Of a DNA stretch of 64,000 nucleotides, positions 1 through 64,000 are shown in pieces. The translations under genes were made by a program, and so were the position numbers. Source of the stretch: Flavobacterium cyclinae (GTDB taxonomy: Bacteria > Bacteroidota > Bacteroidia > Flavobacteriales > Flavobacteriaceae); NCBI RefSeq assembly GCF_021172145.1, contig NZ_CP089095.1:1488001-1552000 (forward strand), written 5' to 3'. The notes under the pieces are model-generated. The model was not told the origin of the DNA. It saw nothing but the letters and a program-made list of their open reading frames with translations, and did not search any database. How positions within the stretch are numbered: the stretch's first letter is position 1; the number at the start of each line of letters is the position of its first letter.

Positions 1-56
1 GAATTTTACTATGCAAAAGCGAAATTATATAGTATTTCTTGTTTTTGTATAATAAA

Positions 57-84
57 AAAAAAGATGCCAATTGGCATCTTTTAA
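57..84. terminator. Bidirectional intrinsic terminator
   Basis: A perfect palindrome, AAAGATGCC-AATT-GGCATCTTT, is flanked by an A run on the left and a T run on the right. It lies directly after the stop of the minus-strand HIRAN operon and could also end a gene entering from the left. Confidence 0.8.
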
Positions 85-101
85 TATTGATTGCAATAAA
101 A

Positions 102-770
102 TTATATTACTCTTACTGAAAAATATATTTGTTTCATTTTTCCATTTTTTTCAAGATTCGTTACCCTTATGTCAATTTCTTCGTTTTTGACTTTATGAAA
201 AAATAAGTTATGACCTCTTTTAACGTAACCTATACATTCAGAATTTTTGAAAATCTTTACCGCTGATTTATCAACTTGATTTTCTGGCTCAAGTTCAAAT
301 CTTAATTTATCACCTATGTTTACGCAATCTGAATCTAATTTTAAATGGGATAGGGCAGCTATGTCTGAAACAAAATTAACTCCTACACCATTGTGTTTTT
401 TTGGATATTCAGCAAGAAATTCAAAGGTGTCAGTTGCTAACTCTCCTTGTGTAAACCCTAATTCATCAAACCAATCTAGACCTTCAATGTTAGCGTTCCA
501 AAAAGATAAATAATTGTTTCGATCCGCTCTAGTTTTTGGCATCAATCTCAAAGATAAAGCTGTTTTTAGATTGGTACGATATTCTTTGTCAAAGTCTGGA
601 AACTCGGGATAGTTATAAAATCCTTTGTTACTAGCTTTCTTGACTTCATCGGATTGATATTTAAATACAATATCGTCCCCTGATGAATTTTCTCTTGAAA
701 AGACACCTACTAAAAATCGACCATCTCCTTTGCCTGGTCTCCAACTTAAATAGATTTTTTTTAATATCAT
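102..770 (-). CDS. HIRAN-domain protein with HipS-like N-terminal region
   Basis: The 222-aa protein has a C-terminal HIRAN domain (about residues 130-222; LRFELEPENQVDKSAVKIF and IGYVKRG are diagnostic). HIRAN domains are known to bind DNA ends or stalled forks. The N-terminal 125 residues resemble, by eye, the N-subdomain of HipA or stand-alone HipS: a VGVF...FKY strand pair, then RLMPKTRADR, then a DWFDELGFTQGELATD segment where HipA has its D-x-x-x-L-x-x-x-G-x-x-x-G stretch. It starts 1 nt after the stop of the HipA-like kinase, so the two are almost certainly co-translated. The HIRAN call is firm. The HipS-like call is inference from motif order. Confidence 0.75.
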   Translation of the reverse strand: MILKKIYLSWRPGKGDGRFLVGVFSRENSSGDDIVFKYQSDEVKKASNKGFYNYPEFPDFDKEYRTNLKTALSLRLMPKTRADRNNYLSFWNANIEGLDWFDELGFTQGELATDTFEFLAEYPKKHNGVGVNFVSDIAALSHLKLDSDCVNIGDKLRFELEPENQVDKSAVKIFKNSECIGYVKRGHNLFFHKVKNEEIDIRVTNLEKNGKMKQIYFSVRVI

Positions 771-771
771 A

Positions 772-1728
772 TTACAAGAATTCCTGTAAAAGTTTTTTTG
801 TTCTGATTGTTATTAATTTACTTATTAATTCCTTCCTTTTTGGTGAAAGGAAGTATTTTTCATTTGCAAAGATAATACCATTATCTATGTTTAAAACAAT
901 ATCGTTAATTATATTTTCGTTAAAATTTTCATCAACTTTTTTTATAGAATTAATTACTGCATCTGGATAGATTTTTGCTATATGTTTTAGTAATTCTATA
1001 TGTGGCATTGCAGCACCAAACCATTTTAGATGGGATACAGCTTTCTCTCCAAATAAATACTTTTCTAATTTATAATCATCATTTATAAAACTATCTAAAT
1101 TTTCTTCAATAATATTATAAGCTAAACAATTGCCATTATCAAAAAGTGGAGAAAATCGAACAGTTCTAGTAATAATGGGTGAGTTTGTATCTTTTTTTAA
1201 CCCGAAATATTTATTTGGTCTAATTTGTATTTTGATTTCTCTTATAATTGCCCAATTTTGTTGATGTCTGTCCCTATTCCCTATAACTGAATCAAAAACA
1301 AGCATATTTATAAAATCGTTTATAATTAATTTTTCCTCTTCTTTTTTTAATGACTTAAAGAAACTCTCAACTAGTTGAAAAGTATGGTCTGTTCCTCTTT
1401 TTGTTTCAAACTCTGGATAAATTCTTAAAAGGACTTGTTGTCCATGAATTAATTCTTGAGTGAAATCCTCCGTCATTGATTTTGAAAGACATCCGCCGAT
1501 ACCGTCTAAAGTAGCAACTTCATATTTTAGTACATTAAAACCTAACTTATTTCCAACTTCATATGCAATAATTTCATTCCAAAATTCCCATGGATATTTT
1601 TCTTTTGGTTCTTTAAAATAAAACAAATCATAAGTTTCGGGATGTAATACCACTTTTTTAATTCTCTTCCCAATAGGAACGAACCTTTGATCGCCAGAAG
1701 GCCATTGTGATATATCAATTAATCTCAT
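772..1728 (-). CDS. HipA-like (HipT/CtkA-type) serine/threonine kinase
   Basis: The 318-aa protein carries the HipA kinase core without the usual HipA N-subdomain. The catalytic loop is GNRDRHQQNW near residue 180, and the metal-binding motif LFDNGNCLAYN follows near residue 225. HipA-family kinases phosphorylate translation factors such as glutamyl- or tryptophanyl-tRNA synthetase and act as toxins; the target here is unknown. The short length and a separate small HTH gene upstream resemble HipT of tripartite HipBST systems, or Helicobacter CtkA. A 92-nt gap separates it from the HTH gene and may hold its own translation control (hairpin GACTTT-CA-AAAGTC at 1754-1767). Confidence 0.75.
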   Translation of the reverse strand: MRLIDISQWPSGDQRFVPIGKRIKKVVLHPETYDLFYFKEPKEKYPWEFWNEIIAYEVGNKLGFNVLKYEVATLDGIGGCLSKSMTEDFTQELIHGQQVLLRIYPEFETKRGTDHTFQLVESFFKSLKKEEEKLIINDFINMLVFDSVIGNRDRHQQNWAIIREIKIQIRPNKYFGLKKDTNSPIITRTVRFSPLFDNGNCLAYNIIEENLDSFINDDYKLEKYLFGEKAVSHLKWFGAAMPHIELLKHIAKIYPDAVINSIKKVDENFNENIINDIVLNIDNGIIFANEKYFLSPKRKELISKLITIRTKKLLQEFL

Positions 1729-1820
1729 ATATTAAAAGTTCTTGGCTGAGTTTGACTTTCAAAAGTCTTTTATATACATTTTGTATTTTAATAATACCTT
1801 TGAATCTTAGATAAATAAAA

Positions 1821-2060
1821 TTATTCCTTGTCTAAATCAATTTTGAAATCAAATAGCTGGTTTGGTTGTAATTTTAATCCTTTTGATAATTCAAGAATAG
1901 TATTTAAGGTGATATTGATTTCACCCTTTTCAATCTTGCTAATGTTACTATGATCAATATCGCATCTTTGAGCTAATTGTCTGTAGCTTAGATTTTGTTC
2001 AATTCTATGCTTTTCTATAATCTTTCCAAAAAGAATTAAAAATTCATCTTTATCAATCAT
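1821..2060 (-). CDS. XRE-family HTH regulator (HipB-like antitoxin)
   Basis: The 79-aa protein is essentially one helix-turn-helix domain: RIEQNLSYRQLAQRCDIDHSNISKIEKGE spans residues 19-47. It is the first gene of the minus-strand operon ahead of the HipA-like kinase and fits a HipB-type antitoxin and autorepressor. A short inverted repeat TAATG-N7-CATTA (2071-2087) lies 11 bp upstream of the start and is a weak operator candidate. The antitoxin role is inferred from context. Confidence 0.75.
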   Translation of the reverse strand: MIDKDEFLILFGKIIEKHRIEQNLSYRQLAQRCDIDHSNISKIEKGEINITLNTILELSKGLKLQPNQLFDFKIDLDKE

Positions 2061-2160
2061 TACTCATTTTTAATGGCAATTTCATTACATTTTGAAAAAA
2101 TATTGTAGGTTTATAAAACCACATTCAGTTTTTTTACTTATATTTGTTTAATATTTTTAA

Positions 2161-2678
2161 TAAATTTGCGATTCTTCAAAAAAAAAATTGAAGCATTCGC
2201 TTAGAATCTCGTTATCAAAAACTGGTAATTTTTAAACACACGAGATGATAAGTCAGATGCTCACGTCAATACTGGCGTGGGCTCACTTATTCGTGTGTTC
2301 GGTATACCAGTACCTTGATAGCGGATTTGTTGAGTTCCATGCCTTTTTTTTATACCTAAAAGTCACTTCTCAACATTCATTCTTAGCACTGCTTTTTTTA
2401 CAAAGTTTCGCAAATAACTCATTTAACATTTTAATTAGTTTGGAAGGGCACTGCCTGCGCTGTACTATTTTAAGCAACGGCAGTTTCACTTTTCAACTTA
2501 GAAACCTTAAAAAAAATGCCTATGATGTAAAACAAAATAGTATGTCAAATGATTACATGAATTCAAACATGATAATCAATGCCTTCGTGGCTAACAAAAA
2601 AGTCCCCTGAACCGTCGGCAAACAAGCTAGAGGACTAAAGCAAACAAAACCAATGTTTCATTTAACCAACACAAAAGT
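2161..2678 (+). ncRNA. Long structured 5' leader RNA of the SusC operon
   Basis: A -7-like box TAAATTTG (2161-2168) predicts a transcript start near 2175 and a leader of about 500 nt. The first hairpin stacks three helices: 2235-2243 with 2291-2299 (9 bp), 2248-2253 with 2285-2290 (6 bp), and 2259-2265 with 2276-2282 (7 bp, one G-U). Its loop TACTGG (2270-2275) is complementary to CCAGTA (2307-2312), a possible pseudoknot. The same downstream strand (2305-2311) also pairs with ACTGGTA (2221-2227). CCATGCC (2337-2343), followed by T8, can pair with 2274-2280 in competition with the hairpin. Further hairpins are 2450-2455/2479-2484 and 2601-2605/2632-2636. No credible gene lies here. I do not recognise the RNA family. 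Confidence 0.6.
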
Positions 2679-5600
2679 ATGAATAAAAATGCATTCTTTA
2701 GGTATTGGGCATCACAACTATTGCCCAAACTTATTCTCTCACTAGCTGTCTTTTCAACAGCTATACTACAAGCACAAAATACGGTTGTCAAAGGAACTGT
2801 TTCCGATAACGTGGGTACGCTTTCGGGTGTTACCGTTGTTATCAAAGGAACCACAACTGGAACGTTAACCGATATTGGTGGTAACTTTCAAATTACTGCT
2901 CAACCCAGTGATGTCTTAGTGTTTTCCTATTTAGGATATCAAACACAAGAAGTACCAATTAACAACAGGACTATAATTAAAATTAATCTACAAGAAGACA
3001 CAACAACACTTAAAGAAGTGATTGTAAATGCAGGTTATTATACTGTAAAAGACAAGGAGCGTACAGGTAGTATTGTAACTGTAAAAGCTGCAGCTATTGA
3101 ACAACAACCCGTAACCAATGTTTTGGCTACATTGCAAGGACGAATGGCTGGGGTAAATATTACGCAGGCTACGGGTGTTCCAGGAGGTGGATTTAATATA
3201 CAAATTCGTGGAGTGAATAGTATTCGAACCGAAGGCAATCAGCCGTTGTATTTGGTTGATGGTATGCCATTTTCATCGGAGAGTTTGGGAAATGCTGCTA
3301 TATCAGGTTCTATTATGGGAGGAGTTTTAAATCCTTTGAATGCTATTAATCCTTCCGATATTGAAAGCGTTGAAGTATTAAAAGATGCTGATGCTACTGC
3401 TATTTATGGTTCTAGAGGAGCTAATGGAGTAGTACTGATTACCACTAAGAAAGGAAAAAAAGGCAAGACACAATTTACTATTGACACTTATACTGGGGCT
3501 GGTACAATCAGCCGAAGACTGGATTTATTGAATACTCCGCAATATTTAGCCATGCGTGAAGAAGCCTTTGCTAATGATGGCATAAGTAGTTATCCGTTTT
3601 GGGCGTATGATATTAATGGTACTTGGGATCCTAACCGTTATACTGATTGGCAAAAAGAATTGATAGGAGTAACAGCTCTAACGAGAAATATTTCGTTAGG
3701 TGTTTCAGGAGGAACAGGAAATACTCAGTTTATGGTAAGAGGGACACACTTTAATGAGACCACGGTATTTCCAGGTGATTTTAGTTATGGTAAAAGTGCC
3801 GTTCATTTCAATATTGCCCATCAGTCTGATAACCAAAAGTTTCAAATGAATATGTCGGGTAATTATGTTGCGGATAAAAACAACTTGTTTAGTACCGATT
3901 TGACTCGATTGGCAACAACTTTAGCCCCCAACGCACCTGCTTTATATGATGCTGATGGGAATTTGAATTGGGAAAACGGCACTTGGGATAATCCTTTGAG
4001 TTTGTTGAATGGAAGATATTTAACAACTACTAAAGGTTTAACCGTTGGAAGTACCCTTTCTTATGCTATACTTCACGATTTAGAATTGAAATCATCTTTT
4101 GGTTATAGTGATACCCGAGTAGCAGAGTCTAGTACAAGTCCGTCGACTATTTATAATCCCGCTTATGGATTAACCAGTGCTATTTCGTCTACCATGGTTA
4201 ATCAATCTCAACAGAATTCTTGGAGTATAGAACCCCAAATACATTGGCAAAAGACCTTAGGTAATGGGAAAGTTAGTATGTTGCTTGGGAGTACTTTTCA
4301 AGAGCGAAGTGCGACTCAGTTAGCGGTTTATGGTGCAGGATTTTCGAGTAATGCTTTGTTAGACAATTTGTCGGCTGCTTCATTTACTCAAATCATGAAC
4401 GATTCCGAAATCAATTACCGTTATATGGCATTGTTTGGTCGTTTGAATTATAGCTTACAAGACAAATATTTTTTGAATTTAACTGGACGTAGAGATGGTT
4501 CAAGCCGTTTTGGACCTGGTAACCGTTTTGCTACATTTGGAGCTGTAGGTGCTGCTTGGTTGTTTAGTAAAACCAACTTTTTTGAAAACCAACTTCCGTT
4601 TATAAGTTTTGGAAAATTACGAGCTAGTTACGGTACTACGGGCAGTGATCAAATAGGGGATTATCAGTTTTTAAATACCTACACACCAAGTGGTATTGGT
4701 TATAATGGTGTTATAGGTTTGGTACCTGACCGTTTGTTTAATCCTGATTTTAGTTGGGAAGTAAATAAAAAATTTGAAGTAGCATTAGAAACTGGATTTT
4801 TAAATGACGCTATTTTTATAACTGCAGCTTATTTTAAAAATCGTTCTTCGAATCAGTTAGTTGGAATTCCTTTACCCGGTACAACAGGTTTTAATTCCAT
4901 GCAAGCTAATTTAGATGCCACTGTCGAAAATAGAGGTTTAGAGTTGACTTTTCGAAGTGTAAATTTTTCAAAGAAAGATTTCAATTGGACTACATCTGTC
5001 AATTTAACATTACCTAAGAATGAGTTGATAGCTTTTCCCGATTTAGAGGGTTCGGTATATGCGAATCAATATGTTATTGGTCAGCCTCTAGGAATTTATA
5101 AGGTCTATGAATTTGCTGGGGTTAACCCAACTACTGGAATTTATGAATTTACAGATTTTAATGGTGATGGATTATTGACTGATTTAGAAGATCGTCAAAA
5201 GATTGTAGATACCTCACCCGATTATTTTGGAGGATTGCAAAACAATGTGCGTTATAAAAATTGGGAACTGGATTTTCTATTTCAGTTTGTAAAACAGATT
5301 GGGGTTAACAGCAATGCAATTTCTGCTTTACCAGGGTCTTCAAGTAATATGCCTAACTCTGTATTGAATCATTGGCAACAAGTAGGCGATACAGGACCCA
5401 CACAACTCTACACGGCTGGTTTTAATGGTGCGGCTGTAAATGCTTTTTATTCTTATTATACACGAAGTGATGCGGCTTATAGTGATGCTTCTTATGTACG
5501 TTTGAAAAATCTATCCTTTTCGTATACATTGCCAAATTCTATTTTGAAAAATTTTAAATGTAAACTTTACTTTCAAGGACAGAATTTATTGACTTTCACA

Positions 5601-5690
5601 CGATTTAACGGAGCAGACCCTGAAAATCAATCTAGAGGTCAGTTACCTACATTACGTGTATTGACTTTAGGGATGCAATTGACTTTTTAA
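2679..5690 (+). CDS. SusC/RagA-type TonB-dependent outer-membrane transporter
   Basis: The 1003-aa protein has a signal peptide (to about residue 33, ending LQAQ). A carboxypeptidase-regulatory-like domain follows (VVKGTVSDNVGTLSGVTVVIKGTTTGT, FSYLGYQTQEV). The plug carries the SusC signature NAGYYTVKDKERTGS...DADATAIYGSRGANGVVLITTKKGKKG (about 115-265), then a 22-strand barrel. It imports a ligand handed over by the SusD lipoprotein encoded 17 nt downstream. The downstream S9 peptidase suggests a peptide ligand rather than glycan, because no glycoside hydrolase is nearby. A long structured leader precedes it. Confidence 0.93.
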   Translation: MNKNAFFRYWASQLLPKLILSLAVFSTAILQAQNTVVKGTVSDNVGTLSGVTVVIKGTTTGTLTDIGGNFQITAQPSDVLVFSYLGYQTQEVPINNRTIIKINLQEDTTTLKEVIVNAGYYTVKDKERTGSIVTVKAAAIEQQPVTNVLATLQGRMAGVNITQATGVPGGGFNIQIRGVNSIRTEGNQPLYLVDGMPFSSESLGNAAISGSIMGGVLNPLNAINPSDIESVEVLKDADATAIYGSRGANGVVLITTKKGKKGKTQFTIDTYTGAGTISRRLDLLNTPQYLAMREEAFANDGISSYPFWAYDINGTWDPNRYTDWQKELIGVTALTRNISLGVSGGTGNTQFMVRGTHFNETTVFPGDFSYGKSAVHFNIAHQSDNQKFQMNMSGNYVADKNNLFSTDLTRLATTLAPNAPALYDADGNLNWENGTWDNPLSLLNGRYLTTTKGLTVGSTLSYAILHDLELKSSFGYSDTRVAESSTSPSTIYNPAYGLTSAISSTMVNQSQQNSWSIEPQIHWQKTLGNGKVSMLLGSTFQERSATQLAVYGAGFSSNALLDNLSAASFTQIMNDSEINYRYMALFGRLNYSLQDKYFLNLTGRRDGSSRFGPGNRFATFGAVGAAWLFSKTNFFENQLPFISFGKLRASYGTTGSDQIGDYQFLNTYTPSGIGYNGVIGLVPDRLFNPDFSWEVNKKFEVALETGFLNDAIFITAAYFKNRSSNQLVGIPLPGTTGFNSMQANLDATVENRGLELTFRSVNFSKKDFNWTTSVNLTLPKNELIAFPDLEGSVYANQYVIGQPLGIYKVYEFAGVNPTTGIYEFTDFNGDGLLTDLEDRQKIVDTSPDYFGGLQNNVRYKNWELDFLFQFVKQIGVNSNAISALPGSSSNMPNSVLNHWQQVGDTGPTQLYTAGFNGAAVNAFYSYYTRSDAAYSDASYVRLKNLSFSYTLPNSILKNFKCKLYFQGQNLLTFTRFNGADPENQSRGQLPTLRVLTLGMQLTF

Positions 5691-5707
5691 TTTTAAAAAA
5701 AACAATT

Positions 5708-7099
5708 ATGAAAATAGTTATTCAAAATAAACTATCCTTTTGGATTTGTTTCCTTTTTATAGGATTTGCTTCGCAAAGTTGTGAAGAATTTGTAGCTGTA
5801 GATTTGCCTTCAAATCAATTGACGGGACCTATAGTTTTTGAAGATGAAGCTACTGCTGATGCAGCCTTGATTCACATTTACACCAAGTTGCGAAGTGAGC
5901 AGTTAGTTACGGGAACGTCTAATGGATTAAGTTGTTTACTAGGGAATTATGCTGATGAATTGGATTATTATGGAATAGGAGGTTTGCCCGCATTTGAGTT
6001 TTATCAGAATAATTTACTTCCTTCTAATTCAACAGTAACGCTCACATGGAATGCTACCTATAATTTGATTTATGCAACTAATTCTATTATTGAAGGAGTT
6101 TCTAATTCAACAGGAATTAGTTTGAATTCTAAGGAGCGTTTATTAGGAGAGGCCTATTTTATTAGGGCTTATTTGCATTTTTATTTAGTTAATTTATATG
6201 GTGAGATACCTTATGTTATAACAACTGATTATCAAGTAAATAGTAATATAGAAAAATTAGCTGTAATGGATGTTTATGCTGCTTTGACTACTGATTTGCA
6301 ACAGGCTGTGACTTTGTTACCAGAATCCTATTTTGTACCTGAGCGAATTAGACCTAACAGAAGTGTAGCTTACGCTTTGTTATCGCGAATAAAACTTTAC
6401 AGTGAGAATTGGTCACAAGCAGTTTTGTATGCAGATGAGGTTTTAAATAATACTTCGCTTTACACAATTGAAACCGATTTGAATTCTGTTTTCTTAAAGA
6501 ATTGTGCAGGGACTTTGTGGCAGTTATTGCCCCAATTTTCAGGTTCCAACACTTTAGAAGCACAAACATTTATATTTAGTAGTGGTCCGCCACCTTCTTT
6601 TGCGTTGACCTCATCATTACTTGCATCGTTTGAAACAGGAGATTTGCGTCGTGCGAATTGGATTGGAACGGTTACCGATGGTGCAAATAGTTGGTATTAT
6701 GCTAATAAATACAAAGAACAAGGCAATACAGGATCTTCTGTTGAATACTCAATTTTATTTCGAATAGAGGAGCTTTATTTAATTCGTGCCGAAGCTAAAG
6801 CGCAATTGGGTGATTTAGTAGGAGCGCAGGATGATTTGAATGTGATACGAAATAGAGCAGGACTACCTAACACAACAGCTGTTAGTCAAGCAACTTTATT
6901 GAATGCAATTTTGGAAGAGCGAAATAGAGAATTTTTTACCGAGTTAGGACATCGTTGGTTTGATTTGAAACGTACTGGATTTGCATCTAGTGTTTTGAGT
7001 GTTAAACCGGGTTGGGATGCAAAAGATTTACTTTGGCCTTTACCCGCTTCAGAACTACTATTAAATTCTAATTTATTACCACAGAATCCAGGTTATTAA
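5708..7099 (+). CDS. SusD/RagB-like nutrient-binding lipoprotein
   Basis: The 463-aa protein starts with a lipoprotein signal (FIGFASQSC, lipidated Cys25) and shows the SusD pattern: an N-terminal TPR-like region (KERLLGEAYFIRAYLHFYLVNLYGEIPYV, about residues 140-168) and a C-terminal segment (LYLIRAEAKAQLGD...ILEERNREFFTELGHRWFDLKRTG, about 355-430). It sits 17 nt after susC and forms the lid of the SusCD pair on the cell surface. Substrate is unknown; the peptidase next door favours peptides. Confidence 0.93.
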   Translation: MKIVIQNKLSFWICFLFIGFASQSCEEFVAVDLPSNQLTGPIVFEDEATADAALIHIYTKLRSEQLVTGTSNGLSCLLGNYADELDYYGIGGLPAFEFYQNNLLPSNSTVTLTWNATYNLIYATNSIIEGVSNSTGISLNSKERLLGEAYFIRAYLHFYLVNLYGEIPYVITTDYQVNSNIEKLAVMDVYAALTTDLQQAVTLLPESYFVPERIRPNRSVAYALLSRIKLYSENWSQAVLYADEVLNNTSLYTIETDLNSVFLKNCAGTLWQLLPQFSGSNTLEAQTFIFSSGPPPSFALTSSLLASFETGDLRRANWIGTVTDGANSWYYANKYKEQGNTGSSVEYSILFRIEELYLIRAEAKAQLGDLVGAQDDLNVIRNRAGLPNTTAVSQATLLNAILEERNREFFTELGHRWFDLKRTGFASSVLSVKPGWDAKDLLWPLPASELLLNSNLLPQNPGY

Positions 7100-7123
7100 T
7101 GCAGTTGCTACCTTAGATAATTG

Positions 7124-7166
7124 AGGGGGGCTGGTATGTAAAAGGTAAAAAGGGGTGGGTTAGGGG
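7124..7166 (+). other. G-rich tract between susD and the S9 peptidase gene
   Basis: The 85-nt intercistronic gap holds one G6 run (7125-7130) and then G4, G3 and G4 runs within 15 nt (7152-7166), striking in an AT-rich genome. It could fold as a quadruplex or slow RNA decay or translation. Nothing shows a function directly. Confidence 0.4.
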
Positions 7167-7184
7167 AATTTTAAAATAATTATT

Positions 7185-9773
7185 ATGCGGTATTTTATAT
7201 TATTATTTTTTATGTTGATAACGACCGTATTTTCGCAGCATAAAAAACAATTAACAGAAACGGATTATAGTTTGTGGAGTAAGTTTAATCAAACTTTAAT
7301 GAGTTTAGATGGTCGTTGGGTAAGTTATGGGTTGGAGTATGAAAAAGCCGATACTCTTTTTTTAAAAAATACTACTTTCAAAAAATCGTTTTGTTTTCCA
7401 AAGGCAAATTGGGCTACTTTTTCATCAAAAAGTGATTGGTTTTCCTATTATAAAAAGGATAGTTTGTACTTGTTTGATTTAAAACAGGAACGAAAGCTAT
7501 TTATAGATAAAATGATTGTTGATTATTTGTATTCGGGTGATGGTTCTTATTTGTTAGTTTTTAAAAAAGAAGAAGCGACTATTAATTTGCGGATATTAAA
7601 CTTGAAAAACCAAAGTTCGGTTTTCATTCATGATATAGTTTCTTATAAAGTAAGTCCCGATGCCAAACGCATTGCTCTAGTTACTAAAGAAGGCTCATCA
7701 CAAAGCGTTAAAGTTGTTGCATTGAAATCAACCCTTGCTGAGGTAATAGTTGTAAAGGATTCTTCTTACTTATATAGTTTTCTCACTTGGGATGTTTCAG
7801 GAACTCGCTTGGCTTTTTTTAAATTTGAACGAAATCTATCTAATGACTTGAAAAAACCTGTTGCGATTTGTTGGAGTACAGGATTCGATAAAAAGGTTAA
7901 TAAATTTACTTTAGAAGCTTCGGAGACTTTACTACCTAAAGGTTATGATTTGACCACTATAAATTTGTATTTACCAGAACAAAGTGATGCAGTATTGTTT
8001 ACTTTACAGCAACCACTGGAAAATTTAGCAGCTGTATCCAATCAGGAGGTTCAAATATGGAAGTCGGGAGATTTGACAATTCCGCCAAAAAGTAATAATG
8101 ATGCTTATTATCGTTCGTTGAAGTGGTACAAATGGGATATCTTAGCGAATAGGGTATATTCAGTTGAAGATTCTGCACATCCCAATTCTATATTGACTGG
8201 TGATACAAAACATGCTTTGGTATACCATCCTGATGAGTTGGCACCCATTTATAAATGTAGTAATGAGTTGGTGGCACTATATGTAAAAAATATAGCTACT
8301 GGAGAGAAAGATTTATTATCTGACCGTCAGACCACATTAGAAAATCAGGTTCTTATTTCACCTACGGGAAAATACATTACTTATTTTAAAGACAAAGCTT
8401 GGTGGATTTATGATATTTATAAAAAAACACATTTGTGTTTAACATGTAATTTATCTTACCCTGTTCATCAAATTACCTATGATCGTGCTGGGCAGTTTCC
8501 TCCAACATATAGGACATCGTGGACAATGGATGGTTCTAAAGTTATTATACATGACCAATATGATGTTTGGTTTATAGCGCCAAATGGTACTTCCAAGAAG
8601 CGTTTGACAAATGGTGCAGTTACAAAAACTATTTATCGCGTTTATGAGCCGTATTCACCTGCTTCACCTAATTACTATTCTTTTGGGTTTTTGTCAATAG
8701 TTCATGACCTTAAGCGTCCACTTTTATTACAAACTGTAGACGAAGAAACCTTTGCACAAGGTTTTGTCTTATTGTATCCGAACGGTGTTATTAAAACATT
8801 GTTTAAACGAGAGAGTAAATTTCATTTAGTATCAACAACAAAGGATTTTACATCTTTTTTGTTTTTAGAGCAAAATTTCATTTTACCACCAAGGTTGTTT
8901 GTTGTGAATAGTGATGGAAGTGAACAATTAATACATCAATCGAATACACAACAAGAGACATTTGAATGGGGTAAATCAAGATTAGTAACCTATACCAATT
9001 CAAAAGAAAAACCATTGAAAGGAGCTTTGTTTTATCCTGAAAATTATGATGCCGAAAAAAAATATCCTTTGTTGGTAGTCATATATGAGAAAAAATCGAA
9101 AGAGGTTTTTGATTATTCATACCCGACGGTTTTAAGTGATTGGGGTTTTACTATTTCTAATTACGTAAGTTCGGGCTATTTTGTATTATTACCAGATATA
9201 GCTTATGGGTTAAATTCACCTGGTGATGATGCATTGGATTGTGTTAGTGCTGCTGTTAATTCTGTTGTACAACAATATCCTATAGCTTCTGATGCTATAG
9301 CATTGCTAGGTCATTCTTTTGGGGGATATGAAACGGCTTACATTATGGGAAAATCGAAACTTTTTAAAACAGCAATTATAGGTGCTCCTCTTATTGATTT
9401 GCTCGATCATTATTTGACAATTGATGGTCATGGAAAATCTAATATGTGGCGTTTTGAGCATGATCAAATGCGAATGCCTATACCTTTTTATAGTAATGAA
9501 TTTGAAAGGAATTCGCCTTTAAAAAATGTGCAGCATATTTCTTCTCCCATTCTAACATGGACGGGTAGTGGTGATTTACAATTGGATTGGAAAAATGGAA
9601 TGAAATTGCATAATGCATTATGGCGTTTGGATAAAAAGAGTACTTTACTACTATATCCGGATGAAGGTCATGTATTAGCGGATAAAAAGAATCAAGAAGA
9701 TTTGTCAAATAAAGTCAAGGATTGGCTGGATTATTATTTGAAAGGTAAAAGTAAAGCGAGCTGGATGGAGTAG
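7185..9773 (+). CDS. Prolyl-oligopeptidase family (S9) serine peptidase, exported
   Basis: The 862-aa protein has a signal peptide (LLFFMLITTVFSQ), a long beta-propeller-like region (about 30-600) and a C-terminal alpha/beta-hydrolase domain. The nucleophile elbow GHSFGG is at about residue 709-714; TGSGDLQLDW gives the likely Asp region and PDEGHVL the catalytic His near 825. S9 enzymes cleave short peptides. Being third in the SusCD operon, it probably trims peptides in the periplasm or at the surface before or after uptake. The start after the G-rich spacer is the only one with a signal peptide. Confidence 0.85.
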   Translation: MRYFILLFFMLITTVFSQHKKQLTETDYSLWSKFNQTLMSLDGRWVSYGLEYEKADTLFLKNTTFKKSFCFPKANWATFSSKSDWFSYYKKDSLYLFDLKQERKLFIDKMIVDYLYSGDGSYLLVFKKEEATINLRILNLKNQSSVFIHDIVSYKVSPDAKRIALVTKEGSSQSVKVVALKSTLAEVIVVKDSSYLYSFLTWDVSGTRLAFFKFERNLSNDLKKPVAICWSTGFDKKVNKFTLEASETLLPKGYDLTTINLYLPEQSDAVLFTLQQPLENLAAVSNQEVQIWKSGDLTIPPKSNNDAYYRSLKWYKWDILANRVYSVEDSAHPNSILTGDTKHALVYHPDELAPIYKCSNELVALYVKNIATGEKDLLSDRQTTLENQVLISPTGKYITYFKDKAWWIYDIYKKTHLCLTCNLSYPVHQITYDRAGQFPPTYRTSWTMDGSKVIIHDQYDVWFIAPNGTSKKRLTNGAVTKTIYRVYEPYSPASPNYYSFGFLSIVHDLKRPLLLQTVDEETFAQGFVLLYPNGVIKTLFKRESKFHLVSTTKDFTSFLFLEQNFILPPRLFVVNSDGSEQLIHQSNTQQETFEWGKSRLVTYTNSKEKPLKGALFYPENYDAEKKYPLLVVIYEKKSKEVFDYSYPTVLSDWGFTISNYVSSGYFVLLPDIAYGLNSPGDDALDCVSAAVNSVVQQYPIASDAIALLGHSFGGYETAYIMGKSKLFKTAIIGAPLIDLLDHYLTIDGHGKSNMWRFEHDQMRMPIPFYSNEFERNSPLKNVQHISSPILTWTGSGDLQLDWKNGMKLHNALWRLDKKSTLLLYPDEGHVLADKKNQEDLSNKVKDWLDYYLKGKSKASWME

Positions 9774-9798
9774 GTGTTTTACTTGATGTTAGTTAAGG

Positions 9799-9826
9799 TA
9801 AAGGTGTCGCTTTTGCGACACCTTTA
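9799..9826. terminator. Bidirectional terminator between convergent genes
   Basis: A perfect 12-bp stem, TAAAGGTGTCGC (9799-9810) and its complement (9815-9826), has a TTTT loop and AT-rich flanks. It separates the plus-strand S9 peptidase gene from the minus-strand DUF6520 gene. Confidence 0.8.
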
Positions 9827-9833
9827 TTAATGA

Positions 9834-10106
9834 TTAAGGTATTTTGTAAAGTACCTTAGAACAAGTAAGATCGTTTGGATTTACTTTTCCATACGCTTGT
9901 CTTTCTTGTCCTAAGTGGAACATTGTGCACACAGGTCCTATTTCAGTTCTACAAGAAACTGAAACATTACAAGGTGTTGGATAATTAATCCAACCTGTTT
10001 CAGGAGCTAAAACTTTGTTGTCTGCTTTTTGCGATGCAAAAGCTCCCACAATTGCCAAAGCAAAAACAGCTATTGGCAAACCGAATTTTAAAAACTTAGT
10101 TCTCAT
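9834..10106 (-). CDS. DUF6520 family small exported protein
   Basis: The 90-aa protein has an N-terminal hydrophobic signal or anchor (FGLPIAVFALAIVGAFAS, residues 8-25) and a Cys-bearing tail (TPCNVSVSCRTEIGPVCTMF and a late Cys). The pattern matches the DUF6520 family of Flavobacteriia, whose function is unknown to me. It follows the MauE-like gene on the same strand after a 79-nt gap. The four extracytoplasmic cysteines next to a redox-type membrane protein suggest disulfide chemistry, as inference. Confidence 0.7.
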   Translation of the reverse strand: MRTKFLKFGLPIAVFALAIVGAFASQKADNKVLAPETGWINYPTPCNVSVSCRTEIGPVCTMFHLGQERQAYGKVNPNDLTCSKVLYKIP

Positions 10107-10185
10107 AATGTATAAAATTATAGTTGTGATCTACTCTGTTAACAGGTTTTCGATCTTCCCCTGAAACTGGCCAAGTATGTTTTTA

Positions 10186-11673
10186 TTATTTTATTTTGAA
10201 GTATTTTGGTTTTAATTTTGTAACAATAAGATGCTTATTGGTTAAACCAATTAGGAGGTTATTATAAATTTTAAATGTTTTTATTTCTTCATTGTTGTAG
10301 TGGTAGAAGTAAAAACTGAATTCGTAAGTTCCTTTTTCAATATCATATACATCTATAATACTAGCTTGTTTGGCAATGATTTCGGATTCATACTTTCCAA
10401 GTCTGTCAGATTTGATAAATATGTATTTCCCAGATGTTGCAGCGTATATGTTAATTGTATTTGGTTGCTTTGCTAATTTTTTTTCTGTGTTTTCCTTTGT
10501 GTAGGCAAATTCAAGATTGGATTGACTCACAGTATCGATTGTTTTAATTGTTTTAGTTTTGTTTAAATGATAATCTGTGATGATGAATTGATTTCTATAG
10601 TAATAAGTGTAAATAATTTTATTAAGCTGTTCATTGTAAAGTAGTAAACCATCTGTATCAAATATGCCGTCTATTCTTTTTTCTAATACATTATTTGTTT
10701 CAATTATTTTGTAATTTTTGGATGTACTAAGTTGTCCTAATATATGTTCACCCGATTTTGAATGACTTCCTCTTATTATGAAGTCGATAGGCGTAATAGG
10801 TTCTAAAAGAGAAAAATTGCTGGATTTGGTAGTTAATATTTTGGCATTCCAATTTGAAGTAACGCCTTTATAAATTATTGGGACTGATCCATCTACTAGA
10901 TAAAAGTTAGGTGATTTTATTTTTAATTGAATAGAGGAGAACTGAAAATCTTTATTGTCAGAAATAGTTATTTTTACCTCCTTGATACTTTTTAATGTTG
11001 TATCAATTTCTAGCAAATGTAAAGGCGCAGTACTATTTCCAAGAATTATTTTTCCTCTGTCAAATCCTGCAATATAGTAGGAATTGTATTTTAGAGGAAT
11101 TCCTTTTAAATCGTCAACAGGATGATGAGGATATCTTCTTACGAAGCTATTGTTTCTATGCATTTCATTCTCTGATAAAAGATATAATCCCGTAACAGAA
11201 AAAGCACTTAAAAGGCTTACACTCATTAATTGAACGAATTGCTTTTTTATTGAAAATTTTAAATCCGTATCGAGAATAATTCCTATTCCACCAATAGCAA
11301 CGAAAGTAAAATTAAAAATAAGATGTTCGTTCCAATCCATTTCCGAGAGTACACCGCCGCAGGCACATGGAATAAAATCACTATAATTTAAAATTATGAT
11401 TATGTAGGTGGAAAACATCATCATTAATCCAAAGGCTAGAAATAGTCCAATATATCTAATTCTAGGAACTAATAGTAGAATCGAAATTACTATTTCAATT
11501 GTTGGGACTAGGATTCCAATCCATTTTGCATAGGCACTTAACAATGGTGATTGTCCCAATTGGACAATAAATGTTTCGAAATCTAGTATTTTACTAATTG
11601 CAGCATACACAAATAAAAAGACATACAAGTAGCTGATGATGATAACTAAGATATTTTTTAATTTGTTCTCCAT
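10186..11673 (-). CDS. MauE/DoxX-like redox-associated membrane protein with long C-terminal domain
   Basis: The 495-aa protein has four predicted membrane segments in residues 1-135 with the motif CACGG near residue 113, as in MauE/DoxX-type proteins linked to disulfide or electron transfer, and a fifth segment near 145-165. Residues 170-495 look like a soluble propeller-like region of repeated short strands (for example KIILGNSTAPLHLLEID, KYIFIKSDRLGKYES). It lies between the AraC-type regulator and DUF6520 on the minus strand. The MauE label covers only the N-terminal part; the tail is unassigned. Confidence 0.7.
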   Translation of the reverse strand: MENKLKNILVIIISYLYVFLFVYAAISKILDFETFIVQLGQSPLLSAYAKWIGILVPTIEIVISILLLVPRIRYIGLFLAFGLMMMFSTYIIIILNYSDFIPCACGGVLSEMDWNEHLIFNFTFVAIGGIGIILDTDLKFSIKKQFVQLMSVSLLSAFSVTGLYLLSENEMHRNNSFVRRYPHHPVDDLKGIPLKYNSYYIAGFDRGKIILGNSTAPLHLLEIDTTLKSIKEVKITISDNKDFQFSSIQLKIKSPNFYLVDGSVPIIYKGVTSNWNAKILTTKSSNFSLLEPITPIDFIIRGSHSKSGEHILGQLSTSKNYKIIETNNVLEKRIDGIFDTDGLLLYNEQLNKIIYTYYYRNQFIITDYHLNKTKTIKTIDTVSQSNLEFAYTKENTEKKLAKQPNTINIYAATSGKYIFIKSDRLGKYESEIIAKQASIIDVYDIEKGTYEFSFYFYHYNNEEIKTFKIYNNLLIGLTNKHLIVTKLKPKYFKIK

Positions 11674-11770
11674 AATACTTTTTTTTGTTGTGTAAAGTTT
11701 TGAAAAACAAATAATTGTAAGTAGTTAAATCGGGATTTAGTTTAGTTGAAAAAGTATGGCTTAATAAATG

Positions 11771-12679
11771 CTAATCTTCTTCATGTAGACTTCTTTGCAA
11801 TTCACTAGGCACATAATTGTACTTTTTTTTGAATGCTTTGGAAAAATTATTGTAATCATTGAATCCGCTTATAAAAGCAATTTCTTTCAATGGAATGTTC
11901 GTTCTTTTAATGAGATAAGTTGCTCTTTTTAATCGTTCATTTGTATAACATTTATAAATACTAATATTGAAATGCTTTCTAAATTCAGCTTTTAGTCTAA
12001 AATCGTTTGTTCCAAACATTTTTGCTAGTTCATTTACAGAAGGTAGAGGTTCTTCAAGATGATTCATTATATAATTATAAACATTTTGAACTATAGTATT
12101 ACTATCAATTTTTTTTGAGGATGCTAAATTATTATTAGCAATATTATAATTTGTATAATCTTCAATATTTGTAGTGATTCCAGAAATTACAATTTTGTTA
12201 GAGTTTAATAAAGATGAAATTGTAAAATAGGAGGGGTAGATTTGATTGTTTTTATCTAATAAGTGTAATTGAAGTGTAATATGAAATATGTTGTTAGTAA
12301 CAATTTCATTTTCTATTGTTTTCCAATCATTAATAGATTGTTTTGCAATTATTTTTGAAAATTTAAGTTTTGAAAGCTCTTGCTGACTTAACTTTAAAGT
12401 GTCTAGTACACTCGATGAAAAGCTCAAAATGTATAATTCTTTATCTAAAATAAAAGTATGTTGTACTAAGTTTTGATATGTAAATTGAGGAATTACATGA
12501 CCGAGTTTAAGGAAGGTATTTTTTATATTACTTGAAATTTCATTTAGCTTAAGAGCGATTTGATCAATTTCATCTTCTTCATCTAAATTAGCAATTTGAA
12601 ATTGAAGATTTCCAGAAGCCATTTCAAATAGCATTTGGTATATTTTTCTAATTCGTTCTTGCTTATTTTGCTCTGACAT
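11771..12679 (-). CDS. AraC-family transcriptional regulator with PAS-like N-terminus
   Basis: The 302-aa protein ends in a two-HTH AraC domain (about 200-295: LPSVNELAKMFGTNDFRLKAEF, KRATYLIKRTNIPLKEIAFISGF, NFSKAFKKKYNYVPSEL). Residues 60-175 look like a PAS sensor (FILDKELYILSFSSSVLDTLKLS...). It is transcribed toward the MauE-like and DUF6520 genes and faces the SusCD operon, so it is a candidate local regulator. Its ligand is unknown. Confidence 0.82.
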   Translation of the reverse strand: MSEQNKQERIRKIYQMLFEMASGNLQFQIANLDEEDEIDQIALKLNEISSNIKNTFLKLGHVIPQFTYQNLVQHTFILDKELYILSFSSSVLDTLKLSQQELSKLKFSKIIAKQSINDWKTIENEIVTNNIFHITLQLHLLDKNNQIYPSYFTISSLLNSNKIVISGITTNIEDYTNYNIANNNLASSKKIDSNTIVQNVYNYIMNHLEEPLPSVNELAKMFGTNDFRLKAEFRKHFNISIYKCYTNERLKRATYLIKRTNIPLKEIAFISGFNDYNNFSKAFKKKYNYVPSELQRSLHEED

Positions 12680-12787
12680 GATTTATTTTTCTGTAACAAA
12701 ACTATATAAGCTTTTAAAAGGAATCAAATAGTTTAGTATTCAATTCAAGAATTGAATACTAAACTTATTAGAATGTTATTGAATGAA

Positions 12788-14023
12788 TTAAGAGCTTTTT
12801 AATTTTAATTTGTTCGAAAATTTCTCTTTTAAAATTTTCATGTCTTCACTTACTTTTCTGTCTAAAACTTTAGCGTAATGTTGAGTTGTTCTTAAGTTTT
12901 TGTGACCTAGCATTTTGCTCACACTTTCTATTGGAACTCCATTAGTAAGTGTTACCGTAGTAGCGAATGTATGTCTGGCAATATGAAAAGTTAGCTCTTT
13001 ATCAATTTCACAAATATCTGCCAGTTCTTTGAGATATGCATTCATTTTTTGATTTGATAAAATAGGTATAAGTCGATTTTCGTTAATACATAGTGGATGA
13101 TTTTCGTATTTATCAATAATCATTTGTGTAACAGGAAGGATTGGAATTTTTGAAGCTGTTTCTGTCTTTTGTCTGTGAGTTGAAATCCATTTTTCGCCAT
13201 CTATACCAATTACAACATTAGATTTTGTTAAATTGAAGACATCAATATACGCAAGACCAGTGAAACATGAGAAGATAAACATATCGCGAACTAACTCTAA
13301 TCGTTTTATTTTAAATTCTTTATTAAGCAAAGATTCAATTTCATCTTCTGATAAATAAGTTCTTTCAATTTCTTTTACTTTACCTTTATAATTTAAGAAA
13401 GGGTCTTTTTCAATCCAACCATTTACATAACACTGCTTAACTATTTTGCCAAAGTTTCTAATATATTTTATTGTAGAATTGTTATTGCAGTTTTTTGTGT
13501 TTCTCAAGTAGAAATCAAAATCATTGATAAATGCAATATCTACTTGTTTTATTGAAATATCATTAAGGTTATATTGATGTTTTAAAAACTCTTTGGTGTG
13601 GCTTAACGCTGTTTCATACTTCTTATAAGTGTTAATAGAGAATTCTTTTCCAACTAGTTCTTTCATTCGTTTGTTATGGTCTTCAAAAATAACCATTAGT
13701 TTACGTTGTCTTTCCTCAACTCCTAAGAATTTATTTTTGAAGGTTTGAGCATTAATTTCCTGGTTATTGTTTACCATCCATTTCTCAGTTTCATATGCTT
13801 TTGCATTTAAAATATCAAGGTAACTATTAATTAGTCTAGCTTCTTCAGAATTACCTTTTATTTTACCTGCTGCAGTATTCCATTTTGTTTTTTCTACAAA
13901 CTTTGAGGTACTTAATTCAATACGAGTGCCGTTAATTGTTATTCTTTGATAAATGGGAAGTAAACCATTTTTTGATGCTTTAGAACTTTTCACGTAGAAA
14001 AGTATTGACATTTTGTGTTTCAT
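12788..14023 (-). CDS. int: Tyrosine recombinase (IntDOT-like integrase) at ssrA
   Basis: The 411-aa protein has an arm-binding N-terminal part, a SAM-like core-binding domain (about 105-205) and a C-terminal catalytic domain: Lys in RQKTETASKIPILP, HIARHTF box, LGHKNLRTTQHYAK with the Tyr nucleophile. The first catalytic Arg position reads FTGLAYIDV, i.e. Ala; loss of this Arg is known for IntDOT. The gene points away from the 3' end of tmRNA, about 250 bp off, the usual layout of an island integrated in ssrA. It is clearly paralogous to the recombinase at 44571. Confidence 0.9.
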   Translation of the reverse strand: MKHKMSILFYVKSSKASKNGLLPIYQRITINGTRIELSTSKFVEKTKWNTAAGKIKGNSEEARLINSYLDILNAKAYETEKWMVNNNQEINAQTFKNKFLGVEERQRKLMVIFEDHNKRMKELVGKEFSINTYKKYETALSHTKEFLKHQYNLNDISIKQVDIAFINDFDFYLRNTKNCNNNSTIKYIRNFGKIVKQCYVNGWIEKDPFLNYKGKVKEIERTYLSEDEIESLLNKEFKIKRLELVRDMFIFSCFTGLAYIDVFNLTKSNVVIGIDGEKWISTHRQKTETASKIPILPVTQMIIDKYENHPLCINENRLIPILSNQKMNAYLKELADICEIDKELTFHIARHTFATTVTLTNGVPIESVSKMLGHKNLRTTQHYAKVLDRKVSEDMKILKEKFSNKLKLKSS

Positions 14024-14072
14024 TTTGTGGTGACTTTAATGTTATTCAAAATAATTATTTAATCCTCATTTG

Positions 14073-14174
14073 TCAAGATGTTCATCTTTTGAACTGCTTG
14101 CTATCATTGGTTTTGCGAGAAAATCGGTTACCCTAATTTTACTTTTTTTCGGGTAACCGATTTTACCACCAATG
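14073..14174 (-). promoter_or_regulatory. Integrase leader and putative att/arm-site region beside ssrA
   Basis: Between integrase start and tmRNA lie a perfect 14-bp inverted repeat (14120-14133 with 14151-14164, core GGTTACCC/GGGTAACC), an outer pair CATTGGT (14105-14111) / ACCAATG (14168-14174), and AACATCTTGA (read on the minus strand, 14082-14073) 49 nt before the start codon. The second integrase has equivalents in the same order. These may be integrase/excisionase arm sites or an operator. Confidence 0.5.
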
Positions 14175-14213
14175 GTTTGAGATTTAATAGATAATTTGAA
14201 TAGTACCAAAAAC

Positions 14214-14250
14214 AAAAAAGCCTGTAAATCATACGATTTACAGGCTTTTA
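14214..14250 (-). terminator. tmRNA terminator
   Basis: A 15-bp stem (14216-14230 with 14235-14249, loop ATAC, core GCCTGTAAATC) is followed on the minus strand by a T-rich tract. It lies about 25 nt downstream of the mature tmRNA 3' end. Confidence 0.8.
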
Positions 14251-14272
14251 GTCTGTTTTGAATTTGTTTTAG

Positions 14273-14667
14273 TGGAGTCGGAGAGAATCGAACTCTCGTC
14301 CAAACAAGCAATCAAATAGCTTTCTACACGCTTAGTTTTCTGTTGAATTTTCGATTTAAAGCAAGGCTGAAAACCGCCACTTTAAACTTAGCTTTACAGT
14401 TGTCAAGAAGGATTCAAAGCATTACCTTCTCTAGGTTTACTTTTACGGTTCCCCTAAACCAAACGCCATAAACCAAGGCTTTTGAGGAGAATCTAGCTTT
14501 CCAACCTTGTTGGAACTAGGCAAATCGTACTATAATTCGGATTAAGCAGCTAAAGCGTAATTATTTTCGCCGTTTATAAGTTCGTACATTTGGATTTACG
14601 AGCTAAACATACAACGCTCGACGTGCTTACTAATCAATTCCACTCGCTGTCAAAACCAGTCGACCCC
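14273..14667 (-). ncRNA. ssrA: tmRNA (transfer-messenger RNA)
   Basis: tmRNA rescues stalled ribosomes and tags the nascent peptide. On the minus strand the 5' end GGGGTCG (14667-14661) pairs with CGACTCC (14280-14274), giving a 7-bp acceptor stem with one G-U. The T arm GAGAG-TTCGATT-CTCTC is clear. The tag reading frame (14571-14542) encodes GENNYALAA followed by TAA, with the AxLAA-type degron end expected for ClpXP recognition. CCA is not encoded. A recombinase gene abuts the 3' end, so this locus has served as an integration site. Confidence 0.95.
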
Positions 14668-14764
14668 TTTTTTGAGTTTTCAGTCGCAGTTTTCAGTGTG
14701 CAGACTTTTATTACGTATCAAAAAGTGGTTCAAAATTACTACCATTTTTTCAATTAAAAAAGAG

Positions 14765-14796
14765 TTTGTATAAAGTCTTTTAAAATGTTATATTTG
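14765..14796 (+). promoter_or_regulatory. Bacteroidota-type promoter
   Basis: TTTG (14765-14768), 20 bp, TATATTTG (14789-14796) match the -33/-7 consensus of the phylum. It lies 40 bp upstream of the gene at 14837. Confidence 0.75.
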
Positions 14797-14836
14797 TAAC
14801 ATTAACACAACGTTTGGTTACAACAATAAAAATACT

Positions 14837-16060
14837 ATGAAATTCGGAATTATTAAAGAACGAAAAAATCCCCCAGATCGAAGAGTTGTTTTTACACCTG
14901 AAGAATTAGTACGCTTACAATCAGAACATTCAGAAGCAATAGTTAAAGTTGAGACTTCTGATATTAGGGTGTTTTCAGACCAACAATATTCAGATTTAGG
15001 AATTGAAGTAACTTCAGATTTGTCTGATTGTGATGTTCTTTTTGGAGTAAAAGAAGTGCCAATTGAGGCATTAATTCCTAATAAAAAGTACTTTTTCTTT
15101 TCACATACCATAAAAAAACAACCTTACAATCGCAAATTGCTTCAAGCTATATTGGCTAAGAATATTGAGTTGTATGACCATGAAACTATAGTAGATGCTG
15201 AAAACAGAAGATTGATTGGTTTTGGTAGATATGCTGGAATCGTAGGAGCTTACAATGGATTTAGAGCTTTTGGCATTAAATACGATTTATTTACATTGCC
15301 TAAAGCTGAAACTTTGCATGGTAAAGATGAATTGATTTCTAGATTAAGACGTCAAACACTTCCAAATATTAAAATTGTTCTTACTGGACATGGAAAAGTT
15401 GGAATGGGAGCCAAGGAGATTTTGGATGGTTTTAAAATCAAACAAGTTAGCGTTGACGACTTTTTGAATAAAAAATACACAGAACCTGTATATACCCAAA
15501 TAGACGTTTTAGATTACAACAGACGCAAAGATGGTCAGGTTTTAAATAATACAGATTTTTATAAGAATCCTCAAGAATATATTTCAGATTTTGAGCGTTT
15601 TACTAAAGTTGCCGATATGTTTATTGCAGGTCACTTCCACGGAAATGGTTCGCCTGATATTTTAACTCGTGATATGCTTCGTGCCGCTGATAATAAAATT
15701 CAAGTAGTGGCCGATATTTCATGTGATGTAGATGGTCCTGTTGCTTGTACCCTAAAAGCATCCACTATTGCAGAGCCTTTCTTTGGCTATTTGCCTAGTG
15801 AACATAAAGAAGTGCCTTATACACATCCTGCTTCAATAATGGTAATGTCGGTTGATAATTTACCTTGTGAATTGCCAAAAGACGCTAGTGAAGGTTTTGG
15901 CGAAATGTTTATGAAACACGTTATTCCTGCTTTTTTTAATGGTGATAAAGACGGAATTTTACAAAGAGCAAAAATTACCGAAAACGGACAATTAACAGAA
16001 CGATTTAAGTATTTACAAGATTATGTAGACGAAAAGCAAGACGTTCTTCTAGCCAAATAA
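14837..16060 (+). CDS. Saccharopine dehydrogenase-like NAD(P)-dependent oxidoreductase
   Basis: The 407-aa protein starts with an alanine-dehydrogenase/transhydrogenase-type N-terminal domain (KFGIIKERKNPPDRRVVFTPEEL) and carries FFSHTIKKQPYNRKLL and GRYAGIVGAYNGFRAFG. A Rossmann-like segment KIVLTGHGKVGMGAKEIL lies near residue 180. This matches saccharopine dehydrogenase (L-lysine-forming) relatives in flavobacteria. The exact substrate cannot be fixed from sequence. It is a single-gene unit with its own promoter and terminator. Confidence 0.75.
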   Translation: MKFGIIKERKNPPDRRVVFTPEELVRLQSEHSEAIVKVETSDIRVFSDQQYSDLGIEVTSDLSDCDVLFGVKEVPIEALIPNKKYFFFSHTIKKQPYNRKLLQAILAKNIELYDHETIVDAENRRLIGFGRYAGIVGAYNGFRAFGIKYDLFTLPKAETLHGKDELISRLRRQTLPNIKIVLTGHGKVGMGAKEILDGFKIKQVSVDDFLNKKYTEPVYTQIDVLDYNRRKDGQVLNNTDFYKNPQEYISDFERFTKVADMFIAGHFHGNGSPDILTRDMLRAADNKIQVVADISCDVDGPVACTLKASTIAEPFFGYLPSEHKEVPYTHPASIMVMSVDNLPCELPKDASEGFGEMFMKHVIPAFFNGDKDGILQRAKITENGQLTERFKYLQDYVDEKQDVLLAK

Positions 16061-16064
16061 ATTT

Positions 16065-16092
16065 AAGCCCGATTTTACATCGGGTTTTTTTA
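16065..16092 (+). terminator. Intrinsic terminator
   Basis: Stem CCCGAT (16068-16073) / ATCGGG (16079-16084) is followed by a seven-T tract just after the stop codon of the oxidoreductase gene. Confidence 0.8.
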
Positions 16093-16101
16093 TTAGTTAA
16101 C

Positions 16102-16117
16102 ACGAAAACGTTTTCGT
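16102..16117. promoter_or_regulatory. LacI-family-type operator palindrome
   Basis: ACGAAAACGTTTTCGT is a perfect 16-bp palindrome with a central CG, the form bound by LacI/GalR regulators. It lies about 45 bp upstream of a -7-like TATATTTA (16163-16170) and 109 bp upstream of the sugar transporter start. No LacI-type regulator gene is in the window. Confidence 0.55.
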
Positions 16118-16225
16118 AGAAAAAAAAGATTCAGATGTTTTTAAATTCAAGTTGAATAAATGTATATTTAACCCTATTATTTGATTTTTTCAAACTTTAA
16201 CCAACAAACTAAACCAACTTAAATT

Positions 16226-17884
16226 ATGCAAGTAAATCAAGTGAAGACGAATTATCCCGCTTTGTATACACTAATTACAGTGTTTTTCTTTTGGGGATTT
16301 ATCGCAGCTGGAAACAGTATTTTTATTCCTTTTTGTAAAAGTTATTTTTCTTTAGATCAATTTCAATCTCAATTAGTTGATTTTGCTTTTTATACCGCTT
16401 ATTATATAGGTGCTTTATTATTGTTTGCTTTAGGTGATTTGTCAGGTAATGACATTGTTGGGAAATGGGGATATAAGAAAAGTATTGTTTATGGATTATT
16501 ATTTTCTGCTTTAGGTGCTGGAGCTATGATTATTGCTGTAGAAGCAAGTATTTATGCAGGAATGTTAGTTGGATTATTCATAGTTGCATTAGGTTTTTCA
16601 TTACAACAAACTGCAGCCAATCCTTTCGCTATTTTACTAGGTGATCCAAAAACAGGGGCAAGTCGTGTAAATCTTGGAGGAGGAATTAACTCTTTTGGAA
16701 CTACTATTGGACCTATCATTGTTGGATTGGCATTATTTGGAACTGCTGCATCTGTTTCTGATGAACAAATAAAAGCTCTTGAACTTAATAAAGTTGTTTT
16801 ATTGTATGTTGGTGTGGGTTTATTATTTGTAGCTGCGGCTGCATTATTTTGGTTTTCTAAAAAAGTACCTAGTGGAATTGCAAATGAACCTATGGAAAAA
16901 GCAAATAAAGCATTGAGAACATTAGTTGTAATGACTGTTCTTTTAGCAGTTTGTTTTGTGCCAATTTTTAAAACGTATCAATTAGATACTACAAATTATA
17001 CTGAAGCTGATTTTTCTGATTTGGAAAAATACAGAATGTTATGGCTTTCAGGGGCTTTATTAGTAGTTATTGCTGGTTTGATGTTTTCTTATACATCTGC
17101 AAAAAAGAAATCAGAAGGTTGGGGAGCAATGCAATATCCACAATTAGTTTTAGGTATGTTAGCTATTTTCACCTATGTTGGTGTTGAAGTAGCTATTGGT
17201 AGTAATTTGGGTGAATTGTTAAAATTAGATGAATTTGGTGGTTTACAATCTTCTGAAATTGCACCTTATATTTCTATGTATTGGGGAAGTTTAATGATTG
17301 GAAGATGGGCAGGAGCTATTAGTGCTTTCAATTTACAAGGTATGAAGAAAACATTAGCTTTACTTTTAATTCCTATTATTGCATTTGGTATCATTTTAGG
17401 AGTAAATATTATAACTGGAAAAGATATGAAACCTTTATATTGGTATATCGTTTGTGTTATTATTCAAATTATTGCTTTCTTTTTAAGTAAAGATAAACCT
17501 GCAAGAACATTAATGATTTTTGGCACATTTGGTATAACTGCAATGTTAATTGGATTATTTAGTACCGGAACAGTTGCTATTTATGCATTTTTATCAGGTG
17601 GTTTGGCTTGTAGTATTATGTGGCCTTCTATTTTTAGTTTATCTATTATTGGTTTAGGTAAATATACTTCACAAGGTTCAGCATTTTTAGTTATGATGAT
17701 TTTAGGTGGTGGAATTATACCTCCATTACAAGGTAAATTATCTGATATTATAGGTATTCATCAATCGTATATTGTAGCGGTTGTTTGTTTTGCTTATTTA
17801 ACTTTATTTGCAATCTTAGTTAAAGGAATTTTAAAGAAACAAAATATTGATGTTGATGCTATTGAAGTTGATGGAAGTCATTAA
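16226..17884 (+). CDS. Sugar MFS transporter (FHS/FucP-like)
   Basis: The 552-aa protein has twelve or more membrane segments. [17 protein letters not shown] near the N-terminus and [39 protein letters not shown] are typical of the fucose/glucose:H+ symporter family. It is longer than FucP (about 440 aa) because of a central insertion around residues 220-300. It stands alone behind a LacI-type palindrome and ends at a strong terminator, so sugar-responsive control is likely. Confidence 0.85.
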
Positions 17885-17900
17885 TAGAACAACTATAATT

Positions 17901-17947
17901 AAAATAACTCCGACAGTGTTCAATACGTTGTCGGAGTTATTTTTTTA
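17901..17947. terminator. Bidirectional terminator
   Basis: A 15-bp stem (17901-17915 with 17929-17943, core CTCCGACA/TGTCGGAG) has A and T runs on its two sides, between the convergent transporter and CreD-like genes. Confidence 0.85.
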
Positions 17948-17956
17948 AATTCTAAA

Positions 17957-19252
17957 TCATTTATTCCATTCAATCTTTCTTGAAAAATACATTACGGCAG
18001 CTAATATTAAGAATAATCCAATGCTTCCTACTAATAACGCATAATCTTCTAATTGAATGATTACGTAAATAAAAGTATACAATACACTCAATGAAACTCC
18101 TATAAACATTGGAAATTTTTTGTCTTTCAATATCGATATGGAATAAAGGGAAATCATCGCAATTACAGATGCTCCTGCTACTAAATAAGCAAATGAAAAC
18201 GAACTGTGTTCGGTTATGGAAATCAATAATGTGTAGAACATAATTAATGCAATTCCAATCATCGAATATTGAAAAATATGAATGTTAATTTTACTTATCG
18301 ATTGAATCAAAAAGAAAATTAAAAACGTTAATCCAATAACTAAAAAGCCATATTTAGAAGCGCGTTCACTTTGTTGGTATTCGTCAACTGGTGTAATAAA
18401 ATCAACTGCAAAAGCATATTTACTTAATTGTGGTAATACTTCAAAGTAGTTTTGAGCAAATGGTCGGTTAAAATGCAGTATTTTCCAATTTGCTTCAAAT
18501 CCGTTATCGGTAATTTCTCTTGAAATAGGTGAGAAGTTTCCATTAAAATTAGGCGAATTCCAATTTGATGTCATTTTAGCATCCGTAGTTTTTCCAATTG
18601 GAACCATTTTTACTTGCTTGCTTCCGTTGAACGAAATGGTAAAGTTGAATTTTGCATCATTATGTATACTTTGGTAATCAAAATAATGAGTTTCTAAACT
18701 CTCAATGCTATCATTTGCACTATTCGCAACCGATTCAAAAGCTAAATTCTGATTTCCAATTTTCATTTTTACTTCGTCTTTCAAACTTTTTAAATTGGTT
18801 GTACGAATTAATATTTTAGCACGATTCCAATATATGTTTTCAGCAGGAATACCTTTTGAAGCAAAATTTGGATTGGTATAATTACCATCAAATTGCATTT
18901 TTGTGGTAAAGACATTCGATTTGTAAATGCTTCGTTCCAAAGGTTTTACCATGGTAACTTCAGTTTTATTATTCAAAGTTTCTGGAAAGAAATACGCGTA
19001 ATTGTTGGCTCCCGACATAGGATCTTTATACGGCACTTTTAAAATGGGGCCATAAAAATAAACCGAATTTCCCCATTTGGACGTAGTTTCGGTAATGACT
19101 TCTTTTTGGCGTTGGCTTCTTTCCACAATTAAATCTTGTACTAAAGCGAGTGGAATGATTAAAACTAGAGTTAGAATTCCAACCATGATCATTTTAGCGG
19201 TTGTGGTTTGAAAAAACGGTACTTTTGGTTCTTGTTGAAAATGTGTTTCCAT
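17957..19252 (-). CDS. creD: CreD-like inner membrane protein
   Basis: The 431-aa protein has an N-terminal membrane segment (MIMVGILTLVLIIPLALVQDLIVERSQRQKEV), a large periplasmic domain with KWGNSVYFYGPILKVPY and five or so C-terminal membrane segments, as in CreD (cell envelope integrity). I use the start at METHF because the longer reading overlaps the preceding gene; the upstream ATG adds 30 residues of poor character. It is last in the minus-strand operon, 10 nt after a small membrane gene. Confidence 0.8.
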   Translation of the reverse strand: METHFQQEPKVPFFQTTTAKMIMVGILTLVLIIPLALVQDLIVERSQRQKEVITETTSKWGNSVYFYGPILKVPYKDPMSGANNYAYFFPETLNNKTEVTMVKPLERSIYKSNVFTTKMQFDGNYTNPNFASKGIPAENIYWNRAKILIRTTNLKSLKDEVKMKIGNQNLAFESVANSANDSIESLETHYFDYQSIHNDAKFNFTISFNGSKQVKMVPIGKTTDAKMTSNWNSPNFNGNFSPISREITDNGFEANWKILHFNRPFAQNYFEVLPQLSKYAFAVDFITPVDEYQQSERASKYGFLVIGLTFLIFFLIQSISKINIHIFQYSMIGIALIMFYTLLISITEHSSFSFAYLVAGASVIAMISLYSISILKDKKFPMFIGVSLSVLYTFIYVIIQLEDYALLVGSIGLFLILAAVMYFSRKIEWNK

Positions 19253-19262
19253 AATTTTTAGA

Positions 19263-19580
19263 TTAAAAAGGTGATTTTGATAGTACTGAATAGATGATAA
19301 TAGAATAATAAGTAAGCGCAATTGGAATATTTGCAAATACAATTACCGCTTGTGTTGTAATACTCTTTTTATTTGAATACACTGAGAAAAATTGGATAAC
19401 CAGATTAATTATTACAATTGTGTTGAATATAAATGCAACTAGTACATAAAATAATCCAATAAATAGTAGACTATTCCAATTGGGAAAAATGAAATAGCTT
19501 AAAAATAACAATGTGCCAATTAAAAATGATAATAAAGCAATTTGAATTGAATAGGGTAGTTTAATTGTTTCTTTTTCCAT
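19263..19580 (-). CDS. Small four-helix membrane protein, unknown
   Basis: The 105-aa protein is almost entirely hydrophobic, with about three or four membrane segments (LLSFLIGTLLFLSYFIF; IGLFYVLVAFIFNTIVIINLV; VIVFANIPIALTYYSIII). I do not recognise a family. It overlaps the stop of a tiny upstream gene and is 10 nt from creD, so the genes are likely co-expressed. Confidence 0.6.
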   Translation of the reverse strand: MEKETIKLPYSIQIALLSFLIGTLLFLSYFIFPNWNSLLFIGLFYVLVAFIFNTIVIINLVIQFFSVYSNKKSITTQAVIVFANIPIALTYYSIIIYSVLSKSPF

Positions 19581-19686
19581 AAAACATTAATTTTTCTTTG
19601 CCTGCTACTAATATGTTTTTAATAATTTCTTTTCCAATAAAGAATAAAATTCCAATGGTCATACTGATGTTAATGAGTTTGTTCAT
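19561..19686 (-). CDS. 41-aa single-span membrane peptide
   Basis: This small frame reads MNKLINISMTIGILFFIGKE, then about 21 more residues rich in Lys. It overlaps the start of the 105-aa membrane protein gene by 20 nt in another frame, a typical translational-coupling layout. It begins just after the Coq4-like gene ends. It is too short for family assignment. Confidence 0.45.
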   Translation of the reverse strand: MNKLINISMTIGILFFIGKEIIKNILVAGKEKLMFYGKRNN

Positions 19687-19687
19687 G

Positions 19688-20143
19688 TTATTTGATATTA
19701 AAAGTTTCTTGAATGTGATTTAGTGGAATTGAAAGCATATTATAAAAATTCAAGCCATAGAATTCATGTGCTTGTTTTCCTCTTTGATATTGGTGTTTGA
19801 AATACAAAAATCGAGTAGGATAGAAGAGTGTTCCTGTTATAACCACCATTAGTAAATACAAACTTCGTTTACCATTACCATACAAATAATATTGCATGCC
19901 TATTTCGTCAATAACTGAAATTCCGGTGTTGGTTAACACGTGAATGACATCATGATCTTCTAATTGGGGTTGGATTTCAAAATTGTATTTCAGTAAAAAG
20001 CATCCCAAATGAAATCCTAAGCTATCGTTAGGAAATTGTATCAAATGGTTGATTTCAACATCCCAAGCTTTACCTTTCTTAAATAATTTTTGATAAGGTT
20101 TCTTACTCATTTCGTACATTTTTTCTATAAATAAATCTCTCAT
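19688..20143 (-). CDS. Coq4-like protein
   Basis: The 151-aa protein (starting MRDLFIEKMYEM) contains HDVIHVLTNTGISVIDEIGMQYY (about residues 72-94), which resembles the metal-binding HDxxHxxT...DExG motif of Coq4, a ubiquinone-biosynthesis scaffold. Flavobacteria use menaquinone, so the role here is open. The longer start at 20173 would lie inside the palindromic operator at 20159-20177, so I prefer 20143. Confidence 0.6.
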   Translation of the reverse strand: MRDLFIEKMYEMSKKPYQKLFKKGKAWDVEINHLIQFPNDSLGFHLGCFLLKYNFEIQPQLEDHDVIHVLTNTGISVIDEIGMQYYLYGNGKRSLYLLMVVITGTLFYPTRFLYFKHQYQRGKQAHEFYGLNFYNMLSIPLNHIQETFNIK

Positions 20144-20158
20144 TTCTAATTTTAAAAG

Positions 20159-20177
20159 TACTTTGAATTTCAAAGTA
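20159..20177. promoter_or_regulatory. Palindromic operator, copy 1
   Basis: TACTTTGAATTTCAAAGTA is a perfect 9-1-9 inverted repeat overlapping the presumed -7 region (minus strand TTTACTTTG), 16 bp upstream of the Coq4-like gene. A near-identical copy lies at 21228-21246. The likely binder is the winged-helix regulator encoded between them. Confidence 0.7.
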
Positions 20178-20196
20178 AATAGATAAAAAAATAGGT

Positions 20197-20493
20197 TTAA
20201 CTTTTCTTGATTAATTTTTCAAGTGCTTCAATATGGGCCGTAAAAGCATCACGACCTTCTTTTGTAGCGCTGTATTTTGTATTGGGTTTTTTACCAATAA
20301 ATTGTTTTTCAATTTGAATGTAATTTTCAGCTTCCAAAGCTTTAGTATGCGAAGCTAAGTTACCATCAGTTACACCTAATAACTCTTTCAACATATTAAA
20401 ATCAGCACTTTCATTCACCATCAATATCGACATAATACCCAAACGAATTCGGTGATCAAAGGCTTTGTTGATATTTTGGATAATGTTGAGCAT
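20197..20493 (-). CDS. Winged-helix transcriptional regulator
   Basis: The 98-aa protein is a single winged-helix domain: AFDHRIRLGIMSILMVNESADFNMLKELLGVTDGNLASHTKALE, then wing YIQIEKQFIGKKPNTKYSATKEGRDAF. It resembles small ArsR/MarR-like regulators that flavobacteria encode beside membrane proteins. Its two neighbours each carry the palindrome TACTTTG-N5-CAAAGTA over the promoter, so it is probably their repressor. The signal is unknown. Confidence 0.8.
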   Translation of the reverse strand: MLNIIQNINKAFDHRIRLGIMSILMVNESADFNMLKELLGVTDGNLASHTKALEAENYIQIEKQFIGKKPNTKYSATKEGRDAFTAHIEALEKLIKKS

Positions 20494-20596
20494 TAGTTTG
20501 TTTAAAAATTAAGGTTTATGGATTATAAAGATTTTTAATTGAAAATTAATTTAACATCTTTTCTCTATTTTCTGTTTTCTGAATTCTAAATTGAAT

Positions 20597-21220
20597 TTAC
20601 TTTCTCTCGTATTTAAAATACATTAAACTTCCGTATAAAATATGGCAACCTCCAAAACCTAATGCCCAGAATAATAGACCATAACCTAAGAACCATGTCG
20701 ATAATAAACCTAAAGCAATCATGGTTATTCCTAAATAGCGAACATCACCAATAGTATATTTGCTGGCATTTACACATGCTAGGCCATAAAATATTAAGGT
20801 TAGGGGAGCAATAAGACCTAAAATGTTTTTTTCAATCAAAAAGATAATGAAAAACCCACCAGTTGCTAATGGTATCATGAAATTGATTGCTAATCTTCTT
20901 GAAGCCGTATTCCAAACCTTCTCATTACTTTTTCTTGCTTTTCGTATGCTTAATCCGATTCCCGTTAAAATGGATAAAATTAAAACAGTAGCAGCAATTA
21001 CCAATAATCGAATTACCGCTTCTTCCGAGATGATTAAATCACGATAAGCGCCCATGGTAGAAGTATCAAAGTATATGGTTTTGTACGCCATATAGGCACC
21101 AATCAAAGCATAAACGCCAGCTAAAATTCCCGACAATCCACTCAAAGAAATAAAACGTGATGATTTGTTCATCAAATTTTTTATCTCGCTAATGTCATTT
21201 AGATATTTCTCGTTTTCCAT
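20597..21220 (-). CDS. Multi-pass membrane protein, unknown
   Basis: The 207-aa protein (start MENEKYLNDISEIKNLMN) has about six membrane segments, e.g. SGLSGILAGVYALIGAYMAYK and LLVIAATVLILSILTGIGL. I recognise it only as a protein often linked to small winged-helix regulators in this phylum. The start at 21220 is preferred because the longer reading would run through the operator at 21228-21246 and into the divergent gene. Confidence 0.65.
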   Translation of the reverse strand: MENEKYLNDISEIKNLMNKSSRFISLSGLSGILAGVYALIGAYMAYKTIYFDTSTMGAYRDLIISEEAVIRLLVIAATVLILSILTGIGLSIRKARKSNEKVWNTASRRLAINFMIPLATGGFFIIFLIEKNILGLIAPLTLIFYGLACVNASKYTIGDVRYLGITMIALGLLSTWFLGYGLLFWALGFGGCHILYGSLMYFKYERK

Positions 21221-21227
21221 TTTAAAG

Positions 21228-21246
21228 TACTTTGAAATACAAAGTA
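21228..21246. promoter_or_regulatory. Palindromic operator, copy 2
   Basis: TACTTTGAAATACAAAGTA matches copy 1 (20159-20177) with few differences and lies 8 bp upstream of the membrane protein gene, over the likely -7 region. Both copies share TTATCT-like flanks as well. Confidence 0.7.
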
Positions 21247-21304
21247 AAAGATAAATAATTTCTTGACCAAACATTTTTTGAGTTATTTTTGAAAAAAAAA
21301 TCAA

Positions 21305-21529
21305 ATGAAAATAGTAGGTTATTTTTTAAAAGGTCTAAGCTTGTTCTTTTTTGTTGTTATTATATTGAGTGTATCCTCCACATTACTTCAAATTGGCGAA
21401 TACAAAAAGGAGGGAACCTCATTTATAATGGGTTATTTGTTTGGAATAGTATTTGTCGTTGCAATTTTAGGTTGGATGACCTATAAATTGTTTCAATATA
21501 GTAACCGATTGATTAGAGAAAACAAGTAG
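21305..21529 (+). CDS. Small two-span membrane protein
   Basis: The 74-aa protein has two membrane segments (LFFFVVIILSVSSTLLQI; FGIVFVVAILGWMTYKLF) joined by a short loop. It is divergent from the regulator group and 4 nt upstream of the DUF1801-like gene, so the two are co-transcribed. No family recognised. Confidence 0.6.
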   Translation: MKIVGYFLKGLSLFFFVVIILSVSSTLLQIGEYKKEGTSFIMGYLFGIVFVVAILGWMTYKLFQYSNRLIRENK

Positions 21530-21533
21530 TCGT

Positions 21534-21884
21534 ATGAAACCTACAGAAGCTTATATTCTTCGCCAACCAGAAAAGTTCCAAGCCATGATGTTGCATGTAA
21601 TTTCGGTTGTTGAATATGAATTAGACGCATGTGAACTCCTTTATAAATGGGGGATTCCTTATTTCTATTACAAGAAAAAACCGTTTTGTTATTTAGCTCC
21701 TAATCACAAAAAAGGGTTTTTGGATGTTGGTTTTGCTAAAGGTTTTCAATTGAAAAGCAATCAGCATGTTTTAGTTGATGAAAAAAGGAATACGGTGAAA
21801 TCGTTGCGTTATTTTGCTATTGAAGAAATTGATAATAAGATACTTATCGATGTGATTTCTGAAGCCAAGTTATTGTATAACTAA
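21534..21884 (+). CDS. DUF1801-like protein
   Basis: The 116-aa protein fits the DUF1801/YdhG fold: HVISVVEYELDACELLYKWGIPYFYYKKKPFCYLAPNHKKGFLDVGFAKG, with the conserved small-domain core and C-terminal LRYFAIEEIDNKIL. The family is linked by structure to CyaY/YjbR but has no fixed role. It follows the two-span membrane gene by 4 nt. Confidence 0.7.
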   Translation: MKPTEAYILRQPEKFQAMMLHVISVVEYELDACELLYKWGIPYFYYKKKPFCYLAPNHKKGFLDVGFAKGFQLKSNQHVLVDEKRNTVKSLRYFAIEEIDNKILIDVISEAKLLYN

Positions 21885-21939
21885 CTTAATATTAGCTTAA
21901 TTTAGGTTTATTTACATACCATCCAACTCATTTTCTCGT

Positions 21940-21947
21940 TACATTTG
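21940..21947 (+). promoter_or_regulatory. Probable -7 box of the thioredoxin/ApbE operon
   Basis: TACATTTG fits TAnnTTTG and lies 18 bp before the thioredoxin gene start. The -33 element is weak. Confidence 0.45.
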
Positions 21948-21964
21948 GTATAAATTTAAATGAA

Positions 21965-22402
21965 ATGAGAAATTTACTTTTTTTAATTGCTTTTTCCCTT
22001 ACTCAAATTTCGTTTGCTCAAGATTGGAATTACAATTTTGAGGAAGCTAAAAAGTTAGCCTCAGAACAAGATAAAAATATTATCATTGTTTTTTCAGGTT
22101 CTGATTGGTGTGCGCCATGCATTAAGTTAGATAAAAATATTTGGCAGTCAGATGCTTTTAAAAAAGAAGCAGGAGATAACTGGATTATAGTTAAGGCAGA
22201 TTTTCCTCGAAAAAAAGCAAACACCTTATCAAAAGAACAAACAGAACACAATAGAAAACTGGCTGAAAAATTTAATTTAGAAGGTAGTTTTCCATTAGTT
22301 GTTGTATTAGATAAAACAGGTAAAGTTTTAGGTAAAATGGGTTTCAAAAACGTTTCTCCTGAAGAGTATATTAAAATGATTCATGCATTAGAGAAAAAAT
22401 GA
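21965..22402 (+). CDS. Exported thioredoxin-family protein
   Basis: The 145-aa protein has a signal peptide (LLFLIAFSLTQISFA) and a thioredoxin fold with the redox motif SDWCAPC (Cys49, Cys52) and the cis-Pro segment EGSFPLVVVLDKTGKVL. It probably acts on disulfides in the periplasm. Its stop overlaps the apbE start by 4 nt. The cluster also holds a Cys-tailed lipoprotein (GGGCGCN), a possible partner. Confidence 0.85.
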   Translation: MRNLLFLIAFSLTQISFAQDWNYNFEEAKKLASEQDKNIIIVFSGSDWCAPCIKLDKNIWQSDAFKKEAGDNWIIVKADFPRKKANTLSKEQTEHNRKLAEKFNLEGSFPLVVVLDKTGKVLGKMGFKNVSPEEYIKMIHALEKK

Positions 22403-23382
22403 GACAATTACTAATTTCAATATTCGTATTAAGCTGTTCTGTTTCTTTAGGCCAACAAGTTTTTAAGAAAAAACAAAGTTTGTTGGGTAGTCCTTTTGAA
22501 ATTACAGTTGTAGCTTCTGATTCCATTCTAGGCAATCAGTACACAGATATGGCTATTGCAGAAGTAAAACGTATTGAAAACTTAATTTCAGATTGGATTC
22601 CTACTTCTCAAATTTCTAAAGTAAATCAAAATGCAGGTATTGGGCCTGTTCAAGTAGATAAAGAAGTTTATGATTTAGTGGAGCGAGCAATTACGATTTC
22701 TAAATTAACTTCAGGAGCTTTTGATATATCGTATGCTTCTATGGATAGAATTTGGAAATTTGATGGAAGCATGAAAGAAATGCCAACACCAGAAGCAATT
22801 AAAAAATCGGTTGAGAAGGTAGGATATCAAAACATTATTTTAAATCCTCAAAACACTTCCATTTTTCTTAAGAACAAGGGAATGAAGTTGGGCTTAGGCG
22901 GAATAGGACAAGGTTATATCGCAGATAAGATTAAAGCATTACTTCAAATAAAAGGATGTAAATCAGGCTTAGTTAATGTTTCAGGAGATATAAATACTTG
23001 GGGAACACAACCAGATGGCAAATCTTGGACAGTAGGTATTGTAAATCCAATGAATAAAAATAAAGTATTTGCTACTTTTCCTTTAGAAGATAGTGCGGTA
23101 GAAACTTCAGGAAGTTATGAAAAATATGTAACCTTCAATGGTAAGCGTTATTCACATATTATCGATCCGAGAACAGGATATCCAGCAAGTGGTATTATTA
23201 GCGTATCTGTTTTTGCTAAACAAACGGAATTAGCAGATGCATTAGCCACTGGTATTTTTGTTTTGGGAATTGATGTGGGATTGGATTTAATCAACCAATT
23301 AAATGGAATAGGTTGCATCATAGTAGACGACAAAGGAAATATTCATGTTTCTAAAAATATAGACATTAAAAAATATCAATAA
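22399..23382 (+). CDS. apbE: FAD:protein FMN transferase (ApbE)
   Basis: The 327-aa exported enzyme attaches FMN to Thr/Ser of target proteins. Seen here: a signal peptide (FVLSCSVSLG), MGSPFEIT-like LLGSPFEITVVA, the GLGGIGQGYIADKI segment, NVSGDINTWG, and the metal-site region RYSHIIDPRTGYPASG. It overlaps the genes on both sides by 1-4 nt. No FMN-binding-domain target is visible in the window. Confidence 0.9.
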   Translation: MRQLLISIFVLSCSVSLGQQVFKKKQSLLGSPFEITVVASDSILGNQYTDMAIAEVKRIENLISDWIPTSQISKVNQNAGIGPVQVDKEVYDLVERAITISKLTSGAFDISYASMDRIWKFDGSMKEMPTPEAIKKSVEKVGYQNIILNPQNTSIFLKNKGMKLGLGGIGQGYIADKIKALLQIKGCKSGLVNVSGDINTWGTQPDGKSWTVGIVNPMNKNKVFATFPLEDSAVETSGSYEKYVTFNGKRYSHIIDPRTGYPASGIISVSVFAKQTELADALATGIFVLGIDVGLDLINQLNGIGCIIVDDKGNIHVSKNIDIKKYQ

Positions 23383-23591
23383 TGAGAAAAGTAATTTTAG
23401 CAGGGTTAGTAATTTTAGGAATGGCATCTTGCAACTCGGTAAAAGAATATGACAAACAATATATCAACGATCCCGATATGAAACTATCTGCAAGAAGCTC
23501 GGAACGCTACGAAACTACTTTTCAAGTGTATCGTGAAGCAGCTTCTGGTGCTAATGGAGGAAAAACCGGTGGTGGTTGTGGATGTAATTAG
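23382..23591 (+). CDS. DUF4266 small lipoprotein with GGGCGCN tail
   Basis: The 69-aa protein has a lipobox (LVILGMASC, Cys17) and the DUF4266 signature: conserved middle PDMKLSARSSERYETTFQVYREAASG and C-terminal GGGCGCN. Function is not established to my knowledge. The terminal Cys pair could bind metal or be a redox or modification site, as inference. It overlaps apbE by 1 nt. A tandem repeat array begins in its stop codon. Confidence 0.8.
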   Translation: MRKVILAGLVILGMASCNSVKEYDKQYINDPDMKLSARSSERYETTFQVYREAASGANGGKTGGGCGCN

Positions 23592-23681
23592 GTGATAGGT
23601 GATGGGTGATAGGTGATGGGTGATAGGTGATGGGTGATGGGTGATGGGTGATAGGTGATAGGTGATGGGTGATGGGTGATG
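23591..23681 (+). repeat. 7-bp tandem repeat array, 13 copies
   Basis: Thirteen uninterrupted units GGTGAT(A/G) fill 91 bp. The last base follows the order A,G,A,G,A,G,G,G,A,A,G,G,G. The array starts at the final base of the DUF4266 stop and ends 32 bp before the DUF3570 start. Units ending in G create ATG codons, and the 7-bp period rotates the frame with each unit. Confidence 0.95.
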
Positions 23682-23713
23682 GGTTTACCAAATTAAATTT
23701 TGAATACAATTTT

Positions 23714-25150
23714 ATGAAAAATATAAGTCTAATAGTTTTTGTTTTAATAACTACATTGGGTTTTTCGCAACAGAAAGATTCAACCGAAGTTGTCTATAAA
23801 AAACGTGTTTTAGAATCAACTGAAGTTGACTTTTTATTGAGTTATTACAAACAAGATGGTTTGCATTCTGCTGTTTCGGGTGGTATTGGTTCTGAAAAGT
23901 TAACAGATTTGGCTTCAAACATTGTAGTGGCTATGCCATTAAATGATGATGCTGTATTAACAATTGATGCTGGAATATCAGCATATACTTCGGCATCTTC
24001 TAGTAATATCAATCCATTTAATGCTTCTGGTGCTTCTGGTGGCAGAGGAGACGATGATGATGACAGAGTAATTGGTGGTCCTACAGGTACACCATGGCAA
24101 GCTTCTTCAGGTGCTTCTGCTTCAGATGTTTATGCTTCGGTGGTAGCTAATTATAGTCATTCAAGTGATGATCGAAATTTAGTTTGGAATGTTGATGTAG
24201 CTTTTTCTAATGAATATGATTATACTTCAATAGGTTTTGGAGGTGGAATTGCTAAACTTTTTAATGATAAAAATTCAGAAGTTTCTTTCAAAGTCAATGC
24301 TTATTTAGATCAATGGCGCCCTATTTACCCAACAGAGTTACATGAATATGCAAAATACGGTTCTAACTTTTTAAATAGCGGATTTTTTACAGGTGTAACC
24401 GTTTATGACCAAAATGGAAATGCATCAACTTCTTATTTACCTTCCGATTTTACAAACTGGAATGGTACCAATAGAAATTCTTATGCGGCGTCTTTTGGTT
24501 TTTCTCAAGTAGCTACTAAAAAAATGCAATTTTCTGTGTTTTTAGATATTCTTTCGCAAACAGGAATGTTGTCAACGCCTTATCAAAGAGTCTATTTTGC
24601 TGATAAAGCCAATTATTATATTGGTCAATCTGCTTATATACCGTATTATTTGAATTCGTCTATTAATTCGGGTGTATATCAATTGGCAGATGATATTGAA
24701 AGATTGCCAGGAACGCGTTTTAAAATTCCTTTTGGTACTCGTTTGAATTATTATTTAAATGAAAGAGTGACTTTCCGAACGTATTATAGATATTATTGGG
24801 ATGATTGGGGAGTAACTTCTCATACCGCTAGCTTAGAAATTCCGGTTAAATTGTCAGATAAATTTACTGTTTTCCCTTCGTATCGATATTATACACAAGG
24901 TAAGGCTAAATATTTTGCCCCTTTTGAAACGCACGTTTCAACAGAGCAATATTATACATCAGATTATGATTTGTCTACTTTTAATGCTAATCAGTATGGT
25001 TTTGGAATTAGTTACACCGATATTTTTACGAGTGCTAAAATTTGGAACTTCGGGTTAAAAAATATCGATTTCAGATTCAGTCACTATGACCGTAATGATG
25101 GGTTAAATGCGAATATCATTACCTTTGGAATCAAATTTGTGGAACAATAA
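23714..25150 (+). CDS. DUF3570 outer-membrane beta-barrel-like protein
   Basis: The 478-aa protein (start MKNISLIVFVLITTLGFSQ, a signal peptide) matches DUF3570: VDFLLSYYKQDGLHSAVSGGIGSEKLTDLA, alternating barrel-type strands and a C-terminal FRFSHYDRNDGLNANIITFGIKF. An acidic loop GGRGDDDDDRV lies near residue 120 and could face the outside. An ATG inside the tandem repeat (23669) is in frame and would add 15 residues ahead of the signal peptide, so I use 23714. It pairs with DUF4266. Confidence 0.8.
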   Translation: MKNISLIVFVLITTLGFSQQKDSTEVVYKKRVLESTEVDFLLSYYKQDGLHSAVSGGIGSEKLTDLASNIVVAMPLNDDAVLTIDAGISAYTSASSSNINPFNASGASGGRGDDDDDRVIGGPTGTPWQASSGASASDVYASVVANYSHSSDDRNLVWNVDVAFSNEYDYTSIGFGGGIAKLFNDKNSEVSFKVNAYLDQWRPIYPTELHEYAKYGSNFLNSGFFTGVTVYDQNGNASTSYLPSDFTNWNGTNRNSYAASFGFSQVATKKMQFSVFLDILSQTGMLSTPYQRVYFADKANYYIGQSAYIPYYLNSSINSGVYQLADDIERLPGTRFKIPFGTRLNYYLNERVTFRTYYRYYWDDWGVTSHTASLEIPVKLSDKFTVFPSYRYYTQGKAKYFAPFETHVSTEQYYTSDYDLSTFNANQYGFGISYTDIFTSAKIWNFGLKNIDFRFSHYDRNDGLNANIITFGIKFVEQ

Positions 25151-25160
25151 TTTAAGATTC

Positions 25161-25826
25161 ATGCACATACTTATTATTGAAGATGAAAAAGGAATTGTAG
25201 ACTTTCTTCAACAAGGTTTAGAGGAAGAAGGATATATCATTTCTACTGCTGCTAATGGTGAAGAAGGGTTAAAAAAAGCAATTGAGTTATCAGTTGATTT
25301 AGTACTTTTGGATTGGATGTTACCAAAAATGCAAGGGATAGATGTTTGTAAAAATATTCGTTTAGAAAAAATTAATTTGCCTATCATTTTTTTAACGGCA
25401 AAAGACACCGTTCAAGAAACAATTGAAGGCTTGAAGGCAGGTGCTAATGATTACATTAAGAAACCTTTTTCGTTTGAAGAATTATTAGAGCGTATTAAAA
25501 TTCATTTTAGAACTAAAGATGAAATTAAAATATTAACGCTGGGAAATATTACGATTGATAAGTCAAAATTTCAAGTGTTTGTTGACAATAAAGAAGTATC
25601 TTTGACACAAAGAGAATTTGAACTACTCGAATATTTAATTAAAAATAAAGGTCAGGTTTGTACCCGAACTAATATTATTGAAGACGTTTGGGATATTCAC
25701 TTTGAATATGATACCGGAGTTATTGATGTTTTTATGAATGCAATTCGAAAAAAACTCAACCTTTCTAAAGATCAAGAATTAATTAAAACCATAAGAGGAG
25801 TAGGGTACATCGCAAACGAAATTTAG
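25161..25826 (+). CDS. OmpR/CusR-type response regulator
   Basis: The 221-aa protein has a receiver domain (IIEDEKGIVDFL, phospho-acceptor Asp51 in LVLLDWMLP, Lys in IKKPFSFEELLERI) and a winged-helix output (TQREFELLEYLIKNKGQVCTRTNIIEDVW...IRTVRG-like IKTIRGVGYI). It lies 10 nt after DUF3570 and 1 nt before the CDF gene; its likely kinase is at 26715. Heavy-metal control of this operon is inferred from the neighbours. Confidence 0.9.
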   Translation: MHILIIEDEKGIVDFLQQGLEEEGYIISTAANGEEGLKKAIELSVDLVLLDWMLPKMQGIDVCKNIRLEKINLPIIFLTAKDTVQETIEGLKAGANDYIKKPFSFEELLERIKIHFRTKDEIKILTLGNITIDKSKFQVFVDNKEVSLTQREFELLEYLIKNKGQVCTRTNIIEDVWDIHFEYDTGVIDVFMNAIRKKLNLSKDQELIKTIRGVGYIANEI

Positions 25827-25827
25827 C

Positions 25828-26712
25828 ATGCCGAATACAGAAAAAGCCATCAAAGCGACTTATTTTAGTATCATAGGAAATACTTTATTAGCACTTATTA
25901 AAGGTATTACAGGATATTTAGGTAATTCCTATGCTTTGATTGCAGACGCTATTGAATCTACAGCTGATATTTTTGCTTCGTTTTTAGTCCTTTTTGGAAT
26001 CAAATATTCAAATAAACCAGCTGATGAAAATCATCCTTATGGTCACGGTAGAGCCGAACCACTTGTTACGTTTTTAGTAGTAGGTTTTTTAATTTCTTCT
26101 GCCATAATAATTGCGCACGAAAGTATTCAAAACATTCAAACACCACATGATTTACCTAAGCCTTTTACATTATTTGTATTAGGTGCAATTATTTTATGGA
26201 AAGAGATTTCATTCCAAATCGTAATGAGAAAAAGTATTGAAACCAATAGCAGTTCTTTAAAAGCCGATGCTTGGCATCATAGAAGTGATGCTATTACGTC
26301 TGTAGCAGCTTTCATTGGAATTTCTATTGCTTTGTATTTTGGAAAAGGGTATGAAGCAGCAGATGATTGGGCTGCTTTGTTAGCCTCAGTTTTTATATTA
26401 TACAATTGTTATAAGATTTTCAGACCTGCATTAGGTGAAATAATGGACGAACATTTGTATCATGATTTGGAAGAAGAAATTAAAAAGATTTCAAATACCG
26501 TTGCTGGTGTAATTTGCATCGAAAAATGTTTTATTAGAAAAGCAGGCATGAAATACCATGTAGATTTACATGTAATGGTTGATGGTGATAAATCGGTTAA
26601 AGAAGGCCATGATATTGCTCATTTACTTAAAGATACTTTAAGAAAAGAGTTAATTGAATTAGGTCATGTTTTAATTCATATAGAGCCTAATTATGAATCT
26701 ATTTCGCGTTAA
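25828..26712 (+). CDS. Cation diffusion facilitator (CDF) transporter
   Basis: The 294-aa protein has six membrane segments and a cytoplasmic C-terminal domain. The metal-site motifs are NSYALIADAIESTADI (segment 2) and KADAWHHRSDAITS (segment 5), and HPYGHGRAEPL follows segment 2. CDF proteins export Zn2+, Co2+, Cd2+ or Fe2+ by proton exchange. It is wedged between a response regulator and a histidine kinase with gaps of 1-2 nt, so one mRNA encodes sensing and export. Confidence 0.9.
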   Translation: MPNTEKAIKATYFSIIGNTLLALIKGITGYLGNSYALIADAIESTADIFASFLVLFGIKYSNKPADENHPYGHGRAEPLVTFLVVGFLISSAIIIAHESIQNIQTPHDLPKPFTLFVLGAIILWKEISFQIVMRKSIETNSSSLKADAWHHRSDAITSVAAFIGISIALYFGKGYEAADDWAALLASVFILYNCYKIFRPALGEIMDEHLYHDLEEEIKKISNTVAGVICIEKCFIRKAGMKYHVDLHVMVDGDKSVKEGHDIAHLLKDTLRKELIELGHVLIHIEPNYESISR

Positions 26713-26714
26713 GT

Positions 26715-28106
26715 ATGTTTTCATTTTCATTTAAAAATAGAATTGCGTTTAACTATATTGTAAGTAGTTCAATACTTATAGCTATTGTTTTTATTTCTAT
26801 TTTTTCAATTGTAAACTATCGTGTAAATCAGCATATTAATGAAGAAATTCAGGAAGAATTATATAAACATTTAGATGATGTTTCTACTGATTCTAATGAT
26901 ACGTATTTAATTCAAGTGGATCAATGGCGTGCAAGAGAACACAATTCGTTTAGCGTAAATCCAGTTTTTGTTGAGTTTTATGATACGAATAAATTACTAA
27001 TTGATAAATCACCAAATCTTAAAAATTCAAATATTAATTTATTAGAGAATGTTAAGAACAACACTTTTACGGATACTAAATTAAATGGTATCCCAATTAG
27101 ACAAATTCAAACTCCAATTATAAATAAAGAAAAAATTGTGGGATATCTTGTAGTGGCTATGTCTTTAGAAGATTTGGAAATTGTGCAAATATTGAAGCAT
27201 ATTTTACTTATTTCGTATCCTTTAATCTTAATTTTACTCTATTTATTTGCCCGTTTTTTTGCTGGTAGAAGTATTATTCCGGTAAGTACTATTATTGAAA
27301 CATCTGGAAAAATAACAAAAGACAATTTAAAAACACGAATTCCGTTACCCAATAATAAAGACGAATTGTTTGCATTATCTCAAACGATAAATAATCTTCT
27401 AGATAGAGTTGAAAACGCAATTGAAAGAGAAAAACAATTTACTTCTGATGCCTCTCATGAATTACGTACACCATTAGCGGTTATTAAAGGAACAATGGAA
27501 GTATTAATTCGAAAACCTCGAAATCAGCAAGAATACGAGGAGAAAATACAATTTTGTATTTCAGAAGTTGATCGCTTGAATCATATGGTTGACCAATTAT
27601 TATTGTTAGCTCGATTTGAAAACCAAAAGCAAAATATTAAAAAAGAAACCATTTATTTAAATGCTTTAATCTTAGACAATCTTACCCGTTTTTCTGATAA
27701 AATTGACAGTAAAAAATTAAAAGTGATTACTTCATTTAATGAAGATTATTACATAGAATCAGATAATTATCTAGTTTCAATAATTGTAAGTAACCTAATT
27801 TCAAATGCTATAAAATATTCCAATAATGAAACCGAAATCAATATTACAATCTGGAACGATAATGAAACGGTTCTGTTTTCTATTTCAGATAATGGTATTG
27901 GCATAGCATCTGAAGATATTGAAAAAATATTTACTTCTTTTTATCGTTCAAATGTTGCCAATCATACCCAAATCAAAGGAACTGGATTAGGTTTATCTAT
28001 TGTAAAAAGATTATGCGATTTATTAAAAGTAGATATTAATTTAACCAGCCAACTCGAAAAAGGAACAACCTTTGTTTTAAGATTTCCAACATTCAACATT
28101 AAGTAG
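26715..28106 (+). CDS. Membrane sensor histidine kinase
   Basis: The 463-aa protein has two membrane segments (about 10-32 and 155-180) bracketing a periplasmic sensor, a HAMP segment (AGRSIIPVSTIIETSGKITKDNL), HisKA with SDASHELRTPLAVIKGTMEVL (His near 247) and an ATPase domain with NAIKYS, DNGIGI and GTGLGLSIVK. It is the CusS-like partner of the response regulator two genes upstream. Confidence 0.9.
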   Translation: MFSFSFKNRIAFNYIVSSSILIAIVFISIFSIVNYRVNQHINEEIQEELYKHLDDVSTDSNDTYLIQVDQWRAREHNSFSVNPVFVEFYDTNKLLIDKSPNLKNSNINLLENVKNNTFTDTKLNGIPIRQIQTPIINKEKIVGYLVVAMSLEDLEIVQILKHILLISYPLILILLYLFARFFAGRSIIPVSTIIETSGKITKDNLKTRIPLPNNKDELFALSQTINNLLDRVENAIEREKQFTSDASHELRTPLAVIKGTMEVLIRKPRNQQEYEEKIQFCISEVDRLNHMVDQLLLLARFENQKQNIKKETIYLNALILDNLTRFSDKIDSKKLKVITSFNEDYYIESDNYLVSIIVSNLISNAIKYSNNETEINITIWNDNETVLFSISDNGIGIASEDIEKIFTSFYRSNVANHTQIKGTGLGLSIVKRLCDLLKVDINLTSQLEKGTTFVLRFPTFNIK

Positions 28107-28135
28107 TTCTTAAGATTATTTCTATTTTTATTCCT

Positions 28136-28143
28136 TAATTTTG
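28136..28143 (+). promoter_or_regulatory. Probable -7 box of the efflux pump operon
   Basis: TAATTTTG matches TAnnTTTG. It is followed by an inverted pair GTAGT (28143-28147) and ACTAC further on, before the 28187 start, possibly an operator. Confidence 0.4.
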
Positions 28144-28186
28144 TAGTGTAGTTTTTTACTATCTTTATCAACTACTTTAATAAATT

Positions 28187-28561
28187 ATGAATAAAATAAT
28201 TGCCATAATATTAGTTTCTATCTTTATGTGTGCTAACACATCGATTGGGCAATTAGTAAAAGTTCCTAATTTAATAGAACACTATATTGATCATAAAAAC
28301 GATTGTACTTCAAAATCCATTTCTTTTATTGATTATCTCGTTTTACATTATTCTAAAAATGCAGAGAACAATTTAGAGCATCAAGATTTACCTTTCAAAA
28401 CATTTGATACCTCAAGTAGTTCTTTGTTTGTGTTTTCTCATTTTAATTATCAAATTTCACCTGTAAAAACGTTGGTTTCAAACTCCAAATTGTTTTTATA
28501 TAATGAATCATTTCAATCCAATAGTATAGCTGCTATTTGGTTACCTCCTAAGATTTCCTAA
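28187..28561 (+). CDS. Small exported protein upstream of the RND pump, unknown
   Basis: The 124-aa protein has a signal peptide (IIAIILVSIFMCANTSIGQ) and a mature part with HYIDHKNDCTSKSISFIDYLVLHYS, rich in His, Asp and Cys, consistent with a metal-handling protein. Similar small genes often precede CusA-type pumps in flavobacteria, to my memory. A -7 box TAATTTTG (28136-28143) suggests its own promoter. Confidence 0.6.
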   Translation: MNKIIAIILVSIFMCANTSIGQLVKVPNLIEHYIDHKNDCTSKSISFIDYLVLHYSKNAENNLEHQDLPFKTFDTSSSSLFVFSHFNYQISPVKTLVSNSKLFLYNESFQSNSIAAIWLPPKIS

Positions 28562-28644
28562 CATTTTGATGTGATTGATTTCCATTGAAATCAATTGTTT
28601 GTATCGTTTCAGATGCTTTTTATTAATTATTATAAAATACTAAA

Positions 28645-31600
28645 ATGTTAGAAAAAATTATTGCTTTTAGTTTAAGAAACAAGCTAATTGTTTTATTGTT
28701 TACCTTGGGGGTTTTTGGATTTGGATTATTCTCCGTATTTCAAATTTCAATTGGAGCTGTTCCTGATGTAACAAATAATCAGGTGCAAGTAATTACTACT
28801 TCTCGAAATTTATCAACTCAAGATATCGAACAATATATTACGTATCCTGTTGAAATTGAAATGGCCAACTTGCCAAGTGTAAAAGAAATACGTTCCATTT
28901 CAAAGTTTGGATTATCTGTAGTAACCATTGTTTTTGAAGACGAGATAGGTACGTATTTACCACGTCAGTTAATAGCCGAAAAAATCAAAACGGCTTCTGA
29001 AAAAATTCCTCAAGGATTTGGAACTCCAGAAATGGGTCCCATCACTACAGGATTGGGAGAAATTTATCAATATACTCTAGAAGTTAAACCCGAATTTAAA
29101 AACCAATATACCGTAACCGATTTAAGAACTATTCAAGATTGGATTGTTAAACGTCAGTTGTCAGGAATCAAAGGTGTGGTTGAAATTAATACTTGGGGTG
29201 GCTATTTAAAACAATATGAAATTGCTTTGCATCCTTCAAGTTTGAAAGCAATGAATATTACTACTACTGATGTTTTCAATGCATTAGAGAAAAATAATAG
29301 TATTGCTGGAGGTTCGTATATAGAAAAAACCAATGAAAGTTATTTCATTCGTGGAGAAGGAAAAGTAAATTCCATCGAAGATATCCAAAATATTGTGGTA
29401 AAAAATGATTTTGGTACTCCAATTTACATCAAAGATGTTGCGCAAGTTCAATTTGGACATGCTAATCGTTTTGGTGCTATCACTGGAAATGGAGAAGGAG
29501 AAAAAGTGTTAGGGCAAGTAATGATGCTAAAAGATGCCAATTCCAAACAAGTTATTGATGATGTAAAACACAGAATTGCCGAAATTGAAAAATCCTTACC
29601 CGATGGAGTTTACATAAATGGTTTCCTTGAACGTAGTGAACTTGTAGGAAAAACAACTTTTACAGTAGCAGAAAACCTAATTTTAGGTTGTTTAATCGTA
29701 ATTTTTGTGGTGGTAGTTTTACTTGGAAACTGGCGTTCAGGATTAGTGGTGGCCTCTGTTATTCCGTTATGTTTGCTTTTTGCCATTACTTTTATGAATA
29801 TCTTTAAAATTGATGCCAACTTAATGAGTTTAGGAGCTATCGATTTTGGAATTATCATTGATGGGGCTGTAATTATTGTAGAATTTATTGCCTTTCAAAT
29901 TGTTAGCAAATCATCACATTTGGTAGGTTTAAGCAAAAAAGATCGTCAGGAAGAAATTGATCAAATTACATATAAGAGTGCTTCAAAAATGATGAACTCT
30001 GCTGTTTTTGGGCAGTTGATTATTCTTATAGTATTTATCCCAATTTTATCACTTTCAGGAGTAGAAGGTAAAATGTTCAAACCTATGGCAATGACATTCA
30101 GTTTTGCTTTATTGGGTGCTATGTTGTTTTGCTTTACCTATGTTCCGGTGGCGGCTTCCTTATTTTTAAAACCGCAAGAGGAAAATCCAAATTCATTCTC
30201 AAATCGTTTAATCAATAAATTGAATTCATGGTACTTACCGGTTATCAAATGGGCGTTGCAAAACACTAAAAAAGTGCTTTCAGGTGCTGTAGCTATTTTG
30301 GTAATCGCGTTGGCTTTGTTTTCAACTATGGGTGGCGAATTTATTCCGCAGTTGGACGAAGGAGATTTCGTAATTCAACCCGTTTTAAAAACAGGTACTT
30401 CATTAAGTAAAACCATTGAAACCACTACAAAAATTGAGAAAACCATTTTGAAAAATTTCCCAGAAGTGGAACAAGTAGTGAGTAGAATTGGTGCTGCTGA
30501 AGTTCCTACTGATCCAATGAGTATGGAAGAAAGTGATGTTATTGTGAAATTAAAACCAAAATCGGAATGGGTTTCGGCGCATACTAAAGACGAATTGGCA
30601 GATAAAATTAAAGTGGCAATCGAAAAACAAATTCCTAATATGGAAATTGAATTTACGCAACCTATTGAAATGCGTTTTAACGAATTAATTTCAGGTTCAC
30701 GTTCCGATGTAGCAATTAAAATTTTTGGTGAAGATTTGGATATTTTAGCTAAAAAAGCACATGAAGTTGAAAAAGCCATTCGAAATGTTGAAGGCGCTTC
30801 TGATATTATCATCGAAAAAACAGAAGGTTTACCTCAAATGTTTGTACAATACGACCGTAGTAAAATTGCTCGTTATGGTTTAAACATTGCTGATTTAAAC
30901 GAAATTATTGCTTTAGGTTTTGCAGGTAAAGTTGCGGGAAATGTTTTTGAAGGTGAAAAACGCTTCGATATGGTCATTCGCTTAAATCAAACGAATAGAA
31001 AAGATATTGAAGATTTACGAAATTTATATGTACCAACTCCTAATGGCGAACAAATTCCATTACGTGAATTAGCCAATATCAGCTATACCGAAGGACCAGC
31101 AAAAATATCTCGTGATAATACCAACAGAAGAATCGTTGTGGGAATTAACGTTAGAAACAGAGATTTACAAAGTGTAGTTGACGATGTAAAAAAAATCATC
31201 AATTCTAAAATCGATTTGCCTCCAGGATATCGAGTTACTTATGGAGGACAATTTGAAAATTTAGAAAGTGCTAAAGCACGTTTAATGATAGCCGTTCCTA
31301 TTGCTTTGTTCTTAATTTTCATCATGTTGCATTTTGCATTTGGTTCTATCAAAGAAGCTATGATGGTGTATACAGCCATTCCATTATCTGCAGTAGGAGG
31401 TGTTTTATTTCTTTGGTTGCGCGATTTACCTTTTAGTATTTCAGCTGGAGTAGGATTTATTGCTCTTTTTGGTATCGCGGTTTTAAACGGAATTGTATTA
31501 ATCGAACATTTTAAAGAATTAAAACATAGTGGAAAATTTACCGATATGAACGAACTCATCTTAAAAGGAACTACCGATAGACTTCGACCTGTTTTATTAA

Positions 31601-32982
31601 CAGCCGCAGCTGCAGCCTTAGGGTTTCTACCAATGGCAATTTCGTCTGGTGCAGGTGCCGAAGTACAAAGACCTTTAGCAACAGTTGTAATTGGTGGTTT
31701 AATTACAGCCACTTTATTAACCTTGATTGTTCTTCCTATTTTGTTTAAAATTTATGATGAAAAAGAGGAGAAAAAATTAAAATTCAAAAATATTAAACTA
31801 ACAACACATATTATCATTCTATTCTTTGGTACTACTTTATCTTATGGTCAAGAAAACAATACCGAATTAGATAGTTTGGTGGCTGGAGCTTTACAAAATA
31901 ATAGAAGCATCAAATCAGGTCAACTACAAGTAGATAAAGCAAAACAAGCTACCAAATTGGCCTACGATTTTAACAAAACGAATGTATATTATAGCTATGA
32001 CGAAAACAATTTAGCAGTTAACAATTTGCCATTAAAAGTTTTTGGAGCCCAACAAACTTTTTCTTTCCCAACTGTATATGGAGCTCAAAGAAAAGTTTAC
32101 ATGGCGGAATATGAAAAGGAACAAGCGGGTTTTGAAATACAAAAAAACAAACTAACGCTTGAAATTTCTAAAGTGTATTATGAGGTGGTGTATTTAAATC
32201 ATCAAGAAAAATTATATCGATATTTAGATAGTTTGTACCAAAATTTCTCTAAAGCTAGTAATAGAAGATTTGAATTGGGAGAAACTAATTATCTAGAAAA
32301 AATCACGGCAGAAGCCAAGTTTAGACAGATTAGAACCAAGTTGTCTCAAATTGATAAAGCAAAAGCGGCTCAGTTGGAATTGCTACAAGCATTAGTACAA
32401 TTCGATACTAAAGTTGATGTAAAATCTTCAGAAATTAAACCTTTAAGCACTTTGAATAATAATTCAAGTAAAGATTTATATACATCTTATTTAGAAACAT
32501 TTACAAAAAAATATAAAGCTAATGAGAGTTTGCAAAAGCAAAATTGGTTACCTGATATTAATTTAGAGTATTTTCAAGGGAATAACACCGGTTTATCTCA
32601 ATCTTTATATGGTTTCCAAGTTGGATTATCGATTCCGATATTGTTTAATGGAAATATAGCAAAATCGAAAGTAGCTAAGTTAGAAACGCAAGCTTGGGAA
32701 CAACAAAAGCAAAACGAAGAAACTAAAATTGAGGCGTATATCAATCAAAAGAATAATGAGTTAATTCAGTTTCAACAAGCAATTGACTATTATAACCAAT
32801 ACGGTAAAAAAGTATCGGATGAAATCATTAAAGTGGCTAACAATAGTTACAAACACGGAGAAATTGACTTTTTTCAATATATCTTAAGTTTGGAGAATGC
32901 AACCACTATCCAAGTAGAATACTTAGATGCTGTTATTCAATACAATAAAACAAAATTAGATTTACAATACATTAATTTTTAA
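28645..32982 (+). CDS. CusA/CzcA heavy-metal RND pump fused to a TolC-like outer-membrane channel
   Basis: The 1445-aa protein is a fusion. Residues 1-1045 form an RND pump: QISIGAVPDVTNNQVQV, periplasmic porter domains, and segment 4 with the proton-relay SLGAIDFGIIIDGAVIIVEF (Asp residues) typical of CusA/CzcA. After a linker rich in Lys and an internal hydrophobic stretch THIIILFFGTTLSYGQ, residues about 1060-1445 show two TolC-type coiled-coil repeats. Such fusions occur in Bacteroidota. The internal signal-like segment presumably leads the channel into the periplasm. The adaptor gene follows 11 nt later. Confidence 0.9.
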   Translation: MLEKIIAFSLRNKLIVLLFTLGVFGFGLFSVFQISIGAVPDVTNNQVQVITTSRNLSTQDIEQYITYPVEIEMANLPSVKEIRSISKFGLSVVTIVFEDEIGTYLPRQLIAEKIKTASEKIPQGFGTPEMGPITTGLGEIYQYTLEVKPEFKNQYTVTDLRTIQDWIVKRQLSGIKGVVEINTWGGYLKQYEIALHPSSLKAMNITTTDVFNALEKNNSIAGGSYIEKTNESYFIRGEGKVNSIEDIQNIVVKNDFGTPIYIKDVAQVQFGHANRFGAITGNGEGEKVLGQVMMLKDANSKQVIDDVKHRIAEIEKSLPDGVYINGFLERSELVGKTTFTVAENLILGCLIVIFVVVVLLGNWRSGLVVASVIPLCLLFAITFMNIFKIDANLMSLGAIDFGIIIDGAVIIVEFIAFQIVSKSSHLVGLSKKDRQEEIDQITYKSASKMMNSAVFGQLIILIVFIPILSLSGVEGKMFKPMAMTFSFALLGAMLFCFTYVPVAASLFLKPQEENPNSFSNRLINKLNSWYLPVIKWALQNTKKVLSGAVAILVIALALFSTMGGEFIPQLDEGDFVIQPVLKTGTSLSKTIETTTKIEKTILKNFPEVEQVVSRIGAAEVPTDPMSMEESDVIVKLKPKSEWVSAHTKDELADKIKVAIEKQIPNMEIEFTQPIEMRFNELISGSRSDVAIKIFGEDLDILAKKAHEVEKAIRNVEGASDIIIEKTEGLPQMFVQYDRSKIARYGLNIADLNEIIALGFAGKVAGNVFEGEKRFDMVIRLNQTNRKDIEDLRNLYVPTPNGEQIPLRELANISYTEGPAKISRDNTNRRIVVGINVRNRDLQSVVDDVKKIINSKIDLPPGYRVTYGGQFENLESAKARLMIAVPIALFLIFIMLHFAFGSIKEAMMVYTAIPLSAVGGVLFLWLRDLPFSISAGVGFIALFGIAVLNGIVLIEHFKELKHSGKFTDMNELILKGTTDRLRPVLLTAAAAALGFLPMAISSGAGAEVQRPLATVVIGGLITATLLTLIVLPILFKIYDEKEEKKLKFKNIKLTTHIIILFFGTTLSYGQENNTELDSLVAGALQNNRSIKSGQLQVDKAKQATKLAYDFNKTNVYYSYDENNLAVNNLPLKVFGAQQTFSFPTVYGAQRKVYMAEYEKEQAGFEIQKNKLTLEISKVYYEVVYLNHQEKLYRYLDSLYQNFSKASNRRFELGETNYLEKITAEAKFRQIRTKLSQIDKAKAAQLELLQALVQFDTKVDVKSSEIKPLSTLNNNSSKDLYTSYLETFTKKYKANESLQKQNWLPDINLEYFQGNNTGLSQSLYGFQVGLSIPILFNGNIAKSKVAKLETQAWEQQKQNEETKIEAYINQKNNELIQFQQAIDYYNQYGKKVSDEIIKVANNSYKHGEIDFFQYILSLENATTIQVEYLDAVIQYNKTKLDLQYINF

Positions 32983-32993
32983 TATCCATAAAA

Positions 32994-34112
32994 ATGAAAA
33001 ATATATTCAAATTAATCGCCTTATTTGCTTTAATAACTTCTTGTAAAAACGAAGTAGTAGAGGAGCCACAAAAAGAAGATGGATTAATAACAGTAACTAA
33101 GGAACAGTTTCAATCTACTCAAATGGAGTTGGGCACGCTTGCTTCACAAGATTTCAATGTAACTATCAAATCTTCTGGAAAAATTGATGTACCGCCTCAG
33201 TATAAAGCTAAAATCACTCCTTTTATTGGCGGTTATGTAAAAACTACAAAATTATTAGTAGGAGATAAAGTAACTAAAGGTCAGGTATTACTAACATTAG
33301 AAAATACGGAATATCTTGATATTCAAAAAGATTACGTTGAAGTGGCGGAACAAATTAACTATTTAAAATCAGAATTTGAACGTCAGAAAACCTTATACAA
33401 CGAGAAAATTACGTCACAAAAGAATTATTTAAAAGCAGAAAGCGAATACCGTCAAGCAAAAGGAATGTATCAAGGGCTTCGCGAAAAATTACTGTTATTA
33501 AATATCAATCCAGCTAATGTTGAGAAAGGAAATTTTACATCTGTAATTACGTTAGTTGCCCCAATTTCAGGAGATGTAACGGTTTTAAATGCTAATGTGG
33601 GAATGTTCATGTCACCATCCGATGTTATTATGGAAATTGTTGATACTAATTATTTGCATTTAAACTTGAGCATTTTTGAAAAAGACATTTTGAAAGTAAA
33701 AGCGGGTCAAGACATTAATTTTACTATTCCAGAGGCAAGTAAAGATAACTTTTTATCAAAAGTACAATTGGTTGGGAAATCAATTGAAAATAAAGACAGA
33801 ACAATTTCGGTTTTTGGTGTTTTGAATCCTACTGATAAATCAAAATTATTATCAGGAATGTTTGTAGAAGCCAATATTATTATCGACTCTAAAAAAGGTT
33901 TTGGTATTCCTATTGATGCTTTAATTACAGAAGAGAACAAAAATTTCGTACTTTTATTACAAGAAAATGCAACTAATGGTGACTATATTTTCAAGAAAAC
34001 ACTTGTCAATATTGGAGAAAAGTCAGAACAATATGTTGAGATTTTACCTAACAAAAATATTAATGAAAACTCTAAATTATTAACAAAAGGAGTTTTCGAT
34101 TTAACTAATTAA
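32994..34112 (+). CDS. RND periplasmic adaptor (CusB-like lipoprotein)
   Basis: The 372-aa protein has a lipobox (LFALITSC, Cys17), a barrel-sandwich lipoyl domain (IKSSGKIDVPPQYKAKITPFIGGYVKT...VAPISGDV), a helical hairpin (QRQTLYNEKITSQKNYLKAESEY region) and beta-barrel domain with FGIPIDALI. It links the pump and channel parts of the fused protein upstream. Confidence 0.9.
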   Translation: MKNIFKLIALFALITSCKNEVVEEPQKEDGLITVTKEQFQSTQMELGTLASQDFNVTIKSSGKIDVPPQYKAKITPFIGGYVKTTKLLVGDKVTKGQVLLTLENTEYLDIQKDYVEVAEQINYLKSEFERQKTLYNEKITSQKNYLKAESEYRQAKGMYQGLREKLLLLNINPANVEKGNFTSVITLVAPISGDVTVLNANVGMFMSPSDVIMEIVDTNYLHLNLSIFEKDILKVKAGQDINFTIPEASKDNFLSKVQLVGKSIENKDRTISVFGVLNPTDKSKLLSGMFVEANIIIDSKKGFGIPIDALITEENKNFVLLLQENATNGDYIFKKTLVNIGEKSEQYVEILPNKNINENSKLLTKGVFDLTN

Positions 34113-34125
34113 AACTTTATAAATT

Positions 34126-34626
34126 ATGAATCAAGCACATTTGCACATGGTTTTTAACCATTTTCCAATCATCGGATTATTCTTCGGAATTGGAATTTTA
34201 GCATACGGAATCATCAAAAAACAAACCATTTTAGTAAATACAGCATATGTAATTTTCATAGTTTGTATGATTATGGCAAAAGCCACTATGATGACTGGAG
34301 AAGGAGCAGAGGAAATTGTTGAAGAATTAGGTATATCACATGACATCATTCACGAGCACGAAGAAATTGCTGAAACCTTCATGAAAATACTTTATGCCTT
34401 AGGAATTCTTTCAATTTTAGGCTTAGTTGCTAATGTAAAAAAACATGCAAAAGCAGCGATTGTTTCTTATGTTGTTTTAGTTTTAGCAATTGGCGCTGCA
34501 GTTTTGTCTAAATCTGTTGGAACTTCTGGTGGCGAAATTCGTCATACTGAAATTCGTGCTAATGCTAATGTGGGTAATGCTTCGGAGACAAATAGCGAAC
34601 AAGAATCTCACGACGATGACCACTAA
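34126..34626 (+). CDS. DUF2231-like membrane protein with acidic His tail
   Basis: The 166-aa protein has four membrane segments. It opens with HLHMVFNHFPIIG, like the HP-x-x-x-HFP opening of DUF2231 proteins, and has TGEGAEEIVEEL after the second or third segment. The tail ends QESHDDDH, which may bind metal. It is 13 nt after the adaptor gene and closes the metal efflux operon. Confidence 0.65.
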   Translation: MNQAHLHMVFNHFPIIGLFFGIGILAYGIIKKQTILVNTAYVIFIVCMIMAKATMMTGEGAEEIVEELGISHDIIHEHEEIAETFMKILYALGILSILGLVANVKKHAKAAIVSYVVLVLAIGAAVLSKSVGTSGGEIRHTEIRANANVGNASETNSEQESHDDDH

Positions 34627-34651
34627 ACAAAAAATAAAATTTCAATAACAT

Positions 34652-34684
34652 TTTGTTTATTCGAAAAATTAGTTGTTAACTTTG
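34652..34684 (+). promoter_or_regulatory. his operon promoter
   Basis: TTTG (34652-34655), 21 bp, TAACTTTG (34677-34684) fit the phylum consensus and predict a start near 34691, about 18 nt before the leader peptide. Confidence 0.75.
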
Positions 34685-34708
34685 CAACGTTAAATAATAA
34701 CAGAAATT

Positions 34709-34762
34709 ATGTTTTTAAATCAATTACATCATCATCATCATACCTCCGCTCAAGCGAAGTAA
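34709..34762 (+). CDS. hisL: his operon leader peptide
   Basis: The 17-aa frame reads MFLNQLHHHHHTSAQAK, with five consecutive His codons (34727-34741). Such runs act as histidine sensors in transcription attenuation. It ends 33 nt before the terminator hairpin ahead of hisG. The start follows the predicted promoter directly. Confidence 0.9.
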   Translation: MFLNQLHHHHHTSAQAK

Positions 34763-34826
34763 TGATGCTATGTAATTAAATCATATAAATCAGAAACCCG
34801 TTTGAGTACATCAGGCGGGTTTTTTA
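34749..34826 (+). promoter_or_regulatory. his attenuator (antiterminator and terminator)
   Basis: The terminator is an 11-bp stem with G-U pairs, 34795-34805 with 34811-34821, loop GTACA, followed by a T tract. The antiterminator pairs CTCAAGCG (34749-34756, inside the leader codons after the His run) with CGTTTGAG (34799-34806), which destroys the terminator. An upstream pause-type hairpin can form between TTACAT/CATCAT and ATGATG/ATGTAA. A ribosome stalled at His codons leaves 34749-34756 free; one at the stop codon covers it. Confidence 0.85.
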
Positions 34827-34885
34827 TTGTTTAGCATTTTCAAAATCTTCTTGGTGTACTCATTTTAAATCAAATTAAATTTAAA

Positions 34886-35743
34886 ATGAAAACGTTAAAA
34901 ATTGCGATTCAAAAATCAGGTCGGTTACACGATGAAAGTATCCAAATCTTAAAAGATTGCGGAATTTCAGTGTATAATGGTAATGACCAACTCAAAGTTA
35001 CCGCTTCCAATTTTCCTCTAGAAGTGTACTATTTACGAAATTCAGATATTCCACAATATTTGATTGATGGAGTGGTAGATATTGCCATCGTAGGGGATAA
35101 TTTATTGGTAGAAAAAGGACAAAACATTCAAATTGCTGAGAAACTAGGATTTTCCAAATGCAAAGTATCAGTAGCGGTTCCAAAGAGTTTTAACTACAAC
35201 TCGATTCAAGATTTAAATGGATTACGCGTTGCCACTTCCTATCCAAAAACTGTGGTGGATTACTTTTCTTCGAAAGGAATTACTGTAGACATTCACCAAA
35301 TCTCAGGTTCGGTTGAAATTGCCCCAAACATCGGACTTTCCGATGCGATTGTAGATATCGTTTCTAGCGGAAGTACTTTATTTAAAAACGGTTTAAAAGA
35401 AGTAGAAGTCATTCTGAAAAGCGAAGCCGTTTTAGCGGTTTCTCCTCAAATTTCGGAAGATGCCAAACAAGTTTTATCCAAACTTCAATTCCGAATTCAA
35501 GCGGTTTTGCGTTCGAGAAAATCGAAATATATTTTGATGAATGTTCCCAATGATAAAATCTCAGAAATCAGTAAAATTCTTCCTGTATTAAAAAGTCCAA
35601 CGGTTATGCCATTAGCAGAAGAAGGTTGGAGTAGTGTGCATTCTGTAATTGATGAAGATAAATTTTGGGAAGTCATCGACCAATTAAAAGAAGCTGGAGC
35701 CGAAGGGATTTTAGTTTGCCCAATTGAGAAAATGGTATTGTAA
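34886..35743 (+). CDS. hisG: ATP phosphoribosyltransferase (long form)
   Basis: The 285-aa enzyme catalyses the first step of histidine synthesis, ATP + PRPP to phosphoribosyl-ATP. Motifs seen: KIAIQKSGRLHDESIQILKDCG, DIAIVGDN, and the PRPP-binding IVDIVSSGSTLFKNGL (near residue 155). The C-terminal ACT-like regulatory domain (about 215-285) identifies the long, histidine-feedback-inhibited form. It is the first structural gene behind the attenuator. Confidence 0.95.
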   Translation: MKTLKIAIQKSGRLHDESIQILKDCGISVYNGNDQLKVTASNFPLEVYYLRNSDIPQYLIDGVVDIAIVGDNLLVEKGQNIQIAEKLGFSKCKVSVAVPKSFNYNSIQDLNGLRVATSYPKTVVDYFSSKGITVDIHQISGSVEIAPNIGLSDAIVDIVSSGSTLFKNGLKEVEVILKSEAVLAVSPQISEDAKQVLSKLQFRIQAVLRSRKSKYILMNVPNDKISEISKILPVLKSPTVMPLAEEGWSSVHSVIDEDKFWEVIDQLKEAGAEGILVCPIEKMVL

Positions 35744-35907
35744 ATGAATTAAACACATAGGTACAAAGAAATTTTGATAATTAAGAATTTAAAAAGCATT
35801 GCATTTTACACATAGCTATGTTAACTATCTAAAGTGAAACGCCTGAAGTTTTAGACAAAAAAATAAAAACTATGTGACTATGTGTTTCAAAAAATAAAAA
35901 TAGGATC
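35744..35907 (+). repeat. hisG-hisD gap with ACACATAG / CTATGTGT repeats
   Basis: The 164-nt gap has AACACATAG near its left end, ACACATAGCTATG in the middle and ACTATGTG-ACTATGTGTT at the right, so short direct and inverted copies of one motif. It resembles dispersed intergenic repeats of flavobacteria and carries no gene. Confidence 0.55.
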
Positions 35908-37182
35908 ATGAAAAAAATATACAACCCACAACCCGAAACTTGGTCAGAAATTTGCAAAAGACCCACCCAAACATTCTCTGATGTAGAAGAAACGGTAAAA
36001 CAAATTTTCAAAGAAGTACAACAAAAAGGAGATAAAGCCATAGCAAAATATGCCTCTTTCTTTGATGGTGTAACTTTAGAAAATATTCAAGTATCACCAG
36101 AAGAAATTGAAATTGCTAAAAAGGAAGTTTCTTCCGAATTAAAAGAAGCCATTCAATTGGCCAAATCAAATATCGAACAATTTCACGCTGCTCAAAAAAC
36201 GGATAAGATTGTAGTTGAAACGACTGTCGGAGTTACGTGTTGGCAAGAAAAACGTCCAATTCAAAAAGTTGGATTATACATTCCAGGAGGAACAGCTCCT
36301 TTGTTTTCCACAGTTTTGATGTTAGCTATTCCAGCAAAATTAGCAGGTTGTCAAGAAATTGTATTGTGTTCGCCATCGGATAAAAATGGGAAAATAAATG
36401 CTGCAATTTTATATGCTGCTGATTTGTGTGGCGTAACTAAAATCTACAAAGTGGGCGGAATTCAAGCGATTGCCGGAATGACATTCGGAACAGAAACCAT
36501 TCCACAAGTCTATAAAATTTTCGGACCTGGAAATCAATTTGTTACCATAGCGAAACAATTTGCTTCACAAAACGGCGTAGCTATCGATATGCCAGCTGGT
36601 CCAAGCGAATTATTAGTTTATGCAGATGAAAAGGCCATTCCAAGTTTTGTAGCTTCTGATTTATTAAGTCAAGCCGAACACGGAAAAGATAGCCAAGTAA
36701 TTTTGGTTACTACCAATAAAAATATCTTAAATGATGTAGAAGAAGAAATCTACAAGCAATTAAAAGAACTTCCAAGACAAGAAATCGCCCAAGTTGCCAT
36801 TCAAAATTCAAAATTAATATTCGTTGAAACCGAAAAAACGGCTTTATCATTAATTAACGAATACGGTCCAGAGCATTTTATCGTATGTTCTAAGAATGAA
36901 GATTATTTCGTTGACGGCATTCTAAATGCGGGCTCGATTTTTATTGGAAATTATACCCCTGAAAGCGCTGGAGATTATGCTTCAGGAACCAATCACACGT
37001 TGCCAACAAATGGTTATTCAAAGAGTTATAGCGGTGTAAATCTAGATAGTTTCTTAAAAGCGATGACCTTCCAAAAAATATCAAATGAAGGAATTCAAAA
37101 CATCGGAAAAGCGATAGAAACAATGGCGGAAGCTGAAGGTTTACAAGCTCACAAAAATGCAGTTACAATACGATTAAAATAA
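35908..37182 (+). CDS. hisD: Histidinol dehydrogenase
   Basis: The 424-aa enzyme oxidises histidinol to histidine with NAD+. Signature stretches: YIPGGTAPLFSTVLMLAIPAKLAGC, KVGGIQAIAGMTFGTETIPQV, IDMPAGPSELL, the Zn-ligand region LLSQAEHGKDSQ, and YGPEHFIV with catalytic Glu-His (near 320). It ends 5 nt before hisC. Confidence 0.95.
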   Translation: MKKIYNPQPETWSEICKRPTQTFSDVEETVKQIFKEVQQKGDKAIAKYASFFDGVTLENIQVSPEEIEIAKKEVSSELKEAIQLAKSNIEQFHAAQKTDKIVVETTVGVTCWQEKRPIQKVGLYIPGGTAPLFSTVLMLAIPAKLAGCQEIVLCSPSDKNGKINAAILYAADLCGVTKIYKVGGIQAIAGMTFGTETIPQVYKIFGPGNQFVTIAKQFASQNGVAIDMPAGPSELLVYADEKAIPSFVASDLLSQAEHGKDSQVILVTTNKNILNDVEEEIYKQLKELPRQEIAQVAIQNSKLIFVETEKTALSLINEYGPEHFIVCSKNEDYFVDGILNAGSIFIGNYTPESAGDYASGTNHTLPTNGYSKSYSGVNLDSFLKAMTFQKISNEGIQNIGKAIETMAEAEGLQAHKNAVTIRLK

Positions 37183-37187
37183 CAATT

Positions 37188-38249
37188 ATGATATTAGAAA
37201 ACTTAATCCGAGAAAACGTTAAAAAATTGAGTCCCTATTCCTCAGCACGAGACGAATTTGAACAGTTTACAAAACCCATGATTTATTTGGATGCGAATGA
37301 AAATCCGTTTTCCAATGGAATGAATCGTTATCCAGATCCACAACAAAAGGAACTGAAAGCCATTATTGCAGATAAAAATAATGTTTCAAAAGAAAACATT
37401 CTTTTAGGAAATGGCAGTGATGAAGTTTTAGATTTGATTTTCAGAGCTTTCTGTGAACCGAATCGCGATAATATCATCTCTTTACCGCCAACATATGGAA
37501 TGTATGGTGTTTTAGCCAATATTAACGCTATTGAAAATCGTGAAGTTTTGTTAAATGAAGAATTTCAACCAAATGTAGAAGCCATTCTTAATGCTGTCGA
37601 TAACAATACGAAAATCATCTTTTTGTGTTCTCCTAACAATCCAACAGGAAATTCTTTCACAGATGCATCGGTAATTAAAATTCTGAATCAATTCAAAGGG
37701 TTGGTGGTAATTGATGAAGCCTATATCGATTTTTCAAATGAAGTGAGTTGGTTAACGGTTTTAAAAGATTTTCCTAATTTGATTATTACCCAAACGTTGT
37801 CAAAAGCCTATGCAATGGCGGGTTTACGAATTGGAATTTTATATGCTTCTAGAGAGATTATTGCAGTTTTGAATAAAATCAAGCCACCTTATAACATCAA
37901 TGGTTTGTCGCAAGAAACAGCAGTTAAAAAATTGTTGCAAAGTACCATGCCAACACAAGTAAAGAAAATATTGGTGGAGAAAAACAAACTCATTGAATCA
38001 CTTTCAAAATGTGAATTTGTTGAGAAAATATTTCCTTCGGATGCCAATTTTATTTTGATCAAAGTAGATGATGCCAATTTTAGATACCAACAATTTATAG
38101 AAAATGGAGTAGTGGTTCGGAACAGAAGCAATCAACCTTTATGCGAAAATTGCTTACGAATTAGTATAGGAACTAAAGAAGAAACCGAACAAATTATTGA
38201 ATTATTAAAAACCTTCAACAATGCCGAAAAGAGTATTATTTATAGATAG
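37188..38249 (+). CDS. hisC: Histidinol-phosphate aminotransferase
   Basis: The 353-aa PLP enzyme converts imidazole acetol-phosphate and Glu to histidinol-phosphate. Seen: [44 protein letters not shown], and the PLP Lys in [15 protein letters not shown] (near 208). It overlaps hisB by 29 nt. Confidence 0.95.
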
Positions 38250-39360
38250 AGATGGGACTTTGGTTTTAGAGCCAGAAAATTATCAATTGGACAGTTTAAC
38301 CAAATTAGAATTCTATCCAAAAGTGTTTCAATTCTTGAGTAAAATAGCCAAAGAATTGGACTTCGAATTGGCAATGGTGACCAATCAAGATGGTTTAGGA
38401 ACTGAAAGTTTTCCTGAAGAAACGTTTTGGCCAACCCAAAATTTTATCTTAAAATCATTTGAAAATGAGGGAGTAACATTCAATGAAATTTTTATCGATA
38501 AAAGTTTTCCAGAAGAAAATGCGTCAACCAGAAAACCAAGAACTGGAATGCTAACCAAGTATTTGAATAATTCAGATTATGATTTAGAGAATTCTTTTGT
38601 AATTGGCGATAGAATTACCGATGTGGAATTGGCAAAAAACTTAGGTTCTAAAGCAATTTTTATTAAAAACGAAGCGAACTTAGGTGGAAATGAAATCGCA
38701 ACTTCTTTAGAAGAATTACAAAATGTAATTGCGTTGCAAACAACTGATTGGCAAAGTATTTATGAATTTCTAAAATTGAATGAAAGAACAGCTTCTATTT
38801 CTAGAAAAACGAATGAAACAGACATTGTTATCACATTAAATTTAGACGGAACAGGAAAAAGCAATATCAACACTGGAATTTCCTTTTTTGACCACATGTT
38901 GGACCAAATTGCGCGTCATGGACAAATGGACTTAGATATTCAAGTCAAAGGTGATTTAGAAGTTGATGAACACCACACAATCGAAGACACCGCAATTGCT
39001 TTAGGCGAAGTGTTTGCCAAAGCGTTAGGTAATAAATTAGGCATCGAACGTTACGGTTTTTGTTTACCAATGGACGATTGTTTGGCGCAAGTAGCAATTG
39101 ATTTTGGTGGAAGAAATTGGCTAGTTTGGGAGGCAGAATTCAAACGCGAAATGATTGGTCAAATGCCAACTGAAATGTTTTTTCACTTCTTCAAATCGTT
39201 CACCGATGGAGCAAAAGCGAATTTAAATATCAAAGCAGAAGGCACAAACGAACACCATAAGATTGAAGCGATTTTTAAAGCCTTAGCAAAAGCCATAAAA
39301 GTGGCTGTGAAAAGAGATACAGAAAAAATGATATTACCCTCAACTAAAGGAATGATATAA
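38221..39360 (+). CDS. hisB: Bifunctional histidinol-phosphatase / imidazoleglycerol-phosphate dehydratase
   Basis: The 379-aa protein is the E. coli-type fusion. Residues 1-165 are an HAD phosphatase ([30 protein letters not shown]). Residues 185-379 are the dehydratase with paired His-rich motifs [13 protein letters not shown] and [15 protein letters not shown], then [16 protein letters not shown] and [16 protein letters not shown]. The start lies inside the end of hisC, implying coupling. Confidence 0.95.
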
Positions 39361-39444
39361 AAAAAGTAATCAGTCACAGTCTCAGTTGGCAGAAATAACT
39401 CGTTTTGAACTGCGACTGCGACTGAAAACTGCGACTATATAAAT
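39361..39444 (+). repeat. hisB-hisH gap with CAGTCGCAG-type repeat
   Basis: The gap carries ACTGCGACTGCGACTGAAAA followed by CTGCGACT. The same element, inverted (GTTTTCAGTCGCAGTTTTCA), occurs at about 14677-14696 beside the tmRNA 5' end, showing a dispersed repeat family. Confidence 0.6.
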
Positions 39445-40026
39445 ATGAAAATAGCAATAATAGATTACGGAGCCGGAAATGTACAAAGCGTTTTATTTGC
39501 TTTGGAACGACTTGGTTTTGCGGGAATTGTTTCAAATGATTGGAACACGATAAAATCTGCGGATAAAGTCATTTTCCCAGGTGTAGGCGAGGCGAGTAGT
39601 GCTATAAAAATGTTGGTGGATAGTGGTTTAGATATATTGATTCCAACTTTAAAACAACCGGTTTTAGGGATTTGTTTGGGCATGCAATTGATGTGTAAAC
39701 ATTCGGAAGAAGGCAATACCAATGGTTTAGGAATTTTTGATGTTAATGTAGTGAAGTTTTCAAACGAAGTGAAAGTCCCACAAATGGGTTGGAATACGAT
39801 TTACAATTTGAAATCGCCATTATTCAATGGAATTAAAGAAAACGAATTCATGTATTTGGTGCACAGTTATTATGCGTCATTGTCAGAAAACACCATTGCT
39901 ACTACGAATTATGAACAAGAATACAGCACAGCATTACAACGTGATAACTTCTTCGGAGTACAATTCCACCCAGAAAAGAGTGGTATTTTCGGAGAACAAA
40001 TTTTGAAAAACTTTCTCAACCTATAA
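39445..40026 (+). CDS. hisH: Imidazole glycerol phosphate synthase glutaminase subunit
   Basis: The 193-aa class I amidotransferase has IIDYGAGNVQSV, the nucleophile Cys in PVLGICLGMQLM (near 78), and the His-Glu pair in GVQFHPEKSG (near 180). It supplies ammonia to HisF. Confidence 0.95.
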   Translation: MKIAIIDYGAGNVQSVLFALERLGFAGIVSNDWNTIKSADKVIFPGVGEASSAIKMLVDSGLDILIPTLKQPVLGICLGMQLMCKHSEEGNTNGLGIFDVNVVKFSNEVKVPQMGWNTIYNLKSPLFNGIKENEFMYLVHSYYASLSENTIATTNYEQEYSTALQRDNFFGVQFHPEKSGIFGEQILKNFLNL

Positions 40027-40056
40027 CCTATTAACAATTACCCAAAACCTAAAAAA

Positions 40057-40830
40057 ATGAGAATAATCCCAGCTATAGACATCATCGAAGGAAAATGCGT
40101 CCGACTTTCCAAAGGTGATTATGAAACAAAGAAAATATACAACAAAAATCCGCTTGAAGTGGCGAAATCCTTTGAAGCACATGGAATTCAGTATTTGCAT
40201 TTAGTGGATTTAGATGGAGCAAAATCAAACCGAATTGTGAACTATAAAATATTGGAACAAATTGCTTCTAAAACGAGTCTAAAAATCGATTTTGGTGGCG
40301 GTTTAAAATCTGATGCCGATTTGAAAATCGCTTTTGAAAGTGGCGCGAATCAAATCACGGGTGGAAGTATTGCTATCAAACAACCCGAAGTTTTCAAGAA
40401 TTGGTTGCAACAATACGGAGCAGATAAAATCATTTTAGGAGCTGATGCCATGAATGAAAAAGTGGCCATTTCAGGTTGGTTAGAAGAATCGAAAGAAGAA
40501 GTCATTCCTTTTATTCAAAGTTACCAACAAGAAGGCATTCAATACGTGATTTGCACCGATATTTCTAAAGATGGTATGCTAGAAGGACCAAGTTTTGAAT
40601 TGTATCAAAGAATTTTAGATTTCGATTTGTCAAATCGAGCAGGTCAAATCGAGCGAAGTCGAGAAGCGAGATTAAAACTAATTGCCTCTGGAGGCATTTC
40701 AACATTCGATGAATTACCAAAATTAGCCGAATTAGGTTGCGAAGGCACCATCATTGGAAAAGCCATCTATGAAGGAAGAATTACCTTAAAACAATTAGAA
40801 AATTACATAATAAACCTGACAGGTTTTTGA
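40057..40830 (+). CDS. hisA: ProFAR isomerase, with in-frame repeat insertion
   Basis: The 257-aa TIM-barrel enzyme isomerises phosphoribosylformimino-AICAR phosphate. [20 protein letters not shown] and [14 protein letters not shown] carry the catalytic Asp residues; [11 protein letters not shown] is the phosphate loop. Residues 194-205 ([12 protein letters not shown]) interrupt the usual short link before KLIASGG and are encoded by a repeat-like 36-nt block. The last codons and stop lie in a second palindromic repeat (40812-40844). Reading frame and active site are kept, so the enzyme is probably functional. Confidence 0.93.
40636..40671 (+). repeat. In-frame dispersed-repeat insertion in hisA
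   Basis: The block holds TCGAGCGAAGTCGAGAAGC, the core of a TCGAG..GTCGAGAA repeat common between genes in flavobacteria. GTCAAATCGAGC occurs twice (40629-40640, 40643-40654), marking a local duplication. Removing 36 nt would give the expected [12 protein letters not shown] join. Confidence 0.65.
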
Positions 40831-40844
40831 AACCTGTCAGGTTT
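40812..40844. repeat. Paired AAACCTG-N-CAGGTTT palindromes at the hisA end
   Basis: AAACCTGACAGGTTT (40812-40826) and AAACCTGTCAGGTTT (40830-40844) are each palindromic and together form a 15-bp hairpin. The first copy encodes the last HisA residues NLTGF and the stop. Possibly a mobile palindromic element and RNA stability or termination signal. Confidence 0.8.
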
Positions 40845-40857
40845 AAAACAAAAAAAT

Positions 40858-41613
40858 ATGCTTACAAAAAGAATTATTCCTTGTTTAGACATCAAAAACG
40901 GTCGAACTGTTAAAGGTGTCAATTTTGTGGATTTAAAAGATGCAGGTGACCCCGTAGAATTGGCAAAAAAATATGCTGAAACCGGTGCTGACGAACTTGT
41001 TTTCTTAGATATTTCGGCTACGGAAGAACGTAGGGCTACTTTAATCGACTTGGTTCGAAAGGTAGCGGCAGCAGTCAATATTCCGTTTACGGTTGGTGGT
41101 GGTATTTCATCTGTTGCTGATGTAGATGTGTTGCTTCGCAATGGTGCAGATAAAATTTCTATTAATTCTTCAGCCGTTAAAAATCCTGATTTAATTGATG
41201 AAATTGCAGCAAAATATGGAAGTCAGTGCGTGGTTGTTGCTATAGATGCCAAACAAATTGATGGTAATTGGATCGTTCATTTGGTTGGCGGAAAAGTGCC
41301 TACGGAATTGAATTTATTCGATTGGGCAAAAGAAGTTGAGTTACGTGGTGCAGGAGAAATCTTATTCACTTCCATGAATAACGATGGCACTAAATATGGT
41401 TTTGCTAATGATGCCTTAGCCAAGTTATCGGAAATCGTAAACATTCCCATTATCGCTTCTGGTGGTGCGGGAACTATAGAGCATTTTGCGGAAACTTTTA
41501 TTAATGGGAAAGCGGATGCTGCTTTAGCGGCTAGTGTTTTTCATTATCAAGAAATCGAAATTCCGGAATTAAAACAGTTTTTAAAAGAAAAAGAAATTAG
41601 TATTCGATTATAA
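40858..41613 (+). CDS. hisF: Imidazole glycerol phosphate synthase cyclase subunit
   Basis: The 251-aa TIM barrel has the catalytic Asp residues in [14 protein letters not shown] (Asp11) and VVAIDAKQ (near 130), with phosphate sites [10 protein letters not shown] and IIASGGAGT. It works with HisH to form IGP and AICAR. Confidence 0.95.
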
Positions 41614-41780
41614 TTTTTTGCCACAGATTACACTGATTTGCACGGATTAAAAAAGTGAATTCATATATTAGATAATCCGTAAATCTATTGAATAGAGCAT
41701 AGAAAAATAATTATAAACTTATAACAAAACTCTGTGAAACTTCGTGCTTAACTTAGTGGAACATTGTGTAATAAAATATC
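41614..41780 (+). repeat. hisF-hisIE gap with dispersed-repeat-like sequence
   Basis: The 167-nt gap contains CCACAGATTACACTGATT then TGCACGGATT, and later ACTCTGTGAAACTTCGTGC with TTAGTGGAAC. These are recognisable intergenic repeat strings of flavobacterial genomes. No gene is visible. Confidence 0.55.
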
Positions 41781-42380
41781 ATGAAAGTAAACTTCAACAA
41801 AACCCCAGACAACCTAATCCCAGCTATCATTCAAGACAATGAAACTAAAAACGTCTTAATGTTGGGCTACATGAATCAAGAAGCATTAGACCAAACCTTG
41901 ACAACCAATAAAGTAACTTTCTTCAGTCGCACTAAAAATAGATTGTGGACAAAAGGTGAGGAGAGTGGTAATTTCTTAGAACTGATTTCTATCAAAGAAG
42001 ATTGTGATTACGATACACTATTAGTGAAAGTAAAACCAGTAGGTCCAACTTGTCATACAGGTTTAGATACGTGTTGGCAAGAATCTAATAATCAGGAATT
42101 TGGGTTTTTATCAAAATTAGAGAACACCATTGCAAAACGTAAAGAAAATGTCGATGCGGAGAAGAGTTATGTAGCTTCTTTATTTGCAAAAGGAATTAAT
42201 AAAATAGCACAAAAAGTAGGAGAAGAAGCCGTTGAAGTAGTCATTGAAGCTAAAGACAATGATAACAATTTGTTCTTGTCTGAAAGTGCCGATTTATTGT
42301 TTCACTATTTGATATTATTGCAAGCGAAAGGGTTTCAGTTAAACGATGTTGTGAACGTTTTGAAGGAAAGAGAAAAATAA
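41781..42380 (+). CDS. hisIE: Bifunctional phosphoribosyl-AMP cyclohydrolase / phosphoribosyl-ATP diphosphatase
   Basis: The 199-aa fusion has HisI at 1-105 (LMLGYMNQEALDQTL, FFSRTKNRLWTKGE, CDYDTLLVKVKPVGPTCHTG with metal Cys/His) and HisE at 110-199 (SYVASLFAKGINKIAQKVGEEAVEVVIEA, ESADLLFHYLILL). It is the last his gene and converges on the next gene with a 1-nt gap. Confidence 0.95.
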   Translation: MKVNFNKTPDNLIPAIIQDNETKNVLMLGYMNQEALDQTLTTNKVTFFSRTKNRLWTKGEESGNFLELISIKEDCDYDTLLVKVKPVGPTCHTGLDTCWQESNNQEFGFLSKLENTIAKRKENVDAEKSYVASLFAKGINKIAQKVGEEAVEVVIEAKDNDNNLFLSESADLLFHYLILLQAKGFQLNDVVNVLKEREK

Positions 42381-42381
42381 A

Positions 42382-42960
42382 TTATTGGTTCTTTCGCTTT
42401 CCGGTTTCACGTTCGTATTGTTTTGCATGATATTCCTCGATTTCTTTTTGAATGGATTCGTCTTGAGGGTTTTCTTGTTGTCTTAAATACAACTCTTTTA
42501 ATTCGGGTTGGGTAGAGTAATAGTGATTGATTATTACACTATTGGGTAAAATTAAACATCCTACAGATAACACTAAAAACACCACTGTACGAATAAGAAG
42601 GTTTTTATAGTAATTTTTTAGAAGATCTGTTGATTTGGCAAATAAAATTACTGCAACCCCAGCCAGAATAAAAGAAGTGGTAGCCCCAACAATTAGCATA
42701 GGAGCAGCCCCAGGCCAAAACATTAATTTAAATAATATACCAATTATGGATATGGAAAGCATCCAGCCAAAGACAATAGAAATTCCAATATTTTGAGTTT
42801 TAAAATTTTTATCACTAAAGAAATAAAAACCAAAAGGAAAGTAGCAAAAGGCTAATCCTAAAAGCGATATTATCATCAATGGACCTGCACCCGGCCAATG
42901 CATCAGTTTGAAAATAAGTGAGAGAATGAATATAAGGGATAATGTTTTTTCTGTTTTCAT
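42382..42960 (-). CDS. GldL-like membrane protein
   Basis: The 192-aa protein has paired motifs IFKLMHWPGAGPLMIISL and LFKLMFWPGAAPMLIVGA within membrane segments, as in GldL-related proteins of Bacteroidota, then a fourth or fifth segment and a charged coiled tail. It is not the gliding gldL itself since the gld neighbours are absent. Role unknown. Confidence 0.6.
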   Translation of the reverse strand: MKTEKTLSLIFILSLIFKLMHWPGAGPLMIISLLGLAFCYFPFGFYFFSDKNFKTQNIGISIVFGWMLSISIIGILFKLMFWPGAAPMLIVGATTSFILAGVAVILFAKSTDLLKNYYKNLLIRTVVFLVLSVGCLILPNSVIINHYYSTQPELKELYLRQQENPQDESIQKEIEEYHAKQYERETGKRKNQ

Positions 42961-42966
42961 TTTGTT

Positions 42967-43371
42967 TTATATTTTTGTTAATAACCAAATGCCTTGAGAG
43001 GCAATTTCTTCATTACTTTCTGACATTATGTACCAGTTTCCATAAATAGAATTGAAATTTTCATCTAAAATGCCCTCATATTCAATTTCTAATGTCTTAT
43101 TTTCATAAATTATTATTGAAGAATAATCATCAGAAATTACTGGATATTTAGGATAATGTTTTACAAAAGAAATGAAACTATCTTCTGTAAATCCTTTTAT
43201 AGTAGCTTTTAATTTAACAGAAAAATCAGAACCATCTTCTTCCATTTCACCAGTAAAAGAACCATCTACATCAGTTATTGAAGCTTTAATTTGTACTCGT
43301 TGTCCAAAATAAGGTAGATCGTAACCTATTCCATATTCATAAAAGCCTTGCCAATTGCCTGTTAAATTCAT
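42967..43371 (-). CDS. Hypothetical 134-aa protein
   Basis: No family recognised. The sequence MNLTGNWQGFYEYGIGYDLPYFGQRVQIKA, then FTGEMEEDGSDFSVKLKATI and YEGILDENFNSIYGNW reads as a small lipocalin- or beta-barrel-like cytosolic protein without a signal. It is 6 nt upstream of the GldL-like gene, so they form an operon. Confidence 0.55.
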   Translation of the reverse strand: MNLTGNWQGFYEYGIGYDLPYFGQRVQIKASITDVDGSFTGEMEEDGSDFSVKLKATIKGFTEDSFISFVKHYPKYPVISDDYSSIIIYENKTLEIEYEGILDENFNSIYGNWYIMSESNEEIASQGIWLLTKI

Positions 43372-43500
43372 TTATTAATTCTATTTTAACTTTACTAATT
43401 AAATAATCTATTATTTTAGACGGATGCTTTCCTTTTAAATTTATTCAAATATATCCAAAATTCTCCAAAAATTCTTACCTTTAAAAGAAAAAAAGGAACT

Positions 43501-43890
43501 ATGCGATTTCACACAAGAAAGTGGGTAAAACCAGAAGATTTAAATGCCAATGGTACTTTATTTGGAGGCAAGATGTTGGCTTGGATAGATGAAGAAGCGG
43601 CTTTGTATTCGATAGTACAGCTAGAAAATTCTAGAGTTGTAACAAAGTATATGAGCGAAATCAATTTCATGAATTCGGCTAAACAGGGCGATATAGTAGA
43701 AATAGGGATTGATGTGGTCAAATTTGGAACCACGTCTTTGATACTCAAAAGTGAGGTGCGTAATATGATGACAAGAGAAACCATTATTTCTATTGATAAC
43801 ATTACGATGGTAAATTTAGGTGCTGATGGTAAGCCTGAGCCACATGGAAAAACAAAAATTGAATTTGTAGAAGATCGATTGAATAAATAA
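43501..43890 (+). CDS. Acyl-CoA thioesterase (hotdog fold, YciA-like)
   Basis: The 129-aa protein matches the YciA/BFIT hotdog family: VKPEDLNANGTLFGGKMLAWIDEEAALYSI with the catalytic-site GG-x-x-x-x-x-D, then VTKYMSEINFMNSAKQGDIVEI and TTSLILKSEVRN. It hydrolyses acyl-CoA; chain preference is unknown. It stands alone. Confidence 0.85.
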   Translation: MRFHTRKWVKPEDLNANGTLFGGKMLAWIDEEAALYSIVQLENSRVVTKYMSEINFMNSAKQGDIVEIGIDVVKFGTTSLILKSEVRNMMTRETIISIDNITMVNLGADGKPEPHGKTKIEFVEDRLNK

Positions 43891-44197
43891 GAGTAACATA
43901 GTAATTATTTGATAATGGTTCATGGAAATAGATACAACTGGCCTTTGTAAAGGGCTTTGTTTAGTGTTGTTTGTTCTCGTTTAGGGATTGATTTATGGGT
44001 GTTCCAATAAAAATTAATTAAAGCGAATTGTTTTTTTTACGATTATTAAAAATATTTATTTACTGACATTCAAATGGTTGTGAAAGTTGATGTAAAAAAT
44101 GTTTATTTTTTTTACTTTTTTCTTTTGAAAACGTTTGCAGAAATAAAAAATCGTTCTATATTTGCACTCGCAATACGGAAGTAGTGCACGACTTATT
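43891..44197 (+). other. Non-coding stretch before tRNA-Ser
   Basis: No gene is seen in these 307 bases. The only clear signal is the tRNA promoter at its right end. GAAAACGTTTGC (44127-44138) recalls a LacI-type site but overlaps the -33 box and is imperfect. Confidence 0.6.
44134..44164 (+). promoter_or_regulatory. tRNA-Ser promoter
   Basis: TTTG (44134-44137), 19 bp, TATATTTG (44157-44164) is a textbook Bacteroidota promoter, 33 bp before the mature tRNA. Confidence 0.8.
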
Positions 44198-44282
44198 GGA
44201 GAAATGGCAGAGTGGTCGAATGCGGCAGTCTTGAAAACTGTTGACTGTAACAGGTCCGGGGGTTCGAATCCCTCTTTCTCCG
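44198..44282 (+). tRNA. tRNA-Ser(TGA)
   Basis: The 85-nt gene folds with acceptor GGAGAAA (44198-44204) / TTTCTCC (44275-44281), discriminator G, anticodon loop CTTGAAA with TGA at 44232-44234, a long variable arm, and T loop GGTTCGAATCC. CCA is not encoded. An integrase gene follows 289 bp downstream, so the 3' end is a likely attachment site. Confidence 0.95.
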
Positions 44283-44306
44283 CGGAATAGCTTATCAAAA
44301 GTTATC

Positions 44307-44346
44307 AAAACCTCGAAAATCTTAGGAATTTCGAGGTTTTTTGTTT
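44307..44346 (+). terminator. tRNA-Ser terminator
   Basis: A 12-bp stem AAAACCTCGAAA (44307-44318) / TTTCGAGGTTTT (44329-44340) is followed by TTGTTTTT. Confidence 0.8.
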
Positions 44347-44386
44347 TTACTACCTTTCAAAATATTCATTCTTTTTCAAAAATCAA

Positions 44387-44519
44387 GAGACCCCATCGAG
44401 ACCCTAATTAAAAACTGATTTTTGGGTCTCGCTAAATTGAAAAATTAGTAGCAGCAAATTTCAACCAATCCACTATTGGTAAGCTGTTCAATAACCTTTT
44501 CAATTTTCAAACATCTTGA
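44387..44519 (+). promoter_or_regulatory. Integrase leader and putative att/arm-site region beside tRNA-Ser
   Basis: GAGACCC occurs at 44387 and 44398 and inverted as GGGTCTC at 44424, forming an 8-bp inverted repeat (44397-44404/44424-44431). ACCAAT-CCACT-ATTGGT (44464-44480) and AACATCTTGA (44510-44519, 51 nt before the start codon) follow. The order matches the leader of the ssrA-linked integrase. Confidence 0.5.
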
Positions 44520-44570
44520 TTTGTGGCAAACTTTAAAGTAAATTAATTAATAACTTAAAGGTTACCAAAA

Positions 44571-45818
44571 ATGAATTCAAAAGTCACATTGCATTTCTAT
44601 GCAAAATCAACCAAAGCCAATGGTAATGGATTATTACCAATTTATGTGCGATTAACAATCGATGGAAAGCGATTTGAGTACAGTACTAAAAAATTTATTG
44701 AGCCATCGAAATGGTCAACTGAATTAAGCAAAATGAAGGGTAATTCAGAAGAAGCTCGTTCAATAAATAACTTACTTGATTTTACAAGAAATCGAATAAA
44801 CGAAATCCAATTTGAATTATTAAAAGATGGCGTATCATTAAACATCGATGAATTTAAAAATCGTTTACTCGGTATCAAAGAACGCGAACGTCTACTAATC
44901 TCAATCTTCACAGAACACAACCGAAAAATTAAAGAGTTGGTTGGAAGCGAGTACGCTCCAGGAACACTAGAACGTTACGAAACATCTTTAAAACACACAA
45001 AAGACTTTCTTCAATGGAAATTCAGAGTTTCTGATATTGATATTGAGAAAATAGATTATGCTTTTATTACAGAGTATGAATTTTATCTTCGTACAGAAAG
45101 AAAGTGTGCTAACAATACAGCTGTAAAGTATATTAAAAACTTCCACAAGATTATAAACATTTGCTTGGCCAATGGATGGCTGACAAAGGACCCATTTGCA
45201 AATTACAAAGCAAAAGTCAAAGAAGTAATTCGTGAATTCCTTACAGAACAAGAAATTCAAAGTTTGATGGAAAAAGAATTCGTTTCAGAACGATTGGAGT
45301 TAGTTCGTGACATATTTGTTTTCAGCTGCTTTACTGGATTAGCATATATAGACGTGAAACAACTAACACCGGATAATATTGTTTTAGGAATTGATGGTGA
45401 TAAATGGATAAATAAAAACCGCCAGAAAACCGATACAAATTCAAAAATTCCTTTATTACCAACCGCCCAATATATCATGGATAAATATTCTGATTATCCT
45501 GTTAATAAAAATAAAGGTACCATACTTCCAATATTGTCAAACCAAAAAATGAATGCCTATCTTAAAGAAATTGCAACTGTTTGCGGAATCAACAAAGAAC
45601 TAACATTCCATATAGCGCGACACACTTTTGCAACAACTGTAACATTGAGTAATGGAGTTCCAATTGAAACCGTAAGTAAAATGTTAGGACATACCAATCT
45701 AAAAACAACGCAGCATTATGCTAAGATTTTAGACAAGAAAATCAGTGAGGATATGCAGGTCTTAAAGGCTAAATTTAATACTAATTTGCAAACTCAAAGT
45801 AAATCAATGAATTACTAA
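44571..45818 (+). CDS. int: Tyrosine recombinase (IntDOT-like integrase) at tRNA-Ser
   Basis: The 415-aa protein aligns along its length with the recombinase at 12788-14023, with long identical stretches (KMKGNSEEAR-like, FSCFTGLAYIDV, LPILSNQKMNAYLKE, KELTFHIARHTFATTVTL). Catalytic features: Lys in RQKTDTNSKIPLLP, HIARH, LGHTNLKTTQHYAK with Tyr. The first Arg is again Ala in FTGLAYID. Being beside a tRNA 3' end, it marks a second integrated island running rightward. Confidence 0.9.
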   Translation: MNSKVTLHFYAKSTKANGNGLLPIYVRLTIDGKRFEYSTKKFIEPSKWSTELSKMKGNSEEARSINNLLDFTRNRINEIQFELLKDGVSLNIDEFKNRLLGIKERERLLISIFTEHNRKIKELVGSEYAPGTLERYETSLKHTKDFLQWKFRVSDIDIEKIDYAFITEYEFYLRTERKCANNTAVKYIKNFHKIINICLANGWLTKDPFANYKAKVKEVIREFLTEQEIQSLMEKEFVSERLELVRDIFVFSCFTGLAYIDVKQLTPDNIVLGIDGDKWINKNRQKTDTNSKIPLLPTAQYIMDKYSDYPVNKNKGTILPILSNQKMNAYLKEIATVCGINKELTFHIARHTFATTVTLSNGVPIETVSKMLGHTNLKTTQHYAKILDKKISEDMQVLKAKFNTNLQTQSKSMNY

Positions 45819-45869
45819 AATATTATAAATATTGTAATATTTTTAAGATTTTATTTACATTTAATTTAA

Positions 45870-45903
45870 TAGATTTTAGTTTATTTTGGCAAACTAAAAT
45901 CTA
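45870..45903 (+). promoter_or_regulatory. 13-bp inverted repeat directly before rteC
   Basis: Arms 45870-45882 and 45891-45903 (TAGATTTTAGTTT and its complement, loop ATTTTGGC) are followed by T7, and the RteC start lies 9 nt from the stem. It could terminate the integrase transcript, or hide the ribosome site of rteC, or be an operator. Confidence 0.65.
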
Positions 45904-45911
45904 TTTTTTTT

Positions 45912-46751
45912 ATGATAACAGCTATAAAAAACAACTCCCTATTAGATTTTGAAAACGAATTATGTTTAATCCTTAACACCTATTCTAATGAAATAGAAAA
46001 AGCAAAAAAGATTATTATTTTCATTGAAGATGTTCTCAAGCAGTTAACCGACTGGCTAAAAAATCATGTCTTCGAAAGCATTCAAGAAGAAATCAAATTC
46101 TTTAAAGAAATCAAACCCAATATAGTAGCCAAACTGATTTTCTATAAAGAAATACTTTTACTCGTTGCAACTCTTCCCCTAGACAAAAACAAGAAAATAA
46201 AACACTTTGAAAAAAAAATTGATGCAATAAATCAATTCCACAGAAGGAACAGAGAATTCATCAAATACATTAAAAGTCAATCTACTCATTTTGATGAATT
46301 ATATTTTACAAGGAAAAAGTATAAAGACCTGTTCTTAAATGATTGTTCAGTTATAATTCATGATGCTAAACTATGCACATCACATGACTATTTGTTAGCA
46401 GAAGTAATTGCATTTGAATTATTAGCATTACACATCGAAAACCGAATTGATAATTTAAACCAATCGTGTGCAATCACCAACAATCAATTCCATTCCAATC
46501 TACACTGGACAGCAAAAAAAATCGATTTAATCGAACTCATTTATGCGTTACACGAATCTAAAGTGTTCGATAATGGTCAATCCGATATCAAAGAAATTAC
46601 CCACGTTTTTGAAAAAGCATTTCAAATCGATTTAGGAGACAACATTACCAGAAGCTTTATCGATATCAAAAACCGCAAAACAGATCAAACGCGATTTTTA
46701 AATCAGTTGCAAGATGCACTGGAAACCAAAATCGAAAATGATTTAAATTAA
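45912..46751 (+). CDS. rteC: RteC-like regulator
   Basis: The 279-aa protein matches RteC, the activator of excision genes in CTnDOT-type elements: LPLDKNKKIKHFEKKIDAINQFHRRNREFIKYI, DELYFTRKKYKDL, LLAEVIAFELLALHIENRI, LHWTAKKIDLIELIYALHESKVFDNGQSDIKEITHVFEKAFQIDL. It follows the integrase by 93 nt. By analogy it would control excision or transfer of the tRNA-Ser island. Confidence 0.75.
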   Translation: MITAIKNNSLLDFENELCLILNTYSNEIEKAKKIIIFIEDVLKQLTDWLKNHVFESIQEEIKFFKEIKPNIVAKLIFYKEILLLVATLPLDKNKKIKHFEKKIDAINQFHRRNREFIKYIKSQSTHFDELYFTRKKYKDLFLNDCSVIIHDAKLCTSHDYLLAEVIAFELLALHIENRIDNLNQSCAITNNQFHSNLHWTAKKIDLIELIYALHESKVFDNGQSDIKEITHVFEKAFQIDLGDNITRSFIDIKNRKTDQTRFLNQLQDALETKIENDLN

Positions 46752-46785
46752 AAACAACGAATTCCACTCAAAAAGTATAAAAATC

Positions 46786-46813
46786 GTTCCCAAGTTGGTA
46801 CCAACTTGGGAAC
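46786..46813. promoter_or_regulatory. Perfect 28-bp palindrome after rteC
   Basis: The two 14-base halves meet at GGTACC with no loop; the outer part reads GTTCCCAAGTTGGT. A TTTTCTTTTT tract follows. It may be a terminator or a dimer-binding site for an island regulator. It ends 54 bp before the excisionase-like gene. Confidence 0.7.
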
Positions 46814-46867
46814 TTTTCTTTTTCAAATGCAATTGTTTTGTACCAAATAACTTCAAAACATAGCATT

Positions 46868-47182
46868 ATGAACTTCAATCACAAAACCCTGTTCCCAGAA
46901 ACGGACAACATTGAATTACTTAACCACCAAATGGTAACGAAACGAGATTTACTAAACTTTGGAAATCTACTACTAAACGAAATCAAAAACTCCACCACAA
47001 AAACAAACACATCGGACGATTTACCCAAGTCTTGGCTCAAATCAGCCGAAGTCCGTGAAATCCTAAGAATCTCTCCAGGAACATTGCAAAACCTCCGCAT
47101 CAACGGAACACTAAAATACAAACGTATAGGTGGTATCATCTACTACAACTACGAAGACATCGTAAAAATGCTAGAAAAGTAA
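46868..47182 (+). CDS. Excisionase-like helix-turn-helix protein
   Basis: The 104-aa protein (start MNFNHKTLFPETDN) ends in a MerR/excisionase-type HTH: KSWLKSAEVREILRISPGTLQNLRINGTLKYKRIGGIIYYNYEDIVKMLE. Such proteins direct excision in Bacteroidota elements. An ATG 30 nt upstream is also in frame; the chosen start fits family lengths better. From here to about 49670 codons end in C far more often than in the surrounding genes, a sign of different origin. Confidence 0.75.
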   Translation: MNFNHKTLFPETDNIELLNHQMVTKRDLLNFGNLLLNEIKNSTTKTNTSDDLPKSWLKSAEVREILRISPGTLQNLRINGTLKYKRIGGIIYYNYEDIVKMLEK

Positions 47183-47183
47183 T

Positions 47184-47291
47184 ATGGAAGGAAACACAAA
47201 CACCTGTAACGGCACCTGTGAAGTTTGCACCTGTAAATCGGACAAACAAAGTTGTCATACTGCGCTTGCCAAAGTATCTCCTACGAAGTAG
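47184..47291 (+). CDS. 35-aa Cys-rich peptide
   Basis: The frame begins 1 nt after the excisionase-like stop and reads MEGNTNTCNGTCEVCTCKSD, with five Cys overall (8, 12, 15, 17, 24). Its last dozen codons come from the dispersed repeat that starts at 47252, so the original gene may have been longer. A CxxxCxxCxC pattern could bind metal. Short and unverified. Confidence 0.35.
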   Translation: MEGNTNTCNGTCEVCTCKSDKQSCHTALAKVSPTK

Positions 47292-47344
47292 GTTTTAACT
47301 TTTAAGCGCAGCTTAAAACCACAACCTGAAACTTGAAACTTTAA
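47252..47344 (+). repeat. Composite dispersed repeat, copy 1
   Basis: It contains TGTCATACTG, a hairpin CCTAC-GAA-GTAGG and a hairpin TTTTAAGC-GCA-GCTTAAAA, then ACCTGAAACTTGAAAC. It ends a few bases before the start of the gene at 47349. Copies 2 and 3 lie at 48911 and 49684. Confidence 0.85.
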
Positions 47345-47348
47345 AACC

Positions 47349-48242
47349 ATGAATTACATAAAACACCTAACCGGCTTCTTCGAAAAAGTAAGCGCCGATT
47401 ACGACCTCAACCCAACCCACATAAGCCTCTACATGGCTATTTTCCAACTATGGAACCAAAACCGCTTTCAAAATCCAATCAGCATTTCACGAGACGAACT
47501 CATGCGCATCAGCAAAATTGCATCGACCGCAACCTACCACAAATGCATGAAAGATTTAACAGAAAGAGAATACGTTATTTACAAACCATCTTTCAACCCA
47601 TTTAAAGGTTCTATTTTGGAAGTCTGCAACTTGGATTTTTACACCAAACCTGTTCCAAAAAAAGAGCTAAAAAAGCGTACAACCAAGTCAAAAAATGACC
47701 AAGTCATTGAACAGGTTAATGAACAGGTTACTAAACAAGCTCTAAACAAGCATCAAACAAGCTCTAAACATGTACCTTATATAAACAATATAAACAATAC
47801 AAACATTATAAACTTAGCTAAGCAAGAAATTTCAAAAAATGAAAAAAAATTAATTTTTACAAATTCATTTTTTGATGAGGTTGAAGAAAAGGATTTAAAA
47901 GTTGAACTCAAAGAAGAAAAAAAGTTGCGCGAAAAAAAGAAGAAAGTTGAAATTGAGAAATCAAAACCCACTTTGGAAGAAGCACAAATCTACTTCCTCG
48001 AAAAAAACTTCACCGAAATCGAAGCACAACGGTTCTTTAACTATTTCGAAAGCAACGGCTGGTTAGTCGGTGGTAGAACCAAAATGAAAGATTGGAAAGC
48101 AGCAGCAAGAAATTGGATGCTTAACACAAAGAAGTTTGGAAACAAACCGAATAATTCTGTTAGAACAGAAACCAAAACAATAAATCTTAATCCAAACCAC
48201 CTCCACGTAACAAATCAAAAAAACTATGGAGAAGCACTTTAA
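47349..48242 (+). CDS. Island replication/regulatory protein, winged-helix N-terminus
   Basis: The 297-aa protein has an N-terminal winged-helix-like region (DLNPTHISLYMAIFQLWNQNRF, ISISRDELMRISKIASTATYHKCMKDLTEREYVIY), a charged linker rich in Lys and Glu (150-210) and a C-terminal segment EAQIYFLEKNFTEIEAQRFFNYFESNGWLVGGRTKMKDWKAAARNW as in DnaD-like and phage replication proteins. The next gene overlaps by 17 nt and encodes a DnaC-like ATPase, supporting a helicase-loading role. Confidence 0.6.
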   Translation: MNYIKHLTGFFEKVSADYDLNPTHISLYMAIFQLWNQNRFQNPISISRDELMRISKIASTATYHKCMKDLTEREYVIYKPSFNPFKGSILEVCNLDFYTKPVPKKELKKRTTKSKNDQVIEQVNEQVTKQALNKHQTSSKHVPYINNINNTNIINLAKQEISKNEKKLIFTNSFFDEVEEKDLKVELKEEKKLREKKKKVEIEKSKPTLEEAQIYFLEKNFTEIEAQRFFNYFESNGWLVGGRTKMKDWKAAARNWMLNTKKFGNKPNNSVRTETKTINLNPNHLHVTNQKNYGEAL

Positions 48243-48885
48243 CACCGTCAAAGACACTTTCGTTATTCAAAACGGATTCAAAGTTTACAACTTCAATTGG
48301 TGCTTAAACTACATCGAGTACCAGGGTAAACTCATCTACGGTCGCTCTTTCAAAATTGAAGTGGTTGACCATCAAACCATTCTCAAATTGGTAATTTATG
48401 CTATTCGAGACGAAAAAAAGGCTTTAGAGCTCAATTTAGACCTCAACAAAGGCATTTTGTTGTCGGGGCCAATTGGATGCGGGAAAACGTCAATTATGGC
48501 GTTAATTCGACCATTTTTTTACCACAAACACGACTACAAAATCAAGACATGTAGAGAAATATCTTTCGAATTCGCAAAAAACGGCTTCGAATCACTCCAT
48601 CATTACACCCAAAAAGAACACACGCAATCACGTTTAACCGGCTACTGTTTCGACGACTTAGGAGCCGAACAAAACATCAAACACTACGGCAACGACCTCA
48701 ATGTAATGGCAGAAATCATTATTTCACGCTACGAAGACTTCGTTCAAAATCAATCCATCACCCACATCACCACAAACCTTTCCGCAAGCGAAATCGAAGC
48801 CCTCTACGGCAACCGCCTCCGCTCAAGGATGAGATCAATGTTCAACCTCATCACCTTCAGCAATGAATCTAGGGATAAAAGATAA
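48226..48885 (+). CDS. DnaC-like AAA+ ATPase
   Basis: The 219-aa protein has a Walker A motif GILLSGPIGCGKTSIMAL (near residue 80), Walker B-like GYCFDDLGAEQ, sensor THITTNLSASEIEALYGNRLRSRMRSMFN. This matches helicase-loader type ATPases (DnaC/IstB relatives). It lies in the tRNA-Ser island, overlapping the upstream gene by 17 nt. No IS transposase is nearby, so an IstB role is unlikely. Confidence 0.75.
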   Translation: MEKHFNTVKDTFVIQNGFKVYNFNWCLNYIEYQGKLIYGRSFKIEVVDHQTILKLVIYAIRDEKKALELNLDLNKGILLSGPIGCGKTSIMALIRPFFYHKHDYKIKTCREISFEFAKNGFESLHHYTQKEHTQSRLTGYCFDDLGAEQNIKHYGNDLNVMAEIIISRYEDFVQNQSITHITTNLSASEIEALYGNRLRSRMRSMFNLITFSNESRDKR

Positions 48886-48910
48886 TTTTCAATATTTCTA
48901 AAGAATTGAA

Positions 48911-49005
48911 TTGTCATACTGAGCTTGTCGAAGTATCTCCTACGAAGTAGGCATTCCCTTTTAAGCGCAGCTTAAAACAAAACCTGAAACCTTAAACTTG
49001 AAACA
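48911..49005 (+). repeat. Composite dispersed repeat, copy 2
   Basis: Nearly the same layout as copy 1 (TGTCATACTGAGCTTGTCGA, CCTACGAAGTAGG hairpin, TTTTAAGCGCAGCTTAAAA hairpin, ACCTGAAAC tail). It ends directly before the gene at 49008. Confidence 0.85.
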
Positions 49006-49007
49006 AA

Positions 49008-49670
49008 ATGAACAAACAATTAAACCCTCGCCAAATAAAAACCATCCAAAACTTCTGGAACTGGTTCCAAGACAACGAACAAGCCATCTACAACGCTTGC
49101 AAACTGGAAATCAACAAAGAAGAAGTGCTCTTTCACCTCGAAAGAAACCTCAATTACGTCTCAAAAAGAATTGAACATTTCATCACAAATCACCCACAAA
49201 ACGAGAACAAACTCAAAGTATTTATTACAGCTCACGGCTACAGAAAACTATTCCCTAAAATGAGAGCTTTGGAAGAGAAAATCCCCATTTTAGAATACTT
49301 TTCAATTCAGGTATATATAGCACCATTTAACACGGAAGAGCCAACAATTCCCTACAATATGGTAGAAACAATCAAAAACACATTTATTAAATTAGAAGAT
49401 TATAATACAGCTACTAAAAAAATAATTTTGACGCTGTATTGCCATGAAAAAATCATGCAGCTGAATATTAAAAAAGTTGAGCGACATGCCTATCTTTTAT
49501 TACTATTCACACTCGGTGAAGTCAAATACAAAAAACATATCTATGACTTCAATTGCGAAGTAATTCCTCAAAACATTAACGGCTTACTCTCACTATCCGA
49601 ACTCCCAGAATTCATTGACTACCTTGCAAAAATCAACTACAGTAGAAAACTAAAAATCTTCTTCGAATAA
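49008..49670 (+). CDS. Island protein of unknown function
   Basis: The 220-aa soluble protein is not recognised. It opens NPRQIKTIQNFWNWFQDNEQAIYNAC and is rich in helices; LERNLNYVSKRIEHFITNHPQNENKLKVFITAHGYRKLFPKMRALEEKIPILEYFSIQVY suggests a compact alpha/beta domain. C-ending codons early in the gene match the preceding island genes, while the second half returns to host-like usage. Confidence 0.55.
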   Translation: MNKQLNPRQIKTIQNFWNWFQDNEQAIYNACKLEINKEEVLFHLERNLNYVSKRIEHFITNHPQNENKLKVFITAHGYRKLFPKMRALEEKIPILEYFSIQVYIAPFNTEEPTIPYNMVETIKNTFIKLEDYNTATKKIILTLYCHEKIMQLNIKKVERHAYLLLLFTLGEVKYKKHIYDFNCEVIPQNINGLLSLSELPEFIDYLAKINYSRKLKIFFE

Positions 49671-50020
49671 CTCTAAAAAGTCCCATGTCATGCTGAACTC
49701 GTTTCAGCATCTTTTTTTTACTTGTCATTCCGCCAAAATAGGAATCTCCTACAAAGTAGGTATCAAATTTTAAGCGTAGCTTAAAACAACAACCCAATCA
49801 CCAATCACCCATCACACAAAAAGAATCGCAAAGGCAACAGGCAAACTAGACAAACGTCAACGCGATAACAAAAACACACCAAGCCAAGCATACACCATCC
49901 TTAAAACCTCCAAAAAAGAAGTCATAAATATAAAAAAGCATAGAGTGGAAACTACTAATTATATTTTGTACTTACTTTTCTGCAAGTCAAAAAGCTAATA
50001 AATAACGAATAACTTGGAAA
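49671..50020 (+). other. Gene-poor stretch with repeat copy 3 and a possible gene remnant
   Basis: Repeat copy 3 (49684-49790) is composite: hairpin ATGCTGAA-CTCG-TTTCAGCAT, then GTCATTCCGCC, then CCTACAAAGTAGG and TTTTAAGCGTAGCTTAAAA. After it an open frame without a start codon (about 49810-49998) reads RIAKATGKLDKRQRDN and more before a stop, possibly the tail of a lost island gene. Confidence 0.5.
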
Positions 50021-50073
50021 AATGATTGTTATTTCAAACAAAAATAGTAATTTTGTACAGAATAACAATCATT
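50021..50073 (+). promoter_or_regulatory. hipBA promoter flanked by 13-bp inverted operators
   Basis: AATGATTGTTATT (50021-50033) and its exact complement AATAACAATCATT (50061-50073) flank a -7 box TAATTTTG (50048-50055). The right arm ends 4 bp before the hipB start. This suits HipB dimers bridging the promoter. Confidence 0.75.
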
Positions 50074-50077
50074 TTGT

Positions 50078-50368
50078 ATGAATACTAAAAAGCAAACTAT
50101 TTTTCCTAAGTACAATTTAGTATTGGAAAAAATGGGAGAAAATATCAAAATTGCCCGAAAACGACGCAAGTTAACCACAATGCAAGTAGCAGAACGTGCT
50201 GCGATTTCTCGTTCTACGTTGTATTTAATAGAGTCGGGAAATCCTAGTGTGGCAATGGGAGCTTACTTTAATGTATTACGAGTATTGGGGCTTCAAGATG
50301 ATTTTTTAAAGTTAGCAGCTGATGACGAGCTAGGTAGAAGATTGCAAGATCTAGAACTTTTAAAGTAA
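50078..50368 (+). CDS. hipB: HipB-like antitoxin
   Basis: The 96-aa protein has an XRE HTH: NIKIARKRRKLTTMQVAERAAISRSTLYLIESGNPSVAMGAYFNVLRVLGL (about 22-72). HipB represses the operon and neutralises HipA. It is 6 nt upstream of hipA, with clear inverted operators at its promoter. Confidence 0.88.
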   Translation: MNTKKQTIFPKYNLVLEKMGENIKIARKRRKLTTMQVAERAAISRSTLYLIESGNPSVAMGAYFNVLRVLGLQDDFLKLAADDELGRRLQDLELLK

Positions 50369-50374
50369 TAAGAA

Positions 50375-51625
50375 ATGGCACTCAATAAAACAGATATTTA
50401 TGTATATGCGCATTGGTTGGGTATGCAAGAACCGAAACTAATTGGCGTATTGTCTGCTCAACAAGCTAAAGGAAAAAAAGCATTTAGTTTTGAATATGAT
50501 ACCGCATGGCTTAAAACCGGACAAAAGTTTTTACTAGATCCAGATATCAGTTTGTTTTCAGGTGCGCAATACCCAAATCAAAAAGATAATTTTGGTATTT
50601 TTTTAGATAGTATGCCTGATACTTGGGGAAGAACACTTATGAAACGAAGAGCAGCACAATGGGCTCGAGAAAATAATACAAAAACGCCAACGCTTTATGA
50701 TATCGATTTCCTTTTAGGAGTTTATGATGCAAGTAGGATGGGAGCATTGCGTTTTAAAACGGATCCAAATGGAGATTTTTTAGACAACAATAAAACAACT
50801 CCAACACCACCTTGGTCATCAATTAGAGAGCTTCAAGTAGCTGCTGAAAGCATAGAAGACGATAAAGACAATGATGAGGTAAAAAAATGGCTTTCTATAT
50901 TGATTGCTCCGGGTTCTTCATTAGGAGGAGCCAGGCCTAAAGCCAATATCTTAGATACAGATAAAAACTTGTGGATTGCAAAATTTCCATCAAAGTCAGA
51001 TACAATAGATAAAGCAGCTTGGGAATATTTAGCTTATGAATTAGCCATTCAAGCAGGAATCACAATGGCACCGTGTAAAATAGAAAAAATTAAGGGAAAT
51101 TACCATACTTTTTTTACTAAACGTTTTGATAGGGAAAATGGAGAACGAATCCATTTTGCCTCAGCCATGACCATGACAGGAAATAACGAAGATACAATAA
51201 AAGACAATCATCCAAGTTACTTAGAAATAGCTGAATTTATAAGTAATCATGGTGTGAACATTGAAGCGAATCTACATCAACTATGGAGGAGAATCATTTT
51301 CAATATTAGCATTTCAAACACAGATGATCATCTTAGAAATCATGGTTTTATATTAACCGATGAGGGTTGGATATTATCTCCAGCGTATGATTTAAACCCT
51401 TCCATTGATAAAGACGGCTTATCATTAAATATCGATATGGATAATAATGAATTGGATTTCGAATTAGCCAAAAGTGTGGGAGCGTATTTCAGATTAAATG
51501 AAACACAAATGAACACCATAATCGATGAAGTTACAAGTGTGGTAAGGAATTGGAAAGAAGTGGCGAATAGAATTGGAATCACAAGAAGTGAACAACAATT
51601 AATGGAAAAAGCGTTTCGTTTTTAA
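50375..51625 (+). CDS. hipA: HipA serine/threonine kinase toxin
   Basis: The 416-aa full-length HipA has the N-subdomain (LIGVLSAQQAKGKKAFSFEYDTAWL...DNFGIFLDSMPDTWGRTLMKRRA), the flexible phospho-loop APGSSLGGARPKA (near 190), catalytic NTDDHLRNHGF (near 315) and metal-binding SPAYDLNPS. HipA kinases phosphorylate aminoacyl-tRNA synthetases and cause growth arrest. It is the canonical form, unlike the split system at 102-2060. Confidence 0.9.
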   Translation: MALNKTDIYVYAHWLGMQEPKLIGVLSAQQAKGKKAFSFEYDTAWLKTGQKFLLDPDISLFSGAQYPNQKDNFGIFLDSMPDTWGRTLMKRRAAQWARENNTKTPTLYDIDFLLGVYDASRMGALRFKTDPNGDFLDNNKTTPTPPWSSIRELQVAAESIEDDKDNDEVKKWLSILIAPGSSLGGARPKANILDTDKNLWIAKFPSKSDTIDKAAWEYLAYELAIQAGITMAPCKIEKIKGNYHTFFTKRFDRENGERIHFASAMTMTGNNEDTIKDNHPSYLEIAEFISNHGVNIEANLHQLWRRIIFNISISNTDDHLRNHGFILTDEGWILSPAYDLNPSIDKDGLSLNIDMDNNELDFELAKSVGAYFRLNETQMNTIIDEVTSVVRNWKEVANRIGITRSEQQLMEKAFRF

Positions 51626-51822
51626 TGGATTAATCTAAAATTTAATAAACCTATAAAATAAAAACGGATAGGTTATTTTATTGCAATCGATTATTAAAAT
51701 TAGAATCTAAACTAGAAGTTACATTTTCATCATTTTCAAATCTTCAATGAATTTTGTATTAATTTTTCTAAAAATTAAGAAAGACACTATAATTCGATTT
51801 TAATTTAGAACTATTGTATAAT

Positions 51823-51838
51823 TAAGTATTTATACTGA
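51823..51838 (+). promoter_or_regulatory. TACGT-N6-ACGTA-type operator, site 1 (degenerate)
   Basis: TAAGTATTTATACTGA resembles the motif and ends 22 bp before a -7 box TAAATTTG (51861-51868), the same spacing as the four other sites. Confidence 0.45.
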
Positions 51839-51893
51839 GTTTAGTGCAAAAAATCTAAAGTAAATTTGAAAAATATATTAAACTATTTTAAAA

Positions 51894-52625
51894 ATGAAAA
51901 AACTAACTACGATTTGTTTATTGGTACTTACTTTTTCAACAGCTATTGCACAGAAGAAAAAAGTAGCTGTTGTTACATTTTATGCCAATAAAATGGTTGA
52001 ATTTAATGAATTAGGAGCCGGATTTGACTTTCTATTACAAGACATTTTGCAATTGCGTGACGATCCAAATTTTAATCTAACCCCTATTCTTAACACGTAT
52101 CACGACAATTTTTTTAATGACTATTCAAAAGAGTTTCCATTTGAGTTACTTCCTGAATCTGAGGTTTTAAGTAATACTGAATATCAAAATTTTACACCAA
52201 AGTTTGATGTGAAAAATTATGACGCCGCTAATTATTTAATGCATAGCAATTATAAATACATATATGAAGGTTTTATGGGGCAAGCAAACGAGGTTGCAAT
52301 GGCAAAAATGTTTGCAGATAAAGCAGACGGAGTAATGTTTGTATATGTCAATTTTGCATTTGAAAAGGGTTTTGGTATTGGAAGTACAATGACAATAAAA
52401 ATGAGAGCTACAACTAGAGTAGCTTTATATAATAAATCAGGTGAAAAAGTTTTTGCATTCTATGAAAACGAGCGTTCTAAGAAAACGGGTGTAATGGTTG
52501 GAGGAGTTCCAGTTGTAAAACCAGAAAAAATCCTTCCAATGTGTGAAAGTGCTTTAGAAGAATTAATGGGCGATTTAAGAAAGCGAATAGCTAAGATTGT
52601 TAAAAAATCTGAAGTTAAATTGTAA
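51894..52625 (+). CDS. Exported protein of unknown function
   Basis: The 243-aa protein has a signal peptide (LLVLTFSTAIAQKKK). The mature part reads KKVAVVTFYANKMVEFNELGAGFDFLLQDIL and later AKMFADKADGVMFVYVNFAFEKGFG, MRATTRVALYNKSGEKVFAFYENERS. It looks like a periplasmic alpha/beta protein; I do not recognise a family. A candidate operator and -7 box lie 26-71 bp upstream, so it may belong to the two-component regulon at 55383-56811. Confidence 0.6.
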   Translation: MKKLTTICLLVLTFSTAIAQKKKVAVVTFYANKMVEFNELGAGFDFLLQDILQLRDDPNFNLTPILNTYHDNFFNDYSKEFPFELLPESEVLSNTEYQNFTPKFDVKNYDAANYLMHSNYKYIYEGFMGQANEVAMAKMFADKADGVMFVYVNFAFEKGFGIGSTMTIKMRATTRVALYNKSGEKVFAFYENERSKKTGVMVGGVPVVKPEKILPMCESALEELMGDLRKRIAKIVKKSEVKL

Positions 52626-52631
52626 TAAAAA

Positions 52632-52668
52632 AAAGCCCTAAATAGTAAACTTACTTTTGGGGCTTTAT
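52632..52668. terminator. Bidirectional terminator
   Basis: Stem AAAGCCC (52632-52638) / GGGCTTT (52660-52666), extended by CCTAAA-type pairs, lies between the convergent genes ending at 52625 and 52693. Confidence 0.7.
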
Positions 52669-52692
52669 TTATGAGTGTATATTATCTAATTT

Positions 52693-53133
52693 TTATATTT
52701 TATTAAATACTATTATTCTAGCGACACCTCCACTTGCATATTTTACTTTTAATGTAGTTTGATTTAAGACTAATATTTCATTAATAGTAGTGGAACTATC
52801 AAAAGTAATACTTAGTTGATTAGTTCCTGAAAGAGACCAATTACCTGAGTTTAAAAAATTCATACAATTGGAATTAATATCGGTATCATAAATATATTCT
52901 TTAATTTCTGAACTGCTTCTAAATTCAACATAATCAAAGCCACATTGTGGTGCAGCATTATCATAACTATCTAGAACTTCTTGTCCATTTATTATTGATC
53001 CTTCTTGTGAGAATCTCCAACTACCTAAAATTAATTCATGTTGTGAAGCTGAAGAGGAGTTGTCGTCATCTTTCGAACATCCAGTAAAACTAATGCTTAA
53101 AATAGTAGCTACTAATAAAAATAATTTTTTCAT
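52693..53133 (-). CDS. Lipocalin-like lipoprotein, unknown
   Basis: The 146-aa protein (start MKKLFLLVATILSISFTGC) has a lipobox with Cys19. HELILGSWRFSQEGSIINGQEVLDSYDNAAPQCGFDYVEF and SGNWSLSGTNQLSITF resemble the lipocalin-like DUF4923/DUF5004-type lipoproteins of Bacteroidota. The longer reading starting at 53190 would precede the signal sequence and cover the promoter, so it is rejected. An operator at 53191-53206 sits upstream. Confidence 0.65.
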   Translation of the reverse strand: MKKLFLLVATILSISFTGCSKDDDNSSSASQHELILGSWRFSQEGSIINGQEVLDSYDNAAPQCGFDYVEFRSSSEIKEYIYDTDINSNCMNFLNSGNWSLSGTNQLSITFDSSTTINEILVLNQTTLKVKYASGGVARIIVFNKI

Positions 53134-53190
53134 TTTTAAAATTTTTGAATTTTGAAAGGTAAAAGTAGCTGTAAAACAACTTGAAGTCAA

Positions 53191-53206
53191 TACGTGTAAA
53201 TACGTA
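53191..53206 (-). promoter_or_regulatory. TACGT-N6-ACGTA operator, site 2
   Basis: Read on the minus strand, TACGTATTTACACGTA is followed 22 bp later by a -7-like CTACTTTT, then the lipoprotein start. It lies at the 3' edge of the neighbouring minus-strand gene. Confidence 0.65.
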
Positions 53207-53207
53207 A

Positions 53208-53873
53208 TTATTGGTTTTTATGGTGCTTAATGATTTTCCAAACACCAACGATTAATAAAGTTCTGTTAACAATATTTAGCAAAAAGTTTAGCATCCAGGA
53301 GGTGAAAAACAATTCTTTATTGGTTAAATACAGATTATTAGCGTACAAGTATAAAATTATGGTACCACCATACATGAAAAGTAAGCCTACTATGAAGTAG
53401 ACGTTAGGATTTTGTTTTCTTTCTTTTTGTATTGTTTTTCTCTCTAATTGTTTGAACCAAAGAATAGAAAAGGTAATGACTAAACATGTCGTAATGGCAT
53501 TTAAATAAGCGCTAATGTCTAAAAAGGTCTTATCATTAAGATGTTGAAGATTGTAGACAAAAGTAGCTATAAAAAGGGCACTAAAAACTATAAAAAGCGC
53601 TTTGTATTTTTTATTAAGGATGTGATAAAAGTAATATTGTAAGGTGGTTATAGCTAAGATTTTGTACACCATAAACCAGTTGGTTGCATTAATTTTCAGT
53701 AAGTAAGTTCCAAAATATTCATAAAAACTGGCAATAAATACTACCACAACATAAGGGAATATTGGATTTTTTTTATCAAATTTAGTGTTGTTTTTCCAAA
53801 TGAGTAGGAATGGAATTGTTCCTAAAATTAAGGCCGTATAAAACAGAAAGGCATATAGCGGAGACATGTACAT
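53208..53873 (-). CDS. Seven-span membrane protein, paralogue A
   Basis: The 221-aa protein has about seven hydrophobic segments. Landmarks shared with the genes at 53963 and 54668: FP-Y/F-VVVFIASFYEY near residue 45, a YKILAITTLQYYFYHIL stretch, a central short loop, and a C-terminal N-x-x-x-N-I-V-N/H-R/K-T-x-L-I-V-G-x-W-K. No family recognised; length and layout suggest a 7TM sensor module. Opposite strand to its two paralogues. Confidence 0.6.
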   Translation of the reverse strand: MYMSPLYAFLFYTALILGTIPFLLIWKNNTKFDKKNPIFPYVVVVFIASFYEYFGTYLLKINATNWFMVYKILAITTLQYYFYHILNKKYKALFIVFSALFIATFVYNLQHLNDKTFLDISAYLNAITTCLVITFSILWFKQLERKTIQKERKQNPNVYFIVGLLFMYGGTIILYLYANNLYLTNKELFFTSWMLNFLLNIVNRTLLIVGVWKIIKHHKNQ

Positions 53874-53962
53874 CTTGAAGTATTTTTTTACAAATCAACA
53901 ATGCTTAATTCAAAATTCCTAATAATTATAAATATATTTGAAAACTATAAATTAAAGATTTT

Positions 53963-54601
53963 ATGCGATTACTTATAACAATAACAGTTCTATATTCATT
54001 AATCCCTCTTTTTGTGTATTGGTTTACAAAAAGTAGATTGAATAAAGAAATTAAACCAATTTTTCCGTTCATTGTTTTGTGTTTTATAGCAGGTCTTTAC
54101 GAATTTATTTTTACAACTATTTTACGTTTTAATACGATTCCGTGGTTTTACACCTATGATTTATTAGCTTTTTTCTCCATTCAATATTTTTTTTATAATG
54201 TTCTCGATAAAAAAGTAAAGAAGTTGGTTTGGATTAGTTCTTGTTTGTATTTGATATTATTTACGTATGCAGTGATACATCATACCATAGAAAACTATTT
54301 GAATTACTTATCGTATATAACTTCATTCACAACTTTGTTGCAACTGATATACTCCATCAAGTGGTTCAAAAAAGTGTTTATGGAAACAACTTTAGTGTCT
54401 TTAGCTGATAGTCCTACATTTTATTTTGTTACAGGATTCTTGTTTTATTATTCAGGTGTAGTTGTTTTATTCTTATTGGCGCATTCAATTTATCATAATA
54501 ATAATTCTCATTTACAATATTATTGGTTAATCAACTTATTCTTCAACATTTTTCATAAAACGGTTTTAATTATTGGAATATGGAAGGCAAGAAAAAATTA
54601 A
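53963..54601 (+). CDS. Seven-span membrane protein, paralogue B
   Basis: The 212-aa protein has seven hydrophobic segments with FPFIVLCFIAGLYEFIFTTILR, TYDLLAFFSIQYFFYNVLDKK, and LFFNIFHKTVLIIGIWKARK. It is closest to paralogue C (54668). A -7 box TATATTTG (53933-53940) lies upstream, without the TACGT motif. Confidence 0.6.
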   Translation: MRLLITITVLYSLIPLFVYWFTKSRLNKEIKPIFPFIVLCFIAGLYEFIFTTILRFNTIPWFYTYDLLAFFSIQYFFYNVLDKKVKKLVWISSCLYLILFTYAVIHHTIENYLNYLSYITSFTTLLQLIYSIKWFKKVFMETTLVSLADSPTFYFVTGFLFYYSGVVVLFLLAHSIYHNNNSHLQYYWLINLFFNIFHKTVLIIGIWKARKN

Positions 54602-54667
54602 TTTTTTTCTTGTGTAATTTCAATTCTTAAAGATTATAAGTTAAACCTTAAATTAATTTAATTTTAA

Positions 54668-55315
54668 ATGCAAATAGTAATTTACATAGCACTTTTTCAA
54701 TCCTTATTGCCTTTATTATATTATGGGTGGATTAGGAAAAAAATAATTCAAGATAGTAAACCTATCTTACCTTTTATTATTTTATGTTTTATTGCTAGTT
54801 TGTATGAATTCATTTTTACCTTTACACTTTACATTAGTTCAACCATTTGGTTTTATGTATATGATTTTCTTGCTTTTTTTACTATTCAATATTTCTTTTA
54901 TTACATTTTAGAACAGAAAATTAAGAAAATAGTATGGGGAAGTTCAATTTTATACCTCTTCTTGTTTTTGTACATCGTATTGCATCATACTAGGGAAAGG
55001 TTTTTAAACTCTATATCTTTTTTAGGAGTTTTAACCACAATTATCATCATTTATTATGCTATAACATGGTTTAAGATTACGATCACCGAGAAGGCTTATT
55101 CTTCATTGACTCAAAGTTCAAACTTTTATTTTGTTTCTGGTTTCATACTTTACTATACAGGTACTATTATTTTGTTTTTAATGGCCAATACAATATATGT
55201 AAATCAGAGAGAGTTCATATCCCATTATTGGATGTTTAATATTTTTTTTAACATTGTTCACAAAACATTTTTATTGGTTGGAATTTGGAAGCTTCAAAAA
55301 CAACTGACAAAATAA
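54668..55315 (+). CDS. Seven-span membrane protein, paralogue C
   Basis: The 215-aa protein matches paralogue B through its length: LPFIILCFIASLYEFIFTFTLY, VYDFLAFFTIQYFFYYILEQK, FFNIVHKTFLLVGIWKLQK. The histidine kinase operon starts 67 nt downstream with an operator in the gap. A sensing or signalling role for the group is inference. Confidence 0.6.
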   Translation: MQIVIYIALFQSLLPLLYYGWIRKKIIQDSKPILPFIILCFIASLYEFIFTFTLYISSTIWFYVYDFLAFFTIQYFFYYILEQKIKKIVWGSSILYLFLFLYIVLHHTRERFLNSISFLGVLTTIIIIYYAITWFKITITEKAYSSLTQSSNFYFVSGFILYYTGTIILFLMANTIYVNQREFISHYWMFNIFFNIVHKTFLLVGIWKLQKQLTK

Positions 55316-55316
55316 T

Positions 55317-55332
55317 TACGTGTAATTACTTA
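55317..55332 (+). promoter_or_regulatory. TACGT-N6-ACGTA-type operator, site 3
   Basis: TACGTGTAATTACTTA begins 2 bp after the stop of the previous gene, 21 bp upstream of a -7-like CTATTTTA (55354-55361). It would make the kinase-regulator operon autoregulated. Confidence 0.6.
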
Positions 55333-55382
55333 CCTTTACTCTTCAGTTTACAACTATTTTAGCCAATTAATTTCAATTTCGA

Positions 55383-56147
55383 ATGGATGTAGTAAAAGAC
55401 ATTAAAATTGCCTTTATTTTAGGAACTGCCATAATGCTTTTTTTAGTTTTTGGTTTATTGTTTTTAGTGCTTTTTTACCAAAATCATTTTATGAAAATGA
55501 AGCGAAATGAAGCAAATCTATTGCTAAAAACAGCTCTTGAAAGTGAAAAAAATGAACGAGAACGCATTGCTATTGATTTGCATGACGGCGTTCAAGGCGA
55601 TTTAAATGCTTTGAAATTTACATTAGCAGGATTAGAAACTGGGGTATTAGATGAAAAGTTTAAAGCGCATATACAATTACTACAAAATACGTTACAACAA
55701 ACAACAGAAAATGTTAGAGTAATTAGTCAAAAGTTAATGCCACCTTTGTTAGACCAAAAAGGATTGAGACCAGCACTGGAAGTCTATTTCGAATTTTTAC
55801 AAACACATTCAGATGCAAAGCTCGATTTAAAGGGCGATCTAGATAATTTTGAGTTAAGCTCACACGAAAAATATGCCTTATTTCGTTTAATTCAAGAATT
55901 GATTCAAAACATGTTTAAACACGGACAAGTTTCAATGGTGCAATTAATGATAGAAAGTCAAACAAAAGAGCTACAAATCAAAATAACAGATAACGGTATA
56001 CCGTTTGATTTCTTCTCTACTTTTGAAGCCAATCATAGTGGTGGTCTACAAAATATAATGTCGAGAATTAAAAGTATTGGTGCAACTATGAAACAATTAT
56101 CTGATGATAAATCCAATACTTACATCATTCAATTAAAAAGAAAATAA
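55383..56147 (+). CDS. HisKA_3-type histidine kinase with one membrane span
   Basis: The 254-aa kinase has a single N-terminal membrane segment (FILGTAIMLFLVFGLLFLVLFY), no periplasmic sensor domain, then a dimerisation/phosphoacceptor helix ERERIAIDLHDGVQGDLNAL (His67) and an ATPase domain (LFRLIQELIQNMFKHGQ, ITDNGIPFD, GGLQNIMSRI). It pairs with the LuxR-type regulator 1 nt downstream. A separate sensor protein is likely; the nearby 7TM proteins are candidates. Confidence 0.9.
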   Translation: MDVVKDIKIAFILGTAIMLFLVFGLLFLVLFYQNHFMKMKRNEANLLLKTALESEKNERERIAIDLHDGVQGDLNALKFTLAGLETGVLDEKFKAHIQLLQNTLQQTTENVRVISQKLMPPLLDQKGLRPALEVYFEFLQTHSDAKLDLKGDLDNFELSSHEKYALFRLIQELIQNMFKHGQVSMVQLMIESQTKELQIKITDNGIPFDFFSTFEANHSGGLQNIMSRIKSIGATMKQLSDDKSNTYIIQLKRK

Positions 56148-56148
56148 A

Positions 56149-56811
56149 ATGTTTAAAATTGCCCTTGTTGATGATCACGAATTATTTCGTAAAAGTCTAA
56201 TTTTTGTTTTAGAACAAATAGAAACAATCGAAGTTGTTTTTGATACTAATGATGGTACTTTACTTTTACAATACTTACAAAACAATACGGTTGATTTGGT
56301 TTTATTAGACATTCAAATGCCAATTATGGACGGGTTTACGTTATGTAAAAAAATAAAACAACTAAAACCCGTTATTAAAATATTAACTGTTTCTCAATTA
56401 ACAACAAAAGAATCCATACATCAAATCTTCGAATCGGGTGCTAACGGTTTTTTCTCCAAAAATTCTTCAACGGATTCTTTTAAAGAAGCTGTTTTGAGTA
56501 TGATAGAGAAAGATTATTATTTTGATATCTCTTTGTCAGATGTAGTAAAAGAAGCAATGCTTTGGAAAGCGACACAAAATAATGATGACCAACAAATAAA
56601 CAAAGACTTACTTTCACCTAGAGAAAAAGAAATCATTTTTTGGTCAGCTAAAGGTCTAACATGTCAGCAAATTGCAGACCATCTTTTCATCAGCAAAAGA
56701 ACAGTGGAAACCCATAGAAAAACCATTATGGATAAAACCAGTTGTTTGAATTTTATTGAAGTAGTAGTTTACGGTTTAAAAGAACGTATTATCACACTTG
56801 ATGACTTGTAA
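56149..56811 (+). CDS. LuxR/NarL-type response regulator
   Basis: The 220-aa regulator has a receiver domain (VDDHELFRKSL, Asp54 in VLLDIQMPIMDG, Lys in FFSKNSS) and a C-terminal LuxR HTH: SPREKEIIFWSAKGLTCQQIADHLFISKRTVETHRKTIMDKTS. It is 1 nt after the kinase. The TACGT-N6-ACGTA sites around the locus are plausible targets, matching the size and symmetry of NarL-family sites. Confidence 0.9.
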   Translation: MFKIALVDDHELFRKSLIFVLEQIETIEVVFDTNDGTLLLQYLQNNTVDLVLLDIQMPIMDGFTLCKKIKQLKPVIKILTVSQLTTKESIHQIFESGANGFFSKNSSTDSFKEAVLSMIEKDYYFDISLSDVVKEAMLWKATQNNDDQQINKDLLSPREKEIIFWSAKGLTCQQIADHLFISKRTVETHRKTIMDKTSCLNFIEVVVYGLKERIITLDDL

Positions 56812-56823
56812 ATAATTTTATAT

Positions 56824-56839
56824 TAGGTGTTTATACGTA
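56824..56839 (+). promoter_or_regulatory. TACGT-N6-ACGTA operator, site 4
   Basis: TAGGTGTTTATACGTA, one base off the best match, ends 22 bp before TTACTTTG (56862-56869). The stretch ATACGTATTG and the box GGTTACTTTGTT are repeated at site 5 (61755). Confidence 0.7.
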
Positions 56840-56985
56840 TTGTTATATGAATTGAATTAGGTTACTTTGTTTTTATTTAGTAACTTTTGCTAATCTATCT
56901 AATAATATGGCATAAAAGTTGTAAAATTTCGCAAATAAACACATTGTGTGCTATTTTATCCAAAATCGTACAAATACCAAATTTC

Positions 56986-58683
56986 ATGAAAATCTTAATT
57001 TACATAATTACATTTTTATTTGCAACATCTTGCCATTCGCAAGAAAAAAACACGCTACAAGCAACACAAGATGATGCTTTAACCATTGGCACAACAGGTG
57101 GAATGAATGGTGGATGCAAATTTTTAGAGCAACCTGTTTATTATGTAAACGAAAATTATATAATATATCAGGATTGTAATACCCGAAAAATACTTTATGC
57201 AGATATTTCCTCTTTTGAAATAGTAAAGTATTATGGTCAATATGGAATAGCTTTGGATAAAAATGGAGTATATGTACAAGGAAATTTTGTTGCTACAGAT
57301 ACTACAGGATTTACTTTTTTAGGCATAAATGAAAAAGATTTGTTGTGGAAAACCAATACTTCGGTTTACAAAAACACAACTGTTTTACCTAAACTTAATG
57401 CGAGTGAATTTACAAGATTATCTGACCAACAGAAAAAAAGTTACAGCGGAATTTATTTTAAAGACAACTCCAATATTTATTATTTCGACAAAAAAATTGA
57501 AGGTGCTGATCTTGCAACAGCCGATTTAATATACAACGACAATCGAATGTTCTATGATAAAAATTATATGTACAAAGATGGAGAAATTGTGTTCTTGGAA
57601 GCCGAACCTTTACTTTATGTGAATAACTCCTTGAAAAAAACAGCTACAAAGGTTCTTTATCACAATAAAGTAATTTCCAATATAGATACCAAAACATTAG
57701 TAGGGCTTTCTCGACATTATGCTAAAGATAAAAACAACGTATATAGTTCTTCATTTGGTGACGATATTAAAACATTACCCATAAACAAAGCTGACTTTAA
57801 CAAATTAAAAGTTTGGGACCATACCAATTCTGCCTACATCACAGACGGAAAAAACTTATTTCGCTACAATGAAATTTTATCAAAAAATGAGTTTGACGTG
57901 GCGACCTTTGGTACTTTTGGATTTACAGATTTTGTTTATGACAAAAATGGCGTTTACACAAGACGTTATGACAAAGAATTAGATAAAGTAGTATATGATA
58001 AATTTCCCTTTAAATATACTGATGATGTAAGTAGCAAAAATTTACAAATTACAGAAGGCAGTAGCTTGTATGTTTATTATAACAATCAGGCGTATGAAGA
58101 AAGTACCAAAACACTTTATGAGAACTTAACACCTGAACAGATAGAAATTAGCAAAAACAGACCACATATACCAAATAATATGGTGCGTTTAGGTAAACTT
58201 AATAGCAAAGTTATTTTAAGAACACTTTACGACTACAAACTATCCAAAGATAATAATGCTGTTTATCATGATGGTAAAAAAACAAGTGCAGATCCAGTTA
58301 CTTTTAGAAAGCTCGACAATAATTATTACATAGACAAAGACAATGTTTACCAATACAACCGAGAAAAAGGATTACTTGTAATAAATTACATTGATGTTGA
58401 AACCACAAAATACTTTAACGGTTTTATTATGGACAAAAATTATTTATATAGTAATGGAACACGAATCATCAAGAGCTATAAGTTAGAAATTTTAGCTTCA
58501 TTTCCTGGTTATCGTTTGGGTTGTGGATTAGACGAAACACCAGGTTCTGATTTTTACTTATTTAGAAATGCTGAGGGATTTTGGTGGGTAAAAGTATCAA
58601 ATGAAATCACAATTAGGTTTTTAGGAAAAACACTGAACAAGAAGTTAAGTCCTTTATTTGAAAATTTAGAGACACCTCAATAA
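56986..58683 (+). CDS. DKNYY-repeat lipoprotein
   Basis: The 565-aa protein (start MKILIYIITFLFATSC, lipidated Cys16) contains many DKNYY-type repeats: DKNGVYV, DKNYMYKDG, DKNNVYSS, DKNGVYTR, DKDNVYQYN, DKNYLYSNG. The family is surface or periplasmic with unknown role. A longer reading from 56887 precedes the signal sequence and is rejected. It is behind operator site 4 and its stop overlaps the next start. Confidence 0.8.
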   Translation: MKILIYIITFLFATSCHSQEKNTLQATQDDALTIGTTGGMNGGCKFLEQPVYYVNENYIIYQDCNTRKILYADISSFEIVKYYGQYGIALDKNGVYVQGNFVATDTTGFTFLGINEKDLLWKTNTSVYKNTTVLPKLNASEFTRLSDQQKKSYSGIYFKDNSNIYYFDKKIEGADLATADLIYNDNRMFYDKNYMYKDGEIVFLEAEPLLYVNNSLKKTATKVLYHNKVISNIDTKTLVGLSRHYAKDKNNVYSSSFGDDIKTLPINKADFNKLKVWDHTNSAYITDGKNLFRYNEILSKNEFDVATFGTFGFTDFVYDKNGVYTRRYDKELDKVVYDKFPFKYTDDVSSKNLQITEGSSLYVYYNNQAYEESTKTLYENLTPEQIEISKNRPHIPNNMVRLGKLNSKVILRTLYDYKLSKDNNAVYHDGKKTSADPVTFRKLDNNYYIDKDNVYQYNREKGLLVINYIDVETTKYFNGFIMDKNYLYSNGTRIIKSYKLEILASFPGYRLGCGLDETPGSDFYLFRNAEGFWWVKVSNEITIRFLGKTLNKKLSPLFENLETPQ

Positions 58684-60221
58684 TGATAAAACTCCTTTAC
58701 ATAGTATTATCTCTTTTTCCTATTTTATCTTTTGGACAACAAACTTATAAAGTTACCGAAGGAGAATTGAAGTTTATTGTGCCAGGAAAAGGAATAATTA
58801 TTAAAAAAGACAATCAATTTTTTGAAATGAAATTGAATGTTCTTTTTAATAAGTCAAAGAAATCTATTGAAACAAAACTCCAACCTATTTCAGAAGAATC
58901 ATTGAAATTGTTTTGTAAAGGAAAATCTTTAGTTTCTTATTCGGATATTAAAGAAAATCATCATTTCAATGATTTACAGAAAATAAGTTTCAACTATACA
59001 TATCGTTTAAGTAATGATGATAAAAAATACGATGAATATAAATTGTACTTGATAAATAAGAATTTCTTTGCCTATTTTACAAATAAGTATGAGGACAAAA
59101 ATAAGTATACTGATATTGAAGAATACATGCCATTTATTATCATTGAATTTGAGAATAAAAAAATTATTTATACTTATGATAATGAAGAAATATTTATTAT
59201 TCCAACCAATAAATTATATAAAATAATTCATCAATACGATTCGGAAAGCAAGGAATTTAAAACTGAAAAATTAAAAATCTCTAATGAAGAAATCTATAAA
59301 TTTTCGCAACATGCATTTCATGATTTAGAAGATGAATTTTTTGTTGTTGATACATTGCCGTCAAAAAAAGTTAGGTTGAAAAACATTCATAATGAAATTT
59401 TAATTTCAGAAGCATATGATTCAATTGTATTAAGTTCGATAATTAAGTGTTTCAACAAAAATAAAATGGATTTATATAATTTATCATTTAATAAAATAAA
59501 CAAGTTTCCTGTGCAAGCTTCTAAAGGACATTTAGGAAGTATCCAAATTCTTGAAAAGAATAAATTAAAATGGATAGATTGGACAGGTAAAGAAATAAAA
59601 AAAGGTTTTTCTTACCCAATAGTTTTACTTCCTGAAGCTCCGCAACATGAGTATAAGTATGAATTGGCTATTTCCAAGTCAAATGAAAAATTCATTTTGA
59701 AAGCAAGAAATATGGATGTTTTCGGATTGGAAACTAACACAACCGAAATAGATACTTTATCTTTAACAAATGCATTTGGGATTAAGAATTTCTATTTTGA
59801 AAATAACAATTCAAAAGATACAATTTCTTCTAATCAAGAATTTTATCATTTTGATAACTTTAAAACTAGAATTACAGAAATGGTTGATTTCAGTTATAAT
59901 GTAATTTATTTTCAAAGAGATAATGGAACATTTGGAATGAGTTACTTAGGAAACTTTTATGCAAACAATGCAGATTTCAAAAAAAATATCGCATCTTCAG
60001 AATTCAATAATTTTAATGAATATCAAGAATTACAGTTTGTTGAGTTCAAGTATCCATTTTATAAGATGAAGAAAAATAATTTATTCAAGCTTTTTCCATT
60101 ACATAAAGAATTTAGATACAAAAAACTCGAAGATTTTCAAGGAAACTTTGCTCGTTTTGAATTGCCTAATGGTAAAAATGGTTGGTTGAGTAAAGAAGGA
60201 AAGGAATATTTGGATGACTAA
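58683..60221 (+). CDS. Exported protein of unknown function
   Basis: The 512-aa protein has a signal peptide (LYIVLSLFPILSFGQ). It is beta-rich with WG-like turns (NKLKWIDWTGKEIKKGF, LPNGKNGWLSKEGKEYL), reminiscent of WG-repeat proteins but too diverged to be sure. It overlaps the DKNYY gene by 1 nt and the next gene by 8 nt, so the group is one operon. Confidence 0.6.
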   Translation: MIKLLYIVLSLFPILSFGQQTYKVTEGELKFIVPGKGIIIKKDNQFFEMKLNVLFNKSKKSIETKLQPISEESLKLFCKGKSLVSYSDIKENHHFNDLQKISFNYTYRLSNDDKKYDEYKLYLINKNFFAYFTNKYEDKNKYTDIEEYMPFIIIEFENKKIIYTYDNEEIFIIPTNKLYKIIHQYDSESKEFKTEKLKISNEEIYKFSQHAFHDLEDEFFVVDTLPSKKVRLKNIHNEILISEAYDSIVLSSIIKCFNKNKMDLYNLSFNKINKFPVQASKGHLGSIQILEKNKLKWIDWTGKEIKKGFSYPIVLLPEAPQHEYKYELAISKSNEKFILKARNMDVFGLETNTTEIDTLSLTNAFGIKNFYFENNNSKDTISSNQEFYHFDNFKTRITEMVDFSYNVIYFQRDNGTFGMSYLGNFYANNADFKKNIASSEFNNFNEYQELQFVEFKYPFYKMKKNNLFKLFPLHKEFRYKKLEDFQGNFARFELPNGKNGWLSKEGKEYLDD

Positions 60222-60861
60222 ATCAAATACAAAATTTAAAATAAAAAAAGTAACAATAATTGTACTTGCTATCTTTAGTATGTCTTTTGTTAAAAGCGAA
60301 TCACCTCTGGCTGTTTCTCAGAGTAGAGCAATACTAACTGCTGATATAATTTTTGAAGGACAAGTTATAAAATACGACAATACAGAAGTAACCATCGAAA
60401 TAATAAAGCCAATTTGGAACGACTTAAAGAATAAAGCAATTTTAAAACAATCAGAATTAGTATTACCTCGAAGTAGTAAAACTCATTATTCATTGAGAGG
60501 ACAAATTCCAGATGTCAATCAAAAAGCAATTTTTGCTTTAAAATTTGATCCCAAAACCAAAAAACTGAAGCATTTTTTTTATGATTGGTATATTACAAAA
60601 ATACAATACAGAGCTACACAATATTATATTGCTGGGAAATATAGTAAAGCTGAACAACAATACATTTCATCAGAAGAAGTAATTTTAGGAATAAAAATTT
60701 TAAGAAATAGTTTTCATAAAATTGAGGAACTTTTCCCCGAACGCGCTCCAGTGAATTCAAAAGTTACATTAAAAGCAATTGAACAAGCAAAAGAGAGCAA
60801 TAACGCAGTAAAAATTTGGATAGATGATATAGAAGCCTACAATGCAGCTTTAACCGAGTAA
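60214..60861 (+). CDS. Exported protein of unknown function
   Basis: The 215-aa protein has a basic start and signal-type segment (VTIIVLAIFSMSFVKSE). SRAILTADIIFEGQVIKYDNTEVTIEIIKPIWNDLKNKAILKQ resembles small OB-like secreted domains that recur in Bacteroidota. It overlaps the upstream gene by 8 nt. Confidence 0.55.
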   Translation: MTKSNTKFKIKKVTIIVLAIFSMSFVKSESPLAVSQSRAILTADIIFEGQVIKYDNTEVTIEIIKPIWNDLKNKAILKQSELVLPRSSKTHYSLRGQIPDVNQKAIFALKFDPKTKKLKHFFYDWYITKIQYRATQYYIAGKYSKAEQQYISSEEVILGIKILRNSFHKIEELFPERAPVNSKVTLKAIEQAKESNNAVKIWIDDIEAYNAALTE

Positions 60862-60874
60862 ACACATATTTCAC

Positions 60875-61519
60875 ATGAAACAACTTCTTTTACTATCATT
60901 TTTTCTTTTTTCTATTATATCTTTTGGTCAACAAATTACAGTAAATGGAAAAGTAACCGACGGAAAAACAGGAGAACCACTTCCTGGAGCAGAAGTTCGA
61001 ATTTATAAAACCAACAAAGGTTGTAATACTGATATAGATGGAAATTATGTTTTAGAAGTTTCTTTAAATGATACTTTGGTATTTAGTTTCACGGGTATGA
61101 AATCCCAAAAAATAAAAGTAGATAAGCAAGAAATTCAGGTGAAATTATTTGAAATTGATCCGATACATGAATCATTTGATCCAGCATATTATATTCGTAG
61201 AATTAAAAAGTTGGAAGCAACAACAATGGTCACTAAAGAAGACATTGAAAACGCAAATAATCCAAAATATAAATTTAAAAAGAATGCTAAAAATAATGTT
61301 TTTGTAATTTTTGTTTCAGAATTGACTTCGAATGATTTAAACGATGAAGATTTAAAATTTGAACAAAAATATAATGTGAAATATTCTTCAATTGGTAATT
61401 ACAAAAACGATTATTTAAAAAAATACAACAAGCTAACTTTTAAACACCTTAAAAAGAAATTCAAGAAATCTTGGCTTTCAGAAATCAGAAAAGATGCGGT
61501 TGGTTTAAAGAAAGAATAA
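60875..61519 (+). CDS. Carboxypeptidase-regulatory-like domain protein
   Basis: The 214-aa protein has a signal peptide (LLLSFFLFSIISFGQ) and a CarboxypepD_reg-like domain ITVNGKVTDGKTGEPLPGAEVRIYKTNKGCNTDIDGNYVLEV...FSFTGMKSQKIKV (residues 20-90), as found at the N-terminus of SusC proteins but free-standing here. The rest is Lys-rich. It closes the exported-protein operon. Confidence 0.75.
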   Translation: MKQLLLLSFFLFSIISFGQQITVNGKVTDGKTGEPLPGAEVRIYKTNKGCNTDIDGNYVLEVSLNDTLVFSFTGMKSQKIKVDKQEIQVKLFEIDPIHESFDPAYYIRRIKKLEATTMVTKEDIENANNPKYKFKKNAKNNVFVIFVSELTSNDLNDEDLKFEQKYNVKYSSIGNYKNDYLKKYNKLTFKHLKKKFKKSWLSEIRKDAVGLKKE

Positions 61520-61754
61520 ATACAGTACACAAAAGCCATTTATATAATTTCTGGGGGTTTACCAAACTAAAACTTTCGGCTTAAAATAATCATTAATAAC
61601 AACTGGATAGTGATGGGCCTATAATCTACAACGACCCTCTTAACATAAGGTTTCTATTGAGTAGATCCTAATTGCCTCGCCCTAAAATAAGGTCATCTCT
61701 TGATGTTTTATACTACAATAGAATTCCAAAAGACGTTGTTTTACTTTTAAAATT
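61520..61754 (+). other. Gene-free stretch of atypical composition
   Basis: No reading frame of note. GTGATGGGCCTATAATCTAC, then ACGACCCTCTTAACATAAGG and CCTAATTGCCTCGCCCTA are less AT-rich than flanks and could be remnants of a lost element. Confidence 0.4.
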
Positions 61755-61770
61755 TACGTGTTTATACGTA
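61755..61770 (+). promoter_or_regulatory. TACGT-N6-ACGTA operator, site 5
   Basis: TACGTGTTTATACGTA is the cleanest site. It ends 23 bp before TTACTTTG (61794-61801), which lies 27 bp before the gene at 61828. Confidence 0.75.
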
Positions 61771-61827
61771 TTGTAAGTAATTTTTGATATTGGTTACTTT
61801 GTTATAAACAATAAATAACTATTTATC

Positions 61828-63363
61828 ATGATTAAAATTTTACCATTTGCCCTTTTATTTTCAACCCTCAATATATTTTCACAAGGAGGAAGTCTAGATA
61901 CTTCTTTTGGTACAGGAGGAAAAGTAACAACATCAATAAATTCTGGTGCTGATATTGCTTATGCTACTGTTTTACAATCTGATGGAAAAATTCTTGTTTC
62001 AGGAACTACCAATAGTAGTATTTCAGGAAAAGATTTCTTTTGTATTAGATATAATACGGATGGAACATTAGATACTTCATTTGGTACAAACGGAATTGCT
62101 ACATTTGATTTACAAGGTGGTAGTGATGATGTTGCTTATGCTATGTCACTTTTATCAGATGGTAATATTCTTTTAGCTGGTTTTTCTGATGATGGTAGTA
62201 ATAAAAATGCCGCTATTATCCGTATTACATCTAATGGAACTTTAGATACAACTTTTGGAACTGCAGGAAAAGTTTATACTGAATTTATTTCGGGTAGAGC
62301 TGATGAAATTAAAGTAATTAAAATTCACGCTTTAACAGGCAATTTAATTGTGGGCGGAACATCTTCTGCAACTTCTACAAATTCTCAAGGTGTTATTGCA
62401 AGATATACAAGCAATGGTGTTCTTGATACTAATTTTAATACCACTGGAATTGTTACCTTGCCTAATGGTTCTGGTAGTGGGACTTACTTTCATACAATTG
62501 AAGATTTAGCAGTAAAATCAAATGGTAAAATTTCAGCAGTAGGTTGGATCAATCAACAAGGTTTATCTTGGAGTGCTAATCATTACGGATGTAGATTAAA
62601 CAGTAATGGTTCCTTAGATACAACATTTTCAACGGATGGATTAATTGTAACAAATGGAGGCTTTAACGGAGATGATAAATCATTTTCAATAATTTTGAAT
62701 TCAGATGATAGTTTTTTATTTGCCGGTGGTGGTTATTTAACAGATTTGCAGTATGATTATTTTTTAGGTTTATATAATTCTTCTGGTTCTACTGCTCAAG
62801 GTAAAGCATCATTTAATTTTGCTACACTAAATAAAGATATTATTTATGGCACGGGTGTAGATAGCACAGGCAAGATTGTTATGGTCGGTTCAAGTGTTGC
62901 TTCAGTTAGTAGCTCAACTTTTGGCTTGGCTAGAGTGAATTCTGATTATACTGTAGATACTTCATTTGGAACTTCTGGTAAAGTAACAACTACTTTTGGT
63001 ACCAATACAACAAATGAGGCTTTTGATATGGCAATTCAATCGGATGATAAAATTATTGCTGTAGGTTACACAGGTAATGATATTGCAATAGCTCGATATA
63101 ATAATGCAACTTTATCAGCTAATGATTTTGATAAAAATACAATTACAATTTATCCAAATCCAGTTAAAAATACATTACATCTAGATTTATCAAATCATTC
63201 TGAAAATTTAGGAAAAGAATTTCAAATTTTTGATGCTAATGGAAGAGTTGTTTTAAAAGGTAAAATAGATGAAATTAATAAAGCTCTTGATGTTTCAAGT
63301 ATGCAAAATGGATTATATTTTATAAAAATTGGAGAAGTTTTAAGTAAGTTTGTTAAGCAATAA
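61828..63363 (+). CDS. Delta-60 repeat protein with type IX secretion tail
   Basis: The 511-aa protein has a signal peptide (LPFALLFSTLNIFSQ), six or more delta-60-type repeats (SLDTSFGTGGKVTTSI, TLDTSFGTNGIATFD, TLDTTFGTAGKVY, VLDTNFNTTGIV, VDTSFGTSGKVTTTF) forming a propeller, and a C-terminal Por_Secre_tail (ITIYPNPVKNTLHLDL...FQIFDANGRVV...MQNGLYFIKI). It is therefore exported through the type IX system. It stands alone behind operator site 5. Confidence 0.9.
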   Translation: MIKILPFALLFSTLNIFSQGGSLDTSFGTGGKVTTSINSGADIAYATVLQSDGKILVSGTTNSSISGKDFFCIRYNTDGTLDTSFGTNGIATFDLQGGSDDVAYAMSLLSDGNILLAGFSDDGSNKNAAIIRITSNGTLDTTFGTAGKVYTEFISGRADEIKVIKIHALTGNLIVGGTSSATSTNSQGVIARYTSNGVLDTNFNTTGIVTLPNGSGSGTYFHTIEDLAVKSNGKISAVGWINQQGLSWSANHYGCRLNSNGSLDTTFSTDGLIVTNGGFNGDDKSFSIILNSDDSFLFAGGGYLTDLQYDYFLGLYNSSGSTAQGKASFNFATLNKDIIYGTGVDSTGKIVMVGSSVASVSSSTFGLARVNSDYTVDTSFGTSGKVTTTFGTNTTNEAFDMAIQSDDKIIAVGYTGNDIAIARYNNATLSANDFDKNTITIYPNPVKNTLHLDLSNHSENLGKEFQIFDANGRVVLKGKIDEINKALDVSSMQNGLYFIKIGEVLSKFVKQ

Positions 63364-63370
63364 ACACTTG

Positions 63371-63404
63371 AAAAAAAGTAACTGTAAAAGTTGCTTTTTT
63401 TTTT
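63371..63404 (+). terminator. Intrinsic terminator
   Basis: AAAGTAACT pairs with AGTTGCTTT (one G-U), followed by a long T run, directly after the delta-60 gene. Confidence 0.75.
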
Positions 63405-63456
63405 ACAACATAAATTACCAGTTATAATAAATAAAAATTACTTTAATTCACTAGTT

Positions 63457-64000
63457 ATGGATAATGATAAATTGATTGAAAAAGTATTTGAAATGCTCAA
63501 AAAAAATGAACTTTCTTATCGTATTGATAATTCTTTAAAAGCTTATAATCTCACTACTTCAGAAATTTCTATTATTAGAGAAGAAGCTACAAGAAAATAT
63601 AAGTACTATGTTGTTGAAACCCTAAAAAAGCGAAATAAAATTTGTTTTTACATCGGTGTAGGTTTAATCGTTTTGGTATCCATACTTTTCTTTTTTTATT
63701 TACCTACAACTAGTATAGTTGATAACGTAACTTTAATATCAATTTTTGGTGCAGTTTTATTGAGTTTTTCTATCTATTTTTCATACGTTTTTTATAACTC
63801 ATGGTATCCTGAAAATATTTCCGAAAACGCTACTCTTGATTTTGATCTTGGTGGCTTTTTCTCTTTTTTTGTTCCATTAGCTTTTATTCCAAGTTTTATT
63901 TTTTTCTTTTTAATTCAAAATCGTATTGAAAATGGAGCTAAAAAAACACTTATAGAAACTAAAGTTGAAACAGTAGGGGTAATAACGTCAGGAGCTTTTT
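63457..64000 (+). CDS. Partial gene: membrane protein running off the window
   Basis: An open frame starts MDNDKLIEKVFEMLKKNELS and stays open to the end (181 codons). It shows a cytosolic helical start with RKYKYYVVETLKKRN, then about four hydrophobic segments (IGVGLIVLVSILFFFYL; ISIFGAVLLSFSIYFSY; FFSFFVPLAFIPSFIFFFL). No family recognised; the C-terminus is missing. Confidence 0.6.
   Translation, partial: MDNDKLIEKVFEMLKKNELSYRIDNSLKAYNLTTSEISIIREEATRKYKYYVVETLKKRNKICFYIGVGLIVLVSILFFFYLPTTSIVDNVTLISIFGAVLLSFSIYFSYVFYNSWYPENISENATLDFDLGGFFSFFVPLAFIPSFIFFFLIQNRIENGAKKTLIETKVETVGVITSGAF

Follow-up and report, generated by a model that had tools for sequence, protein, structure and literature searches.

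Organisation of the locus and its five sites

The window (the whole stretch of 64,000 nucleotides that was analysed) encoded a putative two-component system together with a seven-helix membrane protein, its second copy and a paralogue (Table 1). The module to which these genes belong had the order ~104-aa protein, seven-helix membrane protein, kinase without a recognised sensor domain and NarL/VraR-type regulator. The regulator (56149..56811) matched PF00072 (1.7e-24) and PF00196 (4.1e-15), both over the curated cut-off, and its closest solved relatives were VraR and then NarL. The kinase (55383..56147) matched HisKA_3 with 36 bits against a cut-off of 24; HATPase_c reached 22.4 bits, under its cut-off of 26.4, and Pfam recognised no sensor domain. 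The AlphaFold model of the seven-helix membrane protein (53963..54601) had a mean pLDDT of 88 and was interpreted as containing seven membrane helices, of which the first is broken. This protein had no Pfam match and only weak, implausible NCBIfam matches, and a receptor-like arrangement was seen only at values that unrelated helical bundles also reach. The structure of the 104-aa protein comprised two helices and three strands, with no PDB match of E <0.09. Homologue searches returned unnamed or hypothetical proteins, and the titles and abstract openings in the literature gave no description of the motif or the module. Among the neighbouring genes, that of the 243-aa protein had a product with no Pfam match.

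The preliminary description had reported five 16-bp sites of the pattern TACGT-N6-ACGTA, each lying 21–23 bp before a -7 box. A sequence check found all five exactly where they had been placed, and the spacing was near-constant as claimed, with a measured range of 22–23 bp. The five sites share the reported pattern (no mismatch in two, one in two and three in site 51823); its true form, however, is a 7-2-7 dyad with a constrained middle, TACGTRT-TT-AYACGTA, and not TACGT-N6-ACGTA with a free middle.

Table 1. Sites, -7 boxes and genes of the window, in order of position
Feature	Position	Strand	Remark
Degenerate 7-2-7 site TAAGTATTTATACTGA	51823..51838	+	Upstream of 243-aa exported-protein gene; 3 mismatches
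-7 box TAAATTTG	51861..51868	+	22 bp past site 51823
243-aa apparently exported protein, KKKVAVVTFYANKMVEF family	51894..52625	+	Signal peptide by eye
Lipocalin_4-domain lipoprotein	52693..53133	-	Lipoprotein signal by eye
-7 box TACTTTTA of lipocalin gene	53160..53167	-	23 bp past site 53191
Site TACGTATTTACACGTA	53191..53206	-	Perfect; upstream of lipocalin gene
Paralogue of seven-helix membrane protein	53208..53873	-	35% identity
Seven-helix membrane protein, proposed sensor partner	53963..54601	+	~212 aa
Second copy of seven-helix membrane protein	54668..55315	+	51% identity
Site TACGTGTAATTACTTA	55317..55332	+	Precedes kinase-regulator pair; 1 mismatch to TACGT-N6-ACGTA, 2 to tight motif
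-7 box TATTTTAG	55355..55362	+	22 bp past site 55317
HisKA_3 histidine kinase	55383..56147	+	One N-terminal hydrophobic stretch (by eye)
NarL/LuxR-type response regulator, proposed site binder	56149..56811	+	Receiver and GerE helix-turn-helix
Site TAGGTGTTTATACGTA	56824..56839	+	1 mismatch
-7 box TTACTTTG	56862..56869	+	22 bp past site 56824
DKNYY-family apparently exported protein	56986..58683	+	First gene of a run reaching 61519
Site TACGTGTTTATACGTA	61755..61770	+	Perfect
-7 box TTACTTTG	61794..61801	+	23 bp past site 61755
DUF5122 beta-propeller protein with type IX secretion tail	61828..63363	+	

Distribution of the motif and the proposed regulon

With up to three mismatches, the loose motif TACGT-N6-ACGTA gave 163 matches in the window against 174 ± 13 in shuffled sequences, which is background; as it showed no enrichment, the motif was tightened to TACGTRT-TT-AYACGTA and the -7 box was added. 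The tight motif was also at background across the genome with up to three mismatches (95 matches, 92 in the reversed control), whereas with 0–1 mismatch it gave eight matches in the 3.02-Mb genome and none in the controls. All eight were within 119 kb (C1:1430496–1549770), a clustering with a chance of ~1e-9 by a rough formula. The composite motif (the 16-mer, N23 and TANNTTTG, the TAnnTTTG box, with up to three mismatches) gave nine matches in the genome, all nine in the same 119-kb stretch, and none in the control. The lipocalin promoter (site 53191 with the box at 53160–53167) and site 61755 with the box at 61794–61801 each matched it with one mismatch. The sites of the window were themselves used for the tightening and so are not independent of it, unlike the tests made in other genomes and elsewhere in this genome. 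Two further sites (1604571 and 1642251, two mismatches each) had flanking sequence in common and no spaced box; they were read as a repeat and excluded.

Site 51823 taken alone is uninformative because matches with three mismatches are at background, both for the loose motif in the window and for the tight motif in the genome; its support comes from homologues of the 243-aa protein, which had better sites in the close relative G408 (L119:12339, one mismatch, 22 bp to TACATTTG) and at L170:13162 (one mismatch, 23 bp to TATATTTA). Two of the other sites showed a footprint in G408. Site 53191 kept 15 of 16 positions, with a C to T change at the Y position, in a promoter whose spacer had diverged, and site 61755 was identical with a diverged flank. 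Sites 55317 and 56824 were identical too, yet so was almost their whole flank.

The proposed regulon comprises about 13 promoters and extends about 110 kb to the left of the segment 51823..61801, to which it had been assigned. The proposal of a local regulon is supported by the clustering of all tight and composite matches, but the regulon exceeds twice the size described, lies mostly outside that segment and is not local in every relative. It also contains a second, paralogous module with a kinase-regulator pair at C1:1445865–1447291. We consider it likely that the sites are operators of the central two-component system (55383–56147 and 56149–56811), shared with this paralogue. The central LuxR-type regulator had been named as the candidate binder, and the clustering, the spacing and the co-occurrence and linkage of the module support it, as do, more weakly, the footprints in G408 and the occurrence of a different dyad with a different regulator helix; the second pair must now be set beside it.

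In the proposed mechanism, the seven-helix membrane protein would sense a signal and control the kinase, which would in turn phosphorylate the NarL-family regulator. A dimer of the regulator would bind the dyad, which abuts the -33 element 22–23 bp ahead of the TAnnTTTG -7 box, and from there could contact RNA polymerase and activate transcription. Predicted targets are the system's own kinase and regulator genes and linked accessory genes, namely those for exported and T9SS-tailed proteins, the lipocalin lipoprotein, an amidase operon and large proteins without assigned function; a TIR/caspase operon and cas9 may also be among them. The sites at the kinase promoter and at promoters of the 104-aa gene suggest autoregulation.

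The genes following the sites were also compared with defence genes. Of 159 site-gene rows, 83 first genes were retained, each with a box matching 5/6 letters or better at a distance of <320 bp and a product of 40 aa or longer, counting every N-terminus once. PADLOC matches of these 83 represented 23 families, against 46 for the controls (83 of 142 genes picked randomly in other loci); by this measure defence genes were not enriched, and a reading as a defence island is not claimed. As a raw count, a T9SS tail was present in 8 of the 83 first genes among the matches listed (the first 25 of 40 Pfam families).

A broader reading, which we put forward tentatively and regard as rather doubtful, is that the module is an undescribed Bacteroidota receptor-kinase system whose membrane protein, resembling a 7TM receptor, passes an external signal on to a dedicated regulator. 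The module would travel with, or recruit, an accessory arsenal (T9SS-exported proteins, a peptidoglycan amidase, lipase-like and nuclease-like proteins, a TIR/caspase operon and a type II Cas9), each member bearing the composite promoter, so that one cue would switch the island; in some lineages the sites would be chromosome-wide and paired three helical turns apart.

Spacing, co-occurrence and alternative explanations

Spacing was analysed in 266 site orientations (up to one mismatch, both strands per site) from module-positive genomes; homologous promoters of related genomes in this sample are not independent. A box of at least 5/6 letters was found at offset 23 in 73 of the 266, 40 of these being perfect, whereas every other offset from 10 to 39 had 0–13 such boxes. 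Many composite sites had TTG immediately 3′ of the dyad, and second upstream sites were found 33 bp away in G379 and G425. The position of the sites suggests activation rather than repression. As the dyad abuts the -33 element, its occupancy could also block RNA polymerase, but we think it unlikely that the regulator is a repressor here: repressor operators usually tolerate varied positions, while a fixed spacing across genomes, often with TTG right after the dyad, is expected of an activator touching polymerase, and the second sites 33 bp upstream also fit activation.

The membrane protein, called at E 0.001, was present in 49 of 348 genus genomes. All eight genomes with at least seven tight matches had it (7/7 without the own genome, p 6.5e-7). 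Composite sites were present in 20/49 membrane-protein-positive and 12/299 negative genomes (Fisher 1.4e-11), and 79 of the 94 composite matches were in positive genomes, with one control match in total; 12 of the 32 genomes with composite sites were without the membrane protein at this threshold. The plain tight motif is not exclusive to genomes with the membrane protein, as at least one match was found in 33/49 positive and 153/299 negative genomes (p only 0.044), and 16 of the 49 positive genomes had none.

Linkage was analysed in 52 loci retrieved by the 104-aa protein alone. Fifty-nine tight sites were found in 23 of these loci (12 overlapping loci already examined, 11 new), against none when every locus was shuffled twice; the membrane protein was matched in each of the 23. 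No tight site was found in 29 of the 52, including 15 of the 38 with a membrane-protein match. Sites adjoined the module in 14 of the 15 module loci read, which were selected because they matched the membrane protein strongly or had many sites. On contig L077 (G022), the module had no site, even at three mismatches.

The dyad changed along with the regulator's DNA-binding helix in part. Loci L175/L176 and L181 encoded a different helix and had the dyad TAGGTAA-T/A-TTACCTA at the same module promoter. The covariation is weaker than first thought, because the near-identical L175 and L176 amount to a single case, and L174 had another dyad (TGCGTAATATTACGCA) despite a usual-type helix (RTVENHRRRIIQK). 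An automated search of 26 module promoters found a perfect dyad with 7-bp arms plus a spaced box in nine, where ~1 was expected from shuffles, and no dyad in another nine, even with 6-bp arms.

Near-identical dyads were also present at several promoters of nitrate-assimilation loci in other Flavobacteriaceae, of other genera (L062–L066). These loci hold another NarL-type regulator of their own (receiver and GerE domains checked for L065), and the membrane protein was not found in the five genomes. Several regulators of the NarL/LuxR family therefore probably read the box. We nevertheless judge it improbable that a regulator of the nitrate-assimilation kind binds the sites described here, with the local pair as a mere target or neighbour: the tight sites of this genome are all around the two modules, the genomes rich in the motif are the ones that have the membrane protein, and L175/L176 and L181 combine a different dyad with a different helix in the regulator of the module itself.

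Locality of the sites is not a rule, since in G379 they were scattered over the whole chromosome. This also bears on whether the sites serve chromosome organisation, as the matS sites of the terminus region do. The cluster is near the middle of the contig and the sampled GC skew flips sign between 1.67 and 1.80 Mb, but the link of the sites to -7 boxes at a single spacing and, in relatives, to the module, together with the chromosome-wide sites of G379, makes such a role very improbable. Chance matches in an AT-rich genome, suggested by the background frequency at three mismatches, are contradicted by the confinement of the tight (8 vs 0) and composite (9 vs 0) matches to one stretch and by their recurrence in relatives; site 51823, considered by itself, is the one exception.

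Significance and comparison with known systems

To our knowledge, few operators of Bacteroidota two-component systems have been defined. In the present case a motif, the precise geometry of its promoters, the likely regulator and a set of targets emerge together, and their recurrence in many Flavobacterium genomes makes the regulon predictable there. If the seven-helix protein is a receptor, the module would be a test case for a membrane protein instructing a kinase without a recognised sensor domain, and modules with other helices and other dyads provide natural pairs from which to learn how NarL-family regulators recognise DNA. The association with exported and competition-type gene clusters hints at the circumstances in which these genes might be switched on.

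LiaFSR and VraTSR are cell-envelope stress systems in which one operon encodes an accessory membrane protein, a HisKA_3 kinase and a NarL-family regulator. The module has the same three components, and VraR is the closest solved regulator. It differs in that its seven-helix protein, without a Pfam or NCBIfam match, is not LiaF-like by sequence, that in many relatives its operon begins with a ~104-aa protein and that it belongs to another phylum; Pfam, NCBIfam and the AlphaFold model gave no indication of a LiaF/VraT-type membrane protein.

In UhpABC, a HisKA_3 kinase and a NarL-family regulator work with the multi-pass UhpC, a transporter homologue of about 12 helices to which the sensing is attributed. 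Here, too, a pair of this kind lies beside a distinct multi-pass membrane protein, but with 212 aa, seven helices and no Pfam match this protein did not resemble an MFS-type UhpC sensor.

The nitrate-assimilation loci L062–L066 share near-identical dyads at several promoters and a receiver-GerE regulator within the locus, whereas their kinase, regulator and target genes are others and the membrane protein was not found.

Compared with NarL/NarP, the targets here are accessory genes and not those of nitrate metabolism, the kinase has no recognised sensor domain and adjoins a seven-helix membrane protein, and the middle of the heptamer is GT(A/G) where that of NarL is CCC. The regulator has the same combination of receiver and GerE helix-turn-helix. 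NarL binds two heptamers in inverted orientation, separated by 2 bp (PMC4549865), and the 16-bp 7-2-7 dyad described here, with its outer TAC and the T at position 7, resembles the NarL site TACCCCTAAAGGGGTA given there (PMC4549865).

Distribution of the motif in the F. cyclinae genome

All five sites reported in the preliminary description were present in the window, and their distance to the -7 box, given there as 21–23 bp, was near-constant at 22, 23, 22, 22 and 23 bp. The motif as first written, TACGT-N6-ACGTA, occurred at chance level, with 163 matches in the window (up to three mismatches) versus 174 ± 13 in shuffled sequence. Further letters common to the better sites defined a tight motif, TACGTRT-TT-AYACGTA. 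In the whole genome this was at background with up to three mismatches (95 matches versus 92 for the reversed pattern); with up to one mismatch it was found at eight places and at none in the controls. All eight were outside called open reading frames and within C1:1430496–1549770, 119 kb of 3.02 Mb, a clustering with a chance of about 1e-9 by a rough formula. A composite of the tight motif and N23-TANNTTTG (up to three mismatches) was found at nine places, all between C1:1430465 and C1:1549801, and at none in the control. The concern that the motif is as common at random positions applies to the loose form; the tight form with up to one mismatch and the composite form, confined to one stretch of approximately 119 kb with no control matches, support the proposed local regulon. 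Two-mismatch matches at C1:1604571 and C1:1642251 had common flank sequence and look like repeat copies unrelated to promoters.

The proposed regulon comprises about 13 promoters, window sites included (table). The module, encoding a ~104-aa protein, a seven-helix membrane protein, a kinase and a NarL/VraR-type regulator, is present a second time; at E 0.001 the genome has four members of the seven-helix family, of which the second module contains one and the window three.

Motif sites and associated features (contig C1, a single contig of 3,017,062 bases; window = C1:1488001–1552000). Each numbered site outside the window has a -7 box 23 bp away.
Feature	Position	Associated genes or remarks
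Site	window 51823	243-aa apparently exported protein
Site	window 53191 (minus)	lipocalin lipoprotein
Site	window 55317	kinase-regulator pair
Site	window 56824	DKNYY protein
Site	window 61755	DUF5122 protein
Site	C1:1430496	before 216-aa protein
Site	C1:1436914	before 1237-aa protein
Site	C1:1444354	before 123-aa protein, then two apparently exported proteins
Site	C1:1455366	before Amidase_2/SH3 operon
Site	C1:1471311	before 140-aa protein; adjoins end of CRISPR array, period ~76 bp
Site	C1:1482563	cas9 at 334 bp
Site	C1:1487588	before 42-aa peptide, whose gene heads a series encoding caspase-like and TIR-like (ThsB) proteins
Second module	C1:1444878–1447291	102-aa protein, seven-helix protein, kinase, regulator
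Perfect dyad	C1:1444783	upstream of second module
Degenerate site		upstream of second module, 23 bp before TACTTTTG; by eye
Gene trio	L012:3175–5321	own genome
Gene trio	L112:3557–5303	relative
Gene trio	L128:13628–15816	relative
Gene trio	L129:3479–5176	relative

The link between site 1482563 and cas9 is only tentative because a terminator-like hairpin with a T-run, possibly the tracrRNA end, is located between them on the other strand. In this CRISPR region (own-genome loci L012:11324–16911 and L013:2360–2410), a long array with a ~76-bp period adjoins cas2, cas1 and cas9, of which only cas2 and cas9 were recognised by eye; at its far end the array borders on a motif site. A conserved basic peptide of 42–46 aa (PGPKxIATSTGxPDKRQRDNK) is encoded immediately behind a site, as the first gene, in two genomes (L013:7381–7506, own, and L156:4841–4978). 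Directly upstream of the first window site, 50078–51625 encodes what we take to be a small XRE-type regulator and a HipA-like protein; a similar pair is again near the module in the relative G157 (L112:13534–15161). A trio of genes encoding 84–95, 273–295 and 203–207 aa, with N-termini similar by eye, recurs close to the module in the own genome and in G157, G262 and G185; it may belong to an accessory or mobile element.

Some genomes, including this one, have their sites confined locally, but the mechanism does not appear to require it, because the sites of G379 were spread over the whole chromosome whereas all seven tight sites of G157 were between 75 kb and 116 kb of its contig C5, beside the module at 71 kb. 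Local confinement may reflect the position of both module and targets within a variable low-G+C stretch; G+C was low, at 26–31% per 10 kb, between 1.42 Mb and 1.49 Mb of C1.

Promoter geometry and target genes

Sites with up to one mismatch from module-positive genomes and loci gave 266 site orientations, after removal of flanked-site duplicates and with related promoters kept. A -7 box of at least 5/6 letters was located at offset 23 in 73 of these (40 perfect); the other offsets from 10 to 39 each gave 0–13. TAnnTTTG at -12 to -5 is described as the primary-sigma element of flavobacteria in PMC9723704. The dyad of composite sites often directly abuts TTG, which is likely the -33 element. An activator contacting polymerase at -33 would be the natural reading of this geometry, with repression as the alternative. 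Site pairs 31–33 bp apart, approximately three helical turns, were frequent in G379, G425, G208, G462 and G296 (e.g. L115:11359–11407 and L121:8725–8773), one of the pair often abutting the -33 element.

The 83 first genes after good sites were surveyed for function. Eight encoded a type IX secretion tail, and amidase, lipocalin, FRG, SMEK, HNH, PLD-like and RteC domains were among the matches listed; neighbouring genes in G157 gave Tle1-like, LCAT-like and weak EndoU matches. By appearance the targets are exported proteins and genes of competition or defence type; no enrichment is claimed, because control genes gave matches in the defence library no less often than these 83. Small proteins with double-glycine-type leaders were present near sites in G379 (L115:16777–16962, L116:6367–6516 and L116:650–877); these resemble bacteriocin or peptide precursors.

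Co-occurrence of motif and module in relatives

The membrane protein was matched in 49 of 348 genomes of the genus, including all eight with at least seven tight matches (7/7 without the own genome, p 6.5e-7). Composite sites were found in 20/49 positive versus 12/299 negative genomes (Fisher 1.4e-11), and 79 of the 94 composite matches were in positive genomes, with one control match in all. The plain tight motif separated the groups poorly (33/49 positive versus 153/299 negative, p 0.044).

Gathering loci by the 104-aa protein alone yielded 52, of which 23 (12 overlapping earlier-fetched loci, 11 new) contained 59 tight sites, whereas two Markov shuffles per locus gave none. All 23 also matched the membrane protein; in total 38 loci matched it, and 15 of these were among the 29 that lacked a tight site. 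Fifteen module loci were selected for a strong match to the membrane protein or for a large number of sites, and in 14 of them sites adjoined the module (L112, L115, L118 and L120–L130); the module of L077 had no site, even at three mismatches. Named relatives with the module were mostly Flavobacterium.

Sites also recur before homologues of several target genes: the 243-aa protein (G408, L170), the DUF5122 protein (G408, G157), the amidase (G313) and the 123-aa (G157), 1237-aa (L160) and 42-aa (L156) proteins. Lipocalin and DKNYY homologues followed sites only in the close relative G408. Comparison of four window promoters with G408 was informative for site 53191 (one transition at the Y position, spacer diverged) and for 61755 (site identical, flank diverged); 55317 and 56824 were in near-identical surrounding sequence.

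The candidate regulator and known systems

The regulator at 56149–56811 contains receiver and GerE domains; among solved structures VraR is closest to it and NarL next. Its candidacy, first put forward for its central position, is supported by co-occurrence, linkage and common targets and, more weakly, by helix-dyad pairing and footprint. The usual helix type is RTVExH. In L175 and L176 (near-identical) and L181, the helix region is ISTKTVNAHKQNIQ or ISTRTINAHKQNIQ and the 104-aa promoter contains TAGGTAA-T/A-TTACCTA, then TTG; L179/L180, with helix ISPKTVEKHKRN, have GCGGG-TTTT-CCCGC by eye, which the automatic test did not report. Counter to the pairing, L174 has the dyad TGCGTAATATTACGCA although its helix is of the usual type. 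Among 26 promoters tested, a spaced box accompanied a perfect 7-bp dyad in nine, where shuffles summed to an expectation of ~1; eight had imperfect dyads only and nine none. Both dyad types coexist in G318, since L181 overlaps L092 of this genome, which also has a TACGTGT-type module (L125). The distant modules L174, L175, L176, L179, L181 and L192, whose 104-aa promoters have other dyads within or ahead of them, are a possible set for recognition-code work.

The motif alone cannot name the regulator because the same box is present in nitrate-assimilation loci of relatives: near-identical dyads (TACGTATTTATACGTA, TACGTATTAATACGTA and TACGTAATTATACGTA) were found at several such promoters in five other genera of the family (L062–L066). 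A domain check of L065 alone showed a regulator of the receiver-GerE type together with domains of nitrate/nitrite reductases and transporters. These loci are likely a separate regulon with the same box, presumably read by their own NarL-type regulator. Dyads of this kind, TACGTAGTTACACGTA among them, were also located between curlin-repeat protein genes in L080 (G074), perhaps read by a third regulator of the family with a similar box.

A literature search by title and abstract found no description of the module, motif or confined regulon. The observation is confirmed, and its earlier interpretation supported and extended. The kind of system, a kinase and NarL-family regulator with an accessory membrane protein, is already known. 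NarL, according to PMC4549865, binds inverted heptamers 2 bp apart, e.g. TACCCCTAAAGGGGTA, a geometry (heptamer, 2 bp, heptamer) identical to that of TACGTRT-TT-AYACGTA.
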